From: Campylobacterota bacterium
Lineage (GTDB): Bacteria; Campylobacterota; Campylobacteria; Campylobacterales; Sulfurimonadaceae
Length of the DNA: 64,000 nt
Direction: 5' to 3'
NCBI GenBank assembly: GCA_040752835.1
Contig: JBFMGG010000006.1
Coordinates: forward strand, 124,001-188,000
Each line of letters starts with the position of its first letter. Position 1 is the first letter of the stretch. Below are positions 1 through 64,000 of this stretch, one piece after another. Both the position numbers and the translations under genes were made by a program. The notes under the pieces are model-generated. The model saw only the letters and a list, made by a program, of their open reading frames with translations, searched no databases and was not told the origin of the DNA.

Positions 1-20
1 TCAATCAAAAAGGTCAAACG

Positions 21-275
21 ATGAATGCATTGGAAATTTTGCAAAAGACACGATTACAGATAGAAGACGACCACAAGTTCGCTCAAGTGTACGATGCGGC
101 GATAGCCGAAGTTGAAGAACTCACAAAGCCAAAAACGTGTGAAACGTGTGAATATTCGGGGTATTTTTCCCCACATGATTCACTTGAATGTTTAAATATT
201 GATTGCAATTTCTATAGCTGTGATGTTGATTTAAATGATGGGTGCAATAAATACAAATCGAAGGGCCCCAAATGA
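21..275 (+). CDS. Small Cys-rich protein of the element
   Basis: An 84-residue protein of unknown function. The first half is a charged helix-like stretch. The second half carries a CxxC pair (CETC), then CLNIDC, a further Cys and GC, ending in a C-x-x-Y-type tail, which suggests a small zinc-binding fold. Its stop overlaps the ParA start in an ATGA, implying translational coupling. Similar Cys patterns occur in two other proteins of the element (2271-2753 and 4829-5038). Confidence 0.6.
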   Translation: MNALEILQKTRLQIEDDHKFAQVYDAAIAEVEELTKPKTCETCEYSGYFSPHDSLECLNIDCNFYSCDVDLNDGCNKYKSKGPK

Positions 276-886
276 ACATCACCCTCGCACACACCAAAGG
301 CGGTGTCGGAAAATCGACCGCCGCATGGCATCTGGCCCATGCATTCAGTCTGATCGGTCCGGTCGAGATCGTCGACATGGACTTCAACCAGACGCTCCAT
401 TACGTCAACATCATGGCGGGTCGACCGTTCACCGTCCATCAGCCGCGCAGCGTCGCAGAGCTGTACGACCTGATCGCCCGCACCACGCACGATGTGACGC
501 TCATCATGGATATCGGAGGCTTCGACAGCGATCTGAACCGTGCGGCGATCCGGCACAGCGACCACGTCGTGATCCCAATCACCCCAGACCGCGTGACCGA
601 GGTGCTCGGGTTCCGGACGTTTGACGCGATCCTCTCCGAACTGGACACCGTCGATACGCATTTCCACGTACTGTTCAACAACGTCCACGCCGCTACCCGC
701 AACTTCGACAAATTCAAAAAAGCGGTCAAGGGATCGCGCTTCACCATCCTGGACAGCGCCATCCGCTCGCGCAAAATCTACTACACCACGATGGGCAACG
801 GTCAGAGCGTTTTCAGCAGCATTGGAAACGCTCTGGCCCAAACCGAAATACTGGAGCTTAGAGATGAACTTAGACGCACTCGATAA
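272..886 (+). CDS. ParA-family partition ATPase
   Basis: A 204-residue deviant Walker-A ATPase. KGGVGKST is at residues 9-16, the A' motif around VDMDF at 34-38, and a Walker B-like LIMD ends near residue 80. Members bind ATP and DNA and move ParB-bound DNA. It is short for the family and has no N-terminal HTH, like the small ParA proteins of plasmids and phages. The ParB-like gene starts inside its 3' end (23-base overlap), the usual parAB arrangement. A role in maintaining an extrachromosomal form of the element is inferred. It could also be a ParA-like orphan with another cargo. Confidence 0.85.
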   Translation: MNITLAHTKGGVGKSTAAWHLAHAFSLIGPVEIVDMDFNQTLHYVNIMAGRPFTVHQPRSVAELYDLIARTTHDVTLIMDIGGFDSDLNRAAIRHSDHVVIPITPDRVTEVLGFRTFDAILSELDTVDTHFHVLFNNVHAATRNFDKFKKAVKGSRFTILDSAIRSRKIYYTTMGNGQSVFSSIGNALAQTEILELRDELRRTR

Positions 887-1679
887 CGCGGTCAGCGAAT
901 CCAAGCCCCGCACTTCCGGCATTACCGATCTGATGGAGATCGAGGTATCGAAGATATACCCAAACCCAGACCAGCCCCGCAAGAACTTCGATCCCGAATC
1001 GCTCGCCGAACTGGCCGAATCGATACGGGGCAAAGGGCTGATGCAGCCGATCGTAGTCGTGCGAAGAAACGGGGGGTGCTACATGATTGTAGCCGGGGAG
1101 CGTCGATATCGCGCACACCTGCTCAACAAGGCAATTACAATCCGAGCGATCGTGTCGGAGCGTGGTGAACTCGACGTTGACGAAATCGCCCTGATCGAAA
1201 ACATCCAGCGCGAGGACCTAACCGACTACGAAATCGCGATGGCGGTCGTGCGGCTGTGGGAAACCGGCAAGTACGATAAAAAACAGGATCTAGCCCGCGC
1301 GATATCCAAACCGCGCTCGTATCTCTCCAAAGCGTTCGGCCTCCTCAACCTCGACCCGGAGATCAGAGCCGACATCGAGGAGAACAAACGCGACACCGGA
1401 CTCTCCGTGCTCGAAGAACTGAGCCGAGTCGAGCCGGAAAAACAGCGCGAGGTCTATGACCGCTACAACGCCGGAGAGATCAAGAGGGATGAGTTCAAAG
1501 AGGCGGCGAAGCCGAAAGCAGAAAAGCCGATCGAACCTAAAAAAATAAAAGTCCAAAAAGAGGTTGCTGTCACACAAGGTGATGGTCGTTTGCTTTTTGG
1601 CGGGGATGATTTTCACCTGTTATTCCGGGAAGTGCAACCGTGGAAGAGATACAAAATCACCATCGAGGAGATCGGATGA
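864..1679 (+). CDS. ParB-family DNA-binding protein
   Basis: A 271-residue protein. Start ATG 864 has GGAG at 853-856; the frame is open upstream but that part lies inside parA. The ParB/Srx domain is seen as PNPDQPRKNF near residues 34-42 and the CTP-binding GERRYRAH at 78-85. An HTH region follows at about 120-160, where the LARAISKPRSYLSKA stretch fits ParB recognition helices. A Lys-rich linker near 218-235 precedes a short C-terminal domain. It should bind a parS-like site and act with the ParA upstream. I did not locate a convincing parS repeat in the window. Confidence 0.85.
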   Translation: MNLDALDNAVSESKPRTSGITDLMEIEVSKIYPNPDQPRKNFDPESLAELAESIRGKGLMQPIVVVRRNGGCYMIVAGERRYRAHLLNKAITIRAIVSERGELDVDEIALIENIQREDLTDYEIAMAVVRLWETGKYDKKQDLARAISKPRSYLSKAFGLLNLDPEIRADIEENKRDTGLSVLEELSRVEPEKQREVYDRYNAGEIKRDEFKEAAKPKAEKPIEPKKIKVQKEVAVTQGDGRLLFGGDDFHLLFREVQPWKRYKITIEEIG

Positions 1680-1831
1680 AGTACAGATCTATCAGCATCG
1701 GTGAAGCGGTGCGAATCCTCGAAGAAATAGAAAAGGAGAAACGATGTTTATTGCTTGGCAAGTCATTGAAACCAATTTTGAGAAGCTCCTCGATTGGTGT
1801 GAAAAATACGATCTCATGTAAGGCGGCGTAG
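1676..1831 (+). CDS. Small ORF after parB
   Basis: A 51-residue frame starting in an ATGA overlap with the parB stop. The N-terminal half (ISIGEAVRILEEIEKEKR) looks like a plausible helix, but the C-terminal part overlaps another small frame at 1744-1821 that has a better ribosome-binding site. Only one of the two may be real, or this one may be a remnant. No family recognised. Confidence 0.3.
   Translation: MKYRSISIGEAVRILEEIEKEKRCLLLGKSLKPILRSSSIGVKNTISCKAA
1744..1821 (+). CDS. 25-residue mini-ORF with good RBS
   Basis: A 25-residue frame (FIAWQVIETNFEKLL core) with AAGGAG ending 5 bases before ATG 1744, the strongest ribosome-binding site in this interval. It overlaps the 1676-1831 frame. 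The sequence is amphipathic and aromatic. Function unknown; it could be a leader peptide for the HTH gene that follows. Confidence 0.3.
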   Translation: MFIAWQVIETNFEKLLDWCEKYDLM

Positions 1832-2051
1832 ATGGATGAGTTTGTGTCTGTTGCGGAAATGATCGAGCGGATCAAAGATATCACTTGCAAACACAAGAGT
1901 GGTGTTTTTTTTGACAATGACGTCGCCAATTTGTTAAATATGAGGGGTAATGCTCTCGCATCTGCAAAAAAACGAAATCACCCCCCCCCTTAAACAAATC
2001 ATCAAATTCTGTCAACGCACAGGACTTGACCCCATGAAAATACTTTTTTAG
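1832..2051 (+). pseudogene. Phage-repressor-like HTH gene interrupted at a C9 tract (possibly phase-variable)
   Basis: From ATG 1832 the frame as given stops at 1991-1993, just after nine Cs (1981-1989), giving 53 residues ending HPPP. Removing one C makes a 72-residue protein ending LDPMKILF at TAG 2049-2051, directly before the GGAG of the next gene. That longer product fits the N-terminal HTH domain of phage CI-type repressors: an FFDNDVANLL helix, then ASAKKRN, then LKQIIKFCQRTGLDP, which parallels the family's K-R-N and D-F-C motifs. A T8 run also lies inside the gene (1905-1912). It is either an OFF phase variant, a decayed gene or a homopolymer sequencing error. Confidence 0.6.
1981..1989 (+). 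repeat. C9 homopolymer tract
   Basis: Nine consecutive Cs inside the HTH gene. In Campylobacter and Helicobacter, G/C tracts of this length are known slipped-strand contingency loci. With nine Cs the gene is out of frame; with eight or eleven it would be open to 2051. Confidence 0.9.
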
Positions 2052-2059
2052 GAGCAGAC

Positions 2060-2188
2060 ATGGAAGACCAACTCATAGGAGCCGCGCTGATCATATCCGT
2101 TATGGCCGTGATCGGAATATTATATGGATCAAAACGTAGATGGGGTGAAAACGCTCCAGGTGCGAAATATTCGAAGGCAAAAAAATGA
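2060..2188 (+). CDS. Tiny single-pass membrane protein
   Basis: A 42-residue protein, ATG 2060 preceded by GGAG at 2051-2054. Residues about 5-23 form one hydrophobic helix (LIGAALIISVMAVIGILY), followed by a basic tail. Its stop overlaps the next start in an ATGA. Function unknown; small membrane proteins of this kind are common in phage accessory regions. Confidence 0.5.
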   Translation: MEDQLIGAALIISVMAVIGILYGSKRRWGENAPGAKYSKAKK

Positions 2189-2301
2189 CCGTATTGATAG
2201 CGGTAATGCTGGTGCTGGCCGTACTGCTCGGCTGGTATGAAGAACACGAAAGAAAGAAAAAGGACTCACCATGCACAGATCAAACTTCCTCGAACTCGTA
2301 G
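2185..2301 (+). CDS. Tiny single-pass membrane protein
   Basis: A 38-residue protein starting in the ATGA overlap at 2185. It has an N-terminal hydrophobic helix (TVLIAVMLVLAVLLGW) and a polar, Lys-rich tail. The tail overlaps the start of the next gene by 31 bases. The tandem of two minimal membrane proteins recalls lysis-type pairs, but no lysis gene is nearby, so no function is assigned. Confidence 0.45.
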   Translation: MTVLIAVMLVLAVLLGWYEEHERKKKDSPCTDQTSSNS

Positions 2302-2753
2302 CCAAAGAGCGGACCCGCCAGATCGTCGAAAAGGGATACACCAGAGAGCATGACGATGAACATACCGACGGATCGCTGGCGGATGCCGGAGCATGCTACG
2401 GTGCTACCGTGCCGGTCTACAAACTCGGAGGCGAAATGTTCCCGGTCCGAACCCTGTATCCGTGGTGTCCCGTTTTCGATTCACGCCAAAAGCATGACCG
2501 TAAAACGAACCTGATCATCGGAGCCGCTTTTTTCATGGCGGAATACGACCGCATCGTCCGCGAAGAGCAAAAAGACACTCGATGCAGGGGGTGCAACTAT
2601 CTGTTATCGGACAATATCGGCACATGGTGCGCTCTTACAGTAATGCCTATGGGTGAGTACGATGCTAGATGCGAGCATTACTGCCTACCACCTTTTGAAA
2701 CGTCGGAAGATAACCCGTTGCTGAAATCGTTTAATCGGAGTTCGTATGAGTAA
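2271..2753 (+). CDS. Phage HDD-motif protein with Cys-rich C-terminus
   Basis: A 160-residue protein. The N-terminal half has ERTRQIVEKGYT, then EHDDEH, then a G-x-L-x-x-A-x-x-Y pattern and a later DR-x(3)-L-x-x-GAAFFMAE helix. I recognise this as a recurrent phage/prophage protein family of unknown biochemistry. The C-terminal part (about 103-140) has CxxC, a WC and a C-x-x-Y-C, suggesting a fused small zinc module. It overlaps the cytosine methyltransferase by 8 bases. Confidence 0.65.
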   Translation: MHRSNFLELVAKERTRQIVEKGYTREHDDEHTDGSLADAGACYGATVPVYKLGGEMFPVRTLYPWCPVFDSRQKHDRKTNLIIGAAFFMAEYDRIVREEQKDTRCRGCNYLLSDNIGTWCALTVMPMGEYDARCEHYCLPPFETSEDNPLLKSFNRSSYE

Positions 2754-4737
2754 AATCCAGCGCACTATGATCGACATGCTCGATCATTTCGACCCCGAGT
2801 TTGGGTTGATCGTGGATCTGTTCGCCGGAGGGGGCGGAGCATCTGAGGGGATACGTGCCGCGATCGGACGTGATCCTGACGTTGCGGTCAACCATGACCC
2901 GGATGCGGTTGCCATGCACCAGGTCAATCACCCCGATACGATCCACTTCACCGCGGACGTGTTCGAAGTCGATCCAAAAACTATCTTCCCGGAATACCCG
3001 GTCGGGCTGCTCTGGGCTTCGCCTGCATGTACCCACTTCTCTAAAGCACGCGGATCGAAGCCGGTCTGCAAACAGCTACGGTCCCTCGCATGGGTAGTCG
3101 TCAAATGGGCGAAGCTCAGACGACCGAAGATGATCTTCCTGGAGAACGTCGAGGAGTTCACCGACTGGGGTCCGGTCCTCGATGACGGCCAGCCATGCCC
3201 GGTGCGTAAAGGTGAGACGTTCAGCCGCTTCGTCGGAGAGCTCGAGAAGCTCGGGTATCAGGTAGAGTGGAGAGAGCTTCGCGCACATGAGTACGGAGCT
3301 CCGACAATCCGAAAACGTCTATTTATGGTCGCTACGTGCTACGGTAATGCCCCGGTATGGCCCGAAGCGACGCACGGTGGCAGCAAAGGTCTGAAACCGT
3401 ACCGAACCGCTGCGGACATCATCGACTGGTCGGTGCCGTCATACTCGATATTCATGACAAAAGAGCAGGTGCGCGAGCAAAAACTCCGCATCAACCGGCC
3501 GCTCAAAGATGCCTCACTAAGACGAATCGGAAAAGGGCTCAAGAAGTTTGTGATGCAAAGCAAAAATCCATACATTGTAGATCGGCCGTGGATCGTCAAA
3601 AACTACGGAGGTCCGAAAGGTGCGATCGGAAGTTCGATCGATAACCCGCTTGGTACCGTCACCACCGTCGACCATAATGCGCTCGCGACCGCCAACATGG
3701 CACCGTTTGTCACGACGTACTTCGGAGAACGCAACGGGGAAGCAGATGGGAGAGGTACTGCGATGGACAAACCGTTGTCGACAATCACCAGCGGAGGGAT
3801 GCGGCATGGTTTGGTTTCCGCAGAGGTTGCCCCATTCATCATGATGAACAATACCGGACACCCGGGCGGAGTCATGAATGACCCGCTGCATACGGTGACA
3901 ACCGGGAACCATCATGCGATGATATCGCCGGTTCTGATCGGCATCGACAACAAAAGCTCGAAGGGATCGTCGTGGGGTCCACTCGATCCGCTGACAACCA
4001 TCACGACCGAGAACCGTCACGCCCTGATCGAAAACGAAATGGTACAGCTCCTACACGTCGTTCGAGACTTCACAAGCTCGGTCGGCAGTCCGGTAGGCGA
4101 TCCGATCGGGACGATCACGACGAACGGAAACGGCAAAGCGGCGCTGTGCGTCTCCTATGCGATCAAATTCAGAGGAACCAACTACGGCTATCCGGTCGAT
4201 GAACCCGCCCACACGATCACAGCGGCCGGGACGCATCAGGGAATCGTTCAGACGTTCCTGAGTACCTACTACGGTCAGGGTCAGGATATAGGTCAGGACG
4301 TATCCGATCCGCTTCGTACCGTCGTCACAAAAGACCGTTTTGCAAAAGTGGACGTTGTTTTCGACCCGCTCACCGGAGCGTCGTGGGATATCGAAACGAT
4401 GGACCGTATCATCCAGGTACGCGAGTTCATCGCGCACTACTGCGGACCGGATCTGAGCGACGATGAGCGGATGGGTATCGTCACGATCGACGGGACCAAA
4501 TACCAAATCATCGACATCAAACTCCGGATGCTCAAACCCAGAGAGCTCTACAACGCTCAGGGCTTTCGCCCCGACTACATCATCGACCACACTTCGGACA
4601 AAAAGCCTATCCCAGGATACGCTCAGGTCAGAATGGTCGGAAACAGCGTATGCCCACCGGCCGCAGCGGCTCTGGTACGGGTCAACTTTGAGGCGTGGAA
4701 ACGCTTCGCAAACAACCCTGATTCTTTCGCGGCCTGA
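2746..4737 (+). CDS. Solitary C5-cytosine DNA methyltransferase with repeated recognition domain
   Basis: A 663-residue enzyme that should transfer methyl from SAM to cytosine C5. Motif I is VDLFAGGGGAS (about 23-33). Motif IV reads ASPACTHFS with catalytic Cys95 (SPxC instead of the usual PPC, a variant seen in phage-type enzymes). ENV is at 133-135 and the IRKRLFMV motif follows. The C-terminal half contains seven degenerate repeats of a D-P-L-x-T-I-T-T-x(2)-R-H-A-L type from about residue 295 to 545, before the final GYAQVRMVGNSVCPPAAAAL motif. No restriction endonuclease is nearby, so protection from host restriction is the likely role. Confidence 0.9.
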   Translation: MSKIQRTMIDMLDHFDPEFGLIVDLFAGGGGASEGIRAAIGRDPDVAVNHDPDAVAMHQVNHPDTIHFTADVFEVDPKTIFPEYPVGLLWASPACTHFSKARGSKPVCKQLRSLAWVVVKWAKLRRPKMIFLENVEEFTDWGPVLDDGQPCPVRKGETFSRFVGELEKLGYQVEWRELRAHEYGAPTIRKRLFMVATCYGNAPVWPEATHGGSKGLKPYRTAADIIDWSVPSYSIFMTKEQVREQKLRINRPLKDASLRRIGKGLKKFVMQSKNPYIVDRPWIVKNYGGPKGAIGSSIDNPLGTVTTVDHNALATANMAPFVTTYFGERNGEADGRGTAMDKPLSTITSGGMRHGLVSAEVAPFIMMNNTGHPGGVMNDPLHTVTTGNHHAMISPVLIGIDNKSSKGSSWGPLDPLTTITTENRHALIENEMVQLLHVVRDFTSSVGSPVGDPIGTITTNGNGKAALCVSYAIKFRGTNYGYPVDEPAHTITAAGTHQGIVQTFLSTYYGQGQDIGQDVSDPLRTVVTKDRFAKVDVVFDPLTGASWDIETMDRIIQVREFIAHYCGPDLSDDERMGIVTIDGTKYQIIDIKLRMLKPRELYNAQGFRPDYIIDHTSDKKPIPGYAQVRMVGNSVCPPAAAALVRVNFEAWKRFANNPDSFAA

Positions 4738-4828
4738 GCGCCGCACCCATCCCTGCCCCAGACTGAATACGTCCAACCATTCCGAACATCGACGGATTCA
4801 CTGTGAGACAATCGACAAAGGATTCACC

Positions 4829-5038
4829 ATGCCAAGAATACCAAAAAAATGCCTTACCTGTGGATTCTCTGATTTTGCCGACGACTATCTTGAGGAGCTG
4901 AAGTGTTATCACCCGGCACGGTGTATTGACGCTGGGCTGACCCAGCAAGACGGAGTGCATGCTGCAGAAGATGATATCTGCCCTCTGTACGTCACATCTG
5001 AAGCTGTAAAAGTGGATGCCAAAGCGGGGTGCTGGTAA
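4829..5038 (+). CDS. Small Cys-rich protein of the element
   Basis: A 69-residue protein starting at ATG 4829 behind AAAGGA. It has CLTC near the start, then LKCYHPARC and a C-terminal ICPLY, giving a CxxC...C...C...C-x-x-Y layout similar to the proteins at 21-275 and 2271-2753. A zinc-binding role is inferred. Its TAA overlaps the next ATG. Confidence 0.55.
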   Translation: MPRIPKKCLTCGFSDFADDYLEELKCYHPARCIDAGLTQQDGVHAAEDDICPLYVTSEAVKVDAKAGCW

Positions 5039-5241
5039 TGCGCCGGATGACCCACGGAGAAGCCTACGTTTTCAAACGCGAAAACATCGACTTCCGCAAA
5101 AACTTCATCCAGATACAAAAAACGCTGGGCAGACTCCCCCCTCCGATGAGCCGCCCGGACGCCATCGCCTACTACGGAAAAAAGATCAGAGACTACTTCG
5201 CCAAGGAATTGGGGAGTCATATCGAAAAGGAAACGAAATGA
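5038..5241 (+). CDS. Small hypothetical protein
   Basis: A 67-residue basic protein starting at ATG 5038, overlapping the stop of the upstream gene (an in-frame GTG at 5029 is an alternative). No family recognised. Features include a helix-forming C-terminal half (SRPDAIAYYGKKIRDYFAKE). Its stop overlaps the start of the Lys/Arg-rich gene in an ATGA. Confidence 0.5.
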   Translation: MRRMTHGEAYVFKRENIDFRKNFIQIQKTLGRLPPPMSRPDAIAYYGKKIRDYFAKELGSHIEKETK

Positions 5242-6134
5242 GTGCAAAACCAGCATTTACCTACGCACAGTACCTCAAATCAGTCGGCGGAGTCGCCGGT
5301 ATGACCGAACAGCAGTTCAACGAGGCGTTCGGCATAACTCCGGATGATGTGGTTCCACCGCTCCAGATCACCCCGAAGCGATCAGTATCGTCGTCGATCG
5401 ACAACCATGCCAAAATTGCCGCAGAGGCAAAAGAGCGCCGGAGAAAAAAGCCCGCAGCGGCCAAGGTTCCGAAAGAGCCGAAGCCGAAGAAAGACCATGT
5501 CGTGCAAGTCCACGAGATGATCAAAAAGCCGAAGAAAGAAAAAGTTCCAAAAGAGCCAAAGCCGAAAAAGGAAAAGGTCCCAAAAGAGCCGAAGCCGAAG
5601 TTCCGACCCCGCGGGAAATACTCAACACTATCCGAAGAAGAGCGAAGACTGATTCGCAACGCGCGGCAGAGAGAATACCGACGCAAACGCATGGAGTCCG
5701 GTGCGCCAAAGAGGACCTATACCGAGGAGCAACGGATCCGTCAGCGGGAATACTCAAAACAGTATTACCTCTCCAAGAAACAGGAGAACCCGGACTATGT
5801 CCGCCAAAAGCAGAAGGAACTCAGGGAGCGCATGAAGGCGGAGGGAAGATCGAACTACAAAAAAGTCCCGCCGGAACTACGCAAGAAAGCGGACTTCTCC
5901 TCGATGACCCTGGAACAGATCTCCGAGCACAAAAAGCGGAAGCAAAAAGAAGCCCAAGCGCGGCACTACCAGAAACACAAAGCAGTGCTCAACCAGAAGC
6001 GCAAACTGTACAAGTCCTCCTCGACCTACAAATCCAAGGAAGCGACGAAGGCGAGAGAACGCAGAGCGGCGAAGAAGTCACCCGAAGCGACTTCGACACC
6101 GCCGACGAGTGGTACGACTACCACCAGGCAATGA
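5238..6134 (+). CDS. Lys/Arg-rich repetitive protein A
   Basis: A 298-residue, very basic protein of unknown function starting in an ATGA overlap. It has a short non-basic head (about 1-45), a segment of about 50 residues nearly identical to the paralogue at 7023-7550, a run of KVPKEPKPKK-type repeats (about 75-118), and a long region of repeated basic helices (RQREYRRKR, RQREYSKQYY, RQKQKELRERMK types). This suggests a DNA- or RNA-binding, perhaps packaging or masking, protein. The frame ends in a Thr-rich tail that looks non-native; the overlapping frame there is better protein-like. It lies directly upstream of the adenine methyltransferase. Confidence 0.6.
   Translation: MSAKPAFTYAQYLKSVGGVAGMTEQQFNEAFGITPDDVVPPLQITPKRSVSSSIDNHAKIAAEAKERRRKKPAAAKVPKEPKPKKDHVVQVHEMIKKPKKEKVPKEPKPKKEKVPKEPKPKFRPRGKYSTLSEEERRLIRNARQREYRRKRMESGAPKRTYTEEQRIRQREYSKQYYLSKKQENPDYVRQKQKELRERMKAEGRSNYKKVPPELRKKADFSSMTLEQISEHKKRKQKEAQARHYQKHKAVLNQKRKLYKSSSTYKSKEATKARERRAAKKSPEATSTPPTSGTTTTRQ
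5352..5540 (+). repeat. Duplicated coding block, copy 1 (partner 7141-7329)
   Basis: About 190 bases here and at 7141-7329 are nearly identical, covering the ITPKRSVSSSIDNHAKIAAE segment to the HVVQVHEM region of both Lys/Arg-rich proteins. Flanking sequence in the two genes is unrelated or much more diverged, pointing to duplication or gene conversion of a module. Confidence 0.85.
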
Positions 6135-6155
6135 GAATATTGGAACAGATAAGGA
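6089..6155 (+). repeat. Duplicated 3' block, copy 1 (partner 7505-7571)
   Basis: A 67-base block shared almost exactly with 7505-7571, spanning the last codons of each Lys/Arg-rich gene, the TGA and the ribosome-binding region of the next gene. In the -1 frame both copies encode a DFDTADEW-x-DYHQAMRILEQI peptide. In copy 1 that frame stops in an ATGA overlap with the methyltransferase start at 6163. Confidence 0.85.
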
Positions 6156-6162
6156 GAACAGC

Positions 6163-7008
6163 ATGAGTAAACCGACACGACCACCGCTCAGATACCACGG
6201 CGGGAAGTGGCGCGTGGCTGACAGGATCATCGAACTCATGCCCCCACACATGACATACGTCGAACCATTCGGGGGGGGTGCTGGTGTGCTGTTGCGCAAA
6301 TCGCGAAGCAAAAACGAGATCTACAACGACCTCGACGGCGATATCGTCAATGTGTTCAGAGTACTCCGTGACCCGGTTGATTCTGCGAAACTCATTCAGC
6401 TGCTAGAACTGACACCGTTCGCTCGCGAAGAGATGAAGCTCGGTTGGGAAGATACTGACGATCCTGTAGAGCAGGCTCGCCGATGTATCGTCAGATCCCA
6501 TATGGGGTTCGGATCGGCCGGTGCCACAAAAGGACGCACCGGTTTCCGTGGGCTTGATCGATGCGAAGCATCTTTCAGCGCTCCGGCGAAACAATGGGAT
6601 GCCCTGCCGGATCACCTTCATGCGATCATCACACGTATGAAAGGGGTGGTCATCGAAAATATGGAAGCGGAGCGTCTGATCGATACCGTCGACCATGAAG
6701 GTACCTTTTTCTACGTCGACCCTCCTTATCTTCCTGAGACGCGGTCTTCTATGGATTCTGGTACAAAGTACTATCGCCACGAAATGACCGCAGAAGACCA
6801 TGAGCAGCTGCTAAAAAAACTTCTGCAGGTGAACGGGATGGTATTACTGTCCGGGTATGACTCCGATCTCTACAACGACATGCTCAAAGACTGGCGTATG
6901 ATCAGCTTCGATGCAAGAGCATCTTCCAAAGCAGGTACAGTCATTCGAAAAGAGTGCGTCTGGATCTCTCCGAACGCTGAACAGCCGAATTTATTCAATA
7001 TTTGGTGA
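6163..7008 (+). CDS. Solitary D12-class N6-adenine DNA methyltransferase (Dam-like)
   Basis: A 281-residue enzyme transferring methyl from SAM to adenine N6; start ATG 6163 has AAGGAG 7 bases upstream. The D12-family N-terminal YHGGKWRVA (11-19) and EPFGGGAGV (34-42) SAM-binding motifs and the catalytic DPPY at 186-189 are intact, and the length is normal. GATC or a related site is the likely target but cannot be proven from sequence. The Gly motif is written with a G8 tract (6271-6278) that could make the gene phase-variable; as given it is in frame. No partner nuclease is present. Confidence 0.9.
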   Translation: MSKPTRPPLRYHGGKWRVADRIIELMPPHMTYVEPFGGGAGVLLRKSRSKNEIYNDLDGDIVNVFRVLRDPVDSAKLIQLLELTPFAREEMKLGWEDTDDPVEQARRCIVRSHMGFGSAGATKGRTGFRGLDRCEASFSAPAKQWDALPDHLHAIITRMKGVVIENMEAERLIDTVDHEGTFFYVDPPYLPETRSSMDSGTKYYRHEMTAEDHEQLLKKLLQVNGMVLLSGYDSDLYNDMLKDWRMISFDARASSKAGTVIRKECVWISPNAEQPNLFNIW

Positions 7009-7022
7009 AAAAAGGATACGAA

Positions 7023-7550
7023 ATGAGCCCAAACCCGAAATTTACCTACGAAACCTACTGCGCCCAGATGCGCGAGCGCGGGCAGAAACCGATGATCCGC
7101 CGCGACTTCGACGCGATGATGGGATACGACCGCACGGGGCAACCGCCTCTACAGATCACCCCGAAGCGATCAGTATCGTCGTCGATCGACAACCATGCCA
7201 AAATCGCCGCAGAGGTAAAAGAGCGCCGGAGAAAAAAGCCCGAATCGGCCAAGGATCCGAAAGAGCCAAAGCCGAAAACAGATCATGTCGTGCAAGTCCA
7301 CGAGATGGTCAAAAAGCCGAAAAAACCGCGTCTCACTTTGGAACAAAAACGGGAGTGGAAACGCAACTACATGAAGAAATGGCGCAAGGACAACCCGAAA
7401 GCATCTTACGAGAGCGTGAAGCGATGGCGGGAGAACAACCCGGAACAGCATCGCAACTACAACCGAGAATGGAAGCGGAACCGATCGAAGAAGTTACCAG
7501 AGACGACTTCGACACCGCAGACGAGTGGCACGACTACCACCAGGCAATGA
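7023..7550 (+). CDS. Lys/Arg-rich repetitive protein B
   Basis: A 175-residue basic protein, paralogue of 5238-6134. Its head (about 1-43) differs. The next 50 or so residues nearly match the paralogue, and the C-terminal half has its own basic repeats (EWKRNYMKKWRKDNP, VKRWRENNPEQHRNYNREWKRN). The latter resemble the basic N-x(2)-P-x(3)-R spacing often seen near phage HNH proteins, but no HNH motif is present. ATG 7023 follows AAAGGA. Nucleic-acid binding is inferred. Confidence 0.6.
   Translation: MSPNPKFTYETYCAQMRERGQKPMIRRDFDAMMGYDRTGQPPLQITPKRSVSSSIDNHAKIAAEVKERRRKKPESAKDPKEPKPKTDHVVQVHEMVKKPKKPRLTLEQKREWKRNYMKKWRKDNPKASYESVKRWRENNPEQHRNYNREWKRNRSKKLPETTSTPQTSGTTTTRQ
7141..7329 (+). repeat. 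Duplicated coding block, copy 2 (partner 5352-5540)
   Basis: Second copy of the near-identical block shared by the two Lys/Arg-rich genes. The few differences are mostly single substitutions and no indel is needed to align the copies. Confidence 0.85.
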
Positions 7551-7624
7551 GAATATTGGAACAGATAAGGATCAACTATGAAACCCGCAATATTCAACAC
7601 CGAAATGGTGAGAGCGATACTTGA
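7469..7624 (+). CDS. Overlapping-frame ORF at the end of protein B
   Basis: A 51-residue acidic frame starting at ATG 7469 inside the Lys/Arg-rich gene and ending inside the ASCH-like gene. It encodes EEVTRDDFDTADEWHDYHQA followed by an MRILEQIR helix. The same peptide, with a few changes, is encoded at 6075-6166 in the -1 frame of the paralogue. Three of the codon differences between copies are silent in this frame. It may be a true overlapping gene, the product of a frameshift, or a duplicated relic. Confidence 0.35.
   Translation: MEAEPIEEVTRDDFDTADEWHDYHQAMRILEQIRINYETRNIQHRNGESDT
7505..7571 (+). repeat. Duplicated 3' block, copy 2 (partner 6089-6155)
   Basis: Second copy of the 67-base block covering the gene end and the ribosome-binding region of the following gene. 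Confidence 0.85.
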
Positions 7625-8276
7625 TGGACGAAAGACACAAACTCGCCGTATCGACAAACGACTTCCGAGCGGAGACATAGAGGTTACTACTCAGTTCGAT
7701 GAGCAGGGTCGATGCTTTGTATTCTTTGACGGTAAATGCTTCCCTCTTAAACACCGATTAGGTGAAGTCCTTTGGGTTCGTGAGCCTGCAAAAATTATTG
7801 AACACGCGGGAGTAACTACTTGGACAGCAGATAAGATACCTAATATCACGTATGAATACCTATCTGATAATTCATTTAATTGTATTGATATTCCAAGCAG
7901 ATTTGTTCCTATCCCAAAATGGTTAATAAACTGCCAAGGCATCCCGAACGGTTGTATCCGTGAAATGGCACGCACATTTATCCGTATCACTAATATCCGA
8001 GTTGAGCGATTGAATGAGATCAGCGAAGAGGATGCGATTGCTGAGGGCGCTATTAAAATTGAGCGAAATGTTAAAGGATACACAAATAGAACCTATACTA
8101 TGGTTGAATGGCACTATGGTAATGATGAAATGTCGGGACAGTCACCGAGTGATGCGTTTGGGTTATTTTGGGAATCAATCGACGGTAAAGAATCATTCGA
8201 TAATCGATACGTTTTGGTGATTGAGTTTGAACTGATCAGTAAAGAGGAGGCGTACCGTGAGCGCCATACCACGTAA
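7578..8276 (+). CDS. ASCH-like phage protein
   Basis: A 232-residue protein beginning MKPAIFNTEMVRAILDGRKTQTRR, the signature start of a widespread phage/prophage family related to ASCH domains. Further matches are LGEVLWVRE, then CIREMARTFIRITNIRVERLNEISEEDA, and SPSDAFGLFWESI near the C-terminus. ASCH domains have a PUA-like fold and are thought to bind RNA or modified nucleotides; the function of this phage group is unsettled. Base composition is more AT-rich than the neighbouring methyltransferase genes. AAGG at 7567-7570 is the ribosome-binding site. Confidence 0.8.
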   Translation: MKPAIFNTEMVRAILDGRKTQTRRIDKRLPSGDIEVTTQFDEQGRCFVFFDGKCFPLKHRLGEVLWVREPAKIIEHAGVTTWTADKIPNITYEYLSDNSFNCIDIPSRFVPIPKWLINCQGIPNGCIREMARTFIRITNIRVERLNEISEEDAIAEGAIKIERNVKGYTNRTYTMVEWHYGNDEMSGQSPSDAFGLFWESIDGKESFDNRYVLVIEFELISKEEAYRERHTT

Positions 8277-8568
8277 CCGCCTCCGCAATCTATCCGGTCA
8301 GACGATAACCGTCACCGCAGAGTATTGCAGGGAAGCCAAAAACCACCCAGATTCGCACCTGATCCGAAGGGTTCAGAACGAAGAAGGCCGCCACCTGTGC
8401 GACCACCTGTGGATCGAATGCAAAATCAAAAAGCCACCATCCTACGGCGACACGGTGATCGTCACCGGCGAAGTCGTCAAATACGGAAAATTCTCTTACA
8501 AAAAACAGCTTACCGAAGACTACGGACTGGGATACGTCCGGTGCTCGGTAATACGAAAGGAACCATGA
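8257..8568 (+). CDS. Small hypothetical protein (possible OB-fold)
   Basis: A 103-residue protein with GTG start at 8257 behind GAGGAG, overlapping the ASCH-like gene by 20 bases. Alternating beta-strand-like stretches (LSGQTITVTAEYC, DTVIVTGEVVKYGKF) suggest a small beta-barrel of OB type, which would fit a nucleic-acid-binding phage protein. This is a fold guess only. Its stop overlaps the next start in an ATGA. Confidence 0.5.
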   Translation: MSAIPRNRLRNLSGQTITVTAEYCREAKNHPDSHLIRRVQNEEGRHLCDHLWIECKIKKPPSYGDTVIVTGEVVKYGKFSYKKQLTEDYGLGYVRCSVIRKEP

Positions 8569-8750
8569 TGACAAAGCTTATCACATACCGCGATATTGAA
8601 AAAATCTACGGACTGAAAAAAAACACCCTTACGAAACTCTACATGAAGGGAGAATTCATACCGGCGATCAAAGTTGGAAACCGAAATTATTTCGAGGTGG
8701 AAAAGCTTGAAAAGTGGATTGAATCTAAAAAAGTTGATATCGCATCGTGA
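8565..8750 (+). CDS. Excisionase-like HTH protein
   Basis: A 61-residue protein beginning at ATG 8565 (a second ATG follows at once). The layout YRDIEKIYGLKKNTLTKLYM, then IPAIKVGNRNYFEVEKLEKWIE is the winged-helix MerR/Xis-type DNA-binding domain of phage excisionases and AlpA-like regulators. It is the last gene before tRNA-Leu, where Xis commonly sits. It could regulate excision together with an integrase outside the window. Confidence 0.7.
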   Translation: MMTKLITYRDIEKIYGLKKNTLTKLYMKGEFIPAIKVGNRNYFEVEKLEKWIESKKVDIAS

Positions 8751-8757
8751 AATCGAA

Positions 8758-8781
8758 GTTGTACCCCAAGTTGTACCCCAA
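8758..8781 (+). repeat. Tandem 12-bp direct repeat near the attachment site
   Basis: Two perfect head-to-tail copies of GTTGTACCCCAA, between the excisionase-like gene and tRNA-Leu. Short tandem direct repeats here fit arm-type integrase or excisionase binding sites. This role is inferred from position. Confidence 0.7.
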
Positions 8782-8839
8782 ACGAATTCTTAAAAATTTG
8801 AGTGATTGTTGCTAGGCTCTGAAAGTGCCTATTTTACGA

Positions 8840-8926
8840 TGGTGCGGTCGAGAGGACTTGAACCTCCACGACATTTCTGCCACTAGAACCTGAATCTAGC
8901 GTGTCTACCAATTTCACCACGACCGC
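8840..8926 (-). tRNA. tRNA-Leu (CAG)
   Basis: An 87-nt class II tRNA with encoded CCA (8840-8842 on the + strand reads TGG). The acceptor stem GCGGTCG pairs with CGACCGC, the anticodon loop is TTCAGGT between CTAGA and TCTAG, and there is a long variable arm and GGTTCAAGTCC T-loop. It is the probable integration target of the element, whose genes lie at its 3' end. It is co-directional with argB just upstream. Confidence 0.95.
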
Positions 8927-8988
8927 GTTAGTGTTTTGTGTGAAAAGAGACCGAAATTATAACGCAGGAAGCTTAAAGTTCGGGCCGA

Positions 8989-9840
8989 TCACAGGGTGAT
9001 CTGCGTCCCCACCCCTTCGGAGGTGAAAAGTTCGAGCAAAATCGCGTGCTCGATCCGGCCGTCGATGATGTGCGCTTTTTTGACGCCGCCGTCCACCGCT
9101 TCAAGGCACGCATCCACTTTGGGAACCATCCCGCCGCTAATCGTTCCGTCTTTTTTCAGCGCTTCGACTTCCGCTTCGCTGAGGGTAGAGAAAAGTTCTT
9201 TCTCTTTGTTCAGCACCCCCGGAGTATCGGTCATAAAAATCACTTTGCACGCACCGATGGCGGCGGCGATGGCCGATGCGGCGAGATCGGCATTGATGTT
9301 GTAACCCGGGTGTCCCAACGCTTCGTCGGCACCGATGGGGGCAATGACGGGGATGAAGTTTTCGCGCAGGAGGTTGTGGATGACGTCGGCTTTGACCTCG
9401 CTCACCCGTCCCGTAAGGCCGAATTTGGCTTCGTCTTTGGGCTTGGCTTTGAGGAAGTGGGCATCTTTCCCGCTGATCCCGATCGCCTTGGCCCCGTGGG
9501 AATTGAGCAGCGACGTGATCTCCTTGTTGATCTCCCCGCTGAGGACCATTTCGACGATCCGCATCACTTCGGGGGTGCTGACCCGTTCGCCGTCGATAAA
9601 CTCGGTCGGGATCTTCAGATCCCCCAGCAGCTGGCTGATGCGGCTCCCTCCGCCGTGGACGATGACGACCTTGACTCCCACCAGGTGCAGCAATACGATA
9701 TCCTGCGCGAATTTGGCCTTGAGTTCTTCGGAGCTTTGTGCCGATCCGCCGTATTTAATGACGACGATCTCGTCACGAAACTCTTTGATGAACGGCATCG
9801 CGTCCATCAGGGTTTTGACGGTATCAATCTTTTTTTGCAT
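8989..9840 (-). CDS. argB: Acetylglutamate kinase
   Basis: A 283-residue amino-acid kinase that phosphorylates N-acetylglutamate in arginine biosynthesis. The phosphate-binding VIKYGGSAQ near residue 28, VVIVHGGGSRIS, and the IFMTDTPGVL segment of the nucleotide site are all present at normal length. Its start overlaps lpxK by 17 bases, so it is the last gene of the nadE-degT-lpxK-argB run. argD is about 20 kb away in this window. Confidence 0.96.
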   Translation of the reverse strand: MQKKIDTVKTLMDAMPFIKEFRDEIVVIKYGGSAQSSEELKAKFAQDIVLLHLVGVKVVIVHGGGSRISQLLGDLKIPTEFIDGERVSTPEVMRIVEMVLSGEINKEITSLLNSHGAKAIGISGKDAHFLKAKPKDEAKFGLTGRVSEVKADVIHNLLRENFIPVIAPIGADEALGHPGYNINADLAASAIAAAIGACKVIFMTDTPGVLNKEKELFSTLSEAEVEALKKDGTISGGMVPKVDACLEAVDGGVKKAHIIDGRIEHAILLELFTSEGVGTQITL

Positions 9841-10735
9841 TGACGTATTCCTTTACCTGTTCGATAAGCGCCTCATCCACGTCCAGGGAAAGTTCCATGA
9901 CGGTGAGGTTGAGATTAAAAGACGCCATTTTAACGAAGTCTTTCTGAGTTACGAGCAGGCTCGTCGCCCCGGTCCGCTTGACGATCGCTTCGAGTTCGCC
10001 GGGGGTAAAGAGATGGTGATCTTCGAAATAAACCTTTTCGATTACTTCGGGGAGATGGGGATCGAGCCGTTCGGGACGGGCGATGGCGGTCACCAGAACC
10101 ATTTTACGCGTTGGATTCTGAATGCTCACCCGACGGGTGAACGTCGTCCCCTCTTCGGCGATAATCGCCGCTTTACCTTTCCAGAGTTTTTCGCGGAAGG
10201 CTCCGCTGGGGAGGCAGAACGGATTGGGAGTCGGAACGCGGATCAGCAGGTCAAGTTTCTCGATGGCGTGTTTCCCGTATCCGTCATCGAGCAGCACGAC
10301 GTCACACCCGATCGCTTTGGCTTCGGCGATGGCCCGTTCGCGGATCTCGCTGACGATCACCACGGCATGGGGCAACGACTTGGCATAGAGCATCGCTTCG
10401 TCCCCGCTTTGGGCGATGTCGCACAAAATGTCCCGGTCTTTGACGACCACCATACCGCGGCTCGATCTCCCGTACCCGCGTAAAACGACGGCGGGTTTGG
10501 TAAAGCGGCGTGCCAGTTCGATCACCAGAGGCGTTTTACCGCTCCCCCCCACAATCAGGTTGCCGACGCTGACAACCGGTATACCCTGATTTTTGGGAAC
10601 GCTTCGACGGTAGCGGATGTAGGCGCACAGACAATACAGGGCGCTTAAGGGGAGCAGCAAAAGCGAAAGGAGTTTCTGGAGCAGAGAGGGGCGATACAGA
10701 TACCCCTCCCCCCATCGTGTCAGAAAGCGTTTCAC
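9824..10735 (-). CDS. lpxK: Tetraacyldisaccharide 4'-kinase
   Basis: A 303-residue inner-membrane-associated kinase adding the 4'-phosphate to the lipid A disaccharide. An N-terminal hydrophobic segment (LLSLLLLPLSALYCLCAYI) is followed by a Walker A, VGGSGKTPLV (about 62-72), and by VLLDDGYGKHAIEKLDLLI, the family's DD/H region. Start overlaps the DegT-like stop in an ATGA. Length is normal for Campylobacterota. Confidence 0.94.
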   Translation of the reverse strand: MKRFLTRWGEGYLYRPSLLQKLLSLLLLPLSALYCLCAYIRYRRSVPKNQGIPVVSVGNLIVGGSGKTPLVIELARRFTKPAVVLRGYGRSSRGMVVVKDRDILCDIAQSGDEAMLYAKSLPHAVVIVSEIRERAIAEAKAIGCDVVLLDDGYGKHAIEKLDLLIRVPTPNPFCLPSGAFREKLWKGKAAIIAEEGTTFTRRVSIQNPTRKMVLVTAIARPERLDPHLPEVIEKVYFEDHHLFTPGELEAIVKRTGATSLLVTQKDFVKMASFNLNLTVMELSLDVDEALIEQVKEYVNAKKD

Positions 10736-11850
10736 ACCCGGGTCGACGCTACGTCCAGAATTGCTTCGCAGATCTCGTCGACATCATCGTCGCTCAAAGC
10801 GGCGTAGTTGGGAATCGAAAGAACCTGCTGGTAACTGCGCAGCGCGACCGGAAAATCGTTGACGCGCAGCGAATATTTTGCCTTGTAGTAGCTCAGCAGG
10901 TGCAGGGGAATGTAGTGGAGGCCGCATTCGATCCCGCGCGCCGAAAGCTCACGGGCGAAAGAGTCGCGGTTTTTGTCGACTTTGATGATGAAGAGCGAAT
11001 AGGGATGTTCTTCGTTCGCAATCGGCAGTTTGATGTGGGGTGCCCCTTCGAGACGCTCGTTGTACACCGCGGCGATCTCGCGCTGACGTTCGATGATGTC
11101 GTCTTGCTTTTCAAGCTGCACGAGGATCGTGGCCGCATCCAGCGGGCTCATCATGTACTGGCTCCCGATATCGGTGACGTCGTAGATGTAGCCCAGCGAT
11201 TCGTCTTCGGTCACCATCGCATGGTTTCGGAGCAACCGGGCCCGTTCGATGATCTCTTCGTCGTCGCTGACGAGCATTCCCCCGTTACAGACGTTGCGGC
11301 GGAGATGGGGACTGAAATCAAAACAGGTGATGTCGGCGCCGGTCGAACCGATTTTCCGGCCTTTATAGGTCGCTCCCAGTGCGTCTGAAGCGTCTTCGAC
11401 GATTTTGACGTCGTATTGTTTGGCGATCTCGTAGAGGCGGTCTAGGTCGACGCTCTGCCCACCCACGTGCGAAACGATGACCGCTTTGAGTTTTTTGCTT
11501 TTGTTCTCGGCCAGATAATGCTCGAGTTTGCCCAGATCGATGTTAAAGGTATCGGGATCAATATCGATGAAAATCGGCTCGGCGTCGAAATGGCGCACCA
11601 CTTCAGGAACCGAGGGATAGGCATTGATCGAACACAGTACCTTGTCACCCCGCTTGAGATCGATCGCCAGCATCGCCAGATGCAGTGCCGCAGTGCCGTG
11701 CGAAGTGGCCAGGGCGTACGAAGCGCCGATATACGATTCAAACGCGCTTTCGAGATCTTTGATGATGTCCGGCGCCTCGCCGTCGAGCACCTCGTCGATT
11801 TTTTCTCTCTCATCTCCTCCGACTTCGACACGATAAAACGGGATATTCAT
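10732..11850 (-). CDS. DegT/DnrJ/EryC1/StrS-family protein lacking the PLP lysine
   Basis: A 372-residue fold-type I aminotransferase homologue. The N-terminal YALATSHGTAALHLAM and IVEDASDALGATYKG match the sugar-aminotransferase family. The segment that normally reads like FSFHPVK-x(6)-EGGM here reads FDFSPHLRRNVCNGGM, with Leu where the internal-aldimine Lys should be; I re-read the codons at 11281-11340 to confirm this. The protein may bind PLP/PMP without transamination, act like the His-substituted dehydratase ColD, or be regulatory. Context between lpxK and nadE suggests an envelope sugar role, but this is weak. Confidence 0.85.
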   Translation of the reverse strand: MNIPFYRVEVGGDEREKIDEVLDGEAPDIIKDLESAFESYIGASYALATSHGTAALHLAMLAIDLKRGDKVLCSINAYPSVPEVVRHFDAEPIFIDIDPDTFNIDLGKLEHYLAENKSKKLKAVIVSHVGGQSVDLDRLYEIAKQYDVKIVEDASDALGATYKGRKIGSTGADITCFDFSPHLRRNVCNGGMLVSDDEEIIERARLLRNHAMVTEDESLGYIYDVTDIGSQYMMSPLDAATILVQLEKQDDIIERQREIAAVYNERLEGAPHIKLPIANEEHPYSLFIIKVDKNRDSFARELSARGIECGLHYIPLHLLSYYKAKYSLRVNDFPVALRSYQQVLSIPNYAALSDDDVDEICEAILDVASTRV

Positions 11851-11863
11851 CTGCTTTTCCTTT

Positions 11864-12664
11864 TTATAGGGTTATATCTCTGGGATAATTGAAATCGATA
11901 TTGACGGTACGCGCTGTCAGTTTGGCGATTACCGGCATGCGGCGTTTGAACTGATTTTTATAAATCTTTCCGATAATCATATCGACCAAATCGGGTTTTT
12001 CTCCACCCATGATCATCTCTTCGCGTGTATGGCGTTCCTCAACGTAACGTTTCAACACACGGTCCAGATCGCTGTAAGGGTAGCCGATCTCGGCTTCGTC
12101 GCTCTGCCCTTCCCACAAATCGGCGCTGGGCGGTTTGGAAAGGATGGAATCGGGAATCCCAAGATGGCGGGCCAGTTCGAAAACCTCGGTTTTGTACAAA
12201 TCGCCGATCGGGTTGAGGGCGCTGGCCAGATCGCCGTAGAGGGTTCCGTAGCCGAGCATCAATTCGCTTTTGTTGCTGGTCCCCAGCACCAGTGCCCCTT
12301 CACGCGCGGAAATATCAAACAGCGTCACCATCCGAAGCCGTGCGGAGAGGTTGCCGATGCGAAGCGCCGACATCCCCTCTTCTCCGTAGGCGCGTAACAT
12401 CGGTTCGATGGTGCGGGTTTCGCTGCGAAGGCCGAAAACGCGGCACAGTTCGTCGGCGTCGTCCAGGCTGCTTTGGGACGAATAGTGCGAGGGCATTTTG
12501 ACGCACAGAAGATCATCTCCGAATGCACGGTGAGCCAGCACCGCGACCACGGCCGAATCAATACCGCCGCTTAAACCGACGACCGTTTTAGCGAGGCCGG
12601 TCTTGCGAACTTCCTCTTCCAAAAACCGTGTCAGATACTCGCTGATCAATGCGTACTTGCCCAC
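11864..12664 (-). CDS. nadE: NAD(+) synthetase, ammonia-dependent type
   Basis: A 266-residue N-type ATP pyrophosphatase converting deamido-NAD to NAD. The VVGLSGGIDSAVVAV P-loop (about 28-42), LGTSNKSELMLGYGTLYGDL, and PSADLWEGQSDE motifs are all present. There is no N-terminal glutaminase domain, so it should use ammonia directly. It heads a minus-strand run with the DegT-like gene, lpxK and argB. Confidence 0.95.
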   Translation of the reverse strand: MGKYALISEYLTRFLEEEVRKTGLAKTVVGLSGGIDSAVVAVLAHRAFGDDLLCVKMPSHYSSQSSLDDADELCRVFGLRSETRTIEPMLRAYGEEGMSALRIGNLSARLRMVTLFDISAREGALVLGTSNKSELMLGYGTLYGDLASALNPIGDLYKTEVFELARHLGIPDSILSKPPSADLWEGQSDEAEIGYPYSDLDRVLKRYVEERHTREEMIMGGEKPDLVDMIIGKIYKNQFKRRMPVIAKLTARTVNIDFNYPRDITL

Positions 12665-12724
12665 CTGCCAACCTTACCGTAAAATTAACATTTTGCATTA
12701 TAACGTAAAATCGCGCGGCCGCCG

Positions 12725-13537
12725 TCAACATCGGTTCGACGAAATTTTTTCAAGTTCCCCCTGGGCAAATCCGGCGCGCCGCCGGGCCTCGCAGTTGATA
12801 TCGATTTTTCGGGGAAAGCTCCCGGGGTAATGACGTTCGATGATTTCGAAATACGAAGATTGGGGGATCTGCTCTTTTCGGCAGGATCGGGCAAACCATT
12901 TGTCCCCTTTTCGGACGTGATCGACCTCTTCGTCGAGAATGACGTGGAGCGCCGCGATGATTTTCGCGACCATCGGCTCTTTTTTGTGCGGCTCGAGTTT
13001 TCGCAGGATCTGCGGCGTCGCGTCCAGACCGTTGGCTTCGAGGTAACGGGGGACTACCGCCATCCGTTCGCTGAGGCTCAGTGTCCGCATCGATGCTTCG
13101 AACAGCGCGTCGTGTACCGGATATGCTCCGTATCCGCTCCCGAGTTCGCGCAACAGCGCCTCGATCATCTCGAAATGACGAACCTCGTCGTCGGCCACTT
13201 CGAGCCAGTCGCGTTCGAACTCCTCCCCTTCGTCCCGAAACCGGTAAACCGCATCAAGGGCGAGATCGATCGCGCTGTATTCGATGTGGGCGATCGCGTG
13301 CAGCAGCAACGTCTGGCCGTGGGGAGATTTGAGATGGTTACGCCGCGGGACCTCTTTGGGATCGGCGATCGTACAAAATCCCTCATACGAGGGGTGTTCG
13401 AAAACCCGACACGCCCGGGCGGGATCGCGGCTGACGCTCCCGTTTTGATAGGCGGCATAAAAGGTTTTGAATCCCCCGATCTTTTCGGCCGGGGCGGCCG
13501 TTTCCAGCAGTGTTTCGAGAGTACCGTAAAGTTCCAT
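12725..13537 (-). CDS. DUF455 ferritin-like protein
   Basis: A 270-residue protein of the DUF455 (MiaE-like ferritin) family. Putative di-metal ligands appear as HIEYSAIDLALDAVYRF, DDEVRHFEMIEALLRELG and LDEEVDHV, the E-x-x-H pairs of a four-helix bundle. Family members are linked to oxygen-dependent hydroxylation, but the substrate is not established. It is transcribed away from the MBL-fold gene; the 41-base gap must hold both promoters. Confidence 0.85.
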   Translation of the reverse strand: MELYGTLETLLETAAPAEKIGGFKTFYAAYQNGSVSRDPARACRVFEHPSYEGFCTIADPKEVPRRNHLKSPHGQTLLLHAIAHIEYSAIDLALDAVYRFRDEGEEFERDWLEVADDEVRHFEMIEALLRELGSGYGAYPVHDALFEASMRTLSLSERMAVVPRYLEANGLDATPQILRKLEPHKKEPMVAKIIAALHVILDEEVDHVRKGDKWFARSCRKEQIPQSSYFEIIERHYPGSFPRKIDINCEARRRAGFAQGELEKISSNRC

Positions 13538-13578
13538 GGAGCCAATTATGCTAAAATTTGACTAAAAAAGAGCACTGT

Positions 13579-14172
13579 ATGGAAATTCTAAAACGCCCGA
13601 TGGGCGATTATCAGACCAACTGCTATATCGTCAAAATCGACGGCAAGGAGATCATCATCGATCCGGGGATGGGGGCCACCGAATGGGTCCTTTCCAACGT
13701 CTCCAGTCCCGTCGCCATCCTCAATACCCACGGTCATTTCGACCACGTATGGAGCAACAGCGAACTCCAGCGCAGGCTGGGCGTCCCCCTCTACGCTCCC
13801 AAAGCGGATCTTATGCTTCTTTCGGGGAGTACGTGGATGCCCGATCTTCCCCCCTCGGTTCCCGATGTCGAAGTTGACGGGGACCAAACGTTTGACATTT
13901 CGGGGATCCGGGTGACGTTCCACCATTTTCCGGGCCACTGCCCGGGGTGTTCGATGATCGAGATCGGTGATGCCGTTTTCAGCGGCGATTTTCTGTTCGA
14001 AGGTTCGATCGGGCGTTGGGATTTCCCCTACTCCGATCCCGAAGCGATGCGCCAAAGCCTCAAAAAGTTTGCGCTCTGGAGCGACGACAAACCGCTCTAT
14101 CCGGGCCACGGAAGAGCAACGAGCGTCCGTGCGGAACAGCGTAACGTCGACTACTGGCTGAAGGTGGTCTAA
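13579..14172 (+). CDS. Metallo-beta-lactamase-fold hydrolase
   Basis: A 197-residue MBL hydrolase. THGHFDH gives the H-x-H-x-D-H metal site, FPGHCPG and FSGDFLF give later ligands, and YPGHGRAT the terminal His. This matches small GloB-like thioesterases, but I would not assign glyoxalase II. ATG 13579 with AAGAG upstream was chosen over an in-frame TTG at 13558 that lies in the promoter region. Confidence 0.88.
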   Translation: MEILKRPMGDYQTNCYIVKIDGKEIIIDPGMGATEWVLSNVSSPVAILNTHGHFDHVWSNSELQRRLGVPLYAPKADLMLLSGSTWMPDLPPSVPDVEVDGDQTFDISGIRVTFHHFPGHCPGCSMIEIGDAVFSGDFLFEGSIGRWDFPYSDPEAMRQSLKKFALWSDDKPLYPGHGRATSVRAEQRNVDYWLKVV

Positions 14173-14176
14173 CCCC

Positions 14177-14644
14177 TTATTCGACGTTTTTCATCAAATC
14201 GAGGCGCAAAACGTGGCGCTCGGTAATAACCGTTTTGAATTCCCCTTCGAACACTTTGATCTCATGGACGAAACCCTTGACGGTGACGTTGCGTTTACGC
14301 CCCTCTTTTTGGTGTTCGGTCGCTTCGAACGTCACGACGTCGCCGGAGCGGACGGGGGCCAGGAAAAGACAGTTGCACGAGGCCAGCACGACGTTGGGCT
14401 CGTTCACCGCGGCCATCGCCGCGAAATCGGCGGCACTGAAAATAAAGCCGCCGTGTACCAGTCCGAGCTCGTCCGCCCGCATGACGTCGCTGGTTTCGAG
14501 CGTCACCTGCGCGTAACCGCTTTCCAGCCGTACGATATAACCGCTGAATGAGGTATTGATCCGTTCGTGCGTGTTCAGCGCCGCCTGGGGATTTGTAACC
14601 GACTGGAGCACTTCCGTCGCTGTTTCTACTGCTTCTTTCGCCAA
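14177..14644 (-). CDS. Hotdog-fold thioesterase
   Basis: A 155-residue PaaI-type hotdog protein: VHGGFIFSAADFAAMAAVN is the family helix and HGG motif. It should hydrolyse acyl-CoA or a related thioester; the substrate is unknown. The start is TTG at 14644 behind AAGGA. It lies immediately downstream of cmoB on the same strand. Confidence 0.83.
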   Translation of the reverse strand: MAKEAVETATEVLQSVTNPQAALNTHERINTSFSGYIVRLESGYAQVTLETSDVMRADELGLVHGGFIFSAADFAAMAAVNEPNVVLASCNCLFLAPVRSGDVVTFEATEHQKEGRKRNVTVKGFVHEIKVFEGEFKTVITERHVLRLDLMKNVE

Positions 14645-14646
14645 AA

Positions 14647-15540
14647 TTATCCTTTTTTGATCCGTACGTATCCCCGTTTGGGCGCGGGATACCCCTCTAC
14701 TGTTTTGCTATTATCGGCCGGATCGAGAAAATCTTCAAGACTTTGCGACTCGATCCAGTCGGTTTTGCGCTGTTCATCGGAGGTTGTTACCACCGTTCCC
14801 AGCACCTCGAATTCTTTAAACCCGGCCCGGATGCACCAGTTTTCCAGTGCTTTGAGCGTAGGGACGAAATAGACGTTGGAAATTTTGGAATAGCTTTCCG
14901 AGGGGCACAGCGCGACCGCTTCGTCGCCGTCGATGATGAACGTATCCAGATAGACTTCTCCCCCTTCGGCGAGCCCCTGCCGCAACCCTTTGAGCATGGC
15001 GACGGGATCGCTGCGGTGGTACAGCACCCCCAGGCAGAAGATGACGTCGAATTTTTCCTCGTAATACGGCAGGTGTTCAACCCCCAAAAGCTCGTAAACG
15101 ATGTCGGTTTTCGCAAACCGGTTGATCAGATCGAACTGCGTCTTAAAAAGTGCGGAAGGGTCGAATCCGACCATTTTTGCGGGAGCGTCTTCGAGAAAAC
15201 GGAACATGTAATAACCGTTGTTGCAGCCGATGTCGGCGACTTTTTTGCCGCGCAGGTCGAAATGGGGGCGGAGAAAGTTGTATTTCATGTCCGAACGCCA
15301 TTCGGTATCGATCAAAAGTCCGAAAAGGTCAAACGGCCCTTTGCGCCAGGGCATCATCATCCGTGCGACTCTTTCGAGTTCCGCGGCGTCGATCTCTCCG
15401 CCGCCGCGAAGGGCGACCGTATTCTGCGACGAAAGTTCGGCCCTGAAATCGGGAAGGACGGCGAGTGCTTCGCGCAAAGGCGCGATGTTTTTCCACTCCA
15501 TCCATTTCATCCGTTCGGCGCGTATCGCGTTTAAATCCAT
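14647..15540 (-). CDS. cmoB: tRNA U34 carboxymethyltransferase
   Basis: A 297-residue carboxy-SAM-dependent enzyme making cmo5U34 in tRNA. The conserved [18 protein letters not shown] block precedes the SAM-fold motif [15 protein letters not shown] (about 108-122) and [14 protein letters not shown]. Length is slightly below the E. coli protein. It is divergent from the cation transporter across a palindromic promoter region (15592-15615). Confidence 0.93.
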
Positions 15541-15591
15541 TCCCTCTCCTGTCCGGGCCTTTGAGCTGCTTTTCGTATCCGAAAGCCCGAA

Positions 15592-15615
15592 ATTTTAGCC
15601 ATATTAGGCTAAAAT
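15592..15615. promoter_or_regulatory. Perfect inverted repeat overlapping divergent -10 boxes (cmoB / cation efflux gene)
   Basis: ATTTTAGCC at 15592-15600 and GGCTAAAAT at 15607-15615 are exact reverse complements with a 6-base spacer. Each arm contains a TAAAAT-type -10 box, one firing toward each gene. It may be an operator or simply a symmetrical divergent promoter. Confidence 0.6.
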
Positions 15616-15621
15616 CACCCT

Positions 15622-16506
15622 ATGCGTATCGAAAAAAAAGCCACCCTCGTCTCTACCACCGTCGCCTTTATGCTGGTGACGTTCAAGCTCACCGTCGGCA
15701 TCATCAGCGGTTCGGTCGCCGTTCTGGCCTCCGCTATCGACTCGCTGCTGGACATGGTCGTTTCGACCTTCAACTATTACGCCCTGCACAATGCCGAAAA
15801 ACAGCCGGACGAATATTTCAATTTCGGACGGCGAAAACTCGAGCCCCTGGCCGCGGTCGTCGAAGGGACGGTCATCAGCCTCTCGGCCCTGTTCATCCTC
15901 TACGAAGCGATCTCCAAACTGGTTCAGGGGAGTCCCATCGAGCACCTGGATCTCTCGATCGGAGTGATGGTCGTCTCGATCGTCGTAACCGCCGCGCTGG
16001 TGGTATTTTTGCACTTTGTGGCGAAAAAAACGGGGAACATGGTCATCGAGGCCGATGCCCTCCATTACAAAACCGACCTCTTCAGCAACGCGGCGGTTCT
16101 GATCTCGCTCGCCGTCATCCACTTTACCGATTACACGTTCATCGATCCATTGCTGGGGATCGGAATCGGGATCTACATGATCTATTCGGCTTTCCCGCTG
16201 ATCCGGGAAGGGACATTGATGCTCCTGGACGCGGCGCTCGACGCCGAAAGCGTCGAGAAGATCCATACCCTTTTACATAACCAGTACGACATCAGCGGCT
16301 ATCACGATCTGCGTACCCGCCGTTCGGGATCGGAAATCTACATGAGCGTCCACATCGTTTTCAGCATCAGCACCTCTCTTTACGACGCCCACAAAGTGGG
16401 AGACCGTATTGAACTCGCACTCAAAAAGCTCTTTCCCGATGCAAACGTGCACGCCCTGATTCATCTGGACCCCTATGATGATTCTGAGGGAGAGTATCTA
16501 GACTGA
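15622..16506 (+). CDS. Cation diffusion facilitator (Zn/Fe efflux)
   Basis: A 294-residue CDF transporter. Six hydrophobic segments are visible. The metal-site Asp residues sit in SAIDSLLDMVVSTFNYYAL (TM2) and EADALHYKTDLFSNAAVL (TM5), the DxxxD and HxxxD patterns of FieF-like proteins. A cytosolic C-terminal domain follows from about residue 210. It exports divalent cations by proton antiport; the metal is not decidable. The -10 box ends 6 bases before ATG 15622 and there is no ribosome-binding site, so the transcript may be leaderless. Confidence 0.92.
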   Translation: MRIEKKATLVSTTVAFMLVTFKLTVGIISGSVAVLASAIDSLLDMVVSTFNYYALHNAEKQPDEYFNFGRRKLEPLAAVVEGTVISLSALFILYEAISKLVQGSPIEHLDLSIGVMVVSIVVTAALVVFLHFVAKKTGNMVIEADALHYKTDLFSNAAVLISLAVIHFTDYTFIDPLLGIGIGIYMIYSAFPLIREGTLMLLDAALDAESVEKIHTLLHNQYDISGYHDLRTRRSGSEIYMSVHIVFSISTSLYDAHKVGDRIELALKKLFPDANVHALIHLDPYDDSEGEYLD

Positions 16507-16573
16507 GTGTCTGAAGAAAATGTTATTTATTATAGTATAGAATGATACAAATCATAATACAAGGATATACTTC

Positions 16574-17131
16574 ATGAAAATTTTTCCCTTTGCTGTTGCT
16601 CTTGCCACTTCTTCGTTTCTCTGTGCCGCCGCTTTAAACGACGATCAACGGATCGCGAAAGGCGCCTCATCCTCTTCGGCTCTACTTCAAAAGCTCGGCG
16701 GAGAGGTCAAAAAGAACATGGAAGCTTCCGGAGCGGTCAAAACGCTCGAATTCTGTTCGATGAACGCCCTTCCCATGACCGATCAGGTGTCCAAAGAGAG
16801 CGGGACGAAGATCCAGCGACTCAGCCTCAAAAACCGCAATCCTCTCAACGCGGCGGTCGGGGAGGAGAAGGAGTTGCTGGAAAAATGGGAAAAAATGGTC
16901 AAAAGCGGAGAAAGTCTCCCCCCGCACACATTGAAACAACTCTCCGAAACCCGTAGCGTTTACTACAAGCCGATTCTTATCAATAACGAAGCGTGCCTGA
17001 AATGCCACGGCGACATCGCCCCGGAATCAGCGCTGGGCAAAGCGCTCAAGACGACCTATCCCGAAGACAAAGCGGTTGGATACAAAATGGGAGATTTACG
17101 GGGGATGGTAAAGGTTGAAATCGCCGAATAA
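16574..17131 (+). CDS. Periplasmic DUF3365 c-heme protein
   Basis: A 185-residue protein with a Sec signal (FPFAVALATSSFLCAAA) and a single CxxCH heme site in NEACLKCHGDIA near residue 140, within the DUF3365 (Tll0287-like) domain that elsewhere serves as a heme or redox sensor. As there is no membrane or signalling domain, it is likely a free periplasmic cytochrome or redox sensor. Upstream sequence is AT-rich with a TATAGT-like box around 16534. Confidence 0.85.
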   Translation: MKIFPFAVALATSSFLCAAALNDDQRIAKGASSSSALLQKLGGEVKKNMEASGAVKTLEFCSMNALPMTDQVSKESGTKIQRLSLKNRNPLNAAVGEEKELLEKWEKMVKSGESLPPHTLKQLSETRSVYYKPILINNEACLKCHGDIAPESALGKALKTTYPEDKAVGYKMGDLRGMVKVEIAE

Positions 17132-17151
17132 CCGAAGGTTCCGCCCTTCGG
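17132..17151. terminator. Hairpin between convergent genes
   Basis: CCGAAGG (17132-17138) pairs with CCTTCGG (17145-17151) around a 6-base loop, between the ends of the heme-protein gene and rny. There is no clear U tract on either side, so intrinsic termination is probable but weak. Confidence 0.4.
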
Positions 17152-17161
17152 TATCGGCCTT

Positions 17162-18730
17162 CTAGCGCGCGTACTCCACGACGCGGCTTTCGCGGATGAC
17201 ATTGACTTTGATTTCGCCGGGAAACTGCACCTTCTGGGCGATCTCTTCGGCGATCTCGCGGGCGATCAGCGCGCTCTCGTCGTCGTTGACGCTTTGGGCG
17301 TTGACGATGACGCGCACCTCCCGCCCCGCATTGATCGCGTAGGCCTGTTTCACCCCCTCTTTGCGGGTGGCGATCTCTTCGATCTCGCTGACGCGCCGCA
17401 GGAAACTCTCCAGGACTTCGCGCCGTGCGCCCGGACGGGCGGCGGAGAGGGTATCGGCCGCACACACGGCGGCGCATTCGATACTTTTGATCTCCTCGAA
17501 CCCGTGATGCGCGTAAATTGCGTTGATCACGACGGGATCTTCATTGTATTTGCGGCAGAGCTCAACGCCGATGTCGACGTGATTGCCCCCGCTTTCCTGG
17601 GTCAACGCCTTGCCGATGTCGTGCAGCAGGCCGGCGCGTCGGGCGAGTTTGAGGTCGCCCCCCATCTCCGACGCCATTATGCCCGCCAGATGGGCGACTT
17701 CGAGGGTATGCGCCAGGGCGTTTTGCCCGTAGCTCGAACGGTATTTGAGCCGTCCGACGAGTCGGACCAGTTCGTGGTGAATCCCGCTGAGTCCCAGTTC
17801 GAAAACGATGTCTTCACCTTCGCGGAGCATCGCTTCTTCAAACTCTTCGCACACTTTTTGGTACACCTCTTCGATCCGCGCGGGCTGTATCCGCCCGTCC
17901 TGGATCAGCAGCTCGACCGTCCGCACCGCAATAGCGCGCCGATAGAGGTTGAACGAGCTGACAATGATGGCGTTGGGCGTCTCGTCGATGATGATATCGA
18001 CCCCCGTCACCATTTCGAGGGTCTTGATATTGCGCCCCTCTTTTCCGATAATGCGCCCTTTGAGTTCATCGTCATCGAGATGGATGACGCTGATGAGCCG
18101 CTCGGCCGCGAACTCGCCCGCAAAACGGGACGTCGCCTGCGCAAGGATATAATCGGCTTTGCGTTTGAGCTGTTCTTTGGACTGCTCCTCGAGGAGCCGC
18201 ATTTCACGCGCAAGGGCGAGACGTTCTTTGTCCCGCACCTGTTCGAGAAGGATCGCTTTGGCTTCCTGCGCGGAAAGTCCCGCGCGCTGTTCCACGATCA
18301 CCTGCATCTGGTCGCTTTTGCGGCGATAGTCTTCTTTTAATTTCTCCAAAGACCGCTCGTTGCGTTCGAGATTCAGACGACGGTTGTCGATTGCCGAACG
18401 CTGGGAGGAGAGTTTCTCTTCCTCGCTCTTGCGGAAACGATCGAACGTTTTTTCACGGGCGAGAATCTTTTCTTCCCGTTCCGCGAGGTCTTTTTTGACC
18501 TGTTCGTACGTTTCATCGTACCGTTTCTGAGCCTCTTTTTCGATCTCGCGCGAACGGCTCGAAGCGCGTTCCAACACGATCTGCGCTTCGTTTTCAATCG
18601 CTTTGGCCTTGGCCTTGGCCTGTTCGAGATACAAATCAAAATGGGCGGCGGAAATCTTTTTCGAAATTAAAAATCCGACTACACCGCTGGCGACGGCAAT
18701 GCCGCCGCCGGCGAGTAGTTCGTTCAACAT
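17162..18730 (-). CDS. rny: Ribonuclease Y
   Basis: A 522-residue membrane-anchored endoribonuclease that initiates mRNA decay. The N-terminal TM helix (about 5-22) is followed by a long charged coiled coil (about 30-200), a KH domain containing GRIIGKEGRNIKTLEM, and an HD domain with AHTLEVAHLAG and HDIGKALTQ as metal site. ATG at 18730 with GAGG upstream. The upstream cyclo-ligase frame runs about 95 bases into it. Confidence 0.96.
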   Translation of the reverse strand: MLNELLAGGGIAVASGVVGFLISKKISAAHFDLYLEQAKAKAKAIENEAQIVLERASSRSREIEKEAQKRYDETYEQVKKDLAEREEKILAREKTFDRFRKSEEEKLSSQRSAIDNRRLNLERNERSLEKLKEDYRRKSDQMQVIVEQRAGLSAQEAKAILLEQVRDKERLALAREMRLLEEQSKEQLKRKADYILAQATSRFAGEFAAERLISVIHLDDDELKGRIIGKEGRNIKTLEMVTGVDIIIDETPNAIIVSSFNLYRRAIAVRTVELLIQDGRIQPARIEEVYQKVCEEFEEAMLREGEDIVFELGLSGIHHELVRLVGRLKYRSSYGQNALAHTLEVAHLAGIMASEMGGDLKLARRAGLLHDIGKALTQESGGNHVDIGVELCRKYNEDPVVINAIYAHHGFEEIKSIECAAVCAADTLSAARPGARREVLESFLRRVSEIEEIATRKEGVKQAYAINAGREVRVIVNAQSVNDDESALIAREIAEEIAQKVQFPGEIKVNVIRESRVVEYAR

Positions 18731-19280
18731 GGGTTTTCCTCATACTATAGGCCCCGCGCGGGGTAATCAACAAATCAGACCGCACATCATAATCGTCACA
18801 TAAAAATCTGTTTGTCAAACATTCGCAGGACTGGATAAAAATCGTAAACGGTCGGGCTTTAAGGGTCGGGAAAAATCGATCATACATCCCTTTGCCAAAA
18901 CCGATCCGGCCCAGCGAGGCGTCTACCCCTATAGCGGGGACGATAGCTACATCTATTAAATCTGTTTTTCGATAACTGTCCCGAGGCTCGTAAATCCCGA
19001 AAGCTTTACGTTCCAACGGTAATCTCAATGGTACCATCTTGAAACTGACGCCATCCATAAACGGGAGATATACTTTTCCTCTGCGGCGCGCACTCCGGAG
19101 CGTTTTACGGATATCGGCCTCGAAGTCCATGGGCCAGTAGGCCAGCACGGTTCGGGGATCCAGTTCCGCAAGAACCCGTTCGAGCACCCTTCTGACCTTT
19201 GCGTCGCGCATCGTTTTCGTCGCGGGGCTGGCACTTTTAAGTCGTTTGCTGCAAACGCTTCGGAACTCGCTTTTGGTCAC
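18636..19280 (-). CDS. 5-formyltetrahydrofolate cyclo-ligase
   Basis: A 214-residue member of the 5-FCL family, converting 5-formyl-THF to methenyl-THF with ATP. ILAYWPMDFEADIR-like N-terminal features and GRIGFGKGMYDRFF (the RxGxGxGYYDR motif) identify it. The family domain is complete by about residue 172 (LLITPRG). The remaining Arg-rich tail is read in another frame through the start of rny, suggesting loss of the original stop. The gene pair order is known from Campylobacter. Confidence 0.85.
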   Translation of the reverse strand: MTKSEFRSVCSKRLKSASPATKTMRDAKVRRVLERVLAELDPRTVLAYWPMDFEADIRKTLRSARRRGKVYLPFMDGVSFKMVPLRLPLERKAFGIYEPRDSYRKTDLIDVAIVPAIGVDASLGRIGFGKGMYDRFFPTLKARPFTIFIQSCECLTNRFLCDDYDVRSDLLITPRGAYSMRKTHVERTTRRRRHCRRQRCSRIFNFEKDFRRPF

Positions 19281-19298
19281 TTTTTACCTTTGCTTCGT

Positions 19299-19304
19299 TA
19301 TAAT
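19299..19304 (+). promoter_or_regulatory. -10 box for thioredoxin-ftsY-radA
   Basis: TATAAT 36 bases before ATG 19340 in the divergent gap; no clear -35 element, as usual in Campylobacterota. Confidence 0.6.
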
Positions 19305-19339
19305 CAGCCTAATTTTATCCAATTCCAAAAGGCACTTCG

Positions 19340-19891
19340 ATGCGTTTTTCACTCTTTTTTACCTCTTTGATCTCGATAACCCTCCTGTTTCAGGGATGCG
19401 GTGACGATTCGGCCGAAGATGCGATGGTTTCTACCGCTACGTTCAACCTGATGGATACCCAAGGCAAGGGTTATACCGTCGAGAAACGGGGAACCAACTT
19501 CACCCTCAGCACCGGCAAAGATAAAGTCGTTCTTTTCGATATTTTCGCCACCTGGTGCCCTCCCTGCCAGGCCGAAGTGAAACACCTCGGTAATCTCCAG
19601 AAAAAATACGGCGACGACCTGATTATCATGGGGATCACGATCGAAGACGACAAAAGCAATGCCGAGCTCGAAGCATTTCGCGAAAAGTACAAAGGTGGAA
19701 ACTACCTGATCAGCAACAAAGCCGACAACAAAGAGCTCGCCCGAGCGATCGCGTCGACCATCGGGGTCGGACAGCAATTCCCGATACCGCTGATGGTGCT
19801 GTACAAAAACGGCGAATACGTCACCCACTATGCCGGCGCCACCCACGAAGAGATCATCGATCACGACATCGCCGAAGCACTGGAGCGTTAA
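19340..19891 (+). CDS. TlpA-like thioredoxin lipoprotein
   Basis: A 183-residue protein with a lipoprotein signal ending LLFQGC at Cys20, and a TlpA/ResA-type thioredoxin fold with FATWCPPCQAEV active site near residue 72. It likely acts as a periplasmic thiol reductase, for example for cytochrome c maturation. Three bases before ftsY; same gene order as in Campylobacter. Confidence 0.9.
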   Translation: MRFSLFFTSLISITLLFQGCGDDSAEDAMVSTATFNLMDTQGKGYTVEKRGTNFTLSTGKDKVVLFDIFATWCPPCQAEVKHLGNLQKKYGDDLIIMGITIEDDKSNAELEAFREKYKGGNYLISNKADNKELARAIASTIGVGQQFPIPLMVLYKNGEYVTHYAGATHEEIIDHDIAEALER

Positions 19892-19893
19892 GG

Positions 19894-20778
19894 ATGTTCG
19901 GATTCATCAAAAAAGGGCTCCAAAAAACGGTCGACGCGATCGCGGCGGTACTCCCCGAAAAAAAAGCCACCGTCTCCAAGGATGAACTCGAAAACATCCT
20001 CCTCGAAGCCGACGTCGAATACGACCTCGTCGAAATCATCCTCCGCGAACTCTATCAGGAAAACGTCACCCGCGAACAGCTCGAGTCGAAACTCCTCGCG
20101 ACCCTGGCATTCGCCCAGAACACCCTCCCCGACAACCCCGACAAACCGACCGTCACCCTCATTATCGGCGTCAACGGGGCCGGGAAAACGACGACGATCG
20201 CCAAACTGGCCCAACGCCACCTCAACAACGGCGAACGGGTCATCCTGGGTGCGGGAGACACCTTCCGCGCCGCCGCGATCGAACAGCTCACCCGCTGGGC
20301 CGACAAACTCGAAATCCCCATCGTCTCTTCGCGCCAGGGGCATGATCCCAGCGCCGTGGCGTACGATACGATCGAATCGGCCAAAGCGCGGGGGTTTGAG
20401 CAGGTCATCATCGATACCGCCGGACGCCTCCACACCCAGACGAATCTGGGGAACGAACTCAAAAAAATCGTCCGCATCTGCGACAAGGCCCATCCCGGAT
20501 CGCCCCACCGCAAAATCCTCATTCTCGACGGGACACAGGGGAGTTCCGCGATCGCCCAGGCCAAAGCGTTCAACGAGATGGTGGGTGTTGATGGGATCAT
20601 CATCACCAAGCTCGACGGAACGGCGAAGGGGGGATCGGTTTTCAGTATCGCGTACGCCCTCAAACTCCCGATCCTCTACATCGGCGTCGGGGAGAGTGCG
20701 GAACATCTCATCCCGTTTGACAAATACGAATTCGTCGACGGTATCCTCGACGCGATTTTCGGCGAGAAAGCCGCCTGA
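19894..20778 (+). CDS. ftsY: Signal recognition particle receptor
   Basis: A 294-residue SRP GTPase docking ribosome-nascent chains at the membrane. GVNGAGKTTTIAKLA (G1), GAGDTFRAAAIEQL, DTAGRLHTQ and TKLDGTAKGG are all seen. There is only a short N-terminal helix instead of the long acidic A domain, as usual in this phylum. It overlaps nothing and is followed after 2 bases by radA. Confidence 0.96.
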   Translation: MFGFIKKGLQKTVDAIAAVLPEKKATVSKDELENILLEADVEYDLVEIILRELYQENVTREQLESKLLATLAFAQNTLPDNPDKPTVTLIIGVNGAGKTTTIAKLAQRHLNNGERVILGAGDTFRAAAIEQLTRWADKLEIPIVSSRQGHDPSAVAYDTIESAKARGFEQVIIDTAGRLHTQTNLGNELKKIVRICDKAHPGSPHRKILILDGTQGSSAIAQAKAFNEMVGVDGIIITKLDGTAKGGSVFSIAYALKLPILYIGVGESAEHLIPFDKYEFVDGILDAIFGEKAA

Positions 20779-20780
20779 TC

Positions 20781-22130
20781 ATGGCCAAAAAGAAAACGAC
20801 CCTCTTCGAATGCCAGCACTGCGGCTTCACCACCCCCAAATGGATGGGCAGATGCACCAACTGCGGCGGCTGGGACAGTTTTATCGAGCTGAACGAACAG
20901 CAGCAGGAGATCATCAAACTCACCTCATCATCTCCCGCAGCCGGAGCCAAGGCCAAAGAGATCACGAGTATCGTCGAAGAGACGACCGAGCGTTACAGCA
21001 GCGATGACAGCGAACTCGACATGGTTCTCGGCGGCGGAATCGTCCCGGGGTCACTTGTCCTGATCGGAGGGAGTCCCGGGGTGGGAAAATCGACCCTGCT
21101 CCTCAAAATCGGCTCCAACCTAGCACGCCAGAACCGTAACGTCCTCTACGTCACGGGCGAGGAGAGCGAAGGACAGGTCAAACTGCGGGCCAACCGCCTC
21201 GGGGCCAACGTCGACCACCTCTACCTCCTCAGCGAAATCCGCCTCGAACAGGTTCTGGGCGAACTGCACGAACGCGCGTACGAATGCATCATCGTCGACT
21301 CGATCCAGACCCTTTATTCCGAGACGATCCCCTCCGCACCCGGATCGGTGACGCAGGTACGCCAGATCACGTTTGACCTGATGCGCATTGCCAAAGAGCG
21401 CAAAATCGCCATCTTCATCATCGGGCACATCACCAAAGAGGGTTCGATCGCCGGCCCGAGGGTACTGGAGCACATGGTGGACGTGGTCTTGTATTTCGAA
21501 GGGGACAGCGGTCACGAACTGCGGATCCTGCGCGGGTTCAAAAACCGTTTCGGCCCCACCAGCGAAATCGGCGTATTCGAAATGCGCGGCGAAGGGCTCG
21601 TTTCGGCCAAAGACCTCTCCTCGCGTTTTTTCAACCGCTCCAAATCCCAAAGCGGCTCGGCCCTGACCGTCATTATGGAGGGTTCCCGCCCCATCGTGCT
21701 GGAAGTGCAGGCGCTGGTGAGCGACACCCACGCCCCCAATCCCAAACGTCAGGCGACGGGGTTCGAAACCAACCGTCTCAACATGCTCCTGGCCCTGCTG
21801 GAGCGCAAACTCGAACTGCCGCTCAACAGTTACGACGTCTTCGTCAACATCACGGGCGGCATCAAAATCACCGAAACCTCCGCCGATCTCGCGATTCTCG
21901 CCGCCATCATCAGCAGCTTCCGCAACCGCTCCATCTCAAAAGAGACCGTTTTTATCGGCGAAGTCTCGCTCGTCGGGGATATCCGCGAAGTGTACCAACT
22001 CGACCAGCGGCTCAAAGAAGCGGCTTCCCAACAGATCACCAAAGCACTCATCCCCAAAAAACCGCTCGAAAAAAGCAGCGTCAAATGCTACGAAATCGAC
22101 GAAGTGAGTAAACTGCTGGAGTGGTTTTAA
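20781..22130 (+). CDS. radA: DNA repair protein RadA
   Basis: A 449-residue RecA-like ATPase promoting branch migration. An N-terminal zinc finger (CQHC ... CTNC, residues about 9-27), Walker A GGSPGVGKSTLLLK, the RadA signature FKNRFGPTSEIG, and a Lon-protease-like C-terminal domain are present. Full length. Confidence 0.97.
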   Translation: MAKKKTTLFECQHCGFTTPKWMGRCTNCGGWDSFIELNEQQQEIIKLTSSSPAAGAKAKEITSIVEETTERYSSDDSELDMVLGGGIVPGSLVLIGGSPGVGKSTLLLKIGSNLARQNRNVLYVTGEESEGQVKLRANRLGANVDHLYLLSEIRLEQVLGELHERAYECIIVDSIQTLYSETIPSAPGSVTQVRQITFDLMRIAKERKIAIFIIGHITKEGSIAGPRVLEHMVDVVLYFEGDSGHELRILRGFKNRFGPTSEIGVFEMRGEGLVSAKDLSSRFFNRSKSQSGSALTVIMEGSRPIVLEVQALVSDTHAPNPKRQATGFETNRLNMLLALLERKLELPLNSYDVFVNITGGIKITETSADLAILAAIISSFRNRSISKETVFIGEVSLVGDIREVYQLDQRLKEAASQQITKALIPKKPLEKSSVKCYEIDEVSKLLEWF

Positions 22131-22143
22131 AGGTAGATTCGAG

Positions 22144-22149
22144 TATAAT
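22144..22149 (+). promoter_or_regulatory. -10 box for 22179 gene and carbonic anhydrase
   Basis: TATAAT between radA and the gene at 22179; GAGGAG gives the ribosome-binding site downstream. Confidence 0.55.
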
Positions 22150-22178
22150 TTCCAACCCATAACCTGAGGAGAAACAAC

Positions 22179-22451
22179 ATGCCTATGTGTTCCATTTTTG
22201 CCGATCATAAATCCGAAGAGCGCTATTCCAAGCTCTCGCTCGCCTATACGACCGACGAAGAACGCCAACTGATCGAAGAGACGATCGAGGCGTGTACTCC
22301 CTTGTGTTCAATCCAGCCGACCATTTACGGCGGTGCCGTCACCGGCGGAAAACGGATGATCACGATCGAATACCATGACGACTGCGACCGCGAAGGGGGC
22401 AACGTGTTCGAAGCGATCATCAAAAAACTGGGAATAGAGGAATGTCATTGA
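22179..22451 (+). CDS. Conserved-looking hypothetical protein
   Basis: A 90-residue soluble protein of unknown function with a clean GAGGAG ribosome-binding site. It has four Cys including C-T-P-L-C in the middle, and an EYHDDCDREGG acidic/His segment, which could bind metal. It overlaps the carbonic anhydrase start by 10 bases, implying coupling with that gene. Confidence 0.7.
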   Translation: MPMCSIFADHKSEERYSKLSLAYTTDEERQLIEETIEACTPLCSIQPTIYGGAVTGGKRMITIEYHDDCDREGGNVFEAIIKKLGIEECH

Positions 22452-23122
22452 CCATCAACCCCTCGGATCTGAGTGTCCAGCGTCTTAAAGAGTTTGCCGA
22501 AGGGAACGAAACCTTCCAGAAAACCTACTTCCGCAAGAATGAAGCGCAACTGCTCAAACTTGCAAAAGAAGGTCAAAACCCCAAGACCCTTTTCATCGGA
22601 TGTTCGGATTCACGGGTCATTCCCGACCTGATCGTCCAGTCCAATCCCGGCGATTTATTCGTTATCCGAAACGTCGGAAACTTCGTCGCTCCCTACAAAC
22701 CCGACGAGGATTTTCACTCGACCGCGGCGGGAATCGAATACGCCGTGAACGTCCTGGGAGTCTCCGAGATCATCATCTGCGGACATTCTCACTGCGGGGC
22801 GATCGAATCGCTGTACAAAACGACGTGCGATACGTCGATGGTCCATACGGCCAAATGGCTGACTCTGGGAGAAAAAGCCAAATCGATGGCATTGATCGCA
22901 CTGGGAGACAACGCCCCCAAGGACAATCTCCTGCGGACAACCGAGCAACTCTCGATCATCACCCAGATCGAAAACCTTCTCACCTACCCTTACGTCAAAA
23001 AACTGGTGGACTCGGATAAACTGTTCATCCACGGGTGGTACTACGATATCGAAACCGGAACGATCGATTACTACGATCCCGATTCCTACCAGTTCCGTCC
23101 TCTCAGCGACCTCGCCGAATAA
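22442..23122 (+). CDS. Beta-class carbonic anhydrase
   Basis: A 226-residue zinc enzyme interconverting CO2 and bicarbonate. FIGCSDSRVIPD gives the first zinc Cys and the Asp-Arg dyad, and ICGHSHCGAIES the zinc His and second Cys. No signal peptide, so cytoplasmic; this fits bicarbonate supply for autotrophic carbon fixation or carboxylases. A strong terminator follows. Confidence 0.94.
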   Translation: MSLTINPSDLSVQRLKEFAEGNETFQKTYFRKNEAQLLKLAKEGQNPKTLFIGCSDSRVIPDLIVQSNPGDLFVIRNVGNFVAPYKPDEDFHSTAAGIEYAVNVLGVSEIIICGHSHCGAIESLYKTTCDTSMVHTAKWLTLGEKAKSMALIALGDNAPKDNLLRTTEQLSIITQIENLLTYPYVKKLVDSDKLFIHGWYYDIETGTIDYYDPDSYQFRPLSDLAE

Positions 23123-23135
23123 CACACTTCTGATG

Positions 23136-23157
23136 CCGTCCTTCCGGACGGTTTTTT
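23136..23157 (+). terminator. Intrinsic terminator after carbonic anhydrase
   Basis: CCGTCC (23136-23141), TTCC loop, GGACGG (23146-23151), then six Ts. The T run touches the stop codon of the convergent MlaE gene. Confidence 0.9.
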
Positions 23158-23950
23158 ACCAATCCAGGAACAAAAACAGGGCCGAGAGAAAATAGTTCGC
23201 GACGAAAATCGCTACCGCCGAATAGACGACGGCATAGATCGTCGATTCTCCGACTCCCCTCGCCCCGCCGGTCGTATGGTAGCCGATGTAGCTGCCGATT
23301 GCGCTGACGATGTAACCGAAAACCGCGGCTTTGATGACGCCGGTCATAATGTCGTCGAATTCTCCCAGACGCATCAGCGTGTCCTGATACACGACCGGAT
23401 TGATCCCCAGAACTCCCGTCGAAATCAGATAACCGGCCCCGATGGCGATAAAATCGAACCAGACCACCAACAGCGGAAGGGAAATGATCGTCGCGACGAT
23501 GCGCGGAGAGATCAGGTACTCTTTGGAATCGACCCCCAGGATGTCGATTGCGTCGATCTGTTCGCTCACCCGCATCGTCCCCAGTTCCGCCGCCATCGCG
23601 CTGATGGAGCGCGAAATCAGCATCAAGGCCGCGAACACGGGCCCCAGTTCGCGCGTAATCGAAAAATAGACGGTATAGCCGATAAAATTTTCGGCGCCGA
23701 ACTGGTGGAACCCGTTGTAAAGCTGTATCGCCAGCACCATTCCGGTAAAAACGGCGGTCAGCGTAATAACCCCCATACACCCCATCCCGATAACTTCGAT
23801 CTGGGTCAGAAAAATTTTGGGGCGGCGCAGTACGTACGGAAAGAGTGCAAAAAGTCTGACCTGGAACAGAATAAACGCCCCGAATCTCTCAATCGTGTCG
23901 AAAAAACGGACGAACGGACGGCCGACGTAACCCAATAGCCTCTCTATCAT
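23156..23950 (-). CDS. MlaE-family ABC transporter permease
   Basis: A 264-residue membrane protein of the MlaE family with five to six TM helices. The MISRSISAMAAELGTMRVSEQIDAI helix and the RIVATIISLPLLVV region are diagnostic. MlaE moves phospholipids between membranes together with an ATPase and an MCE protein. Neither partner is adjacent here, as carbonic anhydrase is on one side and fliL on the other, so partners must be encoded elsewhere. Confidence 0.9.
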   Translation of the reverse strand: MIERLLGYVGRPFVRFFDTIERFGAFILFQVRLFALFPYVLRRPKIFLTQIEVIGMGCMGVITLTAVFTGMVLAIQLYNGFHQFGAENFIGYTVYFSITRELGPVFAALMLISRSISAMAAELGTMRVSEQIDAIDILGVDSKEYLISPRIVATIISLPLLVVWFDFIAIGAGYLISTGVLGINPVVYQDTLMRLGEFDDIMTGVIKAAVFGYIVSAIGSYIGYHTTGGARGVGESTIYAVVYSAVAIFVANYFLSALFLFLDW

Positions 23951-24017
23951 TGCACTATTCCTTGTTTTAATCGGGTAAGTTTACTCCAAGAAAGCCTAAA
24001 ATTCAAAAGTTTCTCGC

Positions 24018-24023
24018 TACAAT
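24018..24023 (+). promoter_or_regulatory. -10 box for fliL-acpS
   Basis: TACAAT in a GCTACAAT context 33 bases before the fliL start. Confidence 0.5.
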
Positions 24024-24056
24024 ATCCATTATCTTACCAAACAACCGGAGCAACGG

Positions 24057-24608
24057 ATGGCTGAAAAAGAAGAAGAACAGACCGCAGAAGGCGGAGAAAA
24101 GAAAAAATCGAACCTGCTGCTGATCATTATCATCATCGTACTGGTGCTCGTACTGGCGATCGGCGGGGCCATTGCATTTTTGATGATGGGTAACGATGAT
24201 GCGGCGGGCGAAGCGGCTCACGGAGCCAAAAAAGAAGCCGCGGCCGCGCCGCATGCCGACGAAGCCGAAAGCGAAGCGGGCCCTTCGGATTCTTCCCTGA
24301 CCGAAGTGGGACTGATGTACCCGCTTGACGTTTTCACGGTCAATCTCCTTTCCGAAAGCGGACGCCGTTATCTGAAAGTCGAGATCAACCTTGAAATCGA
24401 GGGGGAAGAACTTAGCCCTGAACTCGATACGAAAAAACCGATTTTCCGCGATATCATTATCCGGATTCTCTCTTCCAAATCGCTCGAAGAAATTTCGACG
24501 ATCAAAGGAAAAGAGAAACTCAAAGAACAGATCGTCGACGAGATCAACATGCGTCTTAAAGACGGTAAAGTCAAAAACGTCTACTTCACCGATTTCGTGG
24601 TGCAATGA
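24057..24608 (+). CDS. fliL: Flagellar basal-body protein FliL
   Basis: A 183-residue membrane protein: acidic cytoplasmic N-terminus, one TM helix at about 21-45, an Ala/His-rich linker, and the periplasmic FliL domain (about 80-183) ending VYFTDFVVQ. It surrounds the stator and supports motor torque. Its stop overlaps acpS in an ATGA, an order I also know from other Campylobacterota. Confidence 0.93.
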   Translation: MAEKEEEQTAEGGEKKKSNLLLIIIIIVLVLVLAIGGAIAFLMMGNDDAAGEAAHGAKKEAAAAPHADEAESEAGPSDSSLTEVGLMYPLDVFTVNLLSESGRRYLKVEINLEIEGEELSPELDTKKPIFRDIIIRILSSKSLEEISTIKGKEKLKEQIVDEINMRLKDGKVKNVYFTDFVVQ

Positions 24609-24961
24609 TCGGAATCGACCTGGTCAAAACGCAGAGGATGGAACGGCTACTGGGCCGTTTCGGCGAACGGGGGCTTTCCCGTTTCCTCTCCCCCGATGAA
24701 ATTCTCCTCGTCAAAAACCACCGTAACGCCGCCGGGTTCTGGGCCGCCAAGGAAGCATGCGCCAAAGCGCTCGGATGCGGCATCGGGGCCGAGTGCGGAT
24801 TTCACGATATCATCCTCTCAAAAAACCCCAAAGGTGCACCGCTGATCGATCTGTCCGAACGGGTCAAAACGGCGTTCGCTATCGAAAACCTCAGCGTCTC
24901 GATCACCCATGACGGCGACTACGCGATCGCCGTCGTCGCCCTTGAACGGCACAGGGCTTAA
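24605..24961 (+). CDS. acpS: Holo-[acyl-carrier-protein] synthase
   Basis: A 118-residue phosphopantetheinyl transferase activating ACP. MIGIDLVKTQRM has the Mg-binding Asp and FWAAKEACAKALG the Glu/Lys motif. Complete, and translationally coupled to fliL. Confidence 0.95.
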   Translation: MIGIDLVKTQRMERLLGRFGERGLSRFLSPDEILLVKNHRNAAGFWAAKEACAKALGCGIGAECGFHDIILSKNPKGAPLIDLSERVKTAFAIENLSVSITHDGDYAIAVVALERHRA

Positions 24962-25014
24962 CCCTTCTCTTATCGCCTCTGGGTTATGATTTTAGCATCA
25001 TTACGAGGAATCCC

Positions 25015-26187
25015 ATGAACGCCATTACCGTCACCAAAAACGCCGCCCGATCCTTACGCAATTTCTTTTGCTGGGTTTACAGCAACGAACTGATCGCCCC
25101 GGACGATATTGCCGATGGAGAGATCGTCGATATCCTTGCACCCGATGGGACATTTCTCGCGCGGGGGTATCTCAACCGCAAAAGCACGATTTCGGTACGG
25201 GTCCTCGCGTTTGAGCGCCGAGAGATCGACGCTTCGTTTTTCGAAGAACGGATCCGGTCGGCCTACGTCAAACGCAAGGCCATAGCCGGATGCGCCGACG
25301 CTTACCGCGTCGTCCACTCCGAAGCCGATTTTCTCCCGGGTCTCATCGTCGACAGCTACAACGGCTATCTTGCGATTCAGATCAACACCCTGGGAATGGA
25401 ACGGCTGCGCGCCCCGATCATCGATGCCCTCCGAAAGGTCCTCAACCCCATCGGCATCATTGACAAATCCGATGCCAAAGTACGCGCCAAAGAGGGACTC
25501 GAGACCCGTAACGGCGTCATTTCCGGTACGGTTCCCGAAACCGTTACGATCACTGAAAACGGGATCAAATTCAGCGTCAACCTTCACGAAGGGCAAAAAA
25601 CGGGCTTCTACCTCGACCAACGCCGTAACCGTCGTATCAGTGCGGAATATGTCGGCGAGGGGATGCGTGTTTTGGATGTTTTCTGCAATGCCGGAGGTTT
25701 CGGTCTCTACGCCCTGCGCAACGGTGCCGACGTCCGGTTTGTCGATCTCTCCGAACATGCCCTGACGCAAGTCCGGCACAACCTCGAACTCAACGGTTTT
25801 CCAGAGTGCGACATCATCCGCCAGGACGCTTTCGATTTCCTGACCCTCGAAAAAACAACGCCGAACCGCTATGACGCGGTTTTCCTCGACCCTCCCCCGT
25901 TTGCCAAAACGAAAAAAGAGGCCGAGGGGGCAATCAAGGGGTTCAAATTTCTTTTTTCGGCGGGCCTGTCGTTGACCAAACCGGGGGGGATCGTCGCACT
26001 CTACTCCTGCTCGCACCATATCGGAGAAGACGCCCTCCTCGAGATCGCCCGCGAAGCTTCCGCCAAGGCGGGGGTCCCGTTGGAGGTTCTGGAGCTTCAG
26101 CGCGCAGACAATGATCATCCCTACATTCTCAATATCCCGAATTCCGCCTATCTCAGCGGAATCATCGTTCGTAAAACCGTATTATAG
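25015..26187 (+). CDS. rlmI: Class I SAM-dependent rRNA methyltransferase (RlmI-like)
   Basis: A 390-residue enzyme with an N-terminal PUA domain (about 1-75), a central domain with LPGLIVDSYNGYLAIQ and GQKTGFYLDQR(N)R, and a Rossmann domain with VLDVFCNAGGFGLYAL and the FLDPPPFAK catalytic loop. By family it makes m5C in 23S rRNA. Length matches RlmI. Confidence 0.9.
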   Translation: MNAITVTKNAARSLRNFFCWVYSNELIAPDDIADGEIVDILAPDGTFLARGYLNRKSTISVRVLAFERREIDASFFEERIRSAYVKRKAIAGCADAYRVVHSEADFLPGLIVDSYNGYLAIQINTLGMERLRAPIIDALRKVLNPIGIIDKSDAKVRAKEGLETRNGVISGTVPETVTITENGIKFSVNLHEGQKTGFYLDQRRNRRISAEYVGEGMRVLDVFCNAGGFGLYALRNGADVRFVDLSEHALTQVRHNLELNGFPECDIIRQDAFDFLTLEKTTPNRYDAVFLDPPPFAKTKKEAEGAIKGFKFLFSAGLSLTKPGGIVALYSCSHHIGEDALLEIAREASAKAGVPLEVLELQRADNDHPYILNIPNSAYLSGIIVRKTVL

Positions 26188-26195
26188 GAGTCATG

Positions 26196-26507
26196 ATGGA
26201 ACAACTCGTAACCGTACAAAAATACGCCGCAATGCACCGCCTGAGCATCCATACCGTCATCAAAAAGACGATGAACGGTGAGCTCAAAAGCGTCGAAAAA
26301 GAAGAAGACGGCAAAAAAACGACCTACATTCTCCTCTCATCCCAGCCCCATGCCCCGGTTCAAGTGTCCGAGTCTCCCGCACCCTCCGATCCTGTCGACG
26401 AAGAAATCGATTATAAAAAAGCGTACGAAGACCTTCACACCGAATACCTGATTCTCAAAACGCGCTACGAAAAACTTCTTGCCGCTTCCTCTCACTCCGG
26501 GCACTAA
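26196..26507 (+). CDS. Small HTH/coiled-coil hypothetical protein
   Basis: A 103-residue protein. VQKYAAMHRLSIHTVIKKTMNG looks like a small HTH motif, followed by a Pro-rich linker and a C-terminal coiled coil (about 75-98). ATG 26196 is chosen because AGGAG lies 5 bases upstream; ATG 26193 is only 2 bases away. DNA-binding is inferred. Confidence 0.65.
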   Translation: MEQLVTVQKYAAMHRLSIHTVIKKTMNGELKSVEKEEDGKKTTYILLSSQPHAPVQVSESPAPSDPVDEEIDYKKAYEDLHTEYLILKTRYEKLLAASSHSGH

Positions 26508-26510
26508 GTC

Positions 26511-27182
26511 TCAGGAGGGGGTGCGTTCATTCCTCTGCATCGTATCGATGTAGCCGCATACGTCCGTATTGTCGTTACAGGGAGGGTTCGAAGCGCTTTT
26601 TTCGAAATCGGCCAGATTGGCCGAAACGAAATTCCAGTTGACCCGTTTCCACCACCCTTCCAGATAGTCGGGACGCGCATTGCGGTAGTCGATGTAATAG
26701 GCGTGTTCCCATACGTCGCAGGTCAGAAGCGGTGTTTCTCCCTGTCGTAGGGGGGTATCGGCGTTGGAGGTCGTCCGCAGCTCGAGCCGCCCCTCCTTGG
26801 TCACCACCAGCCAGGTCCATCCCGATCCGAACAGCCCTATCGCCGCATTCACAAAAGCCTCTTTGAAACGCTCGGCCGATCCGAAATCGCGTTCGATCAA
26901 CGCGCTCAGACGTGCCGAGGGTTCGGTCACGGAACCGCTCAGCCCTTTCCAGTAAAAATCGTGGTTGTATACCTGTGCGGCATTGTTGAATACAGGACCT
27001 GTGGCATTTTGAATAATCTGTTCGAGATTCATCGATTCGTATTCGGTGCCGGCGATAAGGGCATTGAGCTTGTTGACGTACGCGGCATGGTGCTTACCGT
27101 AATGGTATGAAAGCGTTTCGGCGGAAATAGAAGGTTCGAGCGACGAAGGCTCGAAAGGGAGTTTCATCAATTCGTGAAGCAT
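26511..27182 (-). CDS. sodB: Iron superoxide dismutase
   Basis: A 223-residue Fe/Mn-type SOD. Metal ligands are in LSYHYGKHHAAYVNKL, VYNHDFYWKGL, and DVWEHAYYIDYRNARPDYL (Asp and His). The FGSGWTWLV stretch with Gln-lacking outer sphere fits the iron type. No signal peptide; cytoplasmic. Slightly longer C-terminus than usual, ending with two Cys-containing segments. Confidence 0.93.
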   Translation of the reverse strand: MLHELMKLPFEPSSLEPSISAETLSYHYGKHHAAYVNKLNALIAGTEYESMNLEQIIQNATGPVFNNAAQVYNHDFYWKGLSGSVTEPSARLSALIERDFGSAERFKEAFVNAAIGLFGSGWTWLVVTKEGRLELRTTSNADTPLRQGETPLLTCDVWEHAYYIDYRNARPDYLEGWWKRVNWNFVSANLADFEKSASNPPCNDNTDVCGYIDTMQRNERTPS

Positions 27183-27299
27183 GGGAAACCTCCAAAAACG
27201 AAAGTATCATCCATCATCTTAGCCTACGAGGCTGAAAGAATCCCAACGCCGTTTCGATCCGAGGCAAGCTTCAGGCAAGGTTCAGCGGTACGGTCCGCT

Positions 27300-27500
27300 T
27301 CATCCCCCGCCGACAAAATCGAGCAGTTCGACCGCATCCCCTTCGTGCAAAACGGCGCTGTTCCACCCGTCTTGCTTCACGATCTGCATGTTCACCGCCG
27401 CAGCCATCACTTTGGCCTCGATGCCGAGCGAACGGATCAGTTCCAAAAGGGTCGTATTTTCGGAAACCTCACGGGTTTCGCCGTTTACTTTGATGTGCAT
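27300..27500 (-). CDS. thiS: Sulfur carrier protein ThiS
   Basis: A 66-residue ubiquitin-fold protein that carries sulfur as a thiocarboxylate for thiazole synthesis. It shows IKVNGETREV, LLELIRSLG, and a C-terminal DFVGGG. Normally ThiS ends in GG; here there is one extra Gly. No other thi gene is adjacent; it follows the ankyrin gene by 8 bases. Confidence 0.85.
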   Translation of the reverse strand: MHIKVNGETREVSENTTLLELIRSLGIEAKVMAAAVNMQIVKQDGWNSAVLHEGDAVELLDFVGGG

Positions 27501-27508
27501 ACTCTCTC

Positions 27509-28024
27509 CTACATCGACATTTTTATGAGTTGGGCGATCTGGAAAAACTCCTTGGCGATCGCGAAATCGTACGCCGTTGCCCCGTCGTTGTTTTTAAGAT
27601 GGGGATCGGCTTTGGCTTTAAGGAGAAAATCGACGATTTTCTCATTCCCGCTGAACGCCGCCTGGTGCAGGGGGGTGATGCCGTCTTTGTTGGCCAGATT
27701 CACGTCCGCGCCGCGCAGGACGACGAACGTCACGAGGTCGAGGTCTTTTTTCTTGACCGCCAGGATGAGCGGCGTGTTGCCGTTGTTATCCTGAAAATTG
27801 ATATCGGCTCCGCATTCGAGCAGGTAGGCGGCCATTTTGGTGTCTGAGAGCTTGATCGCGACGTGCAGGGCACTCAGCCCCGCGGCATTGGCTTCGTCGA
27901 CCTTGTGTCCCGCCCGGATATGGCGTTCCATCGACTGCCGGTCTCCATCGAACGCCGCATCGTGCAGCACTCCCGCGCCGGCGGATGCCGCTAGCACGAA
28001 AAACGGGATTATCCACCGCATCAT
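27509..28024 (-). CDS. Exported ankyrin-repeat protein
   Basis: A 171-residue protein with a signal-like N-terminus (WIIPFFVLAASAGAG) and four to five ankyrin repeats, such as GLSALHVAIKLSDTKMAAYLL, NTPLILAVKKKDLDLVTFVVL and GITPLHQAAFSGNEKIVDFLL. Protein-protein interaction in the periplasm is inferred. A partner is not evident. Confidence 0.83.
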   Translation of the reverse strand: MMRWIIPFFVLAASAGAGVLHDAAFDGDRQSMERHIRAGHKVDEANAAGLSALHVAIKLSDTKMAAYLLECGADINFQDNNGNTPLILAVKKKDLDLVTFVVLRGADVNLANKDGITPLHQAAFSGNEKIVDFLLKAKADPHLKNNDGATAYDFAIAKEFFQIAQLIKMSM

Positions 28025-28030
28025 CGTTTC

Positions 28031-29020
28031 TTATTCCTTTACGAACCGTATCATTTTGAACCGTTCCCCCATCAGCGAAGGGGTAATGAGTATTTTGGCT
28101 TTTTCGAGCTCTTGTTTGTAGATCGCTTCGCCGGCGCGTTCCTTGAGGATCGCAAGCAGATCGAGAATCCCCATCTCCACGAGCGCCACAAGCTGCGTCG
28201 CATACTGGGCGCAAACGACGCCTTCGTTTTCAAACGCCTCTTTTACGTGGGTGAAATTGACGTCGTAGGTGATGTCGCTTCGGCCGAACGCTTCATTCAT
28301 GTCGAGCGCTTCGTCAAAGAGCGGGTAGACCTGGTGTTCACGATAGACGCGGATCGAAAAATCGCTTCGCGCCTGCAATTCGCCGTAATCGAAACTGACG
28401 AATTCGAAACGTTCCGCCGCCTTGCGCATCGCCTGAGCAAACGACTCGTATCCTCGCGCAATTTCGCCCCGATCCTGCTTATATTTTTCGGCCAGCTCCG
28501 TTATTTCAGGATCGTCGATGTCGAAGAGGACTTTCCCCTCTTCGACGCGGCCCGTTTTCCCTTTGTAAAACAATTCGCAGGGAAACGCGTCGAAAATCTC
28601 GTTCGCGACGAAAAAGGCGCACCGTTCGGAGACTTCCGTCAAATCGCCGTAGTGTTCGAGCTTCACCGCGTTGCCGAACGATTCGTCGAAATAATTTTGC
28701 TGCGCCGTTCGAAGCGCTTCGAACCGTTCGACGATTCCGAACCGAAGAGTCTGCAGAAGCTGCGGACGCAGCGTATGGATGAATTCGATGATATCGGCGA
28801 GGAGGTAGCCGTGATGGGCGCCGATTTCACAGATCAGCGCGTCGCTTCGCAAAAACCCCTCGTCGATGCGTCGGACGATGTGATTGGCGATCGTTCCCCC
28901 GAAGAACTTGGAGGTACTCACCGCCGTATAGAAATCCCCTTTTTTGCCGATCGGGCGGTACGAGGCGTAATACCCCTCTTCTCCGTACAGCCACTCTTGC
29001 ATATAGTCGCTAAAACGCAC
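28031..29020 (-). CDS. MidA/NDUFAF7-family SAM methyltransferase
   Basis: A 329-residue protein of the DUF185 family. LICEIGAHHGYLLADIIEF replaces the usual GxGxG SAM motif but keeps its layout, and FFVANEIFDAFPCELF is the diagnostic N-E-x-x-D-A-x-P motif. The mitochondrial homologue methylates an Arg of a complex I subunit; a role in Nuo maturation here is inference. GTG start at 29020, next to argD. Confidence 0.85.
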   Translation of the reverse strand: MRFSDYMQEWLYGEEGYYASYRPIGKKGDFYTAVSTSKFFGGTIANHIVRRIDEGFLRSDALICEIGAHHGYLLADIIEFIHTLRPQLLQTLRFGIVERFEALRTAQQNYFDESFGNAVKLEHYGDLTEVSERCAFFVANEIFDAFPCELFYKGKTGRVEEGKVLFDIDDPEITELAEKYKQDRGEIARGYESFAQAMRKAAERFEFVSFDYGELQARSDFSIRVYREHQVYPLFDEALDMNEAFGRSDITYDVNFTHVKEAFENEGVVCAQYATQLVALVEMGILDLLAILKERAGEAIYKQELEKAKILITPSLMGERFKMIRFVKE

Positions 29021-29028
29021 GAATAGCC

Positions 29029-30204
29029 TTAGAGGGACGCCATCGCTTTTTCAAGACGCGCGAACCCTTCGTCAATGTCCGCTTTGGTGATCGTCAGCGG
29101 CGGCAGGAAACGGAGGGTATTGCGTCCGGCTTTGAGGACGAGTACCCCCGCCTCACGCGCGGCGTTGATGATTTTGGAGAGGGTGTCCCCGTCGGCCACT
29201 CTAAGCCCCCGCATCATCCCAAGTCCCACGTGTTCGAGGAAAATGGCCGGATGAGCGGCGGCAAAGCGGGCCAGCGACTCTTCGAAATAGATCAGCATAT
29301 GATCAAGTTCCCCGCTTTGCTTGAGTTCGGAGAGGATGTCGAGCACCTCGTTCGCCGCTGCGGTGGAGAGATAATTGCCGCCGAACGTCGAGCCGTGGTC
29401 GCCGGGGGCGAAAATATCTTTTTTGCTCGTCATCACCACGCCGATCGGTACGCCCCCGCCCAGCCCTTTGGCCAGTGTGATCACGTCGGGTTCGATTCCG
29501 TAGAGGTTCGACGCCAGAAACTCGCCCGTGCGGTAAATACCCGTCTGCACTTCGTCGACCATCAGCAAAATATCGCGCGATTTGAGCAGCGCGGCCAGTG
29601 CCTGGACTTTCTGGCGATCCTGCGGTTGCACGCCCCCTTCCCCCTGCACCAGTTCGATCATGACCGCGACGGTATGATCGTCCAGCAACGATTCGATCTC
29701 ATCGATGTTTTTGGCATACACGAAACCGTCGGGAAACGGCCCGAAATAGTTGTGCATCGATTCCTGCCCCGTCGCTTTGAGCGCCGTGATCGTCCGGCCG
29801 TGGAACGAATGCTGCAGCGTGATGATTTTGTACCGTTTGGGCTGACCGTTTTCCTCACCGTATTTGCGGGCAATTTTGATCGCCCCCTCGTTCGCCTCGG
29901 CACCGCTGTTTCCGAAAAAACATTTCATGTCGTATCCGCTTTGCTCGACGATCCGGCGGGCACATTCGGCCTGCGGTTCGATCAGGTAAAGGTTCGAGAC
30001 ATGGATGATCCGCGACGCCTGCTCGCAGATCGCTTTGGTAAGGCGGTCATTGCCGTGGCCGACGCTGCATACCGCGATCCCCGCGGCAAAATCGACGTAT
30101 TCTTTCCCTTCACTGTCGACGAGGAGGGCATTCATCCCTTTCACAAAACTGACGTTCTGGCGCCCATAGGTGGGCAATACATAATTTTCAAAATTTTTTG
30201 TCAT
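29029..30204 (-). CDS. argD: Acetylornithine aminotransferase
   Basis: A 391-residue PLP enzyme of arginine (and possibly lysine) biosynthesis. FFGNSGAEANEGAIKIARKYG, LLMVDEVQTGIYRTG and the lysine in DVITLAKGLGGGVPIG are present, as is the GSTFGGNYLS segment. Complete. Start overlaps the molybdopterin oxidoreductase stop by 4 bases. Confidence 0.95.
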   Translation of the reverse strand: MTKNFENYVLPTYGRQNVSFVKGMNALLVDSEGKEYVDFAAGIAVCSVGHGNDRLTKAICEQASRIIHVSNLYLIEPQAECARRIVEQSGYDMKCFFGNSGAEANEGAIKIARKYGEENGQPKRYKIITLQHSFHGRTITALKATGQESMHNYFGPFPDGFVYAKNIDEIESLLDDHTVAVMIELVQGEGGVQPQDRQKVQALAALLKSRDILLMVDEVQTGIYRTGEFLASNLYGIEPDVITLAKGLGGGVPIGVVMTSKKDIFAPGDHGSTFGGNYLSTAAANEVLDILSELKQSGELDHMLIYFEESLARFAAAHPAIFLEHVGLGMMRGLRVADGDTLSKIINAAREAGVLVLKAGRNTLRFLPPLTITKADIDEGFARLEKAMASL

Positions 30205-31931
30205 AACGTTTCAACCTTTAGTGTGTGTTCTTGATAGACGGCGCATTCCCCCTCGTAGCTCAACCACGCGGGCGTCAGGACGTTCACATCGGGTGTCCCC
30301 GAATAAATCAGGACGCAATCTTTCCGAAGCCGCCCGTCCCACGCGACTTCCATTTCGACGCTCCCCGAGGGGGAGGAGAGACGAACCCGCCTCCCCTCTT
30401 CGAACCCCGCATCGGGATGGAAAAAAGCGGCCGATTCGCGGTAGAACTGCGAATTGAGCCCTTTGGGATGCTTGGGGGTGATGAGATGAAACCCTTCCCT
30501 TTCCTCGAGCCTCGCCTCAACCTCGTCGGGAAAAACGAATTCCCCCTCTTCAAACCCCTCCGAATACGGGATATCGGGGATGGAGGAGCGGTATGTCACC
30601 CCTTCGCGTTCGATTGCTTGATCGCGGAAATGCTCCAGATACTCCTCTTCCCCCAGAAGGGGAAAGCCGAACGTATCGCACAGCCTTCGGGCCACTTCAT
30701 ACTCGCCGATCCCGATATCGCTTTGGTGGATTTTGCGCATCTCCTGCAGCGTGTAGTCTCCGTACGAACTGCGGAAATCGTTTTTTTCGAGAAAACTCTT
30801 TGCCGGAATCACCAGATCCGAAGCGCGGGAAGTTTCGTTTTCGTACAACCCGAAATAGACACGGAACCCCGCCTGTGAAAACGATTGACGTACCCGGTTG
30901 GAGTCGGGCATCTGGGCAAGGGGGTTCGCCCCCTGAACGAAAACGCAATTATACTTCGAAAAATCGACGGTAGGCTTCGAAACCTTTTTGGCAATGCTCC
31001 GAAACGGGGAATCGATCCCTACCGATGAATCCCCCAGAAAGCTGACGCCGCACCCCTCTTTGCCGAACAGCCCCATCACCGCCCCAAACGCGTCGATGGC
31101 ACGAAGCACCTCGGCGCCGTTTCGGTATTTCTGCACCCCCGCACCGACGAGAATCGCCGTTCTTTTCCCCTGAATGAGCGAGAGCATATCGCCGATCTGC
31201 CCCAGGGATACATCAATCGCATCGAGGGTCGCCTTGATACGGATGCTTTGGGTAAGTTCGTAAAACTCCTCGACGTCGCCCGCATGTTCTTCCAGCCATT
31301 CCCGGTCGTGAGAACCTTCGATGATCGCGAAACGGCTCAGCAGCAGTGCCAGGTGCAAATCGCCCCGTGGCTTGATTTTTATGTGCAGATCGGCTTTTCG
31401 GGCCAGTTCCGTCTCGACCGGATCGATCACGATCAGCGTCTTGGCGTTCAAAAACGGCAAAAGATGCGAATGGGTCGCATGAGGATTGCGTCCCCACACG
31501 ACCACCGCTTCGGCATGTGCAATCATCTGGGGGGAAAGGACGTAGTTGCGTCCGCGTCCCGTTTCGATACCGGCGGCACCGGCACCGTCGCACAGCGATC
31601 CGGAGGTACCGACCGCGTCGTAGTGGGCAAAAAAATGTTCGACGCTGCGCTGCATCAGAGCCACATTGCCGCTTCCTCGGTAATAGAGCACTTCGCGCGG
31701 TTTACTCTCCTCAAGCCGCTTTTCCAACGCCCTCAGTGCTTCGTCTATGCTCACTTCCCGGCCGTGAAGGCGGGGGGCGGGAATTCGGGGATACTCGCCG
31801 TAATGGTTGAGATTCGGGCACAGGTATCCGCGGGTGATCGGATGGGTCTTATCCCCTTTGGGCATCCCGTTTTCATCAATAACGATTCGACAGGCGTCGT
31901 AACAATCCAGAGGACAGGCAGTCGTTTTCAT
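30201..31931 (-). CDS. Molybdopterin oxidoreductase catalytic subunit
   Basis: A 576-residue protein of the DMSO reductase superfamily. The N-terminal CPLDCYDAC and later YLC provide a 4Fe-4S site of the formate dehydrogenase/nitrate reductase type. VEHFFAHYDAVGTSGSLCDGAGAAG and VVVWGRNPHATHSHLLPF, and a C-terminal molydopterin dinucleotide-binding domain (LITPKHPKGLNSQFY) follow. It is short and without a Tat signal, so cytoplasmic. No electron-transfer or chaperone gene is adjacent, so the substrate is open. Confidence 0.88.
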   Translation of the reverse strand: MKTTACPLDCYDACRIVIDENGMPKGDKTHPITRGYLCPNLNHYGEYPRIPAPRLHGREVSIDEALRALEKRLEESKPREVLYYRGSGNVALMQRSVEHFFAHYDAVGTSGSLCDGAGAAGIETGRGRNYVLSPQMIAHAEAVVVWGRNPHATHSHLLPFLNAKTLIVIDPVETELARKADLHIKIKPRGDLHLALLLSRFAIIEGSHDREWLEEHAGDVEEFYELTQSIRIKATLDAIDVSLGQIGDMLSLIQGKRTAILVGAGVQKYRNGAEVLRAIDAFGAVMGLFGKEGCGVSFLGDSSVGIDSPFRSIAKKVSKPTVDFSKYNCVFVQGANPLAQMPDSNRVRQSFSQAGFRVYFGLYENETSRASDLVIPAKSFLEKNDFRSSYGDYTLQEMRKIHQSDIGIGEYEVARRLCDTFGFPLLGEEEYLEHFRDQAIEREGVTYRSSIPDIPYSEGFEEGEFVFPDEVEARLEEREGFHLITPKHPKGLNSQFYRESAAFFHPDAGFEEGRRVRLSSPSGSVEMEVAWDGRLRKDCVLIYSGTPDVNVLTPAWLSYEGECAVYQEHTLKVETL

Positions 31932-32085
31932 CTTTCAAGGTTCCCGGCATGGCGCGCCGCGACGGCACGCTGCGTTCTTCTTTCACAGGGATTTAAGCGT
32001 ATTTTACACTGCCCCCCCTTGCATTAAGTAAAAAAAAACGATGAATTTCGATATGATTAAGGGATTAAAAACAAATGGGGAAATA

Positions 32086-33048
32086 ATGTCTCTTTTAGAA
32101 CATGTCGATGCCGCAACCAACCTGGCAAAAAACAACGAAGTCCAACTGCTCGTTTTTAAAATCGACGATGCGCCCGAATCGCCCTATTATGCGATCAATG
32201 TATTCAAAACGCGTGAAGTCGTCGAAGCCAAACGCCATTACCTCACGCAGATCCCCGGGGCCCATCCGCTGCTGGAAGGGACGATCGTTCTGCGCGAGCT
32301 TCAGATTCCGATTCTCAACCTGCCCAAATGGCTGGACGTCGAACTGAGCGAAGAAAAACGCAAAGCATCCAATCTCCTGATCTGCGACTTCAACGGCATT
32401 ATCATCGGCATCCGGATCATGTACGCCTACCGTGTCGTCAAAAAGAACTGGAACGAAATGCACGCCCCGGACAGCTACCGGATGGGAGAAGACGGTCTTG
32501 TCATCAATGACACCCGCCTCGACGACGGCAGCCTGTGCCTCGTACTCGATTACGAAAAGCTTCTCGCCGATGTCATCCCCCAGGCGATGGTCAACGTCGA
32601 CCAGGCCGCGGCAAGCATCAAAAACCTCCCGCTTCCCGAAAAACTCAAACACGGCACGGTTCTCATCGCCGAAGATTCCAAAACGGCGCAGCGGCATCTC
32701 CGCCAGATTTTCGAACACGCCCACGTCGGCTATCAGATCTTCAACAACGGAAAAGACCTGGTCAACTACATTGCCAAACACCCCGACCCTTCATCCATTC
32801 CGGCGATCATTACCGATATCGAAATGCCCGAAATGTCAGGGTTCACGGTCATCCAAAGACTCAAGGGCAACCCTTCGACCAAGGCGATCCCCATCATCGT
32901 CAACAGCTCCATGACGGGTGAAAACAACAAACGCGAAGCGGCAAGTCTCGGAGCCGACGGCTTTATCGACAAAACCAAAAGCGAAAACATTCTCAGCCTC
33001 ATCATCGAAAAAATGGGACCGTCAAAAAACAATCTTCTCCCCCGCTAA
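32086..33048 (+). CDS. cheV: Chemotaxis protein CheV
   Basis: A 320-residue fusion of a CheW-like coupling domain (about 20-165) and a receiver domain (about 190-315; phospho-acceptor Asp in IITDIEMPEMSG). It links chemoreceptors to CheA and buffers phosphate. ATG 32086 gives the family start MSLLEHVD; an in-frame ATG at 32041 would add 15 residues without a ribosome-binding site. Preceded by an AT-rich intergenic region. Confidence 0.93.
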   Translation: MSLLEHVDAATNLAKNNEVQLLVFKIDDAPESPYYAINVFKTREVVEAKRHYLTQIPGAHPLLEGTIVLRELQIPILNLPKWLDVELSEEKRKASNLLICDFNGIIIGIRIMYAYRVVKKNWNEMHAPDSYRMGEDGLVINDTRLDDGSLCLVLDYEKLLADVIPQAMVNVDQAAASIKNLPLPEKLKHGTVLIAEDSKTAQRHLRQIFEHAHVGYQIFNNGKDLVNYIAKHPDPSSIPAIITDIEMPEMSGFTVIQRLKGNPSTKAIPIIVNSSMTGENNKREAASLGADGFIDKTKSENILSLIIEKMGPSKNNLLPR

Positions 33049-33184
33049 GGGCGGGCCCCTCTTCCTCGCTTTTCAAATGCATTGCTATTGTATTGCCCGG
33101 TTTTAAGTACGGAGAGATCCGCAGGCGTCAAGCCGGCTACACTGCCGATGGAAATATTGTACGGAAAGAAAACAGTGGATGATC

Positions 33185-33201
33185 GGGGAGAGGAACTCCC
33201 C
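33185..33201. terminator. Hairpin between cheV and oadB ends
   Basis: GGGGAG (33185-33190), loop AGGAA, CTCCCC (33196-33201) in the 177-base gap between convergent genes. No U tract, so only a possible terminator. Confidence 0.35.
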
Positions 33202-33225
33202 CCTTATGTGAAACAGTGAAGCGGA

Positions 33226-34578
33226 TTATTTGAAAAGAGCGATCATGACACCCGCGGCAACCGCCGAACCGATAACACCGGCTACGTTCGGTCCCATCGC
33301 GTGCATGAGAAGCATATTCGTAGGATCTTCTTTCATACCCTCTTTGTGTGAAACACGTGCCGCCATCGGCACGGCGGAAACACCGGCCGAACCGATAAGC
33401 GGATTGATTTTCTCTTTGCTGAAAAGGTTCATGAATTTCGCCATCAGAACCCCGGCGGCCGTCCCTGCGGAGAAGGCCAACAAACCGAGCATCAAAATCG
33501 CCAGCGTATCGACAACCAGGAACTGATCGGAGGCCAGTTTGGACCCGACGCCCAGCCCGAGGAAAATCGTAACGATGTTGATCAGGGCGTTTTGCATCGT
33601 GTCGCTCAGACGATCGACCACTCCGGTCTCTTTAAAGAAATTACCGAGCGCAAACGCACCGACCAGCGGAGCGGCATCCGGAAGAATCAACACGACCAGC
33701 ATCAACACGATAATCGGGAAAATCAGCTTTTCCAGACGCGTCACGTGACGTAATGTTTTCATTTTGATTTTACGCTCTTCGGGAGTCGTCAACGCACGCA
33801 TGATCGGAGGCTGGATGATCGGTACCAGGGCCATGTACGAATACGATGCGACCGCGATTGCCCCGAGCAGTTCCGGTGCCAAAGCCGAAGCGATAAAGAT
33901 CGACGTCGGGCCGTCGGCTCCGCCGATGATACTGATCGCCGCCGATTGCTGCAGCGTGAAATCGAAAACCGTCGTATACTGGCTCAGCGCGTATGCACCG
34001 ACGAGTGTTCCGAAAATACCGAACTGTGCCGCACCGCCCAGAAGCGAAAGCTTCGGATTCGCAAGCAAAGGCCCGAAATCGGTCATCGCACCGACTCCCA
34101 TGAAGATCAGGAGCGGAAACAGACCGCTGGAGATCCCCATGCTGTAGATGATTCCCAAAAATCCTTCCGGCCCTGCAATGTTCGCGATCGGAATATTGGC
34201 CAAAAGGCCTCCGAACGCGATCGGCAGCAGCAGTAAAGGCTCGAAACCTTTGGCAATTGCCAGGTAAAAGAGGATAAACGTCACAAAGAACATGATCGTA
34301 CGGCCCCATGTCTGGTGGAAATCGCTCATCGGTTCGCCGTGCGCGGTCAAAACACCCTCTTTGGGATTGAGCAGGGCATTGATGCCGGTCGTCTGATAAA
34401 AGCTATCGAGCATATCGCCTGCCGACATCGGCTGATACGTCTCTTCACGGTGGGTACTGACCGCCGCATGAGCCGTCGCGTTGTTTTCTACCGCTGCCGC
34501 CGCAGGGGCGGCATTTGATGCCATGCCTGCGGTCGCGAACGTCCAAACGGCGATCAAAGAAAATAGAAGTTTTTTCAT
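33226..34578 (-). CDS. oadB: Oxaloacetate decarboxylase sodium pump, beta subunit
   Basis: A 450-residue integral membrane protein coupling decarboxylation of carboxybiotin to sodium export. The family core starts around residue 80, with [31 protein letters not shown] (the Asp of the sodium site) and [15 protein letters not shown] at the end. The first 60 or so residues are an extra Ala-rich region with a signal-like segment ([15 protein letters not shown]). Third gene of the oadG-oadA-oadB run. Confidence 0.93.
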
Positions 34579-34585
34579 CCGTCAC

Positions 34586-36412
34586 TTATCCTATGATGGC
34601 GAGCGCTTGGCCCTCGACCACTTTGTCGTTCGGGCGGACAAGGATGCTTTGAACCACACCGTTGCACGGAGCGACGATGTCGACTTCCATTTTCATAGAT
34701 TCGAGGATCATGATTTTGTCCCCTTCGTTGACAGCCGTACCGGCTTCCGCGATAATTTTCCACACCGCACCCGGCAGCATGGCGCGCACTTCGGCACCTT
34801 CCTGGACCGGCAGCTCGTCGCGCGCTTCGGCTGCGGTAGCCACGTGAGGGACAACCTGTACGTCGACGTTGCCCGCAGCGATTTGAACGTTGTATTTTTG
34901 ACCGTCTACGACAACAGTATAGTTTCCGGTAGCGTTTGACATTTTTTTGGTTCCTTCTGATTTGATTGGTGTTGGCACATGACCCGCAGGCACTACGGCT
35001 TCGGGAATGTTTTTACGGACGTTGACCTCTGCGTTTCCTTTGAGGAACGAGATCCCCTTTTCATCGCATGACGCAGCGATAAAAATATTTTCGTCATTGA
35101 CGGCGATCCCTTCGTCTTCCAGACGTTTCGTCCAGAACGCGATCGATTTCGTCTCGTCTTTGTCGGCCAGATCGATGGCGTTTTCAGTCGTCGGCTCGAG
35201 TCCGAGCTGTTCTGATGCGATCTTGACGATCTCGGCATCCGGAGCAACCGGAGTTTTTCCGAAATACCCAAGAACCATCCGTCCGTATCCCGGAGCGATT
35301 TTTTTCCAAGGTCCCATCAGCGCGTTGTTCAGCGCCTGCTGGAAATAGAACTGGGAGACCGGCGTAACCGAAGTGCCGTATCCCCCTTTTTCGACCACTT
35401 CGCGCATCGCGCGGATCACTTCGGGGTAGCGGTTCAGGATATTGTTGTCGCGCATCATCTGCGTATTGGCCGTAAGCGCGCCTCCGGGCATCGGAGAGAA
35501 CGGGATCAGAGGCGATACCTGCGTCGCTTCGGGCGGCATGAAATAGTCTTTGAGGCAGTCGGTGAGGACATCCTCGTATTTGAGGATTTTCTCGAGTTCA
35601 AGCCCGCCGAGATCGAAGTTTTTCCCTTTGACCGCATGCAGCATCGTCAGGATATCGGGCTGCGACGTACCGCCGCTGACGGGAGCGGCTGCGAGGTCGA
35701 TACCGTCTACGCCCGCTTCGAGCGCCGCCATGTAGCACGCGACGCTGACCCCTGCCGTTTCATGCGTGTGCAGACGCAGATGGGTCCCCTCGGGAACGAG
35801 GCGGCGCGCCATCTGGATCGTCTCGTACACTTTTTGCGGGCTGGACGTTCCGCTGGCGTCTTTGAAACAGATCGAATCGTACGGAATTCCCGAATCGAGG
35901 ATCGCGCGCAGGGTTTTTTCGTAAAACGCGCCGTCGTGTGCACCGACACATCCGGGAGGAAGGTCCATCATCGTGACGACCACTTCGTGTTTCAGACCGT
36001 GATGAACGATCCGCTCACCTGAATATTTGAGGTTCTCGACGTCGTTGAGGGCATCGAAGTTTCGGATCGTGGTCGTGCCGTGTTTTTTGAACATTTTGGC
36101 ATGAAGATCGACCATTTCACGGCTACCGGTATCGAGCATCACCGTATTGACCCCGCGCGCGAGGGTCTGAAGATTCGCATCGGGTCCGACGATGGCGCGG
36201 AAACGGTCCATCATGTCGAACGCGTTTTCGTTCAGGTAAAAGAAAAGACTTTGAAAGCGTGCACCGCCGCCGAATTCGAAATGGCGGATACCCGCTTCTT
36301 TCGCCGCTTCGACCGCAGGGAAGAAATCTTCCATGAGAACGCGTCCGCCGAAAACCGACTGGAATCCGTCGCGGAACGTCGTATCCATAATATCAATGTA
36401 TTTTTTGGCCAT
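34586..36412 (-). CDS. oadA: Oxaloacetate decarboxylase alpha subunit (biotin carboxyltransferase)
   Basis: A 608-residue protein. The N-terminal TIM-barrel carboxyltransferase begins IDIMDTTFRDGFQSVF; ICFKDASGT carries the carboxylated Lys position and LHTHETAGVSV the metal His pair. A PYC/OADA domain follows and the C-terminal biotinyl domain has the ESMKMEVDI attachment site. It transfers CO2 from oxaloacetate to biotin for OadB to release. TFRDGFQS differs from the more usual TLRDAHQS, as does KDASGT from KDMAG. Confidence 0.93.
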   Translation of the reverse strand: MAKKYIDIMDTTFRDGFQSVFGGRVLMEDFFPAVEAAKEAGIRHFEFGGGARFQSLFFYLNENAFDMMDRFRAIVGPDANLQTLARGVNTVMLDTGSREMVDLHAKMFKKHGTTTIRNFDALNDVENLKYSGERIVHHGLKHEVVVTMMDLPPGCVGAHDGAFYEKTLRAILDSGIPYDSICFKDASGTSSPQKVYETIQMARRLVPEGTHLRLHTHETAGVSVACYMAALEAGVDGIDLAAAPVSGGTSQPDILTMLHAVKGKNFDLGGLELEKILKYEDVLTDCLKDYFMPPEATQVSPLIPFSPMPGGALTANTQMMRDNNILNRYPEVIRAMREVVEKGGYGTSVTPVSQFYFQQALNNALMGPWKKIAPGYGRMVLGYFGKTPVAPDAEIVKIASEQLGLEPTTENAIDLADKDETKSIAFWTKRLEDEGIAVNDENIFIAASCDEKGISFLKGNAEVNVRKNIPEAVVPAGHVPTPIKSEGTKKMSNATGNYTVVVDGQKYNVQIAAGNVDVQVVPHVATAAEARDELPVQEGAEVRAMLPGAVWKIIAEAGTAVNEGDKIMILESMKMEVDIVAPCNGVVQSILVRPNDKVVEGQALAIIG

Positions 36413-36420
36413 TTAGATTC

Positions 36421-36654
36421 CTAGTTTTGGGTAAGTTGATGATGATGGATCGCGGCGGCAATCGCTGCCACTTTCGCTTTGTCATCACTGCGTTTAGCCT
36501 GTGCTCTGGGAGTCGGTTCAGGCGCTTTTGGGGCTTCAGGGAAATATTTGTTGATCATTTTGGACATCAGTACGGTCATGTAGTTCATGATAATCAAGAA
36601 CAAAAAAACGGTACCCATGCCCAACAACATGATTTTGACGCTTTCGAAAAACAC
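36421..36654 (-). CDS. oadG: Oxaloacetate decarboxylase gamma subunit
   Basis: A 77-residue protein with one N-terminal TM helix (VKIMLLGMGTVFLFLIIMNY) and a Pro/Ala/Lys-rich tail ending with a His pair, the form expected of OadG, which anchors OadA to OadB and binds zinc. Position upstream of oadA supports the call. Confidence 0.88.
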   Translation of the reverse strand: MFFESVKIMLLGMGTVFLFLIIMNYMTVLMSKMINKYFPEAPKAPEPTPRAQAKRSDDKAKVAAIAAAIHHHQLTQN

Positions 36655-36793
36655 GCGCTTTCCTTTGGTTTGTAATCAAATCGTAACGCGCAGATTTTAT
36701 CCAAACGATGTTTAAATATTATTTACCGGAATACGCCTCGCCCGGCCAAGTGCAAAAAATGTTACTCTTCGCTATTTTTAAAATTTGATTGGC

Positions 36794-36799
36794 TACAAT
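36794..36799 (+). promoter_or_regulatory. -10 box for ppa
   Basis: TACAAT in a GGCTACAATC context, 31 bases before the ppa start, with TTGATT a few bases upstream. Confidence 0.5.
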
Positions 36800-36829
36800 C
36801 GCGTCATCAAAATACAAAGAGGTACTCTT

Positions 36830-37351
36830 ATGGATTTAACCAAAATCGGCTACGGCGAAAACCCGGACAAAGTCAAAGCGATCATCGAAATCGCCTGCGG
36901 GTCCAACATCAAATACGAAGTGGAAAAAGAGAGCGGTGCGCTGGTACTGGATCGGGTCATGCACTCGGCAATGTACTATCCGGCAAACTACGGCTTCGTC
37001 AACAAAACCCTCTCGCAAGACGGTGACCCCGCGGACATTCTGATCCTGACCGAATACCCGATGGTTGAGGGATGCGTCACCAATTGCCGCCTTGTCGGTG
37101 TTCTCATCATGGAAGACGAAAGCGGTATCGACGAAAAACTCCTGGCGGTCCCGACGTCGAAAATCGATCCGACGTACGAAGAGATCCAGGACTTGGGCGA
37201 TATCCCCCAACACACGCTGGCAAAAATCAAAAACTTCTTTGAAACCTACAAAATGCTCGAACCGGGCAAATGGGTCAAAGTCAAAGGGTTTGAAAACAAA
37301 GCCGCCGCGACCAAAATTCTTCAAGACGCCATCAACAACTATAAAGAATAA
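36830..37351 (+). CDS. ppa: Inorganic pyrophosphatase (family I)
   Basis: A 173-residue soluble pyrophosphatase. KYEVEKESGALVLDR, MYYPANYGFV, DGDPADILIL and the DPTYEEIQDLGDIP segment hold the metal-binding Asp/Glu residues. ATG 36830 with AAAGAGG upstream was chosen; the frame is open further upstream through the promoter. Confidence 0.95.
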   Translation: MDLTKIGYGENPDKVKAIIEIACGSNIKYEVEKESGALVLDRVMHSAMYYPANYGFVNKTLSQDGDPADILILTEYPMVEGCVTNCRLVGVLIMEDESGIDEKLLAVPTSKIDPTYEEIQDLGDIPQHTLAKIKNFFETYKMLEPGKWVKVKGFENKAAATKILQDAINNYKE

Positions 37352-37356
37352 CGCGC

Positions 37357-37647
37357 ATGATCGATTTCGCCTCCCAGGAAATTTTTGCCTACGCCATTTT
37401 CGGCCTGATCCTGAATTTCGTATTCTCGATCGCCTTTGGCCTCTACCTGAGCAAAAACATCGGAGTCGAAGAGATGATCCTCTCGAAAGGGAACCGGGTC
37501 CAGCCGTGGTGGCTCTCCCTCTCGCTGGCCGTTCCCTACGCCAAAATGGCCATCACCCTCTACCGGGTCGCCGTTTTGCAGTTTTACTTCCTCGACCGCG
37601 GACTTACCCACAAAGAGTTCTGGATCTATCTGACCAGCAACGATTAA
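37357..37647 (+). CDS. Small membrane protein
   Basis: A 96-residue protein following ppa by 5 bases. It has one clear TM helix (about 9-30), a middle basic stretch, and a second moderately hydrophobic segment (WWLSLSLAVPYAKMAITLYRVAVLQF). No family recognised; likely cotranscribed with ppa. Confidence 0.65.
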   Translation: MIDFASQEIFAYAIFGLILNFVFSIAFGLYLSKNIGVEEMILSKGNRVQPWWLSLSLAVPYAKMAITLYRVAVLQFYFLDRGLTHKEFWIYLTSND

Positions 37648-37672
37648 ACTCTTTTTTTAAACTTTAAACCGC

Positions 37673-38188
37673 TTATTCTTCATCTTTGATACACAACGAT
37701 CTGATCGACGTCCCGTAAAGCCCTTTTTTGAGTTTTTCCGCCGCCGTTTGGGCCCGCTGAAGCTTCGCGTCCCATTCGGGATTGCGGAATGCGGGATCGC
37801 GAACGGCCAAACCTTCGCGCAACAGCATCTCGCTGTAACTTTCGGGACCGTTGGCGTAGAGCACGCACCCTCCCGGTATCAGCTGGAAATGATACGACTG
37901 GCGCGGGTGTAGGTGCAGAAGAGCGTATTTACGCTGCGAAGGGTGGGAACGCCAGAAGCTTTCGATCTCTTGTTTGCACGCCTGGGGCTGCGGAGCCTGC
38001 GAGACCATTTTTTCCAATCCGATAATGCCGAACGGTTCACACGGGAACGGAATATTCCGATAAAGCATCCGCATTTTTTCGTTCGATTCGACCCGTTCCA
38101 GCAGCGCGACGCTGATATCGGCATGCAAAACCGTCACCGCGAGGTGAAAGAGGCCAAAGAGGATAATTTTTGTTTCTTTTTTACTCAT
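37673..38188 (-). CDS. Exported, degenerate thermonuclease-like protein
   Basis: A 171-residue protein with a signal-like start (IILFGLFHLAVTVLHAD). The second half resembles the end of staphylococcal nuclease domains: NGPESYSEMLLREGLAVRDP, then a helix and KLKKGLYG. The catalytic Arg/Glu motif of the family is not apparent, so activity is doubtful. Start at 38188 is preferred for its signal peptide; the frame is open upstream to 38281. Confidence 0.6.
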   Translation of the reverse strand: MSKKETKIILFGLFHLAVTVLHADISVALLERVESNEKMRMLYRNIPFPCEPFGIIGLEKMVSQAPQPQACKQEIESFWRSHPSQRKYALLHLHPRQSYHFQLIPGGCVLYANGPESYSEMLLREGLAVRDPAFRNPEWDAKLQRAQTAAEKLKKGLYGTSIRSLCIKDEE

Positions 38189-38449
38189 CGTTCCGTTTTT
38201 GAACTCTTTTTTTGTCTCGTTTAGAAATATTTTTGGGTCCAAACTTAAATCAACAGCCGTATTTCCAGCATAATAAAACACATTACAACAGCATTTTTAC
38301 CCAAACTTAACGAACGGTTTCCCGCCATACGGTAGCTTACACCAGATTTCTATTAGTTTTTCTTAACTGATTTATTTAAAAACATTACGCAATGGTTACA
38401 GCTTTGCTTATACCTTAAAATTTCACATCCAATTTAGGAGGTGCAGATT

Positions 38450-38989
38450 TTGAGATTTCTTGCCCTGATTGCCTTGCTGGCTGTGTCACTTTTGAGTGAC
38501 GACGTCATCAACAAAATGACTCCGAAACAACTCTATGTTTTGCAAACGGTACGGGATGTTGCCAAAAGCATTCCCGACAAAAACGGCAGAACGTACGAGA
38601 ACACGCTCAGCGCCATTTGTCTGACCGAAAGCAGTGCCGGAAAGAATATCATCGGAGATTTCCGAAAGAAAAAATCGATCACGAAAGCATCGCTCGGACC
38701 GATGCAGATCCGAATCGCCACCGCCCGCCACGTGTCGCAGAACGTTAAAAAGCTGCGCTGGCTCAACGACCTGAGCGACGCCCAGCTCGCAGGACGGCTG
38801 CTCGGCGATATCAAACTTTCGGCCAAAATCGCAACCCATTACCTGGTTTTGCTCCAGAACAACCGCAAAGACCATTTCTATGCGATCAGCGGATACAACG
38901 GGGGACTCTCCAACCGCCCCTACTACAACCGCGTCATGAAAAACATGGATCTGGTCAACCGTCTCCTCTCGTCGGGAAAAATCTCCTGA
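38450..38989 (+). CDS. Lytic-transglycosylase-like exported protein
   Basis: A 179-residue protein. AGGAGG at 38436-38441 points to a TTG start at 38450 (GTG at 38441 overlaps the ribosome-binding site). After a signal peptide (LALIALLAVSLLS), LSAICLTESSAG gives the catalytic Glu of SLT-type domains, SLGPMQIRIATAR the G-x-M-Q-I motif, and AISGYNGG the A-Y-N-G-like motif. Cleavage of peptidoglycan is the likely function. Confidence 0.8.
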   Translation: MRFLALIALLAVSLLSDDVINKMTPKQLYVLQTVRDVAKSIPDKNGRTYENTLSAICLTESSAGKNIIGDFRKKKSITKASLGPMQIRIATARHVSQNVKKLRWLNDLSDAQLAGRLLGDIKLSAKIATHYLVLLQNNRKDHFYAISGYNGGLSNRPYYNRVMKNMDLVNRLLSSGKIS

Positions 38990-39028
38990 CCCCCGCGGAG
39001 GCGTCCCCGCTTTTCCCCGATTATAGGT

Positions 39029-39034
39029 TATAAT
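39029..39034 (+). promoter_or_regulatory. -10 box for 39062 gene
   Basis: TATAAT 27 bases before ATG 39062; GGAGG lies between as ribosome-binding site. Confidence 0.5.
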
Positions 39035-39061
39035 GCTCCCAGTACACGCCGGGAGGTCTGC

Positions 39062-39250
39062 ATGAATGATGAAAAGCTCAAAATCGTACTCGCGCTTTTA
39101 AGCGGTATTATTTTCAGTCTCGTGTTCATTCTGCTCGCTTTCGTTCTCCCGCTCAAAGAAGATCCCCATCCCAAAACGCTCGATACCCAGCTCAAAAAGA
39201 TTTCCGAAGGGATCCGTGCCGGCAAAGCGCCGCCGCCGCCCAACCAATAA
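39062..39250 (+). CDS. Small single-pass membrane protein
   Basis: A 62-residue protein with one TM helix (about 8-29) and a Pro-rich C-terminus (KAPPPPNQ). GGAGG lies 7 bases before ATG and a -10 box upstream, so it is very probably expressed. Function unknown. Confidence 0.65.
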   Translation: MNDEKLKIVLALLSGIIFSLVFILLAFVLPLKEDPHPKTLDTQLKKISEGIRAGKAPPPPNQ

Positions 39251-39353
39251 TCTCCTTTCCCGTTGCACGGGTCTGTAGAATTTGAGTTATATTTAACATC
39301 GTGCGTGATATACTTTCGTTTTTGATTACAAAACGGTTACAAAGGTATTCGGT

Positions 39354-40958
39354 ATGGTTAACTTTTCTACGATCAAGGGAAAACTGATCGCACTTATGGT
39401 GCTGAGTTTCATCAGTTACGTCACGCTGGGGTATCTCACCGACAGCAACAACCGGGATGCGAACAAAACGGCGGAGCGGATGGTACTGCTCGGCGATATT
39501 CGTTCGTATACGAACAAGGCGGCGGCGGAACTGCGCGGCTACCAGATGCTCTACACGGAAGAGACCCTTCACAATTACCGCGAGGCCAACAAACAGCTCG
39601 CCGATTCGATCCAGAAACTCCTCGACATCACCCGTTCGGCCGAAAACCAGGAACGTCTGAAGAAAATGGCCTCCGACCACAAAGCGTGGATCGAGATGAA
39701 CGAACCACGCCTGCAGATCATCAGCGAAAACGAAAACGACATCCACTCGTTTGAATTCGCGCAGACCGATGAGGGGAAAAAACTTCAGCAGATCACCAAG
39801 GAATCGACTGCCGTCTACCAGAAATTCGTCAAAGACCAGCTCGATCTCGTCGCGTCGATGCAGAAAAAAAACCTCGAAACGCTTGATTCGAATGCCGTCA
39901 TGATGGAGGTGATCGTTTTCATCAGTGCCGCGATCATGATGGCGATCTTCTTTTTCATCATCCGTACTATCACGGCCTCCATCGGCCGTCTGGAAGAGAC
40001 GATCGAGGCCGTCGCGCAGAACCGCGATTTTACCCGCAACGTCAAAATCGAAGGGAACGACGAACTGACCTTGATGAGTATGAAAATCAACGAGCTGGTC
40101 AACCTGCTGCGCGATTCGTTCCAGGGTATCCGTTCGACGTCGAGCGAAAACCTCTCGGTTTCGGCCGAGCTTTCAGCAACGACCCTCTCGATCGGAAAAG
40201 CGGCTGAAGAAGAGGCCAAAATCGTCACCCAGACAACCGCGGAATCGGATCAGATGAAAGAAGCGATGAAAGCTTCCGCACTCGAAGCCCAATCCGTACG
40301 CGACAAAGCGCTTAACGCCCGCGAAAACCTCCTCGAAGCGCAGTCGGCGCTCCACAACACGATCGAGCAGCTCTCACTTACCGTCCAGATGGAAGGGGAG
40401 ATCAACGAACGGCTCAATTCGCTCTCCAACGAAGCGTCCCAGGTCAAACAGGTCCTCACCGTCATCGCCGACATCGCCGACCAGACGAACCTCCTCGCTC
40501 TCAATGCCGCCATCGAGGCCGCGCGCGCCGGTGAGCACGGCCGGGGCTTCGCCGTCGTCGCCGACGAGGTGCGTAAACTGGCCGAACGGACCCAGAAAAG
40601 CCTGATCGAAACCAATGCAACCGTCAACGTCATCGTCCAGTCGATCAACGACATCACCGATCAGATGAATCACAACACGCAGCGGATCGAAAAACTGGCC
40701 GGTGCGTCGGCCGAAGTGAGCGATCACACCGAAATCGCCGTCAGCGCCCTGGCCGATACCGTTCAGGCGATCGAGAAGCTCTCGGCCGATTCGCAGACGA
40801 ATGCCGATACGACCGACCGCATTATCCAGAAGATCGAAAACATCAACAGACTCTCAACCTCCAACGCACGAAGCGTCGAAGAGATCGCCGCGGCCGCCGA
40901 GCATCTGCACCAGATGACCGAGCGCCTCACCGACCAGATTTCGGTTTTCCGTACCTGA
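39354..40958 (+). CDS. Methyl-accepting chemotaxis protein
   Basis: A 534-residue chemoreceptor: TM1 at about 10-28, a four-helix-bundle type periplasmic domain (about 30-180), TM2 ([21 protein letters not shown]), HAMP, and a signalling domain with the hairpin-tip sequence [20 protein letters not shown]. It has no C-terminal CheR-tethering pentapeptide. Ligand unknown. It lies convergent to the cheB-cheR genes. Confidence 0.94.
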
Positions 40959-40961
40959 CGT

Positions 40962-41564
40962 TTACGTACGGACGAAATCGTCCATCATCCGGATGATCTC
41001 CTCGGGAGAGAGGATGTATCCGGCGGCCCCTTTTTCGATTGCCCGGGCGGGCATTCCGAAAACGGGGGAACTCTTTTCATCCTGACAGATCGTCATTCCC
41101 CCTTTGGATGCGATACGGACCATCCCCTCTACCCCGTCATCCCCGATCCCCGTTAGCAGAATCGCCAGTATCGATTTACCCGGCCACAAATCCGCCGCAC
41201 TGAAAAACATGTCGTCGACGCTGGGGATGAAATCGTGACGTTTCCCCTGCTCTCCGTACAGATGACGTACGGCGAAGTGTCCTTCCGTTCCCGCTTCGGT
41301 GAACGTCAGATGGTACCCTCCGTGCGCGACGACGACCATTCCCCGCTCCAGTACGAGGCGATCGGACGACTCCACGACGCGGTTGGAGGTACAGTTCTGG
41401 AGTCGTGAAGCAAAAGAGCTGCTCAGTCCGGAGGGAAAATGCTGCACGATGCAGATCGGACAGGGGTAATCGCCCCTCACGCCGCTGATCAGCTTTTCAA
41501 TCACGCCCGGCCCTCCGGTGGAAGCGCCGATGAGAACGATTTTGGAAGGGGCCGGAAGGTACAT
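40962..41564 (-). CDS. cheB: Stand-alone CheB methylesterase domain
   Basis: A 200-residue protein holding only the glutamate methylesterase domain: IGASTGGPGV (catalytic Ser), IVQHFPSGLS (His) and ILLTGIGDDGVEG (Asp). The receiver domain of enterobacterial CheB is absent, as in Campylobacter, so its activity is not set by direct phosphorylation. It should demethylate the chemoreceptors with cheR alongside. Confidence 0.93.
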   Translation of the reverse strand: MYLPAPSKIVLIGASTGGPGVIEKLISGVRGDYPCPICIVQHFPSGLSSSFASRLQNCTSNRVVESSDRLVLERGMVVVAHGGYHLTFTEAGTEGHFAVRHLYGEQGKRHDFIPSVDDMFFSAADLWPGKSILAILLTGIGDDGVEGMVRIASKGGMTICQDEKSSPVFGMPARAIEKGAAGYILSPEEIIRMMDDFVRT

Positions 41565-41573
41565 CGAAACGTC

Positions 41574-42413
41574 TCAGGAACGGACGGTGTAGTATTTTAC
41601 GCCGTCGGTGTAGTGTTCGCTCAGTTCGCTCGGTGTGGCATGGATGTCGGCATGGCCGAAGAAAAAAAGGCTCTTGGGACCCTTGGCCAATGCGCACAAC
41701 GCCCTGACAGCGGCATGCACGGTCGGAGGGTCGAAATAGATCAGCATGTTCCGCGAGAGAAGGTAATCGAACGTTCCCAGTCGCTTCATCTGCGGATCGA
41801 ACACGTTCATCGCTTCGAAACGGACGTGCGAGCGGATCGAATCCCGGATCCGGTATTTGTCCCCTTCCGAATCGAAATAGCGATCGATCAGCGCATCGGA
41901 GAGGCGATGAAGCGACCGTTTGCCGTAGAGCCCCTTTCGCGCCCGCTCAACCGCTTCGGTGTTGATATCGATGGAGACGATTTCGATACGGCTCATATCG
42001 GCTCCCGCTTCGCTGAGCGCGATGGCAATCGTGTAGGGTTCCTCCCCCGTCGATCCCGGAGCGCACAATATCCGCGCGCCGAAACGCGACGAGGCCGCAT
42101 GCCGCGCGATAAATTCGATCTGTGCCATCTCCCGGAAAAAATAGGTCTCGTTGACGGTCAGGAAATTGACGAGCGCTTCCATGACCCGTTCTTCGCGGTG
42201 CAGCGCGCTGAGCAAGGAAGCGTACGAAGTATAACCGCGATCCTTGGCGAAATGGGCGAGTTTGGTCGCCGTAATCGATTTTTTCTGTTCGAAGGTGATC
42301 CCCGTTTTTGCCGTAAAATAGGCAAAAACCTCATCAGGGTCGCTGAAATCCTCGGTCACTTCCGAAACCTGCGGTTCGGATTTCGTTTTTTGGGTTCGGA
42401 ACCATTTCAGCAC
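41574..42413 (-). CDS. cheR: Chemotaxis protein methyltransferase CheR
   Basis: A 279-residue SAM-dependent enzyme methylating chemoreceptor glutamates. LTVNETYFFREMAQ is the family motif and ILCAPGSTGEEPYTIAIAL the SAM-binding region (usual CSTGEEP has Ser-Thr after Gly here). An N-terminal helical domain precedes it. Overlaps the diguanylate cyclase stop by 7 bases. Confidence 0.93.
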   Translation of the reverse strand: MLKWFRTQKTKSEPQVSEVTEDFSDPDEVFAYFTAKTGITFEQKKSITATKLAHFAKDRGYTSYASLLSALHREERVMEALVNFLTVNETYFFREMAQIEFIARHAASSRFGARILCAPGSTGEEPYTIAIALSEAGADMSRIEIVSIDINTEAVERARKGLYGKRSLHRLSDALIDRYFDSEGDKYRIRDSIRSHVRFEAMNVFDPQMKRLGTFDYLLSRNMLIYFDPPTVHAAVRALCALAKGPKSLFFFGHADIHATPSELSEHYTDGVKYYTVRS

Positions 42414-44722
42414 GGCATCGTCTTTCCGCAGATTTCATCATCCACGATCCGGACGAGATTGCGTCCTTCGCGTTTGGCCTTGTACAAAGCGCAATCGACG
42501 TGCGCAATGTTTTCGTGGATACTGAGGGCGCGATCCATTTCCCCCACGCCGATGCTGATCGTCACCGTCCCGTAGCCGTCAAACCGGTGTTCCGCCACCG
42601 CCACGCGGAGGTTTTCCGCAACCGATTTTGCCTGTTCGAGCGCCGTGTGCGGCAGAATGACGATAAATTCTTCGCCCCCCCACCGGCCGACGATGTCGAT
42701 CGATCGGAGATTTTTCCGGAAAATGCCCGCCAGCTCGCAAAGAACGGTATCCCCCGCCTGGTGGCCGTAGGTGTCGTTGATCGTTTTGAAATAATCGATG
42801 TCGATCAGTATGATCGAACTGCGATATTCCGAATAACGCGACAGTACCGTTTTCTCTTCGATCAGGCGCTGGTCGGTCTTTTGACGGTTGTAAAGCCCCG
42901 TCAGTTTGTCGGTGATCGACATCTCCCGGAGTTTGGTGTTCAGGCGCCGGAGATCGTAATAACGCCATCCGAACATCAGCGATCCGAGGAGGATGAAACC
43001 GAGTGTTTTGTAGATGACGTTCCGGTCGATCCAGGGGACCTCTTCGACGGTGGACATCCAGCGGTTGTAGATCCCCTGCATCGTCCCCTCGTCGAGATTC
43101 CGAACCGATTTTTCGAAGATCGAATGCAGGATCGGCTGATCGCTGCGGGTCGCGACCCGCAATTCGTCTTTTTCGTAGAGGCGCGACGAGACTTTGAGAC
43201 TGCCAGCGTACTCTTTTTGGACGTACGAGGTGGCAACCGCCAGATTGTCGATGTATCCGAACAGTTCTCCCCTCTCGACCATTTTCAGCCCTTCGGTAAT
43301 CGATGCCACCTCGACGATCGAGACCTCTTTGTACTGTTCCCTCAGCCGTCCGAGGGTCGCATATCCTTTGACGACGCCGATTTTTTTCCCTTTCAGATCA
43401 TTCAGGTTTTCGCTGAAAGGTTTTTCCACGGTCGTGACCAGCACGAGGGGAAAGGTCAGGTAGGGCTCGGTAAAATCGAGATAGGCCAGCCGCTGGGGTG
43501 TCTCGCCCGAGAGGGAAAGAATATCGCACCGCCGGGACCTGACGTATTGGAGGGATTGTTCCCAAGAAGAGGTCGGCACAAGCTCGATCGGCGTTCCGAG
43601 CTTTTTCTCGAAATGATCCACTACCTCTGCGGCCATACCGATGTGCTTGCCCTCGCGGATCGCTTCGAGAGGATACCATTCGGGATCGACGCACATGAGG
43701 ATCTTTTTCTTGTTCAGGAGATACTCTTTTTCTTCCGGGCTCAGTTCGAGCCCCTTGTCCGAAGCGGCCATGATATCGTTGAACATAAACCGTCCGAGCT
43801 TCTGGTCCGAACGCAAAAGCCCCGCCTGCGAGAGCTGCTTGAAGGCGCGCACGGTGAGTTCGGGATTGACTTCGCCGATTTTGTAAAAATCGGTCAGCAT
43901 CAGATCTTTCGTCACTTTCGCCTCGTACTGCAGCGCTTCACGGGACTTGTTGGTGGTATATTTGCGCCGAATAATATCGACGATCTCGTCCGAATGGGCC
44001 AACGCGTAGTGCCATCCACGGTTCGTCGCCTGGATAAAACGCCGGGTCCGTTCCGTATGCTTCAGCGCTTCGGCGGGGGACGTGAAAAGGTTCACCGCAC
44101 TCATCACGAACCCGTAATCGGCGGGATCGATCGTTTCGTATTCAATCCCCGCCTTGTCGAGATAATACAGCTCGTTGGAGCGGAAAACGCTCATGACGTC
44201 GACTTTGCCGTTGACGAAATCGTCGACGTGGAAAGTGTGGTCGACGAAACGGGCGTTTTTCCCGGTGACCCCGAAATGTCCGAGCATCAGCCCAAGGGTG
44301 CTGTATTTGAACTCGTCTTTTGTCCCCATGATCGTTTTCCCCACCATCTGCGACGGGTTCGTGATCCCTTTTCGGGCGACGAAGATGAGCGGGGAATGCT
44401 GGTAGTATGTCCCCAGCAGCACGATAGGCTTCAGACGCCCTCCCTCGATGACGATGCTGGTATTGTACAGCCCGTACGTCGCCTTGCGGCTCAGGACGTC
44501 CGCGACGGTATCGACCCCTTCACGGTATTCGCGCAACTCGACGTCGAGCCCCGCATCCTTGTAAAACCCTTTTTCCTTGGCCGCGATGAATCCGGCGTAT
44601 TCGAACTGAAACTTCCACGACATCTGCACCGAAACTTTTTCGAGAGGAGCCTGCGAAAACAGGGGAACCGCCACTATCAAAAAGAAAAAAAATAATCTCA
44701 CCCAATCCCTTGTCATCGTCAT
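42407..44722 (-). CDS. Diguanylate cyclase with two periplasmic binding-protein domains
   Basis: A 771-residue sensor. A signal peptide precedes an NMT1/THI5 (SsuA-like) domain (about 28-320, with SWKFQFEYAGFIAAKEKGFY), then a family 3 solute-binding domain (about 335-560), a TM helix near 575-595 and a GGDEF domain. The active-site loop is WGGEEF, and an RSID inhibitory I-site lies exactly five residues before it, so c-di-GMP synthesis with product inhibition is expected. No EAL domain. The first domain class binds pyrimidine, sulfonate or taurine-like ligands. It overlaps cheR. Confidence 0.92.
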   Translation of the reverse strand: MTMTRDWVRLFFFFLIVAVPLFSQAPLEKVSVQMSWKFQFEYAGFIAAKEKGFYKDAGLDVELREYREGVDTVADVLSRKATYGLYNTSIVIEGGRLKPIVLLGTYYQHSPLIFVARKGITNPSQMVGKTIMGTKDEFKYSTLGLMLGHFGVTGKNARFVDHTFHVDDFVNGKVDVMSVFRSNELYYLDKAGIEYETIDPADYGFVMSAVNLFTSPAEALKHTERTRRFIQATNRGWHYALAHSDEIVDIIRRKYTTNKSREALQYEAKVTKDLMLTDFYKIGEVNPELTVRAFKQLSQAGLLRSDQKLGRFMFNDIMAASDKGLELSPEEKEYLLNKKKILMCVDPEWYPLEAIREGKHIGMAAEVVDHFEKKLGTPIELVPTSSWEQSLQYVRSRRCDILSLSGETPQRLAYLDFTEPYLTFPLVLVTTVEKPFSENLNDLKGKKIGVVKGYATLGRLREQYKEVSIVEVASITEGLKMVERGELFGYIDNLAVATSYVQKEYAGSLKVSSRLYEKDELRVATRSDQPILHSIFEKSVRNLDEGTMQGIYNRWMSTVEEVPWIDRNVIYKTLGFILLGSLMFGWRYYDLRRLNTKLREMSITDKLTGLYNRQKTDQRLIEEKTVLSRYSEYRSSIILIDIDYFKTINDTYGHQAGDTVLCELAGIFRKNLRSIDIVGRWGGEEFIVILPHTALEQAKSVAENLRVAVAEHRFDGYGTVTISIGVGEMDRALSIHENIAHVDCALYKAKREGRNLVRIVDDEICGKTMPC

Positions 44723-44887
44723 CTGCGTCTATCATCAAGACTTTTTCCGATTATACGATAAATGTTGCTTAAATCGGAGAAAAAAACGCCTAAAAATTAA
44801 TTTTTTTCACTATCGCCGTTTTCTATACCGCTCTTAATCCCACCGGTGATACAACTACTCAAAGATACCCCGGGGAAAGGAGACGCC

Positions 44888-45760
44888 ATGAAACGGATTA
44901 TCGCCATTTACAATGAGCATAAAAACAGCATCCAGTTTTACCTGCGCCATACGCTCGCCCATTTTTCGCCCCGTTCTACCGAGGCCAAAGACCTCCGGCG
45001 GCTGTTCGAAACCGAAAAATCGGCCGAAGTGGTCTATGCCGTCAACACCGCATTTGTCCAGTCTACCCCAAGCTACGGCCGGCACTACGTCGATACCGAG
45101 CGCGAAGGGGCCGACAAATCGTTTTATTTCCAATGGGTCAGTTTCGACAGGGAATCGATCCACATCAGCAATCCCTACCTCCACCCCACCAACGGGCGCC
45201 CGACCCTCACCGCGGTCAAACTCGAAGAGGGGCGCTACGTCGTCGCCGACTTCGACATGCTCCGTCTTCTCGAATCGCTCCGGCTGATCGAACACAACAG
45301 CGCCTTCGAGAAGATCAACAAGGCGGTGATGGGAAGCGGGGGGATACTGCTCGGCAGCGTCGCGGTGTTCCTGATTTTTTACGGCGCGATGATTTTCGTG
45401 CGGATGCTCTTTGCCCCCCACTCTTCCGAAGAGGTGATGCACGAAATCTTCACTTCGATCATCTCGATCACGATCGGTCTGGCGATCTATGACCTCGCCA
45501 AAACGCTCATCGAAAACGAAGTGCTGTTCAAAAAGATCGATTACGGCAGCAACCTTCAGACCAAGGTACTGAGCAAGTTCCTCACCTCCATCATTATCGC
45601 CCTCTCGATCGAATCGCTGATGGCGGTCTTTAAAATCGTCCTGGACGATTACAGCAAGATCATCAACGCTTTTTATCTCATCACGGGGGTCACGATGCTG
45701 ATCGTGGGAACGGGGATCTACAACCGCCTCTCCGAGCGCAAGCAGAACGAAAACGGTTAG
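44888..45760 (+). CDS. Membrane protein with sensor-like N-terminal domain
   Basis: A 290-residue protein, ATG 44888 behind AAGGAG. The first 140 or so residues are soluble, with a beta-rich segment (FYFQWVSFDRESIHISNPYL) and EEGRYVVADFDMLRLLE that recall a PDC/Cache-like fold. Four TM segments follow (about 152-175, 190-212, 228-250, 260-280). I recognise no precise family. Just upstream of the fliK-like gene. Confidence 0.7.
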   Translation: MKRIIAIYNEHKNSIQFYLRHTLAHFSPRSTEAKDLRRLFETEKSAEVVYAVNTAFVQSTPSYGRHYVDTEREGADKSFYFQWVSFDRESIHISNPYLHPTNGRPTLTAVKLEEGRYVVADFDMLRLLESLRLIEHNSAFEKINKAVMGSGGILLGSVAVFLIFYGAMIFVRMLFAPHSSEEVMHEIFTSIISITIGLAIYDLAKTLIENEVLFKKIDYGSNLQTKVLSKFLTSIIIALSIESLMAVFKIVLDDYSKIINAFYLITGVTMLIVGTGIYNRLSERKQNENG

Positions 45761-45774
45761 AGGCGCTTCTGTGG

Positions 45775-45780
45775 TATCAT
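45775..45780 (+). promoter_or_regulatory. -10-like box for fliK-like gene
   Basis: TATCAT ending 7 bases before ATG 45788; no ribosome-binding site between, suggesting a leaderless transcript. Confidence 0.4.
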
Positions 45781-45787
45781 TAACGCC

Positions 45788-47350
45788 ATGATACAGCTTA
45801 AAACCGACGGCCGCGTCAGCATCATCCTTCCCAACACCAACAAGGCGCTCGCCGAGGCGCTCAAAAACGCCACCCCCGAACAACTCTCGACGCTTAAAGA
45901 GGGCAAGGACGTCCGGTCGCTCCTCACGTCGCTGTTTCAGGACAAAACAACCTCGGCCAAATCGGACCAGATGTTGCTGGACATCCTCAAAAACGCCCCG
46001 GCTTTCAAACAGATGGGCAATTTTTCGGACAACCTCGGCGGCTTGATCAAGGAGCTCAAAAGTTCGCCGGAACTGGCCGCCAAAACCGAAATCCTCACCC
46101 CGTTTGTCAAACAGGCTTCCGCCATCAGCGCGCCGGCGCTCCAGACCCAGCTCCTCCAAAGCGGCGTATTCATGGAATCCAAAATCGCCCGCGCCCTTGA
46201 GACCCTCCCCCTCCTGAAACAAACGCTCGAAGCATTGGAAACCCTCCTCGTCCAAAGCAACCGTCCACCGATAAAAGAGCATGCGCGCGTCCTCGGTGAA
46301 CTGCTGAAAAACCCCGTGTTGGCGCAGACCGCACCCGATCCCAAAAACGCCGCTGAGGCAAATTTTTCACCCTCTCCCAAAGCGGCCGCGGCCTTCTCCG
46401 AAGCGCTCAGGGGATTTGTCGAGGGGTTGCGCGGGTCGCTGGCCAAAAACGACCTCCTCTACGCCAGGGAGACCGCCGCACTGGTCGACAGACTCGTCTC
46501 TATCGCCGCGTCGCTCGAACCGCTTCCGACCCCGCCCTCCCCGCAGGCCGCGCAAGAGGTCAAAACCGCGCTCGGTGAGCTCTATACCCTGCTGCTGCGC
46601 AGTTCCGATCCCGCTTCGGATACGCTGCTCGATTCGATCGAATCTCTTTTGAGGGTGCTCCGTTCCCCCTCCGCCGCCGAAGCTACCCTCCAAAACGGCA
46701 TCGAGCGCCTGGCCGAAACGTTCGAAACCCTCCTCGCATCGGCCGATGTTTCCCTCTCCGAAGAGCTTCCCGCCCTGCTGGCCCAAATCGCCGAATTTAC
46801 CGATCCCGAAGCGCTGAATCTCGATACCCTCCTCGAAAAATCGCTGGGCAGCGACCTCAAAGCCCGGCTCCTCACCCTCTCCGAGGAGCTTCAGGCCTCC
46901 CCCGATCCCAAAGCCGCCGAACTGCGCGAGCACGTCGACCGGCTCCTCACCCAGATCGACTACCACCAGCTCCTCTCGGGGCTGGGCAATTCGACATCGG
47001 TCTATTTTCCCTTTGCATGGGAGATGCTCGAAGAGGGGTCGCTCGGGTTCAAAAAAAGCGAAGGGAAAAAGTTCTACTGCGAAATCAACCTCCGGCTCAA
47101 AGAGTACGGCGAGCTCAACCTCATGATGGCCCTTTACGACGAAACCCAGATCGAAATCCAGGCGCATACGCAAAACCCCGAGTTCAAAACGCTGCTTACC
47201 GACAACGTAGCGGAGCTAAGAAGCCTCCTGATCGACGCGGGACTCACCCCCAGACGGATACGGATCGCCGACATGAAAGAATCCCTCCAAACGGGGGGAT
47301 ACGACGATCACGGCACCCTCACCGACCACGGGTTCGAGGTGACGGTATGA
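45788..47350 (+). CDS. fliK: FliK-like flagellar hook-length control protein
   Basis: A 520-residue protein with a long Ala/Leu/Glu-rich helical N-terminal region and a C-terminal hook-length-control (Flg_hook) domain: VYFPFAWEMLEEGSLGF, then CEINLRLKEYGELNLMM, and LLTDNVAELRSLLIDAGL (about 420-505). By family it measures hook length and switches export specificity through FlhB. The next gene encodes an FlhB C-terminal homologue, supporting the call. A second FliK could exist elsewhere. Confidence 0.8.
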   Translation: MIQLKTDGRVSIILPNTNKALAEALKNATPEQLSTLKEGKDVRSLLTSLFQDKTTSAKSDQMLLDILKNAPAFKQMGNFSDNLGGLIKELKSSPELAAKTEILTPFVKQASAISAPALQTQLLQSGVFMESKIARALETLPLLKQTLEALETLLVQSNRPPIKEHARVLGELLKNPVLAQTAPDPKNAAEANFSPSPKAAAAFSEALRGFVEGLRGSLAKNDLLYARETAALVDRLVSIAASLEPLPTPPSPQAAQEVKTALGELYTLLLRSSDPASDTLLDSIESLLRVLRSPSAAEATLQNGIERLAETFETLLASADVSLSEELPALLAQIAEFTDPEALNLDTLLEKSLGSDLKARLLTLSEELQASPDPKAAELREHVDRLLTQIDYHQLLSGLGNSTSVYFPFAWEMLEEGSLGFKKSEGKKFYCEINLRLKEYGELNLMMALYDETQIEIQAHTQNPEFKTLLTDNVAELRSLLIDAGLTPRRIRIADMKESLQTGGYDDHGTLTDHGFEVTV

Positions 47351-47601
47351 AAAAAGCGGTGGCACTGCGGTACGACCGCGAAAAAGAGAGGGCGCCGCGC
47401 GTCGTCGCTTCGGGCAAAGGAAGCAGTGCGGAGAACATCATCAAAGTCGCCGAACTCCACAACCTCCCCATCCGCCGTGACGAAGACCTCGTCGAACTGC
47501 TCAGCAAAGTCGAAATCGACCGGGAGATCCCCGAAAAACTGTACGTCGCGGTCGCCGAGGTCTTCCGATTCATCTACGCGCTTACCAATAAACCCAAATA
47601 A
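47347..47601 (+). CDS. FlhB C-terminal-domain homologue (FhlB type)
   Basis: An 84-residue protein matching the cytoplasmic C-terminal part of FlhB/YscU export proteins (AVALRYDREKERAPRVVASG and NIIKVAELHNLPIRRDEDLVELL). The membrane half and the self-cleaving NPTH motif are absent. Such free-standing FhlB proteins can act with FlhB in export switching. Overlaps the fliK-like stop in an ATGA. Confidence 0.85.
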   Translation: MKKAVALRYDREKERAPRVVASGKGSSAENIIKVAELHNLPIRRDEDLVELLSKVEIDREIPEKLYVAVAEVFRFIYALTNKPK

Positions 47602-47604
47602 TGC

Positions 47605-47610
47605 TACACT
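47605..47610 (+). promoter_or_regulatory. -10 box for 47617 gene
   Basis: TACACT in an extended TGCTACACT context, ending 6 bases before ATG 47617 with no ribosome-binding site. Confidence 0.5.
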
Positions 47611-47616
47611 TGCGCC

Positions 47617-48051
47617 ATGAAAACGACACACGAACGATTTTGGGAAACCAAACGGCTGGATGAACTGAATTTTGAAGAGTGGGAAGCCCTCTGCGACGGG
47701 TGCGGACTCTGTTGCCTGCATCGCCTCCAGGGCGAAGAAGAGGACGATCCGGTCCTCACGACGCGCGTCGTCTGCCGGTGTTACGATCTCGCAGGCGGAT
47801 GCTGCGGCGACTATGCGAACCGCTTTGAGCGGGTCGAGGGATGTACCCAACTCACCGTAGAGCGGACCGCCGAGTTCGACTGGCTCCCCGAAACCTGTGC
47901 CTACCGCCTCCGCCATCACGGCAAAAGCCTGCCGCAATGGCATCCCCTCATCAGCGGCTCAAACGAAGGGGCCAGACAGCACGGCGTCCTGACCCTGGAA
48001 GCGATCCTCGAAACCGAGGAGATCGACCTCGAAGAGTATATTATCGACTGA
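47617..48051 (+). CDS. YcgN-type cysteine-cluster protein (UPF0260)
   Basis: A 144-residue protein with CDGCGLCCLHRL near residue 28 and a second group, CRCYDLAGGCCGDYANR and GCTQL, the eight-Cys pattern of the UPF0153/UPF0260 families. A metal or Fe-S cluster is likely; the function is not established. It appears to be translated from a leaderless transcript. Confidence 0.88.
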   Translation: MKTTHERFWETKRLDELNFEEWEALCDGCGLCCLHRLQGEEEDDPVLTTRVVCRCYDLAGGCCGDYANRFERVEGCTQLTVERTAEFDWLPETCAYRLRHHGKSLPQWHPLISGSNEGARQHGVLTLEAILETEEIDLEEYIID

Positions 48052-49044
48052 TCACTCCGCCCCGAAACGGACGAAGATTTCGCGGATCTCGGCTTCGCTT
48101 TGGACGAACAGGTCGACCAGCACGGGGTCGAAATGTTCCCCCTTTTCGCGGACGATCAGCGCCATCGCCTCTTCGAAGCTCCACGCTTTTTTGTAGGGAC
48201 GGATCGAGGTGAGCGCGTCGAACACGTCGGCAATCGCGACGATCCGGCCATAGAGCGGTATCTCTTCGCCTTTCAAACCGTAAGGGTATCCCGTCCCGTT
48301 GTATTTTTCATGGTGCGAGCGGGCGATAACCGCTCCCGCCGCGAGATAGGGGTTTTGGGCATCGGCGAGGATTTCGTATCCGACGTCGCTGTGGGCTTTC
48401 ATCCGTTCGAACTCCGCTTCGTCGAGTTTGCCGGGTTTGAGCAGTACCGCGTCCTCGATCCCCACTTTCCCGATGTCGTGCAGCGGTGCGGCGTAAAAGA
48501 TCAGCTCCTGTTCCTCCTCGTCCAGCCCGCAGAGGCGTGCGAGCATTTTCGAGTAATGGGCCACGCGGGCAATGTGCGACCCGGTTTCGGGGTCTTTGTA
48601 TTCGGCGGTTCGGGAGAGGATGCGGAGCGCTTCGTGTTCGCGTTCCCGGAGCGCTTCGCGCGAACGCTCCTCGATCCGGAGGATGTGGATGTTTTTGATC
48701 CGGAGTTTGACTTCGGTCTGCGAATAGGGCTTGTTCAGAAAATCGTTCACCCCTTTGGCAAACGCCTGTTCGCGCACCGACTCTTCCTCGTTTCCGGTGA
48801 TCATGATGCTTTTGATTTTGGGCTGGAGCTCTTTGGCCTTTTCAAGCAGGCCGATCCCATCGAGTCCGGGCATGTTGAAATCGGTCATCAGCAAATCGGC
48901 TTCGTTCCCCTCCAGGTATTCGAGGGCATCGAAAGGGTTGTCGAAAATGCGGGGGTCGTATCCCTCCTGACGGACGATCACTTCGAGCAGCATCAGGTTC
49001 ACCGATTCGTCATCGACGATGACGATTTTCATTCCGCTGTTCAC
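48052..49044 (-). CDS. HD-GYP response regulator
   Basis: A receiver domain (Asp in LLMTDFNMPGLDG) joined by a helical linker to an HD-GYP phosphodiesterase domain (HDIGKVGIEDAVLLKPG, then HHEKYNGTGYP). It should degrade c-di-GMP when phosphorylated. The GTG at 49044 has AGGGGA 5 bases upstream; ATG 49032 (giving MKIVIVDDES) and ATG 49071 are in-frame alternatives. No kinase is adjacent. Confidence 0.92.
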   Translation of the reverse strand: MNSGMKIVIVDDESVNLMLLEVIVRQEGYDPRIFDNPFDALEYLEGNEADLLMTDFNMPGLDGIGLLEKAKELQPKIKSIMITGNEEESVREQAFAKGVNDFLNKPYSQTEVKLRIKNIHILRIEERSREALREREHEALRILSRTAEYKDPETGSHIARVAHYSKMLARLCGLDEEEQELIFYAAPLHDIGKVGIEDAVLLKPGKLDEAEFERMKAHSDVGYEILADAQNPYLAAGAVIARSHHEKYNGTGYPYGLKGEEIPLYGRIVAIADVFDALTSIRPYKKAWSFEEAMALIVREKGEHFDPVLVDLFVQSEAEIREIFVRFGAE

Positions 49045-49170
49045 CCATTCCCCTTTTGCGAATCGGCACACGTTTTCTACGGCCGGATCTTTTGTAATGG
49101 AATATTATAGCGTCCATCCTCGCGGATCGGGCTTTTAGATAACATTTAAACGTCAAAATCCCGACAAACT

Positions 49171-50796
49171 CTAAGCGCGGAACCGTCCGAGGTTGTTGTT
49201 CAACGTTTCGGCGATGCCGTGGAGATGTTCGGCCGTGGTCGCGATCTCCTCGACGCTGCGGGTATTACCGCGGGCGAGTTCGGTAATCGCCGAAAGCCTT
49301 TGAGCAATCCCCTGCACCTCTTTCGTGCTGGCGTCGGATTCTTCGACCAGTTTCGAAATCGCCCGGGTCGTATGGCGGACCACTTCGGCCGTCTGCGCGA
49401 TTTTCTCACCGACCGTCTGGGATTTTTCCCCGACCTGCTCGATTTTTTTGGCGTTTTGTCCCATCTGTACCGACGCTTCCTCGATCGACGAGACGATCAT
49501 GCTCACCGTCGCATCGGTCTGCGTCAGGCTCCCCTGCGTCCGTTCGGCCAGTTTGCGCACCTCGTCGGCGACGACGGCAAACCCGCGTCCGTGCTCTCCG
49601 GCGCGCGCCGCCTCGATTGCGGCGTTGAGTGCGAGAAGGTTCGTCTGATCGGCGATCTCGCCGATCACCGAAAGAACTTCACGGATCTGGCGGGCGTTGC
49701 CGGTGAGTTCATGGAGCTTGCGGGCGAATTCGGCTTCGACTTCGACGCTGTCGCGGACCATCTCGATCATCGTCGAGAGTTCGCGCTGCGACTCCCCGAG
49801 CATCCGGCTGGCGTCTTCGACTTCGGCGGAGGTCTCTTCGTTCTCTTGTTTGGAACGTACCAGATGGGCGATCACCTGTTCGGCGCTTTGATGGATCGCA
49901 TCGATCTGCACCGATTCGTCCTCCATCCGTCGGCCGATCGCCAGCGATGTCTGCGACAGCTCGGTCGCGACCGACGCGTTCTCCTCGGCGGCCCGTTTCG
50001 CGCTTTGAACCGTAGTCTGCGCCGCGGCGATGAACGCGTTGATCGATGCCGCGGTACGGGCGGGTTCGTCGTTGCCCTTGATATCGAGCCGTTTCGTCAG
50101 ATCGCCGTCCCCGCCGGCCAGTTCGCTCGCCATCGCTTCCATTGTCGAGAGTTTCCCGCCCACCGAACGCTGGATCGCCAAAAGCCCTGCGACGATCAGT
50201 GCGATCAGCACCGCGACCGCCGAGCCTTTTTGCACCGCAAGTTCACGAAACTCGGCATTAACGTCATCGATGTAGACGCCGCTCCCCGCGATCCATCCCC
50301 ACGGCTCGTACAAACGAACGAACGTCAGTTTCGGCTGGGGCTCTTCGCTGCCAGGCTTGGGCCAGAGGTAGGAAACATACCCCTCTTTATCGTTTTTGGC
50401 CGTCTCGGCGAATTCGACGAACAGCGCTTTTCCCTCCGGGTCTTTGATGTCGGAGAGATCGGTATTGTCCAGTTTCGGCTTGATCGGGTGCATCACCCCC
50501 CGAACCTCGGTATCGAGGATGAAAAAATACTCTTCCCCACGGTAACGGAGGTTTTTGACGTGCTCTTTAGCGGCGGCCTGCGCTTCTTCGAGGCTCATCC
50601 GCCCCGCTTTGGCCTCGCCGTCGTAATAGGCGAACAAAGAGCTGACGGTATCGATCTGGGTCGTCAGCATCGTTTTTTTCGCGTTCATCAGCTCCTCTTT
50701 CGTCGAAAGCAGCGACTGCACCGCCACGGCGATAAAAGCGAGGGAGACGAACCACGAGACGAGAGTCAGCTTGGTTTTAATCGTAAAACGGTCCAT
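49171..50796 (-). CDS. Methyl-accepting chemotaxis protein with Cache domain
   Basis: A 541-residue chemoreceptor. TM1 (about 10-30), a single-Cache type periplasmic domain ([25 protein letters not shown], and [21 protein letters not shown]), TM2 near 190-207, HAMP and a signalling domain with [20 protein letters not shown]. sCache receptors often sense small organic acids. Start ATG 50796 has AAGAGG upstream; the open frame continues to 50928 without support. Confidence 0.94.
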
Positions 50797-50995
50797 AAAA
50801 TCAACCTCTTGCAAGAAATAGTGTAAGAAGCCGCCTTTCGAATCAGACGGCTGGTATAAGCGGGAATTATACGATCCGACCATAGCACAAACGTAGCAAA
50901 ACGGCCGAATTCCGATCCGAAACGGCAATTTTTTTCACATAAATCTCACAAATTGGTTATCATGGACGTCATCTATTTTTTCGAAAGGGACAGCG

Positions 50996-51613
50996 ATGGA
51001 GGGCAACCGTTTCCTCGTGGAGCATCTGATCGCCAACGGCTCGCTCGGCTCCCCCCGCCTGATCGACGCTTTTTTACACTGCGACCGGATCCGTTTCGTC
51101 CCCGAAATGCTCTGCGGCAGCGCCTATGGCGATTATCCCCTCCAGATCGGCGAGGGGCAGACCATTTCACAACCCACCACGGTCGCGATTATGCTCGAGC
51201 TCCTCGATCCCCGTCCCGGAGACAGGGTCCTCGACATCGGGTCGGGATCGGGATGGACGACGGCGCTGCTCGCGTGCGCCGTGGGAGAAACGGGATTCGT
51301 CGAGGGGGTCGAGAGGCTGGAGCGTCTTGTGGCCTACGGACGCGAAAACCTCCGCAAAGCCGGTGTCAAAAACGCCTCCATCGAGCCTGCGAGAGCATCG
51401 GTGCTGGGAAAACCCGGAGAGCTCTACGACCGCATTCTCGTCTCGGCCTGCGCCCCGAAAATGCCCCGCGAACTCCTCGAACAGCTCAAAATCGGTGGCA
51501 TACTCGTCATGCCGGTGCGCGACAGCGTCTGGCGGATCACGAAACTCGAAGAGGGGAAAGTGGACGCGTACGAAGTGCCGGGATTCCGGTTTGTGCCGCT
51601 GGTCATCGTTTGA
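50996..51613 (+). CDS. pcm: Protein-L-isoaspartate O-methyltransferase
   Basis: A 205-residue repair enzyme methylating isoaspartyl residues. GEGQTISQPTTVAIMLELL and VLDIGSGSGWTTALLA (SAM site) are diagnostic, with the C-terminal RILVSACAPKMPRELLEQL. Complete; follows a short AT-rich gap after the chemoreceptor, on the opposite strand. Confidence 0.94.
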   Translation: MEGNRFLVEHLIANGSLGSPRLIDAFLHCDRIRFVPEMLCGSAYGDYPLQIGEGQTISQPTTVAIMLELLDPRPGDRVLDIGSGSGWTTALLACAVGETGFVEGVERLERLVAYGRENLRKAGVKNASIEPARASVLGKPGELYDRILVSACAPKMPRELLEQLKIGGILVMPVRDSVWRITKLEEGKVDAYEVPGFRFVPLVIV

Positions 51614-51650
51614 AAAAGGGATTGTCTGAAGTTCTGAAAGAAAGAAGAGG

Positions 51651-51727
<77 letters not shown>

Positions 51728-51772
51728 ATCACGGTCGAAAGTATAACCCGTATTGGCTTAAGCCATGATTTA

Positions 51773-52231
51773 TCAGTGCACCGGGATGTACGAATACCCC
51801 TCGTTTTGCCATTTGACCAGTCCGATCATCGCCGAGGGGATCGGACGAACGAACGGATAGAGGTCCTCCGTGAGGATCCCTTTGCGGTGCATCCCGCTCT
51901 GGCACACTTCGAACGTGATGTTGTATTTTTTGCGCATCGCTTCAAGCCGCTGCAGGATCGATTCCTGATCGGCAGCAAGCTTTTCATCGACCCCGTACTG
52001 GGTGTTTTCGAGATTCCGGACAAAATATTTGTACGCTTCGCCGTGGATGACGACGGCGATTTCGACCCGATCCCCCTGAGCGACAAAATGATCGGCCGTT
52101 CCCGGAACTCCGCCGAAAAACCGCGTCATCAGCGTCGGCGTCTCCCCCGTCGTCAGATCGACCACGAACTTCTTGGTTCCGCCGTACGCCAAAGAGACCG
52201 CGCACAGCAGGATCAACAGTGCTTTACGCAT
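51773..52231 (-). CDS. Exported DsrE-like protein
   Basis: A 152-residue protein with a signal peptide (LLILLCAVSLAYG). RVEIAVVIHGEAYKYFVR and NITFEVCQSGMHRKGI match secreted DsrE/DsrF-like proteins, with one Cys at the position used for sulfur relay in that fold. Its function in the periplasm is unknown; sulfur handling would suit this group of bacteria but is inferred. Confidence 0.8.
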   Translation of the reverse strand: MRKALLILLCAVSLAYGGTKKFVVDLTTGETPTLMTRFFGGVPGTADHFVAQGDRVEIAVVIHGEAYKYFVRNLENTQYGVDEKLAADQESILQRLEAMRKKYNITFEVCQSGMHRKGILTEDLYPFVRPIPSAMIGLVKWQNEGYSYIPVH

Positions 52232-52313
52232 CTCCCGCTCCCCCGATGATGGAATTATTCGAGTGTATCATGCCCGCAAAGTGTAAAAATAACGTAAAAA
52301 CGTTCCGATGCGG

Positions 52314-52319
52314 TACAAT
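52314..52319 (+). promoter_or_regulatory. -10 box for thpR
   Basis: TACAAT ending 6 bases before ATG 52326; no ribosome-binding site, suggesting a leaderless transcript. Confidence 0.5.
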
Positions 52320-52325
52320 TATCCC

Positions 52326-52826
52326 ATGAACGCTCCACGCCTTTTTCTTGCCGTCCCCGTCCTCCTCGACGATTATGCGGGGATTCGCGACCGTTTTTCG
52401 GGACTGCTCGAGGGACGCTGGCGGGACGAAGCGGGGCTGCACGCCACGATCGCTTTTTTCGCCGGGCGGTTCTCCCCCGAACGGGTGATCGACGCCGTCG
52501 ATTCCATCGACCGCACGTTCGAGGTTTCCGCGCTGGAGGGATGGGATTATTTCCCCTCGGCACGCGTATTCGTCGCGACGACCCGCAACCCCTCGCTGCA
52601 GATGCTCTATGAGCGCCTCGCACCGCGTCTGGAGCTCCCCCCCGCACATCTGGCACCCCACGTCACCCTCATGCGGGTCAAACGTTTCAGCGATCGCGAA
52701 GCCTTTGAGCGCGAGTGTGCCGGATCGCCCCCATCGGGCCGATTGCAGCGCGAAATCGTCCTCTACGCCAGCCGCCTCCGCCCCGAAGGATCGCTCTACA
52801 TTCCCCTGCACCGCTGGAGCGTTTAG
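52326..52826 (+). CDS. thpR: RNA 2',3'-cyclic phosphodiesterase
   Basis: A 166-residue 2H phosphoesterase. The two HxTx motifs are HATIAFF (about 41) and HVTLMRV (about 115), with LFLAVPV at the start, matching ThpR/LigT. ATG 52326 gives the family N-terminus; the in-frame ATG at 52308 lies upstream of the -10 box. Confidence 0.9.
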   Translation: MNAPRLFLAVPVLLDDYAGIRDRFSGLLEGRWRDEAGLHATIAFFAGRFSPERVIDAVDSIDRTFEVSALEGWDYFPSARVFVATTRNPSLQMLYERLAPRLELPPAHLAPHVTLMRVKRFSDREAFERECAGSPPSGRLQREIVLYASRLRPEGSLYIPLHRWSV

Positions 52827-52828
52827 GG

Positions 52829-52834
52829 TATAAT
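52829..52834 (+). promoter_or_regulatory. -10 box for Nudix gene
   Basis: TATAAT right after the thpR stop. A small inverted repeat GCGCT-N6-AGCGC follows in the leader before ATG 52856. Confidence 0.5.
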
Positions 52835-52855
52835 TGCGCTAAAAAAAGCGCTACG

Positions 52856-53428
52856 ATGACCATCCAGAGAGTCCCTTTCGGCCAGACCGACCCGTCGAAA
52901 AAAAACGCCGTCTTCCTCGCCATCTACGTCGACGAAATCTCCCCGTGGAAATACTTTAACGACGACATCCGGCATCTCAAATGCCCCGCGTTCATCATGA
53001 TCGACCGCTGGGACGGACGGATGGGGTTCCCCGGCGGAACGGTCAACGAAGGGGAAAGCCTCATCGACGCGCTCGTGCGCGAGATCAAAGAAGAGATCGG
53101 CATCACGGTCAAACCCGATCAGGTCCACCCGATCGTCAGCCACGAAACCCGCCTCGTCACCCACCTCTACGGCCTGCGGGTGCTCGAAGCCGAATTTCTC
53201 CACATCTACTACCACATCCTCAACAACTTTTCGCGCTCGATCCTCCTGCACGCCTACGAAGAGGGGGACGAATCGCACTTCATGTCCGAGATTACGGGGA
53301 TCAAAATCGTCCCCGTCGTCTCGCACGATGGGAAAGGGATCAATAAATTCGTCGAAAACGCGTTCGCCGGAGCGACGCGCGAAGACCTCGACGTGCTGCT
53401 GCGCGAAGTGCTCGGAATCGATATCTGA
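52856..53428 (+). CDS. Nudix hydrolase
   Basis: A 190-residue protein. The Nudix box is complete in GGTVNEGESLIDALVREIKE plus EIGI (about 62-85). Flanking DRWDGRMGFP suits a hydrolase of nucleoside diphosphate derivatives; the substrate cannot be named. It sits 29 bases after thpR with its own -10 box. Confidence 0.88.
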   Translation: MTIQRVPFGQTDPSKKNAVFLAIYVDEISPWKYFNDDIRHLKCPAFIMIDRWDGRMGFPGGTVNEGESLIDALVREIKEEIGITVKPDQVHPIVSHETRLVTHLYGLRVLEAEFLHIYYHILNNFSRSILLHAYEEGDESHFMSEITGIKIVPVVSHDGKGINKFVENAFAGATREDLDVLLREVLGIDI

Positions 53429-53430
53429 GC

Positions 53431-54144
53431 CTACCGCACCCGTCTGCCGACGATGTCCCCGAAAAAGAGGACGTCTTCGAGGACCGCTTTTTCGCACAGC
53501 CCGTCGCTGCCCAGGTTGATCAGCAGCTCCCCTTTTTCACTGGCGAAGATGCGGTCGTTAAGCACCACTTTCAAAAACTCCCCGCCCGAAGTTTCGAGCT
53601 TCCCCCGCATCCGTGAGAGCTCCTCTTTTTCGGGGAACACGACGTCGATCCGACCGTCTTTTTTGTTTCCCCCCACCGCCTGCAAAGAACGGTTTTGCCT
53701 GGACTGCAGGTAATGTTTGAAGTTGAAAAAGAGGCTCAGGATGTCTTCGGAGGCGTAATAGTCGTTTTTGACCCGATCCCATTCGTCCCGCTCGATCGTC
53801 TCGCGCCAGACCGTTTTGGCCTCGTGGTCGAAGGTGTAGATTTTGATCGATTTTTTCGAATCGGTGCGCCGCGTCTTGGCGTATTTGTGGGGGATGAGCC
53901 TGCCGTCTTTGAGTATCCCGTGGCTTTCGTAGATTTCGACGCGGTTGTTGGAGAGGACTTTGGCAATCCCGCTCGTGCGCGCTTCGATGCGGATCGTGTA
54001 GGTTCCGTCCTCGCGCGTCTCGAAACGGGCATCCGCCACCCCCAGCGTGTCGAACACCCCATAAGAGACCTCGTACGTGGCGCTGAGCACTTTGGCACAG
54101 GCCAGCTGCGCGCACAACAGCAAAACGAGGATCGGTAGTTTCAC
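53431..54144 (-). CDS. Periplasmic DUF3108 protein
   Basis: A 237-residue protein with a signal peptide (LPILVLLLCAQLACA) from a GTG start at 54144 behind AAGGAAG; an upstream in-frame ATG at 54177 lacks such support. SATYEVSYGVFDTLGVADAR and the DGRLIPHKYAKTRR block match the DUF3108 family, beta-rich exported proteins of unknown function. Confidence 0.83.
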   Translation of the reverse strand: MKLPILVLLLCAQLACAKVLSATYEVSYGVFDTLGVADARFETREDGTYTIRIEARTSGIAKVLSNNRVEIYESHGILKDGRLIPHKYAKTRRTDSKKSIKIYTFDHEAKTVWRETIERDEWDRVKNDYYASEDILSLFFNFKHYLQSRQNRSLQAVGGNKKDGRIDVVFPEKEELSRMRGKLETSGGEFLKVVLNDRIFASEKGELLINLGSDGLCEKAVLEDVLFFGDIVGRRVR

Positions 54145-54192
54145 GGCACTTCCTTTTTCACCGTAAAGTATCCCCAAATCGCGCGGGGTTTG

Positions 54193-55047
54193 TCAAGCGC
54201 TCTCGCTCTCAAGCAGCCGCTCCAGCACCGCGACCTCTCCCACAGAGAGCTCGAAATCGAAAATCTCCAGATCCTCGCGCAGGTGCTCGGGAGAGGTCGA
54301 GCCGATCAGCGGAACGATGCCGCAGTGGTTGAGAAACCGGTACAGGATCTGCGCCTCGGTTTTGTCGTATTTCTGCGTCAGGGCAAAAAACTCGCGGCTC
54401 TCCAGCAGGTGGGGGTTGGCGGTGAGACTCCAGAAACTCTGGTAGACGATCCCCCGCTGGCGGCACCATGAGCGCAGTTCACGGTCGTAGCCGTTCTGGG
54501 CGTAAAAACGGTTCTGCACCACCGCGGGTTTGACATCGGCATCCGCATAAAGCCGGATCAGCAGCTGCGGATCGTAACAGTTGCTGATCCCCAGCTGACG
54601 GGCGACGCCGGCGCGGTAGAGCTTTTCCATCGCCCGCCACGCGCGCAGCAGCATCGGATAGGGGTGCAGCGGCGAATGGAGCACCAGCGAATCGACGTAA
54701 GGGGTCCCCAGATTGGCCTGTGAGACGGCAAACGACTGCGCCACCTGCTCTTCAATCGGCGCGGCCGGATCGTAGGGGACCCGGGCGGGATCGTGGCCTG
54801 CGAGAGGGGTGAATTTGGTCTGCACGAACAGTTCGGAGCGATCGACCCCCTGCGCTCGCATCCGACCGATCGCCTCGCCGACCCCCGCTTCGTTATAGTG
54901 TTTGGGCTGACAAGCCGTGTCGATCCCCCGAAATCCCGCCCTCAGGGCCATTTCGGTCAGGTCGGCGGTACGCTGTTCTTTCCACGCCGTCCCGTAAATC
55001 AGTGCGGGCATACGGACGTTTTCGCTGGTCATTACATAAGGGGTCAT
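54193..55047 (-). CDS. Aldo/keto reductase
   Basis: A 284-residue NAD(P)H-dependent reductase fold. GIDTACQPKHYNEAGVG holds the Asp and Tyr, FVQTKFTPL the Lys and DSLVLHSPL the His of the catalytic tetrad, and LIGSTSPEHLREDLEI the cofactor site. Substrate unknown. Confidence 0.9.
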   Translation of the reverse strand: MTPYVMTSENVRMPALIYGTAWKEQRTADLTEMALRAGFRGIDTACQPKHYNEAGVGEAIGRMRAQGVDRSELFVQTKFTPLAGHDPARVPYDPAAPIEEQVAQSFAVSQANLGTPYVDSLVLHSPLHPYPMLLRAWRAMEKLYRAGVARQLGISNCYDPQLLIRLYADADVKPAVVQNRFYAQNGYDRELRSWCRQRGIVYQSFWSLTANPHLLESREFFALTQKYDKTEAQILYRFLNHCGIVPLIGSTSPEHLREDLEIFDFELSVGEVAVLERLLESESA

Positions 55048-55138
55048 CGCCTCTCCTCGCTCGGAATGAGAGAGTATAATCCGCCGTTCCTCAAACTCCT
55101 CTTTGCCCTGAGGGCTGCCGCCGTCTCCGTCAGCGTGT

Positions 55139-55144
55139 TATAAT
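55139..55144 (+). promoter_or_regulatory. -10 box for 55166 mini-gene
   Basis: TATAAT, 21 bases before ATG 55166. Confidence 0.5.
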
Positions 55145-55165
55145 GTTGCGAAAGAGGAGGATGTC

Positions 55166-55258
55166 ATGGAAACGTTCTGGATTTTGTTCGCCGCCGCCGG
55201 GGTTTTGTTCGTCGTCCTCAAATTTGCCCTGCGCAGGGCCGAAGAAGAGGACGAGTAA
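55166..55258 (+). CDS. 30-residue membrane mini-protein
   Basis: A 30-residue protein (METFWILFAAAGVLFVVLKF, then LRRAEEEDE) with GAGGAGG 5-6 bases before ATG and a -10 box upstream. One TM helix and an acidic tail. The strong ribosome-binding site makes it likely real. It resembles small components of respiratory or transport complexes in size only. Confidence 0.6.
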   Translation: METFWILFAAAGVLFVVLKFALRRAEEEDE

Positions 55259-55293
55259 CCTCATCCTCCCCCCTGATTCAGCCAGAACCATAA

Positions 55294-55923
55294 TCAATAT
55301 GAATCAAATAGTTTTTCAGCTGTTCCAATAGCTATCGCTTTGAATAACATCAACAACCCCAATAAAGCAGAACTAAACATCATAACAATGACTTCAGTAC
55401 TTATTAATTCGAATCTTTCTTCAAATAACACTGAAATTAAAAACATAGCGAATCCAAAAAATAATAGATAGCCAAAATAATTTAAAGCCTTCATTATTCT
55501 TCTAAAAATCCCATTACGGTAAAAATTTTTAAAAGAAAGCCTAGAATTTTTAATTTCAAGATACATTTTTACTTTTGAATATTGTTCAATAAAAGTTAAA
55601 GCATTATTTTCTAATGACAATAAAAAAGCTATTTCATGTACATTAAGTCTTTTCCCTGAATAGCAAAAAAAGCCTTCTTCGATTAAATAAGCTTTAGGAT
55701 TATTATGAATTAAAGGCGTTATCGAATCAATATAACGTTTCAAATTATTAAAATGTTCAATCTTATATTTTTTAACTTTGTTGGATTGAAAAAGAATAAA
55801 AAAATATAAAACTATTGTCGAAATCGCTATAGAAACAATCCCATTTGCTGCAATAGAAGAAAAATTTGAGTTTATGAACTCTATGATAACTTTATCTAAA
55901 TTCAATGATTTTATTCCTTCCAT
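55294..55923 (-). CDS. AT-rich orphan membrane protein
   Basis: A 209-residue protein. Two-part membrane layout: one TM at about 27-46 and two near 145-170 and 178-200, with a soluble helical middle containing SGKRLNVHEIAFLLSLENNAL. No family recognised. The gene and about 240 bases upstream are strikingly AT-rich compared with all neighbours and it ends close to a tRNA, suggesting acquisition by transfer. Confidence 0.65.
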   Translation of the reverse strand: MEGIKSLNLDKVIIEFINSNFSSIAANGIVSIAISTIVLYFFILFQSNKVKKYKIEHFNNLKRYIDSITPLIHNNPKAYLIEEGFFCYSGKRLNVHEIAFLLSLENNALTFIEQYSKVKMYLEIKNSRLSFKNFYRNGIFRRIMKALNYFGYLLFFGFAMFLISVLFEERFELISTEVIVMMFSSALLGLLMLFKAIAIGTAEKLFDSY

Positions 55924-56167
55924 AAATCATCTTCCATCTATGTCCAAAAATCAGTTATCAAGCTTTTTAATTTCCAATGATCTGCTCTGTCTGCATCCAA
56001 AGAGAGAGATCATACATAATATCTCGCCACTTGTTTACCATTAATCAGGCTAATGCAGTACATCATTCAGTTGGCTGGCATATTCAACCGCATTTTTTAT
56101 TGAAACTCGACGATGAATCAGATTTTAACATAAGCATGAGTAAATATTTTTGGAAATCAAATGCAGA

Positions 56168-56243
56168 TGGTGGGTCTTGTAGGACTTGAACCTACGACCA
56201 ACCCGTTATGAGCGGGTGGCTCTAACCACTGAGCTAAAGACCC
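56168..56243 (-). tRNA. tRNA with CAU anticodon, probably tRNA-Ile2
   Basis: A 76-nt tRNA with encoded CCA. Acceptor GGGTCTT/AAGACCC, anticodon loop TCATAAC (CAU). The D-arm GCTCAGTGGTTAGAGC and TTGGTCG/GTTCAAGTCC elements look like lysidine-modified tRNA-Ile2 more than elongator tRNA-Met, but the choice is not certain. Confidence 0.92.
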
Positions 56244-56275
56244 ATTCGGAGGAGCGCATTATAGTCGCTCCTACT

Positions 56276-57385
56276 TTAGACAAAGCTTTTTTTGCCGGTG
56301 TCGGTGTAGAGATAGCGGAAACGGTAGGCGAGGAGGTTTTCGAGGATCGCGAACATCACCATGAAGTTGACAAAACTGCTCCCCCCGTAGCTGAACATCG
56401 GCAGCGGCACCCCCACCACGGGGGCAAACCCGATCGTCATCGCGATGTTGACGCTCATGTAGATGAAGAAAAAGAGCGACAATCCCCCCGCCACGACCTT
56501 GATGTAATAATCCTCGGCCCAGGCGGCGATGAGCAGCAGGTGGATGATCAGCGCGGCGTAGAGCGAGATGAGCAAAAACGCCCCGAAAAATCCGAACCGC
56601 TCGACGACGTAGGCGAAAATAAAGTCGCTCGACGCGATGGGGAGGAATTTCATCTGTGCTTGCGTAGCGTCTTCTTTGTCCTTACCGAAAAAGCCCCCCG
56701 AACCGACGGCGATGATCGACTGCTCGACCTGGTAACTCGGTTTTTCCCCGACGAAATCGTGCAGACGCTGTTTCTGGTAATCGTGGAGCTGGGTGTAGAT
56801 GAGCGGCAGGGAGACGACGAACGCGATCCCCAGACCGACCCAAATTTTCCATTTGACGCCGACGATGAAGAGTACCCCGAACCCGAGCAGCGCCAGGACG
56901 GTCGCCGTCCCCAGGTCCGGTTCCTTGGCGATGAGGAAAAACGGCAGCAGGATGTAAAAAGAGAGCTTGGCGAAATCTTTGAGGCCGTAACCGTCGCGCG
57001 GCGGAGGGTTGCGGCTGATCAGGTACGCCAGCATGAGGACGAACGCGGGTTTGATGAGCTCGGAGGGCTGGAGGGTGAAATGGACGAAGGGGATTTCGAT
57101 CCACCGTTTGGCCCCCAGACGCGAATGGCCCACGAACTCGACGGCCAGCAGCAGCAAAATCCCCGTCCAGTACATGATCGGGATCATCCAGAGCATCCGG
57201 CGGACCGGCAGCAAGAACACCGCGATAAACACGCCGATCCCCACGGAGGTGTAGACCATCTGTTTTTGTCCCAGTACGGGATGGATTTCAAAAATGAGCC
57301 AACCTGAAGTCAAAATGAGGGGAATCAGCAAAATAATCGTAATGAAATCAAAGTGTGCTAAAATTCGCCGGTCAATATTAAGCAC
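56276..57385 (-). CDS. rodA: Rod-shape SEDS glycosyltransferase RodA
   Basis: A 369-residue SEDS-family peptidoglycan polymerase with about ten TM helices. HSRLGAKRWIEIPFVHFTLQ, PSELIKPAFVLMLAY and PLPMFSYGGSSFV are diagnostic. A GTG start at 57385 (giving MLNIDRRILAHFDF) has AAGGA upstream; the longer ATG at 57418 would lie within the -10 box. Divergent from rluD. Confidence 0.93.
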   Translation of the reverse strand: MLNIDRRILAHFDFITIILLIPLILTSGWLIFEIHPVLGQKQMVYTSVGIGVFIAVFLLPVRRMLWMIPIMYWTGILLLLAVEFVGHSRLGAKRWIEIPFVHFTLQPSELIKPAFVLMLAYLISRNPPPRDGYGLKDFAKLSFYILLPFFLIAKEPDLGTATVLALLGFGVLFIVGVKWKIWVGLGIAFVVSLPLIYTQLHDYQKQRLHDFVGEKPSYQVEQSIIAVGSGGFFGKDKEDATQAQMKFLPIASSDFIFAYVVERFGFFGAFLLISLYAALIIHLLLIAAWAEDYYIKVVAGGLSLFFFIYMSVNIAMTIGFAPVVGVPLPMFSYGGSSFVNFMVMFAILENLLAYRFRYLYTDTGKKSFV

Positions 57386-57408
57386 TACAGTCCTTGTTTT
57401 TTTTGCTA

Positions 57409-57414
57409 ATTGTA
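57409..57414 (-). promoter_or_regulatory. -10 box for rodA
   Basis: On the minus strand TGCTACAAT, 24 bases before the chosen GTG start of rodA. Confidence 0.5.
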
Positions 57415-57462
57415 GCACAGCGGACGTTTAGAACCCATCACACTTTACCCTCTAGGATTTCA

Positions 57463-58440
57463 ATGAGAGAGCACGAACTTTTTACCGTTGACCAAGAGAG
57501 CGTCCGTCTGGATGTTTTTCTCTCTCACAAACTGGAGCAGACGCGCAACCAGATCGTCCAGCTGATCGAGCAGGACGCGATCAGCGTGGACGGCAAAGCG
57601 ACCTCCAAAGCAGGGCTGAAGCTGCGCGGGGGACAGAACGTCCGCGTCGTCTTCCCCGAAGCCAAATCGACCCCGCCCCAGCCGATCGATTTCGACGTCG
57701 AAGTACTTTACGAAGACGACGACGTCCTCGTCATCAACAAACCCAGCGCCCTCACCGTCCATCCCGCCCCCAGCGTCAAGGAACCCACCCTCGTCGACTG
57801 GCTCAAGCACAAGGGGGTTAGCCTCTCGACGCTCAGCGGCGAGGAGCGCCACGGGATCGTCCACCGGCTCGACCGTGGGACCAGCGGCGTGATGGTCGTC
57901 GCCAAAAACAACCGCGCGCACGAAGCCCTTTCGGCACAGTTGCAGGACAAGAGCATGGGGCGCTTCTACCTCGCGGTGATCACCCCTCCCCTCAAAGACG
58001 AAGTGACCCTCATTGACCGCCCCATCGGGCGCAGCAGCCACAACCGTCTTAAAATGGCGATCACCGAACACGGCAAAAACGCCAAAACCGAGTTTCGCAA
58101 ACTCCTCCCCAGCCACGACGGTACCGAAGAGCTGATCGCCTGCAAACTCTACACCGGACGGACCCACCAGATCCGCGTCCACCTCGAGTCGATCAGCCGT
58201 CACATCATCGGCGACCATCTCTACGGAAGCCACCCCAAAAGCGCGAGGATGGAACGTATCTTGCTTCATGCCTACAACCTGTATTTCACCCATCCGAGCA
58301 CCGGGAAAAGGGTCACGTTTACCGCTGCGCCCGACCCCGTGATGGAAGAATACCTACACAAACATTTTGACGCGAAGGAACTGCATGCACTCATCGATCC
58401 GAATACCATTGAGCGTTGCTTTAGCACTGAGTCTCTTTAG
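57463..58440 (+). CDS. rluD: RluA/RluD-family 23S rRNA pseudouridine synthase
   Basis: A 325-residue enzyme: an N-terminal S4 domain (about 15-65), then the catalytic domain with IVHRLDRGTSGVMVVAKN (catalytic Asp) and CKLYTGRTHQIRVHL. RluD is the best fit by length and S4 domain, but RluC-like specificity is possible. Start ATG 57463; its end overlaps the Fn3 lipoprotein gene by 56 bases. Confidence 0.88.
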   Translation: MREHELFTVDQESVRLDVFLSHKLEQTRNQIVQLIEQDAISVDGKATSKAGLKLRGGQNVRVVFPEAKSTPPQPIDFDVEVLYEDDDVLVINKPSALTVHPAPSVKEPTLVDWLKHKGVSLSTLSGEERHGIVHRLDRGTSGVMVVAKNNRAHEALSAQLQDKSMGRFYLAVITPPLKDEVTLIDRPIGRSSHNRLKMAITEHGKNAKTEFRKLLPSHDGTEELIACKLYTGRTHQIRVHLESISRHIIGDHLYGSHPKSARMERILLHAYNLYFTHPSTGKRVTFTAAPDPVMEEYLHKHFDAKELHALIDPNTIERCFSTESL

Positions 58441-59638
58441 CGGCTGCGCACCCCAGCCCGCCCCCCAGAAAACGGTCACCATCGACTCGACCCTGCCGGT
58501 TCCGTCGATGAACGGCTACATCGCCGACATCACCTCCGCCGCTTTCGAATGGAAACCGATCGAAGACATGCGGGTCGTAGGCTACTACGTCTACCGTGAC
58601 ACCCCCGGCGGGGAAGATCCCAACCTGCACCGCATCGCGACGGTGGACAGCCGCTACGCGACCCATTTCGTCGACAGCGACCTCAAACCCAGCAGCCACT
58701 ACCAGTACCGTTTCGCCACTTTTACTTCGGCGGGCAGCGAGTCGGTCGGCAGCGAAACGATGGTAATCGAAACCCTCCCGATGATCGCGCCGGTGAGTTT
58801 TTTCCAGTCGGTCGGCAACATGCCCCGCAGCGCCAAACTGCTGTGGCGTCCGCACCCCAACGGAAAAATCAACGGCTACGAGATCGAGCGTCAGGAAGCC
58901 AACGACCAGAAATGGAACAAGATCGCCACGATCAGCGGGCGTCTCAACGCCGAGTACATCGACCGCGATCTCAAAGACGGCCAGGTCTACCACTACCGCA
59001 TCAAGGCGGTCACCTACGACAAACTCGTCACCGAACCCAGCGAAACGACCAAAGTGATCACCAAACCCCTCCCTCCGGAGATCAAAAACGTCACCGCGAC
59101 CAACAACCTGCCGCGTGCGATCACCCTCGCATGGGAAAAAAGTCCGATCACCGACCTGGCCCACTACAACATCTACCGTGCGACGTCGCCGAGCGGATCG
59201 TTTGCATACCACGTCAAACTCGAATCGACCAATTTTACCGACACGATCAACGAAGACGGGAAATTCTATTTTTACAAAATCACGGCGGTGGACAAAGACG
59301 GGCTGGAAAGCCCTCTGACCTCGGTCGCCGTGCAGGGATCGACCCTTTCCAAACCCCAGACTCCGATCGCCTACGAGGGCAAAGTGGTCGGCGGAGCGGT
59401 CGAACTGCAATGGAAAAGCGGCGATCCGCGCACCGTCAACTACACGATCGTAAAAACGACGAAAACAAGCTGGATCAGCCGCGAGAGCGTCGACATCAAC
59501 AACATCACGGCGACGTCGTTCCGCGACGCGGACATCAAACCCAACACCCATTATCTCTACGAGATCATCGGGGTCGATTCGAACGGTATCCGCTCGGTTC
59601 CGACCGAAGCGATCGAACTCGTCCACGAGGTTAAATAA
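58385..59638 (+). CDS. Fibronectin type III repeat lipoprotein
   Basis: A 417-residue protein with a lipoprotein signal ending LFSGC near residue 20 and four Fn3-type beta-sandwich repeats (for example AFEWKPIEDMRVVGYYVYRD, then AKLLWRPHPNGKINGYEIER). AAGGA lies 6 bases before ATG 58385. It is the common Campylobacterota Fn3 lipoprotein near trmB and ftsEX; an envelope role is inferred. Confidence 0.88.
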   Translation: MHSSIRIPLSVALALSLFSGCAPQPAPQKTVTIDSTLPVPSMNGYIADITSAAFEWKPIEDMRVVGYYVYRDTPGGEDPNLHRIATVDSRYATHFVDSDLKPSSHYQYRFATFTSAGSESVGSETMVIETLPMIAPVSFFQSVGNMPRSAKLLWRPHPNGKINGYEIERQEANDQKWNKIATISGRLNAEYIDRDLKDGQVYHYRIKAVTYDKLVTEPSETTKVITKPLPPEIKNVTATNNLPRAITLAWEKSPITDLAHYNIYRATSPSGSFAYHVKLESTNFTDTINEDGKFYFYKITAVDKDGLESPLTSVAVQGSTLSKPQTPIAYEGKVVGGAVELQWKSGDPRTVNYTIVKTTKTSWISRESVDINNITATSFRDADIKPNTHYLYEIIGVDSNGIRSVPTEAIELVHEVK

Positions 59639-59643
59639 CGCCT

Positions 59644-60819
59644 ATGCCGCATCTGCATCTCGAATCGTTTACGACACCCCCCTTCCCCGCCCGCTGCGGC
59701 GACGTGGAATTCGACTTTATCGCCCGCAACGCCGGACGGGGGGACGAATCGCTCATCGCGACCCGCTACAAAGGGAGGGAGTTTTTCCTCGTCCACAAAA
59801 AAACCGAGGCCAAAGAGCTTCTCAAGTGCGACAAGATCACCCGTCCTTCCCCGAATTTCATCGTCAAACACGCGCTGCTGGCCTATGCCGAGTGCGCGGG
59901 GCTCAACATCCTCGATTCGAATGTCGACAACGCACCCGAAAACACCCATCTCAAAACCCACGACGCCCTCAAGACGATCACGTTTTTCGCCGACAATTTC
60001 CCGACGGAGCGCGAAGTACGGATCGAAGTGGGCTTCGGGTCGGCACGCCACCTTCTCCATCAGGCCCAAACGCATCCCGACGTCCTCTTCATCGGGCTGG
60101 AGATCCACAAACCCTCGATCGAGCAGGCGCTCAAGCAGGTCTCGATCCGCAACCTCTCCAACGTCATGGTGCTCGACTACGACGCGCGGCTGTTTCTGGA
60201 GTTCGTCCCCTCCAACGTCGTCGGCCGCATCTACGTCCATTTTCCAGTCCCCTGGGACAAAAAACCCCATCGACGCGTCATCTCCGAAGCGTTTCTGAAC
60301 GAATCGATCCGCGCCCTCAAAATCGGGGGAACGCTGGAACTGCGCACCGACAGCGAAGAGTACTACCGCTACGCGCTCGAAACGTTCAGTTCCCCCGGCC
60401 AAAGCCGCTTCGAGGTTTACAAAAACCGCGACATCGCCATCAGCAGCAAATACGAAGACCGCTGGAAGCGCCTGGAAAAAAACATTTACGACGTCATTTT
60501 CACCTGTGAAACCGAGAGCCCCGAAGCCGAAGCGATCGGCGATTTTTCGTTCGGTTCGACCCAAAACCCCAAAGAGGTACCGGGCCGGATCGGAAGCGAA
60601 ACGTTCAAACGCGACTGGGGATTCCTGCACGTCGAGCGGACTTTCTCGATCGAACCCGATGCGGTGATGCTGCGTCTGGCGATGGGGAGTTTCGACCGCC
60701 CCGAAAGCTGTTACGTCATCGTCGAACCGGGGCGGACGCGCTATTACCCCTCGCTGCCGGTCCGATCGCGCGCGAATCTCGCCGCCCATACCTTACTAAA
60801 CGAGTTGCTCCATGGATAA
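59644..60819 (+). CDS. trmB: tRNA (guanine-N7-)-methyltransferase, long form
   Basis: A 391-residue enzyme forming m7G46. The SAM motif is IEVGFGSARHLLHQ and the C-terminal side has FPVPWDKKPHRRVISEAFL. It is much longer than E. coli TrmB because of an N-terminal domain (about 1-115) and a C-terminal extension, as usual in this phylum. Overlaps ftsE by 8 bases. Confidence 0.92.
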   Translation: MPHLHLESFTTPPFPARCGDVEFDFIARNAGRGDESLIATRYKGREFFLVHKKTEAKELLKCDKITRPSPNFIVKHALLAYAECAGLNILDSNVDNAPENTHLKTHDALKTITFFADNFPTEREVRIEVGFGSARHLLHQAQTHPDVLFIGLEIHKPSIEQALKQVSIRNLSNVMVLDYDARLFLEFVPSNVVGRIYVHFPVPWDKKPHRRVISEAFLNESIRALKIGGTLELRTDSEEYYRYALETFSSPGQSRFEVYKNRDIAISSKYEDRWKRLEKNIYDVIFTCETESPEAEAIGDFSFGSTQNPKEVPGRIGSETFKRDWGFLHVERTFSIEPDAVMLRLAMGSFDRPESCYVIVEPGRTRYYPSLPVRSRANLAAHTLLNELLHG

Positions 60820-61483
60820 AGTGATCATCGCCGAAAACCTTTCCCTCTCCTACAAAGACTTCGAAACCATCATCTCCAAAGCAACTTTCAGCATCGATGC
60901 GGGAAGTTTCGTCTTCATCACCGGGGCGAGCGGAAGCGGAAAATCGACACTACTCAAATCGCTCTACGGCGCCATCGAACCCCGTGCCGGGCAACTCGTC
61001 GTCGGCGGGGTGAAAATGAACCGCATCAGTACCTCGAAGCTCAACTTTCTGCGCCGCCACATCGGGATTGTTTTTCAGGATTACAAACTGATCAAAGAGT
61101 GGACGATCGAAAAGAACGTCATGCTCCCGCTCATCATCTCGGGCTACACCAAAGACGTCAGCGGCGCGCAGGTCCAAAAGCTGCTGGGGCACGTCAAACT
61201 GATCCATCAGGCGGGCAAATACCCCCCCGAACTCTCCGGGGGAGAGCAGCAGCGCGTCGCGATGGCGCGTGCGCTGGCCCACAACCCGATCCTCATCCTC
61301 GCCGACGAACCGACGGGGAATCTGGACGAATACTCCTCGCAGGTGATCTGGAATCTGCTGGAGGGGGCGAACACTCAGCTCAAAACCACGATCGTCGTCG
61401 TCACCCACAACATCCCTTCGTCCATAACGGTGCCGTACAAACATTTCCATATCGATATGGGGACTATCCATGAAATCGCTTAA
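60812..61483 (+). CDS. ftsE: Cell-division ABC ATPase FtsE
   Basis: A 223-residue ABC ATPase. Walker [14 protein letters not shown], signature [15 protein letters not shown] and Walker [15 protein letters not shown] are intact. With FtsX it gates peptidoglycan hydrolases at the septum. Overlaps both trmB and ftsX. Confidence 0.94.
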
Positions 61484-62282
61484 AAACCATATTTCCCTCA
61501 TCGTCGCCCTCTTTACCGTTTTGTTCTCGGTCCAGATATACGTTGCCGTCGACCGCACCATCGCCGCGTACGAAGACCGCCTGAAACAGGACTATTCGAT
61601 CATTGTCGTCGCGAACAAAAGCCTCAGCGAAGCGGAATTCAAAGCTCTCGATAAACTCGTCGAGCGGAGCGAGCCGATCGCGACCGACCAGGTGCTCGAG
61701 CGTCTCAAAGGGGAGATGAGCAAGAAAAACCTCGAACTGCTCAAGGTGACCCTGCCGAAGTTCTACCGCATCTACCTGGGACGCTTTCCGACCCCCTACG
61801 AGATCGAAACGCTCCAGAAACGGTTCCAGAAGCATTCGGCGATCGAGCGGGTCGAGGGGTACGCACAGACCCACGATACGGTCTACAAACTGATGCTCCT
61901 CTTTAAAGACGTCGTGCAGATCTTCTCGATCGCAATCGCCGCCGTCACGTCGCTGCTGATCCTCAAAGAGATGCGCCTGTGGCAGTTCCAGCACGCGGAG
62001 CGGATGAGCATCATGGCCCTCTTCGGCGCCCCGGTGTGGCTCCGTTCGGCGGTGTTGTTCCGCCTGGCCATCGTCGATGCGATTATCGCGACGATCATCA
62101 TGTGTCTGGCGTTTTTCGTCATCGACCAGTACGGCTGGATGGACCAGCTGCTGCGCACCGTCGGCATCAGCATCCAGCTGTTCGATTTCGTCAACGACGC
62201 CGTCCGCTCGCTCGCCATCGCGCTGGGCGTCTCGATCGTACTGACCCTGACGATCGTCATCGGGCACGACGAAGAGGAATAG
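61470..62282 (+). CDS. ftsX: Cell-division protein FtsX
   Basis: A 270-residue membrane protein: one N-terminal TM (about 8-27), a periplasmic domain (about 28-145), and three C-terminal TMs, the FtsX topology. The VVANKSLSEAEFKALDKL region opens the periplasmic domain. It overlaps ftsE by 14 bases and is directly followed by the LytM-type gene. Confidence 0.93.
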   Translation: MKSLKNHISLIVALFTVLFSVQIYVAVDRTIAAYEDRLKQDYSIIVVANKSLSEAEFKALDKLVERSEPIATDQVLERLKGEMSKKNLELLKVTLPKFYRIYLGRFPTPYEIETLQKRFQKHSAIERVEGYAQTHDTVYKLMLLFKDVVQIFSIAIAAVTSLLILKEMRLWQFQHAERMSIMALFGAPVWLRSAVLFRLAIVDAIIATIIMCLAFFVIDQYGWMDQLLRTVGISIQLFDFVNDAVRSLAIALGVSIVLTLTIVIGHDEEE

Positions 62283-63497
62283 ATGAAGTTCTTCGCCTCT
62301 CTCCTCGCTTCGTCACTGTTGTACGCTTCGCTCGATGCCGCCGCAATCGACGACAAGATCCACAATACCTCCAAAAAACTGAGCCAGACGAAACAGACCT
62401 ATTCGACGCTCAACGCCAAGCTCAACGAAACGGCGCAGAAGATCATCAAGCAAAAGCAGGTCGTCACCGTCCAGCAGCAGCATCTCAATACCCTCGTCGA
62501 AGAGCTCAAGTCCAAAGAGACGATCTACAACACCAACAAAATGACCCTGCGTCAGCTCGAAGCCCAGCAGAACATGCTGATCAAAACCCAAAACGAGATC
62601 GAACAGCGGCTCGTGTTCGCCCTGGCGCGCAACACCTCGATCTCGCTGCTCATCAACGACGACCGGGCCAAAGAAGCCGATGCGATCATCACCGAAGAGG
62701 CGCTCAAACTCCACCTCAAACAGATCAATGCCGAAATCAAGGAGCTCAACACCCTCTTTGCGATGAACGCCGAGCGGATCGCGGGGCTCTCGTCGCAGAC
62801 GACCGTACTCAAACAGTCCATCGCGGTGATCGACCGCCAGAAAAACACCGTTCTGGAGACGAAAAAAGAGACCGAAAAAGCGATCGCCCTCCTCGAAAAA
62901 GAGAAACAAGACTACGTCAAATCGCTCAACCGGATCCTCAAACAGCAGCGCTCGCTCCAAAATACCCTCGCGAGCCTCAACATCATCAAGCGCGAATCGC
63001 TACGGCCCAAAAAAGTCGCCGCCAAGCAGCCTCTCCAAAAACCGGGTTCCAAGCCGGTCCCGGCCGACGTCAAACAGGCGGTCGCCGAATATCGCCCCTC
63101 GAACGTCTCTTCCTATTCGGGGGAACGGACGATCGCTCCGCTCGATGGCTACGTGGTCACGAAACGCTTCGGCCCCTACACCGATCCGATCTACGGGATC
63201 AAAATCTTTAACGAATCGGTCTCGCTGCGCCCGACCGAGAGCGACGCAAAAGTCAAAGCGGTTTTCAACGGCAAGGTGATCCTCGCCAAACCCACCGCGA
63301 TGCTCGACAACGTCGTCATTATCGAACACGACAACGGCTTACATACGATCTATGCGCACCTGGACAAAATCGCCCCCACCGTCGAAGTAGGTAAACGCCT
63401 CCGGCAGGGAGCGGTCATCGGCCGAGTCGCCCGCGAGCTGATGTTTCAGGTAACCCAGCGTAACGCCCACATCAACCCGCTCGAAGTGATACGATAA
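62283..63497 (+). CDS. EnvC-like murein hydrolase activator (degenerate LytM)
   Basis: A 404-residue exported protein with a signal peptide, a long coiled coil (about 20-240) and a C-terminal M23/LytM domain. In that domain the first H-x(3)-D metal motif is replaced (KIFNESVSL) and the terminal H-x-H is lost (LMFQVTQ); only TIYAHL remains. It should therefore activate amidases rather than cut peptidoglycan, as EnvC does. The adjacency to ftsEX supports this. Confidence 0.9.
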   Translation: MKFFASLLASSLLYASLDAAAIDDKIHNTSKKLSQTKQTYSTLNAKLNETAQKIIKQKQVVTVQQQHLNTLVEELKSKETIYNTNKMTLRQLEAQQNMLIKTQNEIEQRLVFALARNTSISLLINDDRAKEADAIITEEALKLHLKQINAEIKELNTLFAMNAERIAGLSSQTTVLKQSIAVIDRQKNTVLETKKETEKAIALLEKEKQDYVKSLNRILKQQRSLQNTLASLNIIKRESLRPKKVAAKQPLQKPGSKPVPADVKQAVAEYRPSNVSSYSGERTIAPLDGYVVTKRFGPYTDPIYGIKIFNESVSLRPTESDAKVKAVFNGKVILAKPTAMLDNVVIIEHDNGLHTIYAHLDKIAPTVEVGKRLRQGAVIGRVARELMFQVTQRNAHINPLEVIR

Positions 63498-63500
63498 ATT

Positions 63501-64000
63501 TTAAAACGGCCAGACGGCGTGGACGAGCTTGCTCCCCCATCCCTGATTGACCGAACGGTCGATATCGCCCTGGTTGACGTACATGATTTTCGCATCCGAG
63601 ATTTTCGCCGAATTGATCTGGTTGTTCTGGTCGATGTCGTAGGGACGGATCACGCCGCTGAGTTGCATGATCTGTTTTTCGCTGTCCACCATGATTTCGC
63701 GGCGGCCGGTGATGAAATAGTTGCCGTTGGCCATCACTTTCACGATCCGCGCTGACACGGTGGTCGTAAACGACGCGTCTTTCGTCGCCGTTCCCGAACC
63801 GGCGTAATCGGAATTCGATCCCGCGCTGAAACCGATGTTGGCGAGCCCGTTGAGCTTGTTGACCGCCGAATTGACCGCCGAATTCTGCCCCGTAGAGGTG
63901 AATAGGCCGCCGTTGAGACCGAGCGTATCGGCTTCGGTGAGCGCCTTGCTGGCGGTGTTGGAGCTTTTGACCGTTTCGGAGATGACCACGGTCACGATGT
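63501..64000 (-). CDS. flgH: Flagellar L-ring protein FlgH (3' part)
   Basis: The C-terminal part of FlgH, whose start lies beyond the window edge. VVISETVKSSNTASKALTE, then FTTTVSARIVKVMANGNYFITGRREIMV and the ending GSKLVHAVWPF match the L-ring lipoprotein of the flagellar basal body. The 164 residues seen represent most of the mature protein. Confidence 0.93.
   Translation of the reverse strand, partial: IVTVVISETVKSSNTASKALTEADTLGLNGGLFTSTGQNSAVNSAVNKLNGLANIGFSAGSNSDYAGSGTATKDASFTTTVSARIVKVMANGNYFITGRREIMVDSEKQIMQLSGVIRPYDIDQNNQINSAKISDAKIMYVNQGDIDRSVNQGWGSKLVHAVWPF

Follow-up and report, generated by a model that had tools for sequence, protein, structure and literature searches.

The analysed window, a 64,000-nucleotide stretch of a Sulfuricurvum genome (G000:C6:124001-188000; negative coordinates lie to its left), contains a small helix-turn-helix (HTH) gene that belongs to a complete, siphophage-like temperate prophage of about 40.6 kb integrated at tRNA-Leu. 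An integrase-like ORF at the left end of the prophage (-31549) is followed by minus-strand genes for tail, head, and terminase and then by an S24-type CI repressor, a small divergent ORF, ParA, ParB, the HTH gene, methyltransferase-like genes, and an excisionase-like HTH gene. The CI repressor, at window -1394 to about -2155, is intact (phrog_4, 8.5e-33). The features around the HTH gene and at the prophage ends are the following:

Window -31747 to -31686 (G000:C6 about 92253-92314), no strand: attL copy (repeat match)
272-886, plus strand: ParA-like partition ATPase (phrog_164, 4.1e-19)
864-1679, plus strand: ParB-like partition protein (phrog_4715, 1.4e-37)
1744-1821, plus strand: 25-aa ORF directly 5' of the HTH gene, conserved in the sibling prophage of genome G006 (alignment)
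1820-1826, plus strand: AAGGCGG, Shine-Dalgarno-like, for the HTH gene (sequence; alignment with G006)
1832-1993, plus strand: truncated frame of 53 aa that covers the first three helices of a CI-type HTH and closes with HPPP before the stop (frame analysis, fold model)
1966-1972, plus strand: A7 tract encoding part of a conserved KKR (alignment)
1981-1989, plus strand: frame-breaking C9 tract, the only C/G run of at least nine found in a predicted gene of the genome (genome-wide run count)
1990-2051, plus strand: frameshifted 3' half with helices 4-5, ending in LKQIIKFCQRTGLDPMKILF and a stop, conserved in phage relatives (homology, fold model)
2050-2054, plus strand: AGGAG, ribosome-binding site for the 42-aa ORF at 2060, partly overlapped by the restored stop (sequence)
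2060-2188, plus strand: small membrane-peptide-like ORF of 42 aa, conserved in sibling prophages (frame listing, alignment)
8568-8750, plus strand: excisionase-like / AlpA-type HTH near the right prophage end (phrog_66, 6.6e-7)
8838-8899, no strand: attR, a repeat of about 60 bp inside tRNA-Leu (repeat match)

The run at 1981-1989 consists of exactly nine Cs in the assembled sequence, and the frame that opens at 1832 terminates with HPPP at 1993, precisely as the original prediction had stated. With one C fewer (C8), the frame extends to 72 aa with the C-terminus NHPPLKQIIKFCQRTGLDPMKILF and reaches a TAG stop (2049-2051) that lies within the AGGAG serving the ATG of the next gene at 2060; this merging of the two signals had also been anticipated. 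The codons of the C8 reading are CAC CCC CCC CTT AAA, and the C9 mRNA reads CAC CCC CCC CCU UAA. As in a contingency locus, the length of the tract sets whether a full-length (C8) or a truncated (C9) product is encoded. When the HTH gene is in frame, translation of the 42-aa peptide may be coupled to it.

AlphaFold2 models the C8 reading with a mean pLDDT of 89 as five helices (residues 7-21, 28-34, 39-48, 53-63, and 67-71), the last two of which the C9 stop would remove. Among the Foldseek matches listed, the one with the best TM score is a phage CI repressor (TM 0.77, rmsd 1.7 over 71 columns), and phage 186 CI matches with a TM of 0.66; the model supports the proposal that the restored protein is a CI-type HTH from end to end. 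The restored protein itself has no Pfam match at E<=1, its best PHROG match is weak (phrog_638, E 0.0032), and a sequence-profile search of solved structures gave no meaningful match. The family model Phage_CI_repr (PF07022) matches 25 of 34 aligned relatives (best 1e-7). A C-terminal oligomerisation or self-cleavage domain is absent, as the restored frame stops at 72 aa and the next gene encodes a membrane-like peptide.

Stand-alone relatives that span the junction were found by tblastn and profile searches in ten Mu-like phages and at one chromosomal locus. Of the phage relatives (77-108 aa), four belong to Sulfuricurvum itself (three viral contigs and G007), three to other genera of its family (G439, G491, and G501), and three to a second family within the order (G309, G420, and G189); where their neighbours were listed, they sit before a gene that we take to be DUF3164-like. 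The chromosomal relative, in G116, has 70 aa. At L113 4996-5208, a chromosomal stand-alone CI-type HTH gene of 70 aa lies beside a dnaX-like gene, with no evident phage. The relatives end at a distance of a few to about 30 residues from the C-terminus of the window protein. Since the relatives stand alone, the idea that the gene is the N-terminal part of a full-length CI that had been split was rejected. Searches for a second copy of the gene carrying the tract, for another copy of the tract (DNA pattern search of viral contigs), and for similar DNA in phages and plasmids were all negative.

Four residues (D28, L35, R48, and C60) are invariant in the alignment of twelve sequences; the tract lies between R48 and C60. 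On either side of the tract, comparison with seven relatives gave synonymous differences close to saturation and few replacement differences (pN 0.23-0.40 versus pS 0.68-0.89 downstream), and the part past the tract is usually better conserved than the upstream part. These alignments show purifying selection on both halves of the gene, which suggests that the break is either recent or reversible, or else an assembly error. An orthologue comparison had been named as a refuting test, and in the relatives the downstream part is neither absent nor non-coding. With the 3' half in frame in all ten phage relatives and the chromosomal one, the view of a real gene with a recent or reversible break was upheld.

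The relatives also indicate where the frame was shifted and which tract length is in frame. A shift in the A7 tract (1966-1972) could restore the frame as well but was rejected: the KKR just upstream of the C tract is conserved in the upstream frame, which places the shift in the C tract. The linker region reads IKRDRPPLKEILLFC in G439, IKRDSPPLKEIMLFC in G501, and KKRNHPPLKQIIKFC in the window gene, so that KRDRPPLKEI and KRDSPPLKEI in two relatives stand against KRNHPPLKQI here. Their PPLK linkers match the C8 length and are coded without a C tract (CCA CCT CTA in G439, CCA CCG TTA in G501), which argues that C8 is the in-frame length, as predicted, and that the tract is peculiar to this phage. 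Many full-length S24-type relatives share the linker length, with KKRNKIPFNELLDFC, and the nearest Sulfuricurvum relatives have one residue more in the linker than the C8 reading. A length of eleven Cs would be allowed by linker length alone but is disfavoured, as the relatives with PPLK have the C8 length. Judged from this alignment, the one-C-shorter reading is the true ancestral frame. An internal start at 1950, which would make the tail a separate peptide of 33 aa, is disfavoured by a candidate ribosome-binding site that lies too close to it. None of the 11 relatives has a C run longer than three, and the tract is not maintained in orthologues. One Mu-like relative (L077 4992-5225) has a G8 run at another place in the gene, in frame.

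A sibling prophage in G006 occupies the same tRNA-Leu, has an integrase that is 97% identical, and shares long stretches of about 88% DNA identity with the window prophage. It lacks exactly the HTH gene; in the alignment, its AAGGCGG precedes the ATG of the 42-aa peptide. By tblastn, the HTH gene was likewise not found in five other ParB-bearing viral contigs and a stretch of G027 (siblings L081-L085 and L109). By its distribution among these prophages, the HTH gene is an accessory one-gene cassette between parAB and the small membrane-peptide gene. The proposed role as a lysogeny switch is not supported: the prophage has its own S24-type CI, and the sibling occupies the tRNA-Leu site although it lacks the gene, which is apparently unnecessary for the lysogeny of this phage. 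A copy-number switch had been suggested as the other possibility, and the sole pointer to it is the proximity to parAB.

Other parts of the prophage also differ from, or recur in, its siblings. The region from window -2155 to -1271 and its counterpart in the sibling (G006:C41:198205-199253) encode repressors that are unrelated to each other, although they occupy the immunity position of two prophages with near-identical integrases at one and the same tRNA-Leu; the small divergent ORF beside the repressor is homologous between the two prophages (48% identity). ParA and ParB (272-1679) occur here in an integrated prophage with an integrase and att sites and are common to the sibling prophages and viral contigs; the parAB prophage can possibly persist also as a plasmid. 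A G8 tract (6271-6278) lies in frame at an FGGGAG motif of a Dam-like methyltransferase ORF (6109-7008). DNA methyltransferases are classic phase-variable genes; this tract may simply encode glycines. The ORFs at 5016-6134 and 7002-7550 have a long segment in common (LQITPKRSVSSSIDNHAKIAAE), and G006 matches parts of both, which suggests an internal duplication or a swapped module.

Long C/G runs are scarce in the genome and the genus. The genome has 24 runs of at least eight, 21 of exactly eight, two of nine, and one of ten. Of the three longest, one is the C9 of the HTH gene, the C10 belongs to no predicted ORF, and the other C9 is part of a tRNA-Met. Since runs of eight are common and longer ones are so few, the change from C8 to C9 is likely to have been a single step. 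The 41 Sulfuricurvum genomes examined have about one to two long C/G tracts each, and among 20 sampled tracts, 12 lie in or resemble the 3' ends of tRNA-Met, five are in ORFs whose frame stays open with nine, and the remaining three are not in ORFs. Many Sulfuricurvum genomes have a C9 close to the 3' terminus of tRNA-Met, as at L039 3093-3169 and comparable loci, and this one type of run constitutes the majority of the sampled long C/G runs. By contrast, Campylobacter upsaliensis has 22 varying tracts, and the contingency tracts in Campylobacter genes are mostly runs of G when read along the coding strand (PMC539331). The data from Sulfuricurvum therefore do not support a general contingency system, nor do they support the precedent of poly-G/C slippage in Campylobacterota, to which the original prediction had appealed, for a coding-strand C tract that no relative keeps. 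What survives of that prediction is the gene, its frame and fold, the C8 state, and the recent or reversible break; its regulatory part reaches beyond the evidence.

The locus is best explained, with a probability of roughly 0.6, as a knock-out by slippage that is in principle reversible and that hit an accessory, stand-alone CI-type HTH cassette whose C tract was not evidently selected as a switch. The working form would have had eight Cs, and polymerase slippage would have inserted one more. The sequenced copy would then make a 53-aa fragment without helices 4-5 and hence be off. The downstream half still looks selected, which suggests that the break is recent, and the tract, found in no relative, is apparently young. 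Reverse slippage could repair the frame, as is expected from the tract itself. A single slippage event is the simplest account.

Permanent decay, in which a dispensable gene is being lost with the C9 as its first lesion and without reversion in practice, overlaps with this explanation and differs from it only in whether reversion matters. The absence of the gene from the sibling and the lack of conservation of the tract favour decay, which we nevertheless consider somewhat unlikely, as no second lesion was found in the 220 bp and a one-base slip in a run of nine Cs is inherently revertible.

It is unlikely that the tract is a selected phase-variable switch, fluctuating in lysogens between eight (on) and nine (off) and thereby controlling an early regulator and the coupled small gene that follows. 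The gene is clean except for the tract, and a phase-variable gene would look alike. The tract is the longest coding C/G tract in the genome, prone to slippage, and exactly one base off the ancestral frame of an otherwise undamaged gene whose two halves are both under purifying selection; the stop of the C8 reading adjoins the following gene's ribosome-binding site; and CCC is the rarest proline codon in the prophage (13%), which makes CCC CCC unusual. However, no relative has the C tract, the sibling prophage lacks the gene, the genus has no repertoire of poly-G/C tracts, the preference of Campylobacter for G on the coding strand is not followed, and the gene class is unlike the usual surface and restriction-modification targets.

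An error of sequencing or assembly, with a true genome of eight Cs and an intact, expressed gene, is possible but not favoured, and we regard it as quite improbable. A C9 is the type of run most often miscalled, and the rest of the gene is intact. However, the sequence around the locus is of high quality: in a local comparison of about 102 kb, none of 97 ORFs with a counterpart in G006 is split by a frameshift, the reverse comparison gave one split that resembles a spurious antisense ORF, and most of the about 70 homopolymers of at least seven in these 102 kb lie in intact ORFs. Recoding, by which the C9 mRNA would still give the full-length protein through RNA polymerase slippage or a +1 ribosomal frameshift at CCC-C before UAA, is very improbable: tRNA-Pro is prone to such shifts at CCC-C (PMC4519876, PMC7803779), and a +1 shift in CAC CCC CCC CCU UAA, with CCC-C beside the stop, yields exactly the C8 protein, but the motif is absent from every relative, so that there is no conserved recoding site, and low efficiency is to be expected from the general literature unless m1G37 is lost.

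It is doubtful that a temperate phage of an environmental, non-pathogenic campylobacterotal host sets one of its early HTH regulators through slippage in a poly-C tract and that phage regulation thereby differs between lysogens that are genetically nearly identical. Simple-repeat phase variation chiefly concerns surface and restriction genes of host-associated bacteria; if the switching were true, the known cases would come to include a free-living sulfur oxidiser and a regulator of its phage. Read simply as a knock-out, the gene still defines a family of stand-alone CI-type HTH proteins that Mu-like phages carry within this bacterial family, and it shows the transfer of one such gene, as a cassette by itself, to an unrelated phage that integrates at a tRNA gene.

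As in the poly-G/C contingency loci of Campylobacter and Helicobacter, homopolymer length sets the reading frame of the gene; unlike in these loci, the tract has C on the coding strand, is alone in its genome, and is absent from relatives. Literature searches turned up no clear earlier case of a phage repressor switched by a homopolymer. The closest named phage by large terminase is Sulfurimonas phage SNW-1 (OP810509; 72% identity); a search of the sequence collection to which SNW-1 belongs gave no match to the small HTH protein in this phage, and partition genes are not mentioned in its published text. With CI-type HTH proteins (PF07022, e.g., phage 186 CI), the window protein shares five helices, the KKRN-x-x-P linker, and an invariant cysteine before helix 5, whereas it has neither an oligomerisation nor an S24 domain, stands alone, and falls below the Pfam cutoff. 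The stand-alone HTH genes of Mu-like phages (L075-L078, L139, L140, and L142; L047, L048, and L051) resemble it over the full length (35-53% identity), and most end within a few residues of the window protein, with LDPMKLLF before the stop in those of Sulfuricurvum; unlike the window gene, they are intact, none has a C tract, and they are located in Mu-like early operons, between the transposition genes and the DUF3164-like gene. By analogy of position only, they recall Cro/Ner-like small phage regulators, which are also small single-domain HTH proteins of the phage early region. A difference is that Ner is the product of the first gene of the Mu early operon. Judging from position and fold, the small HTH protein of the Mu-like early operons most likely damps or times early transcription in a similar manner.
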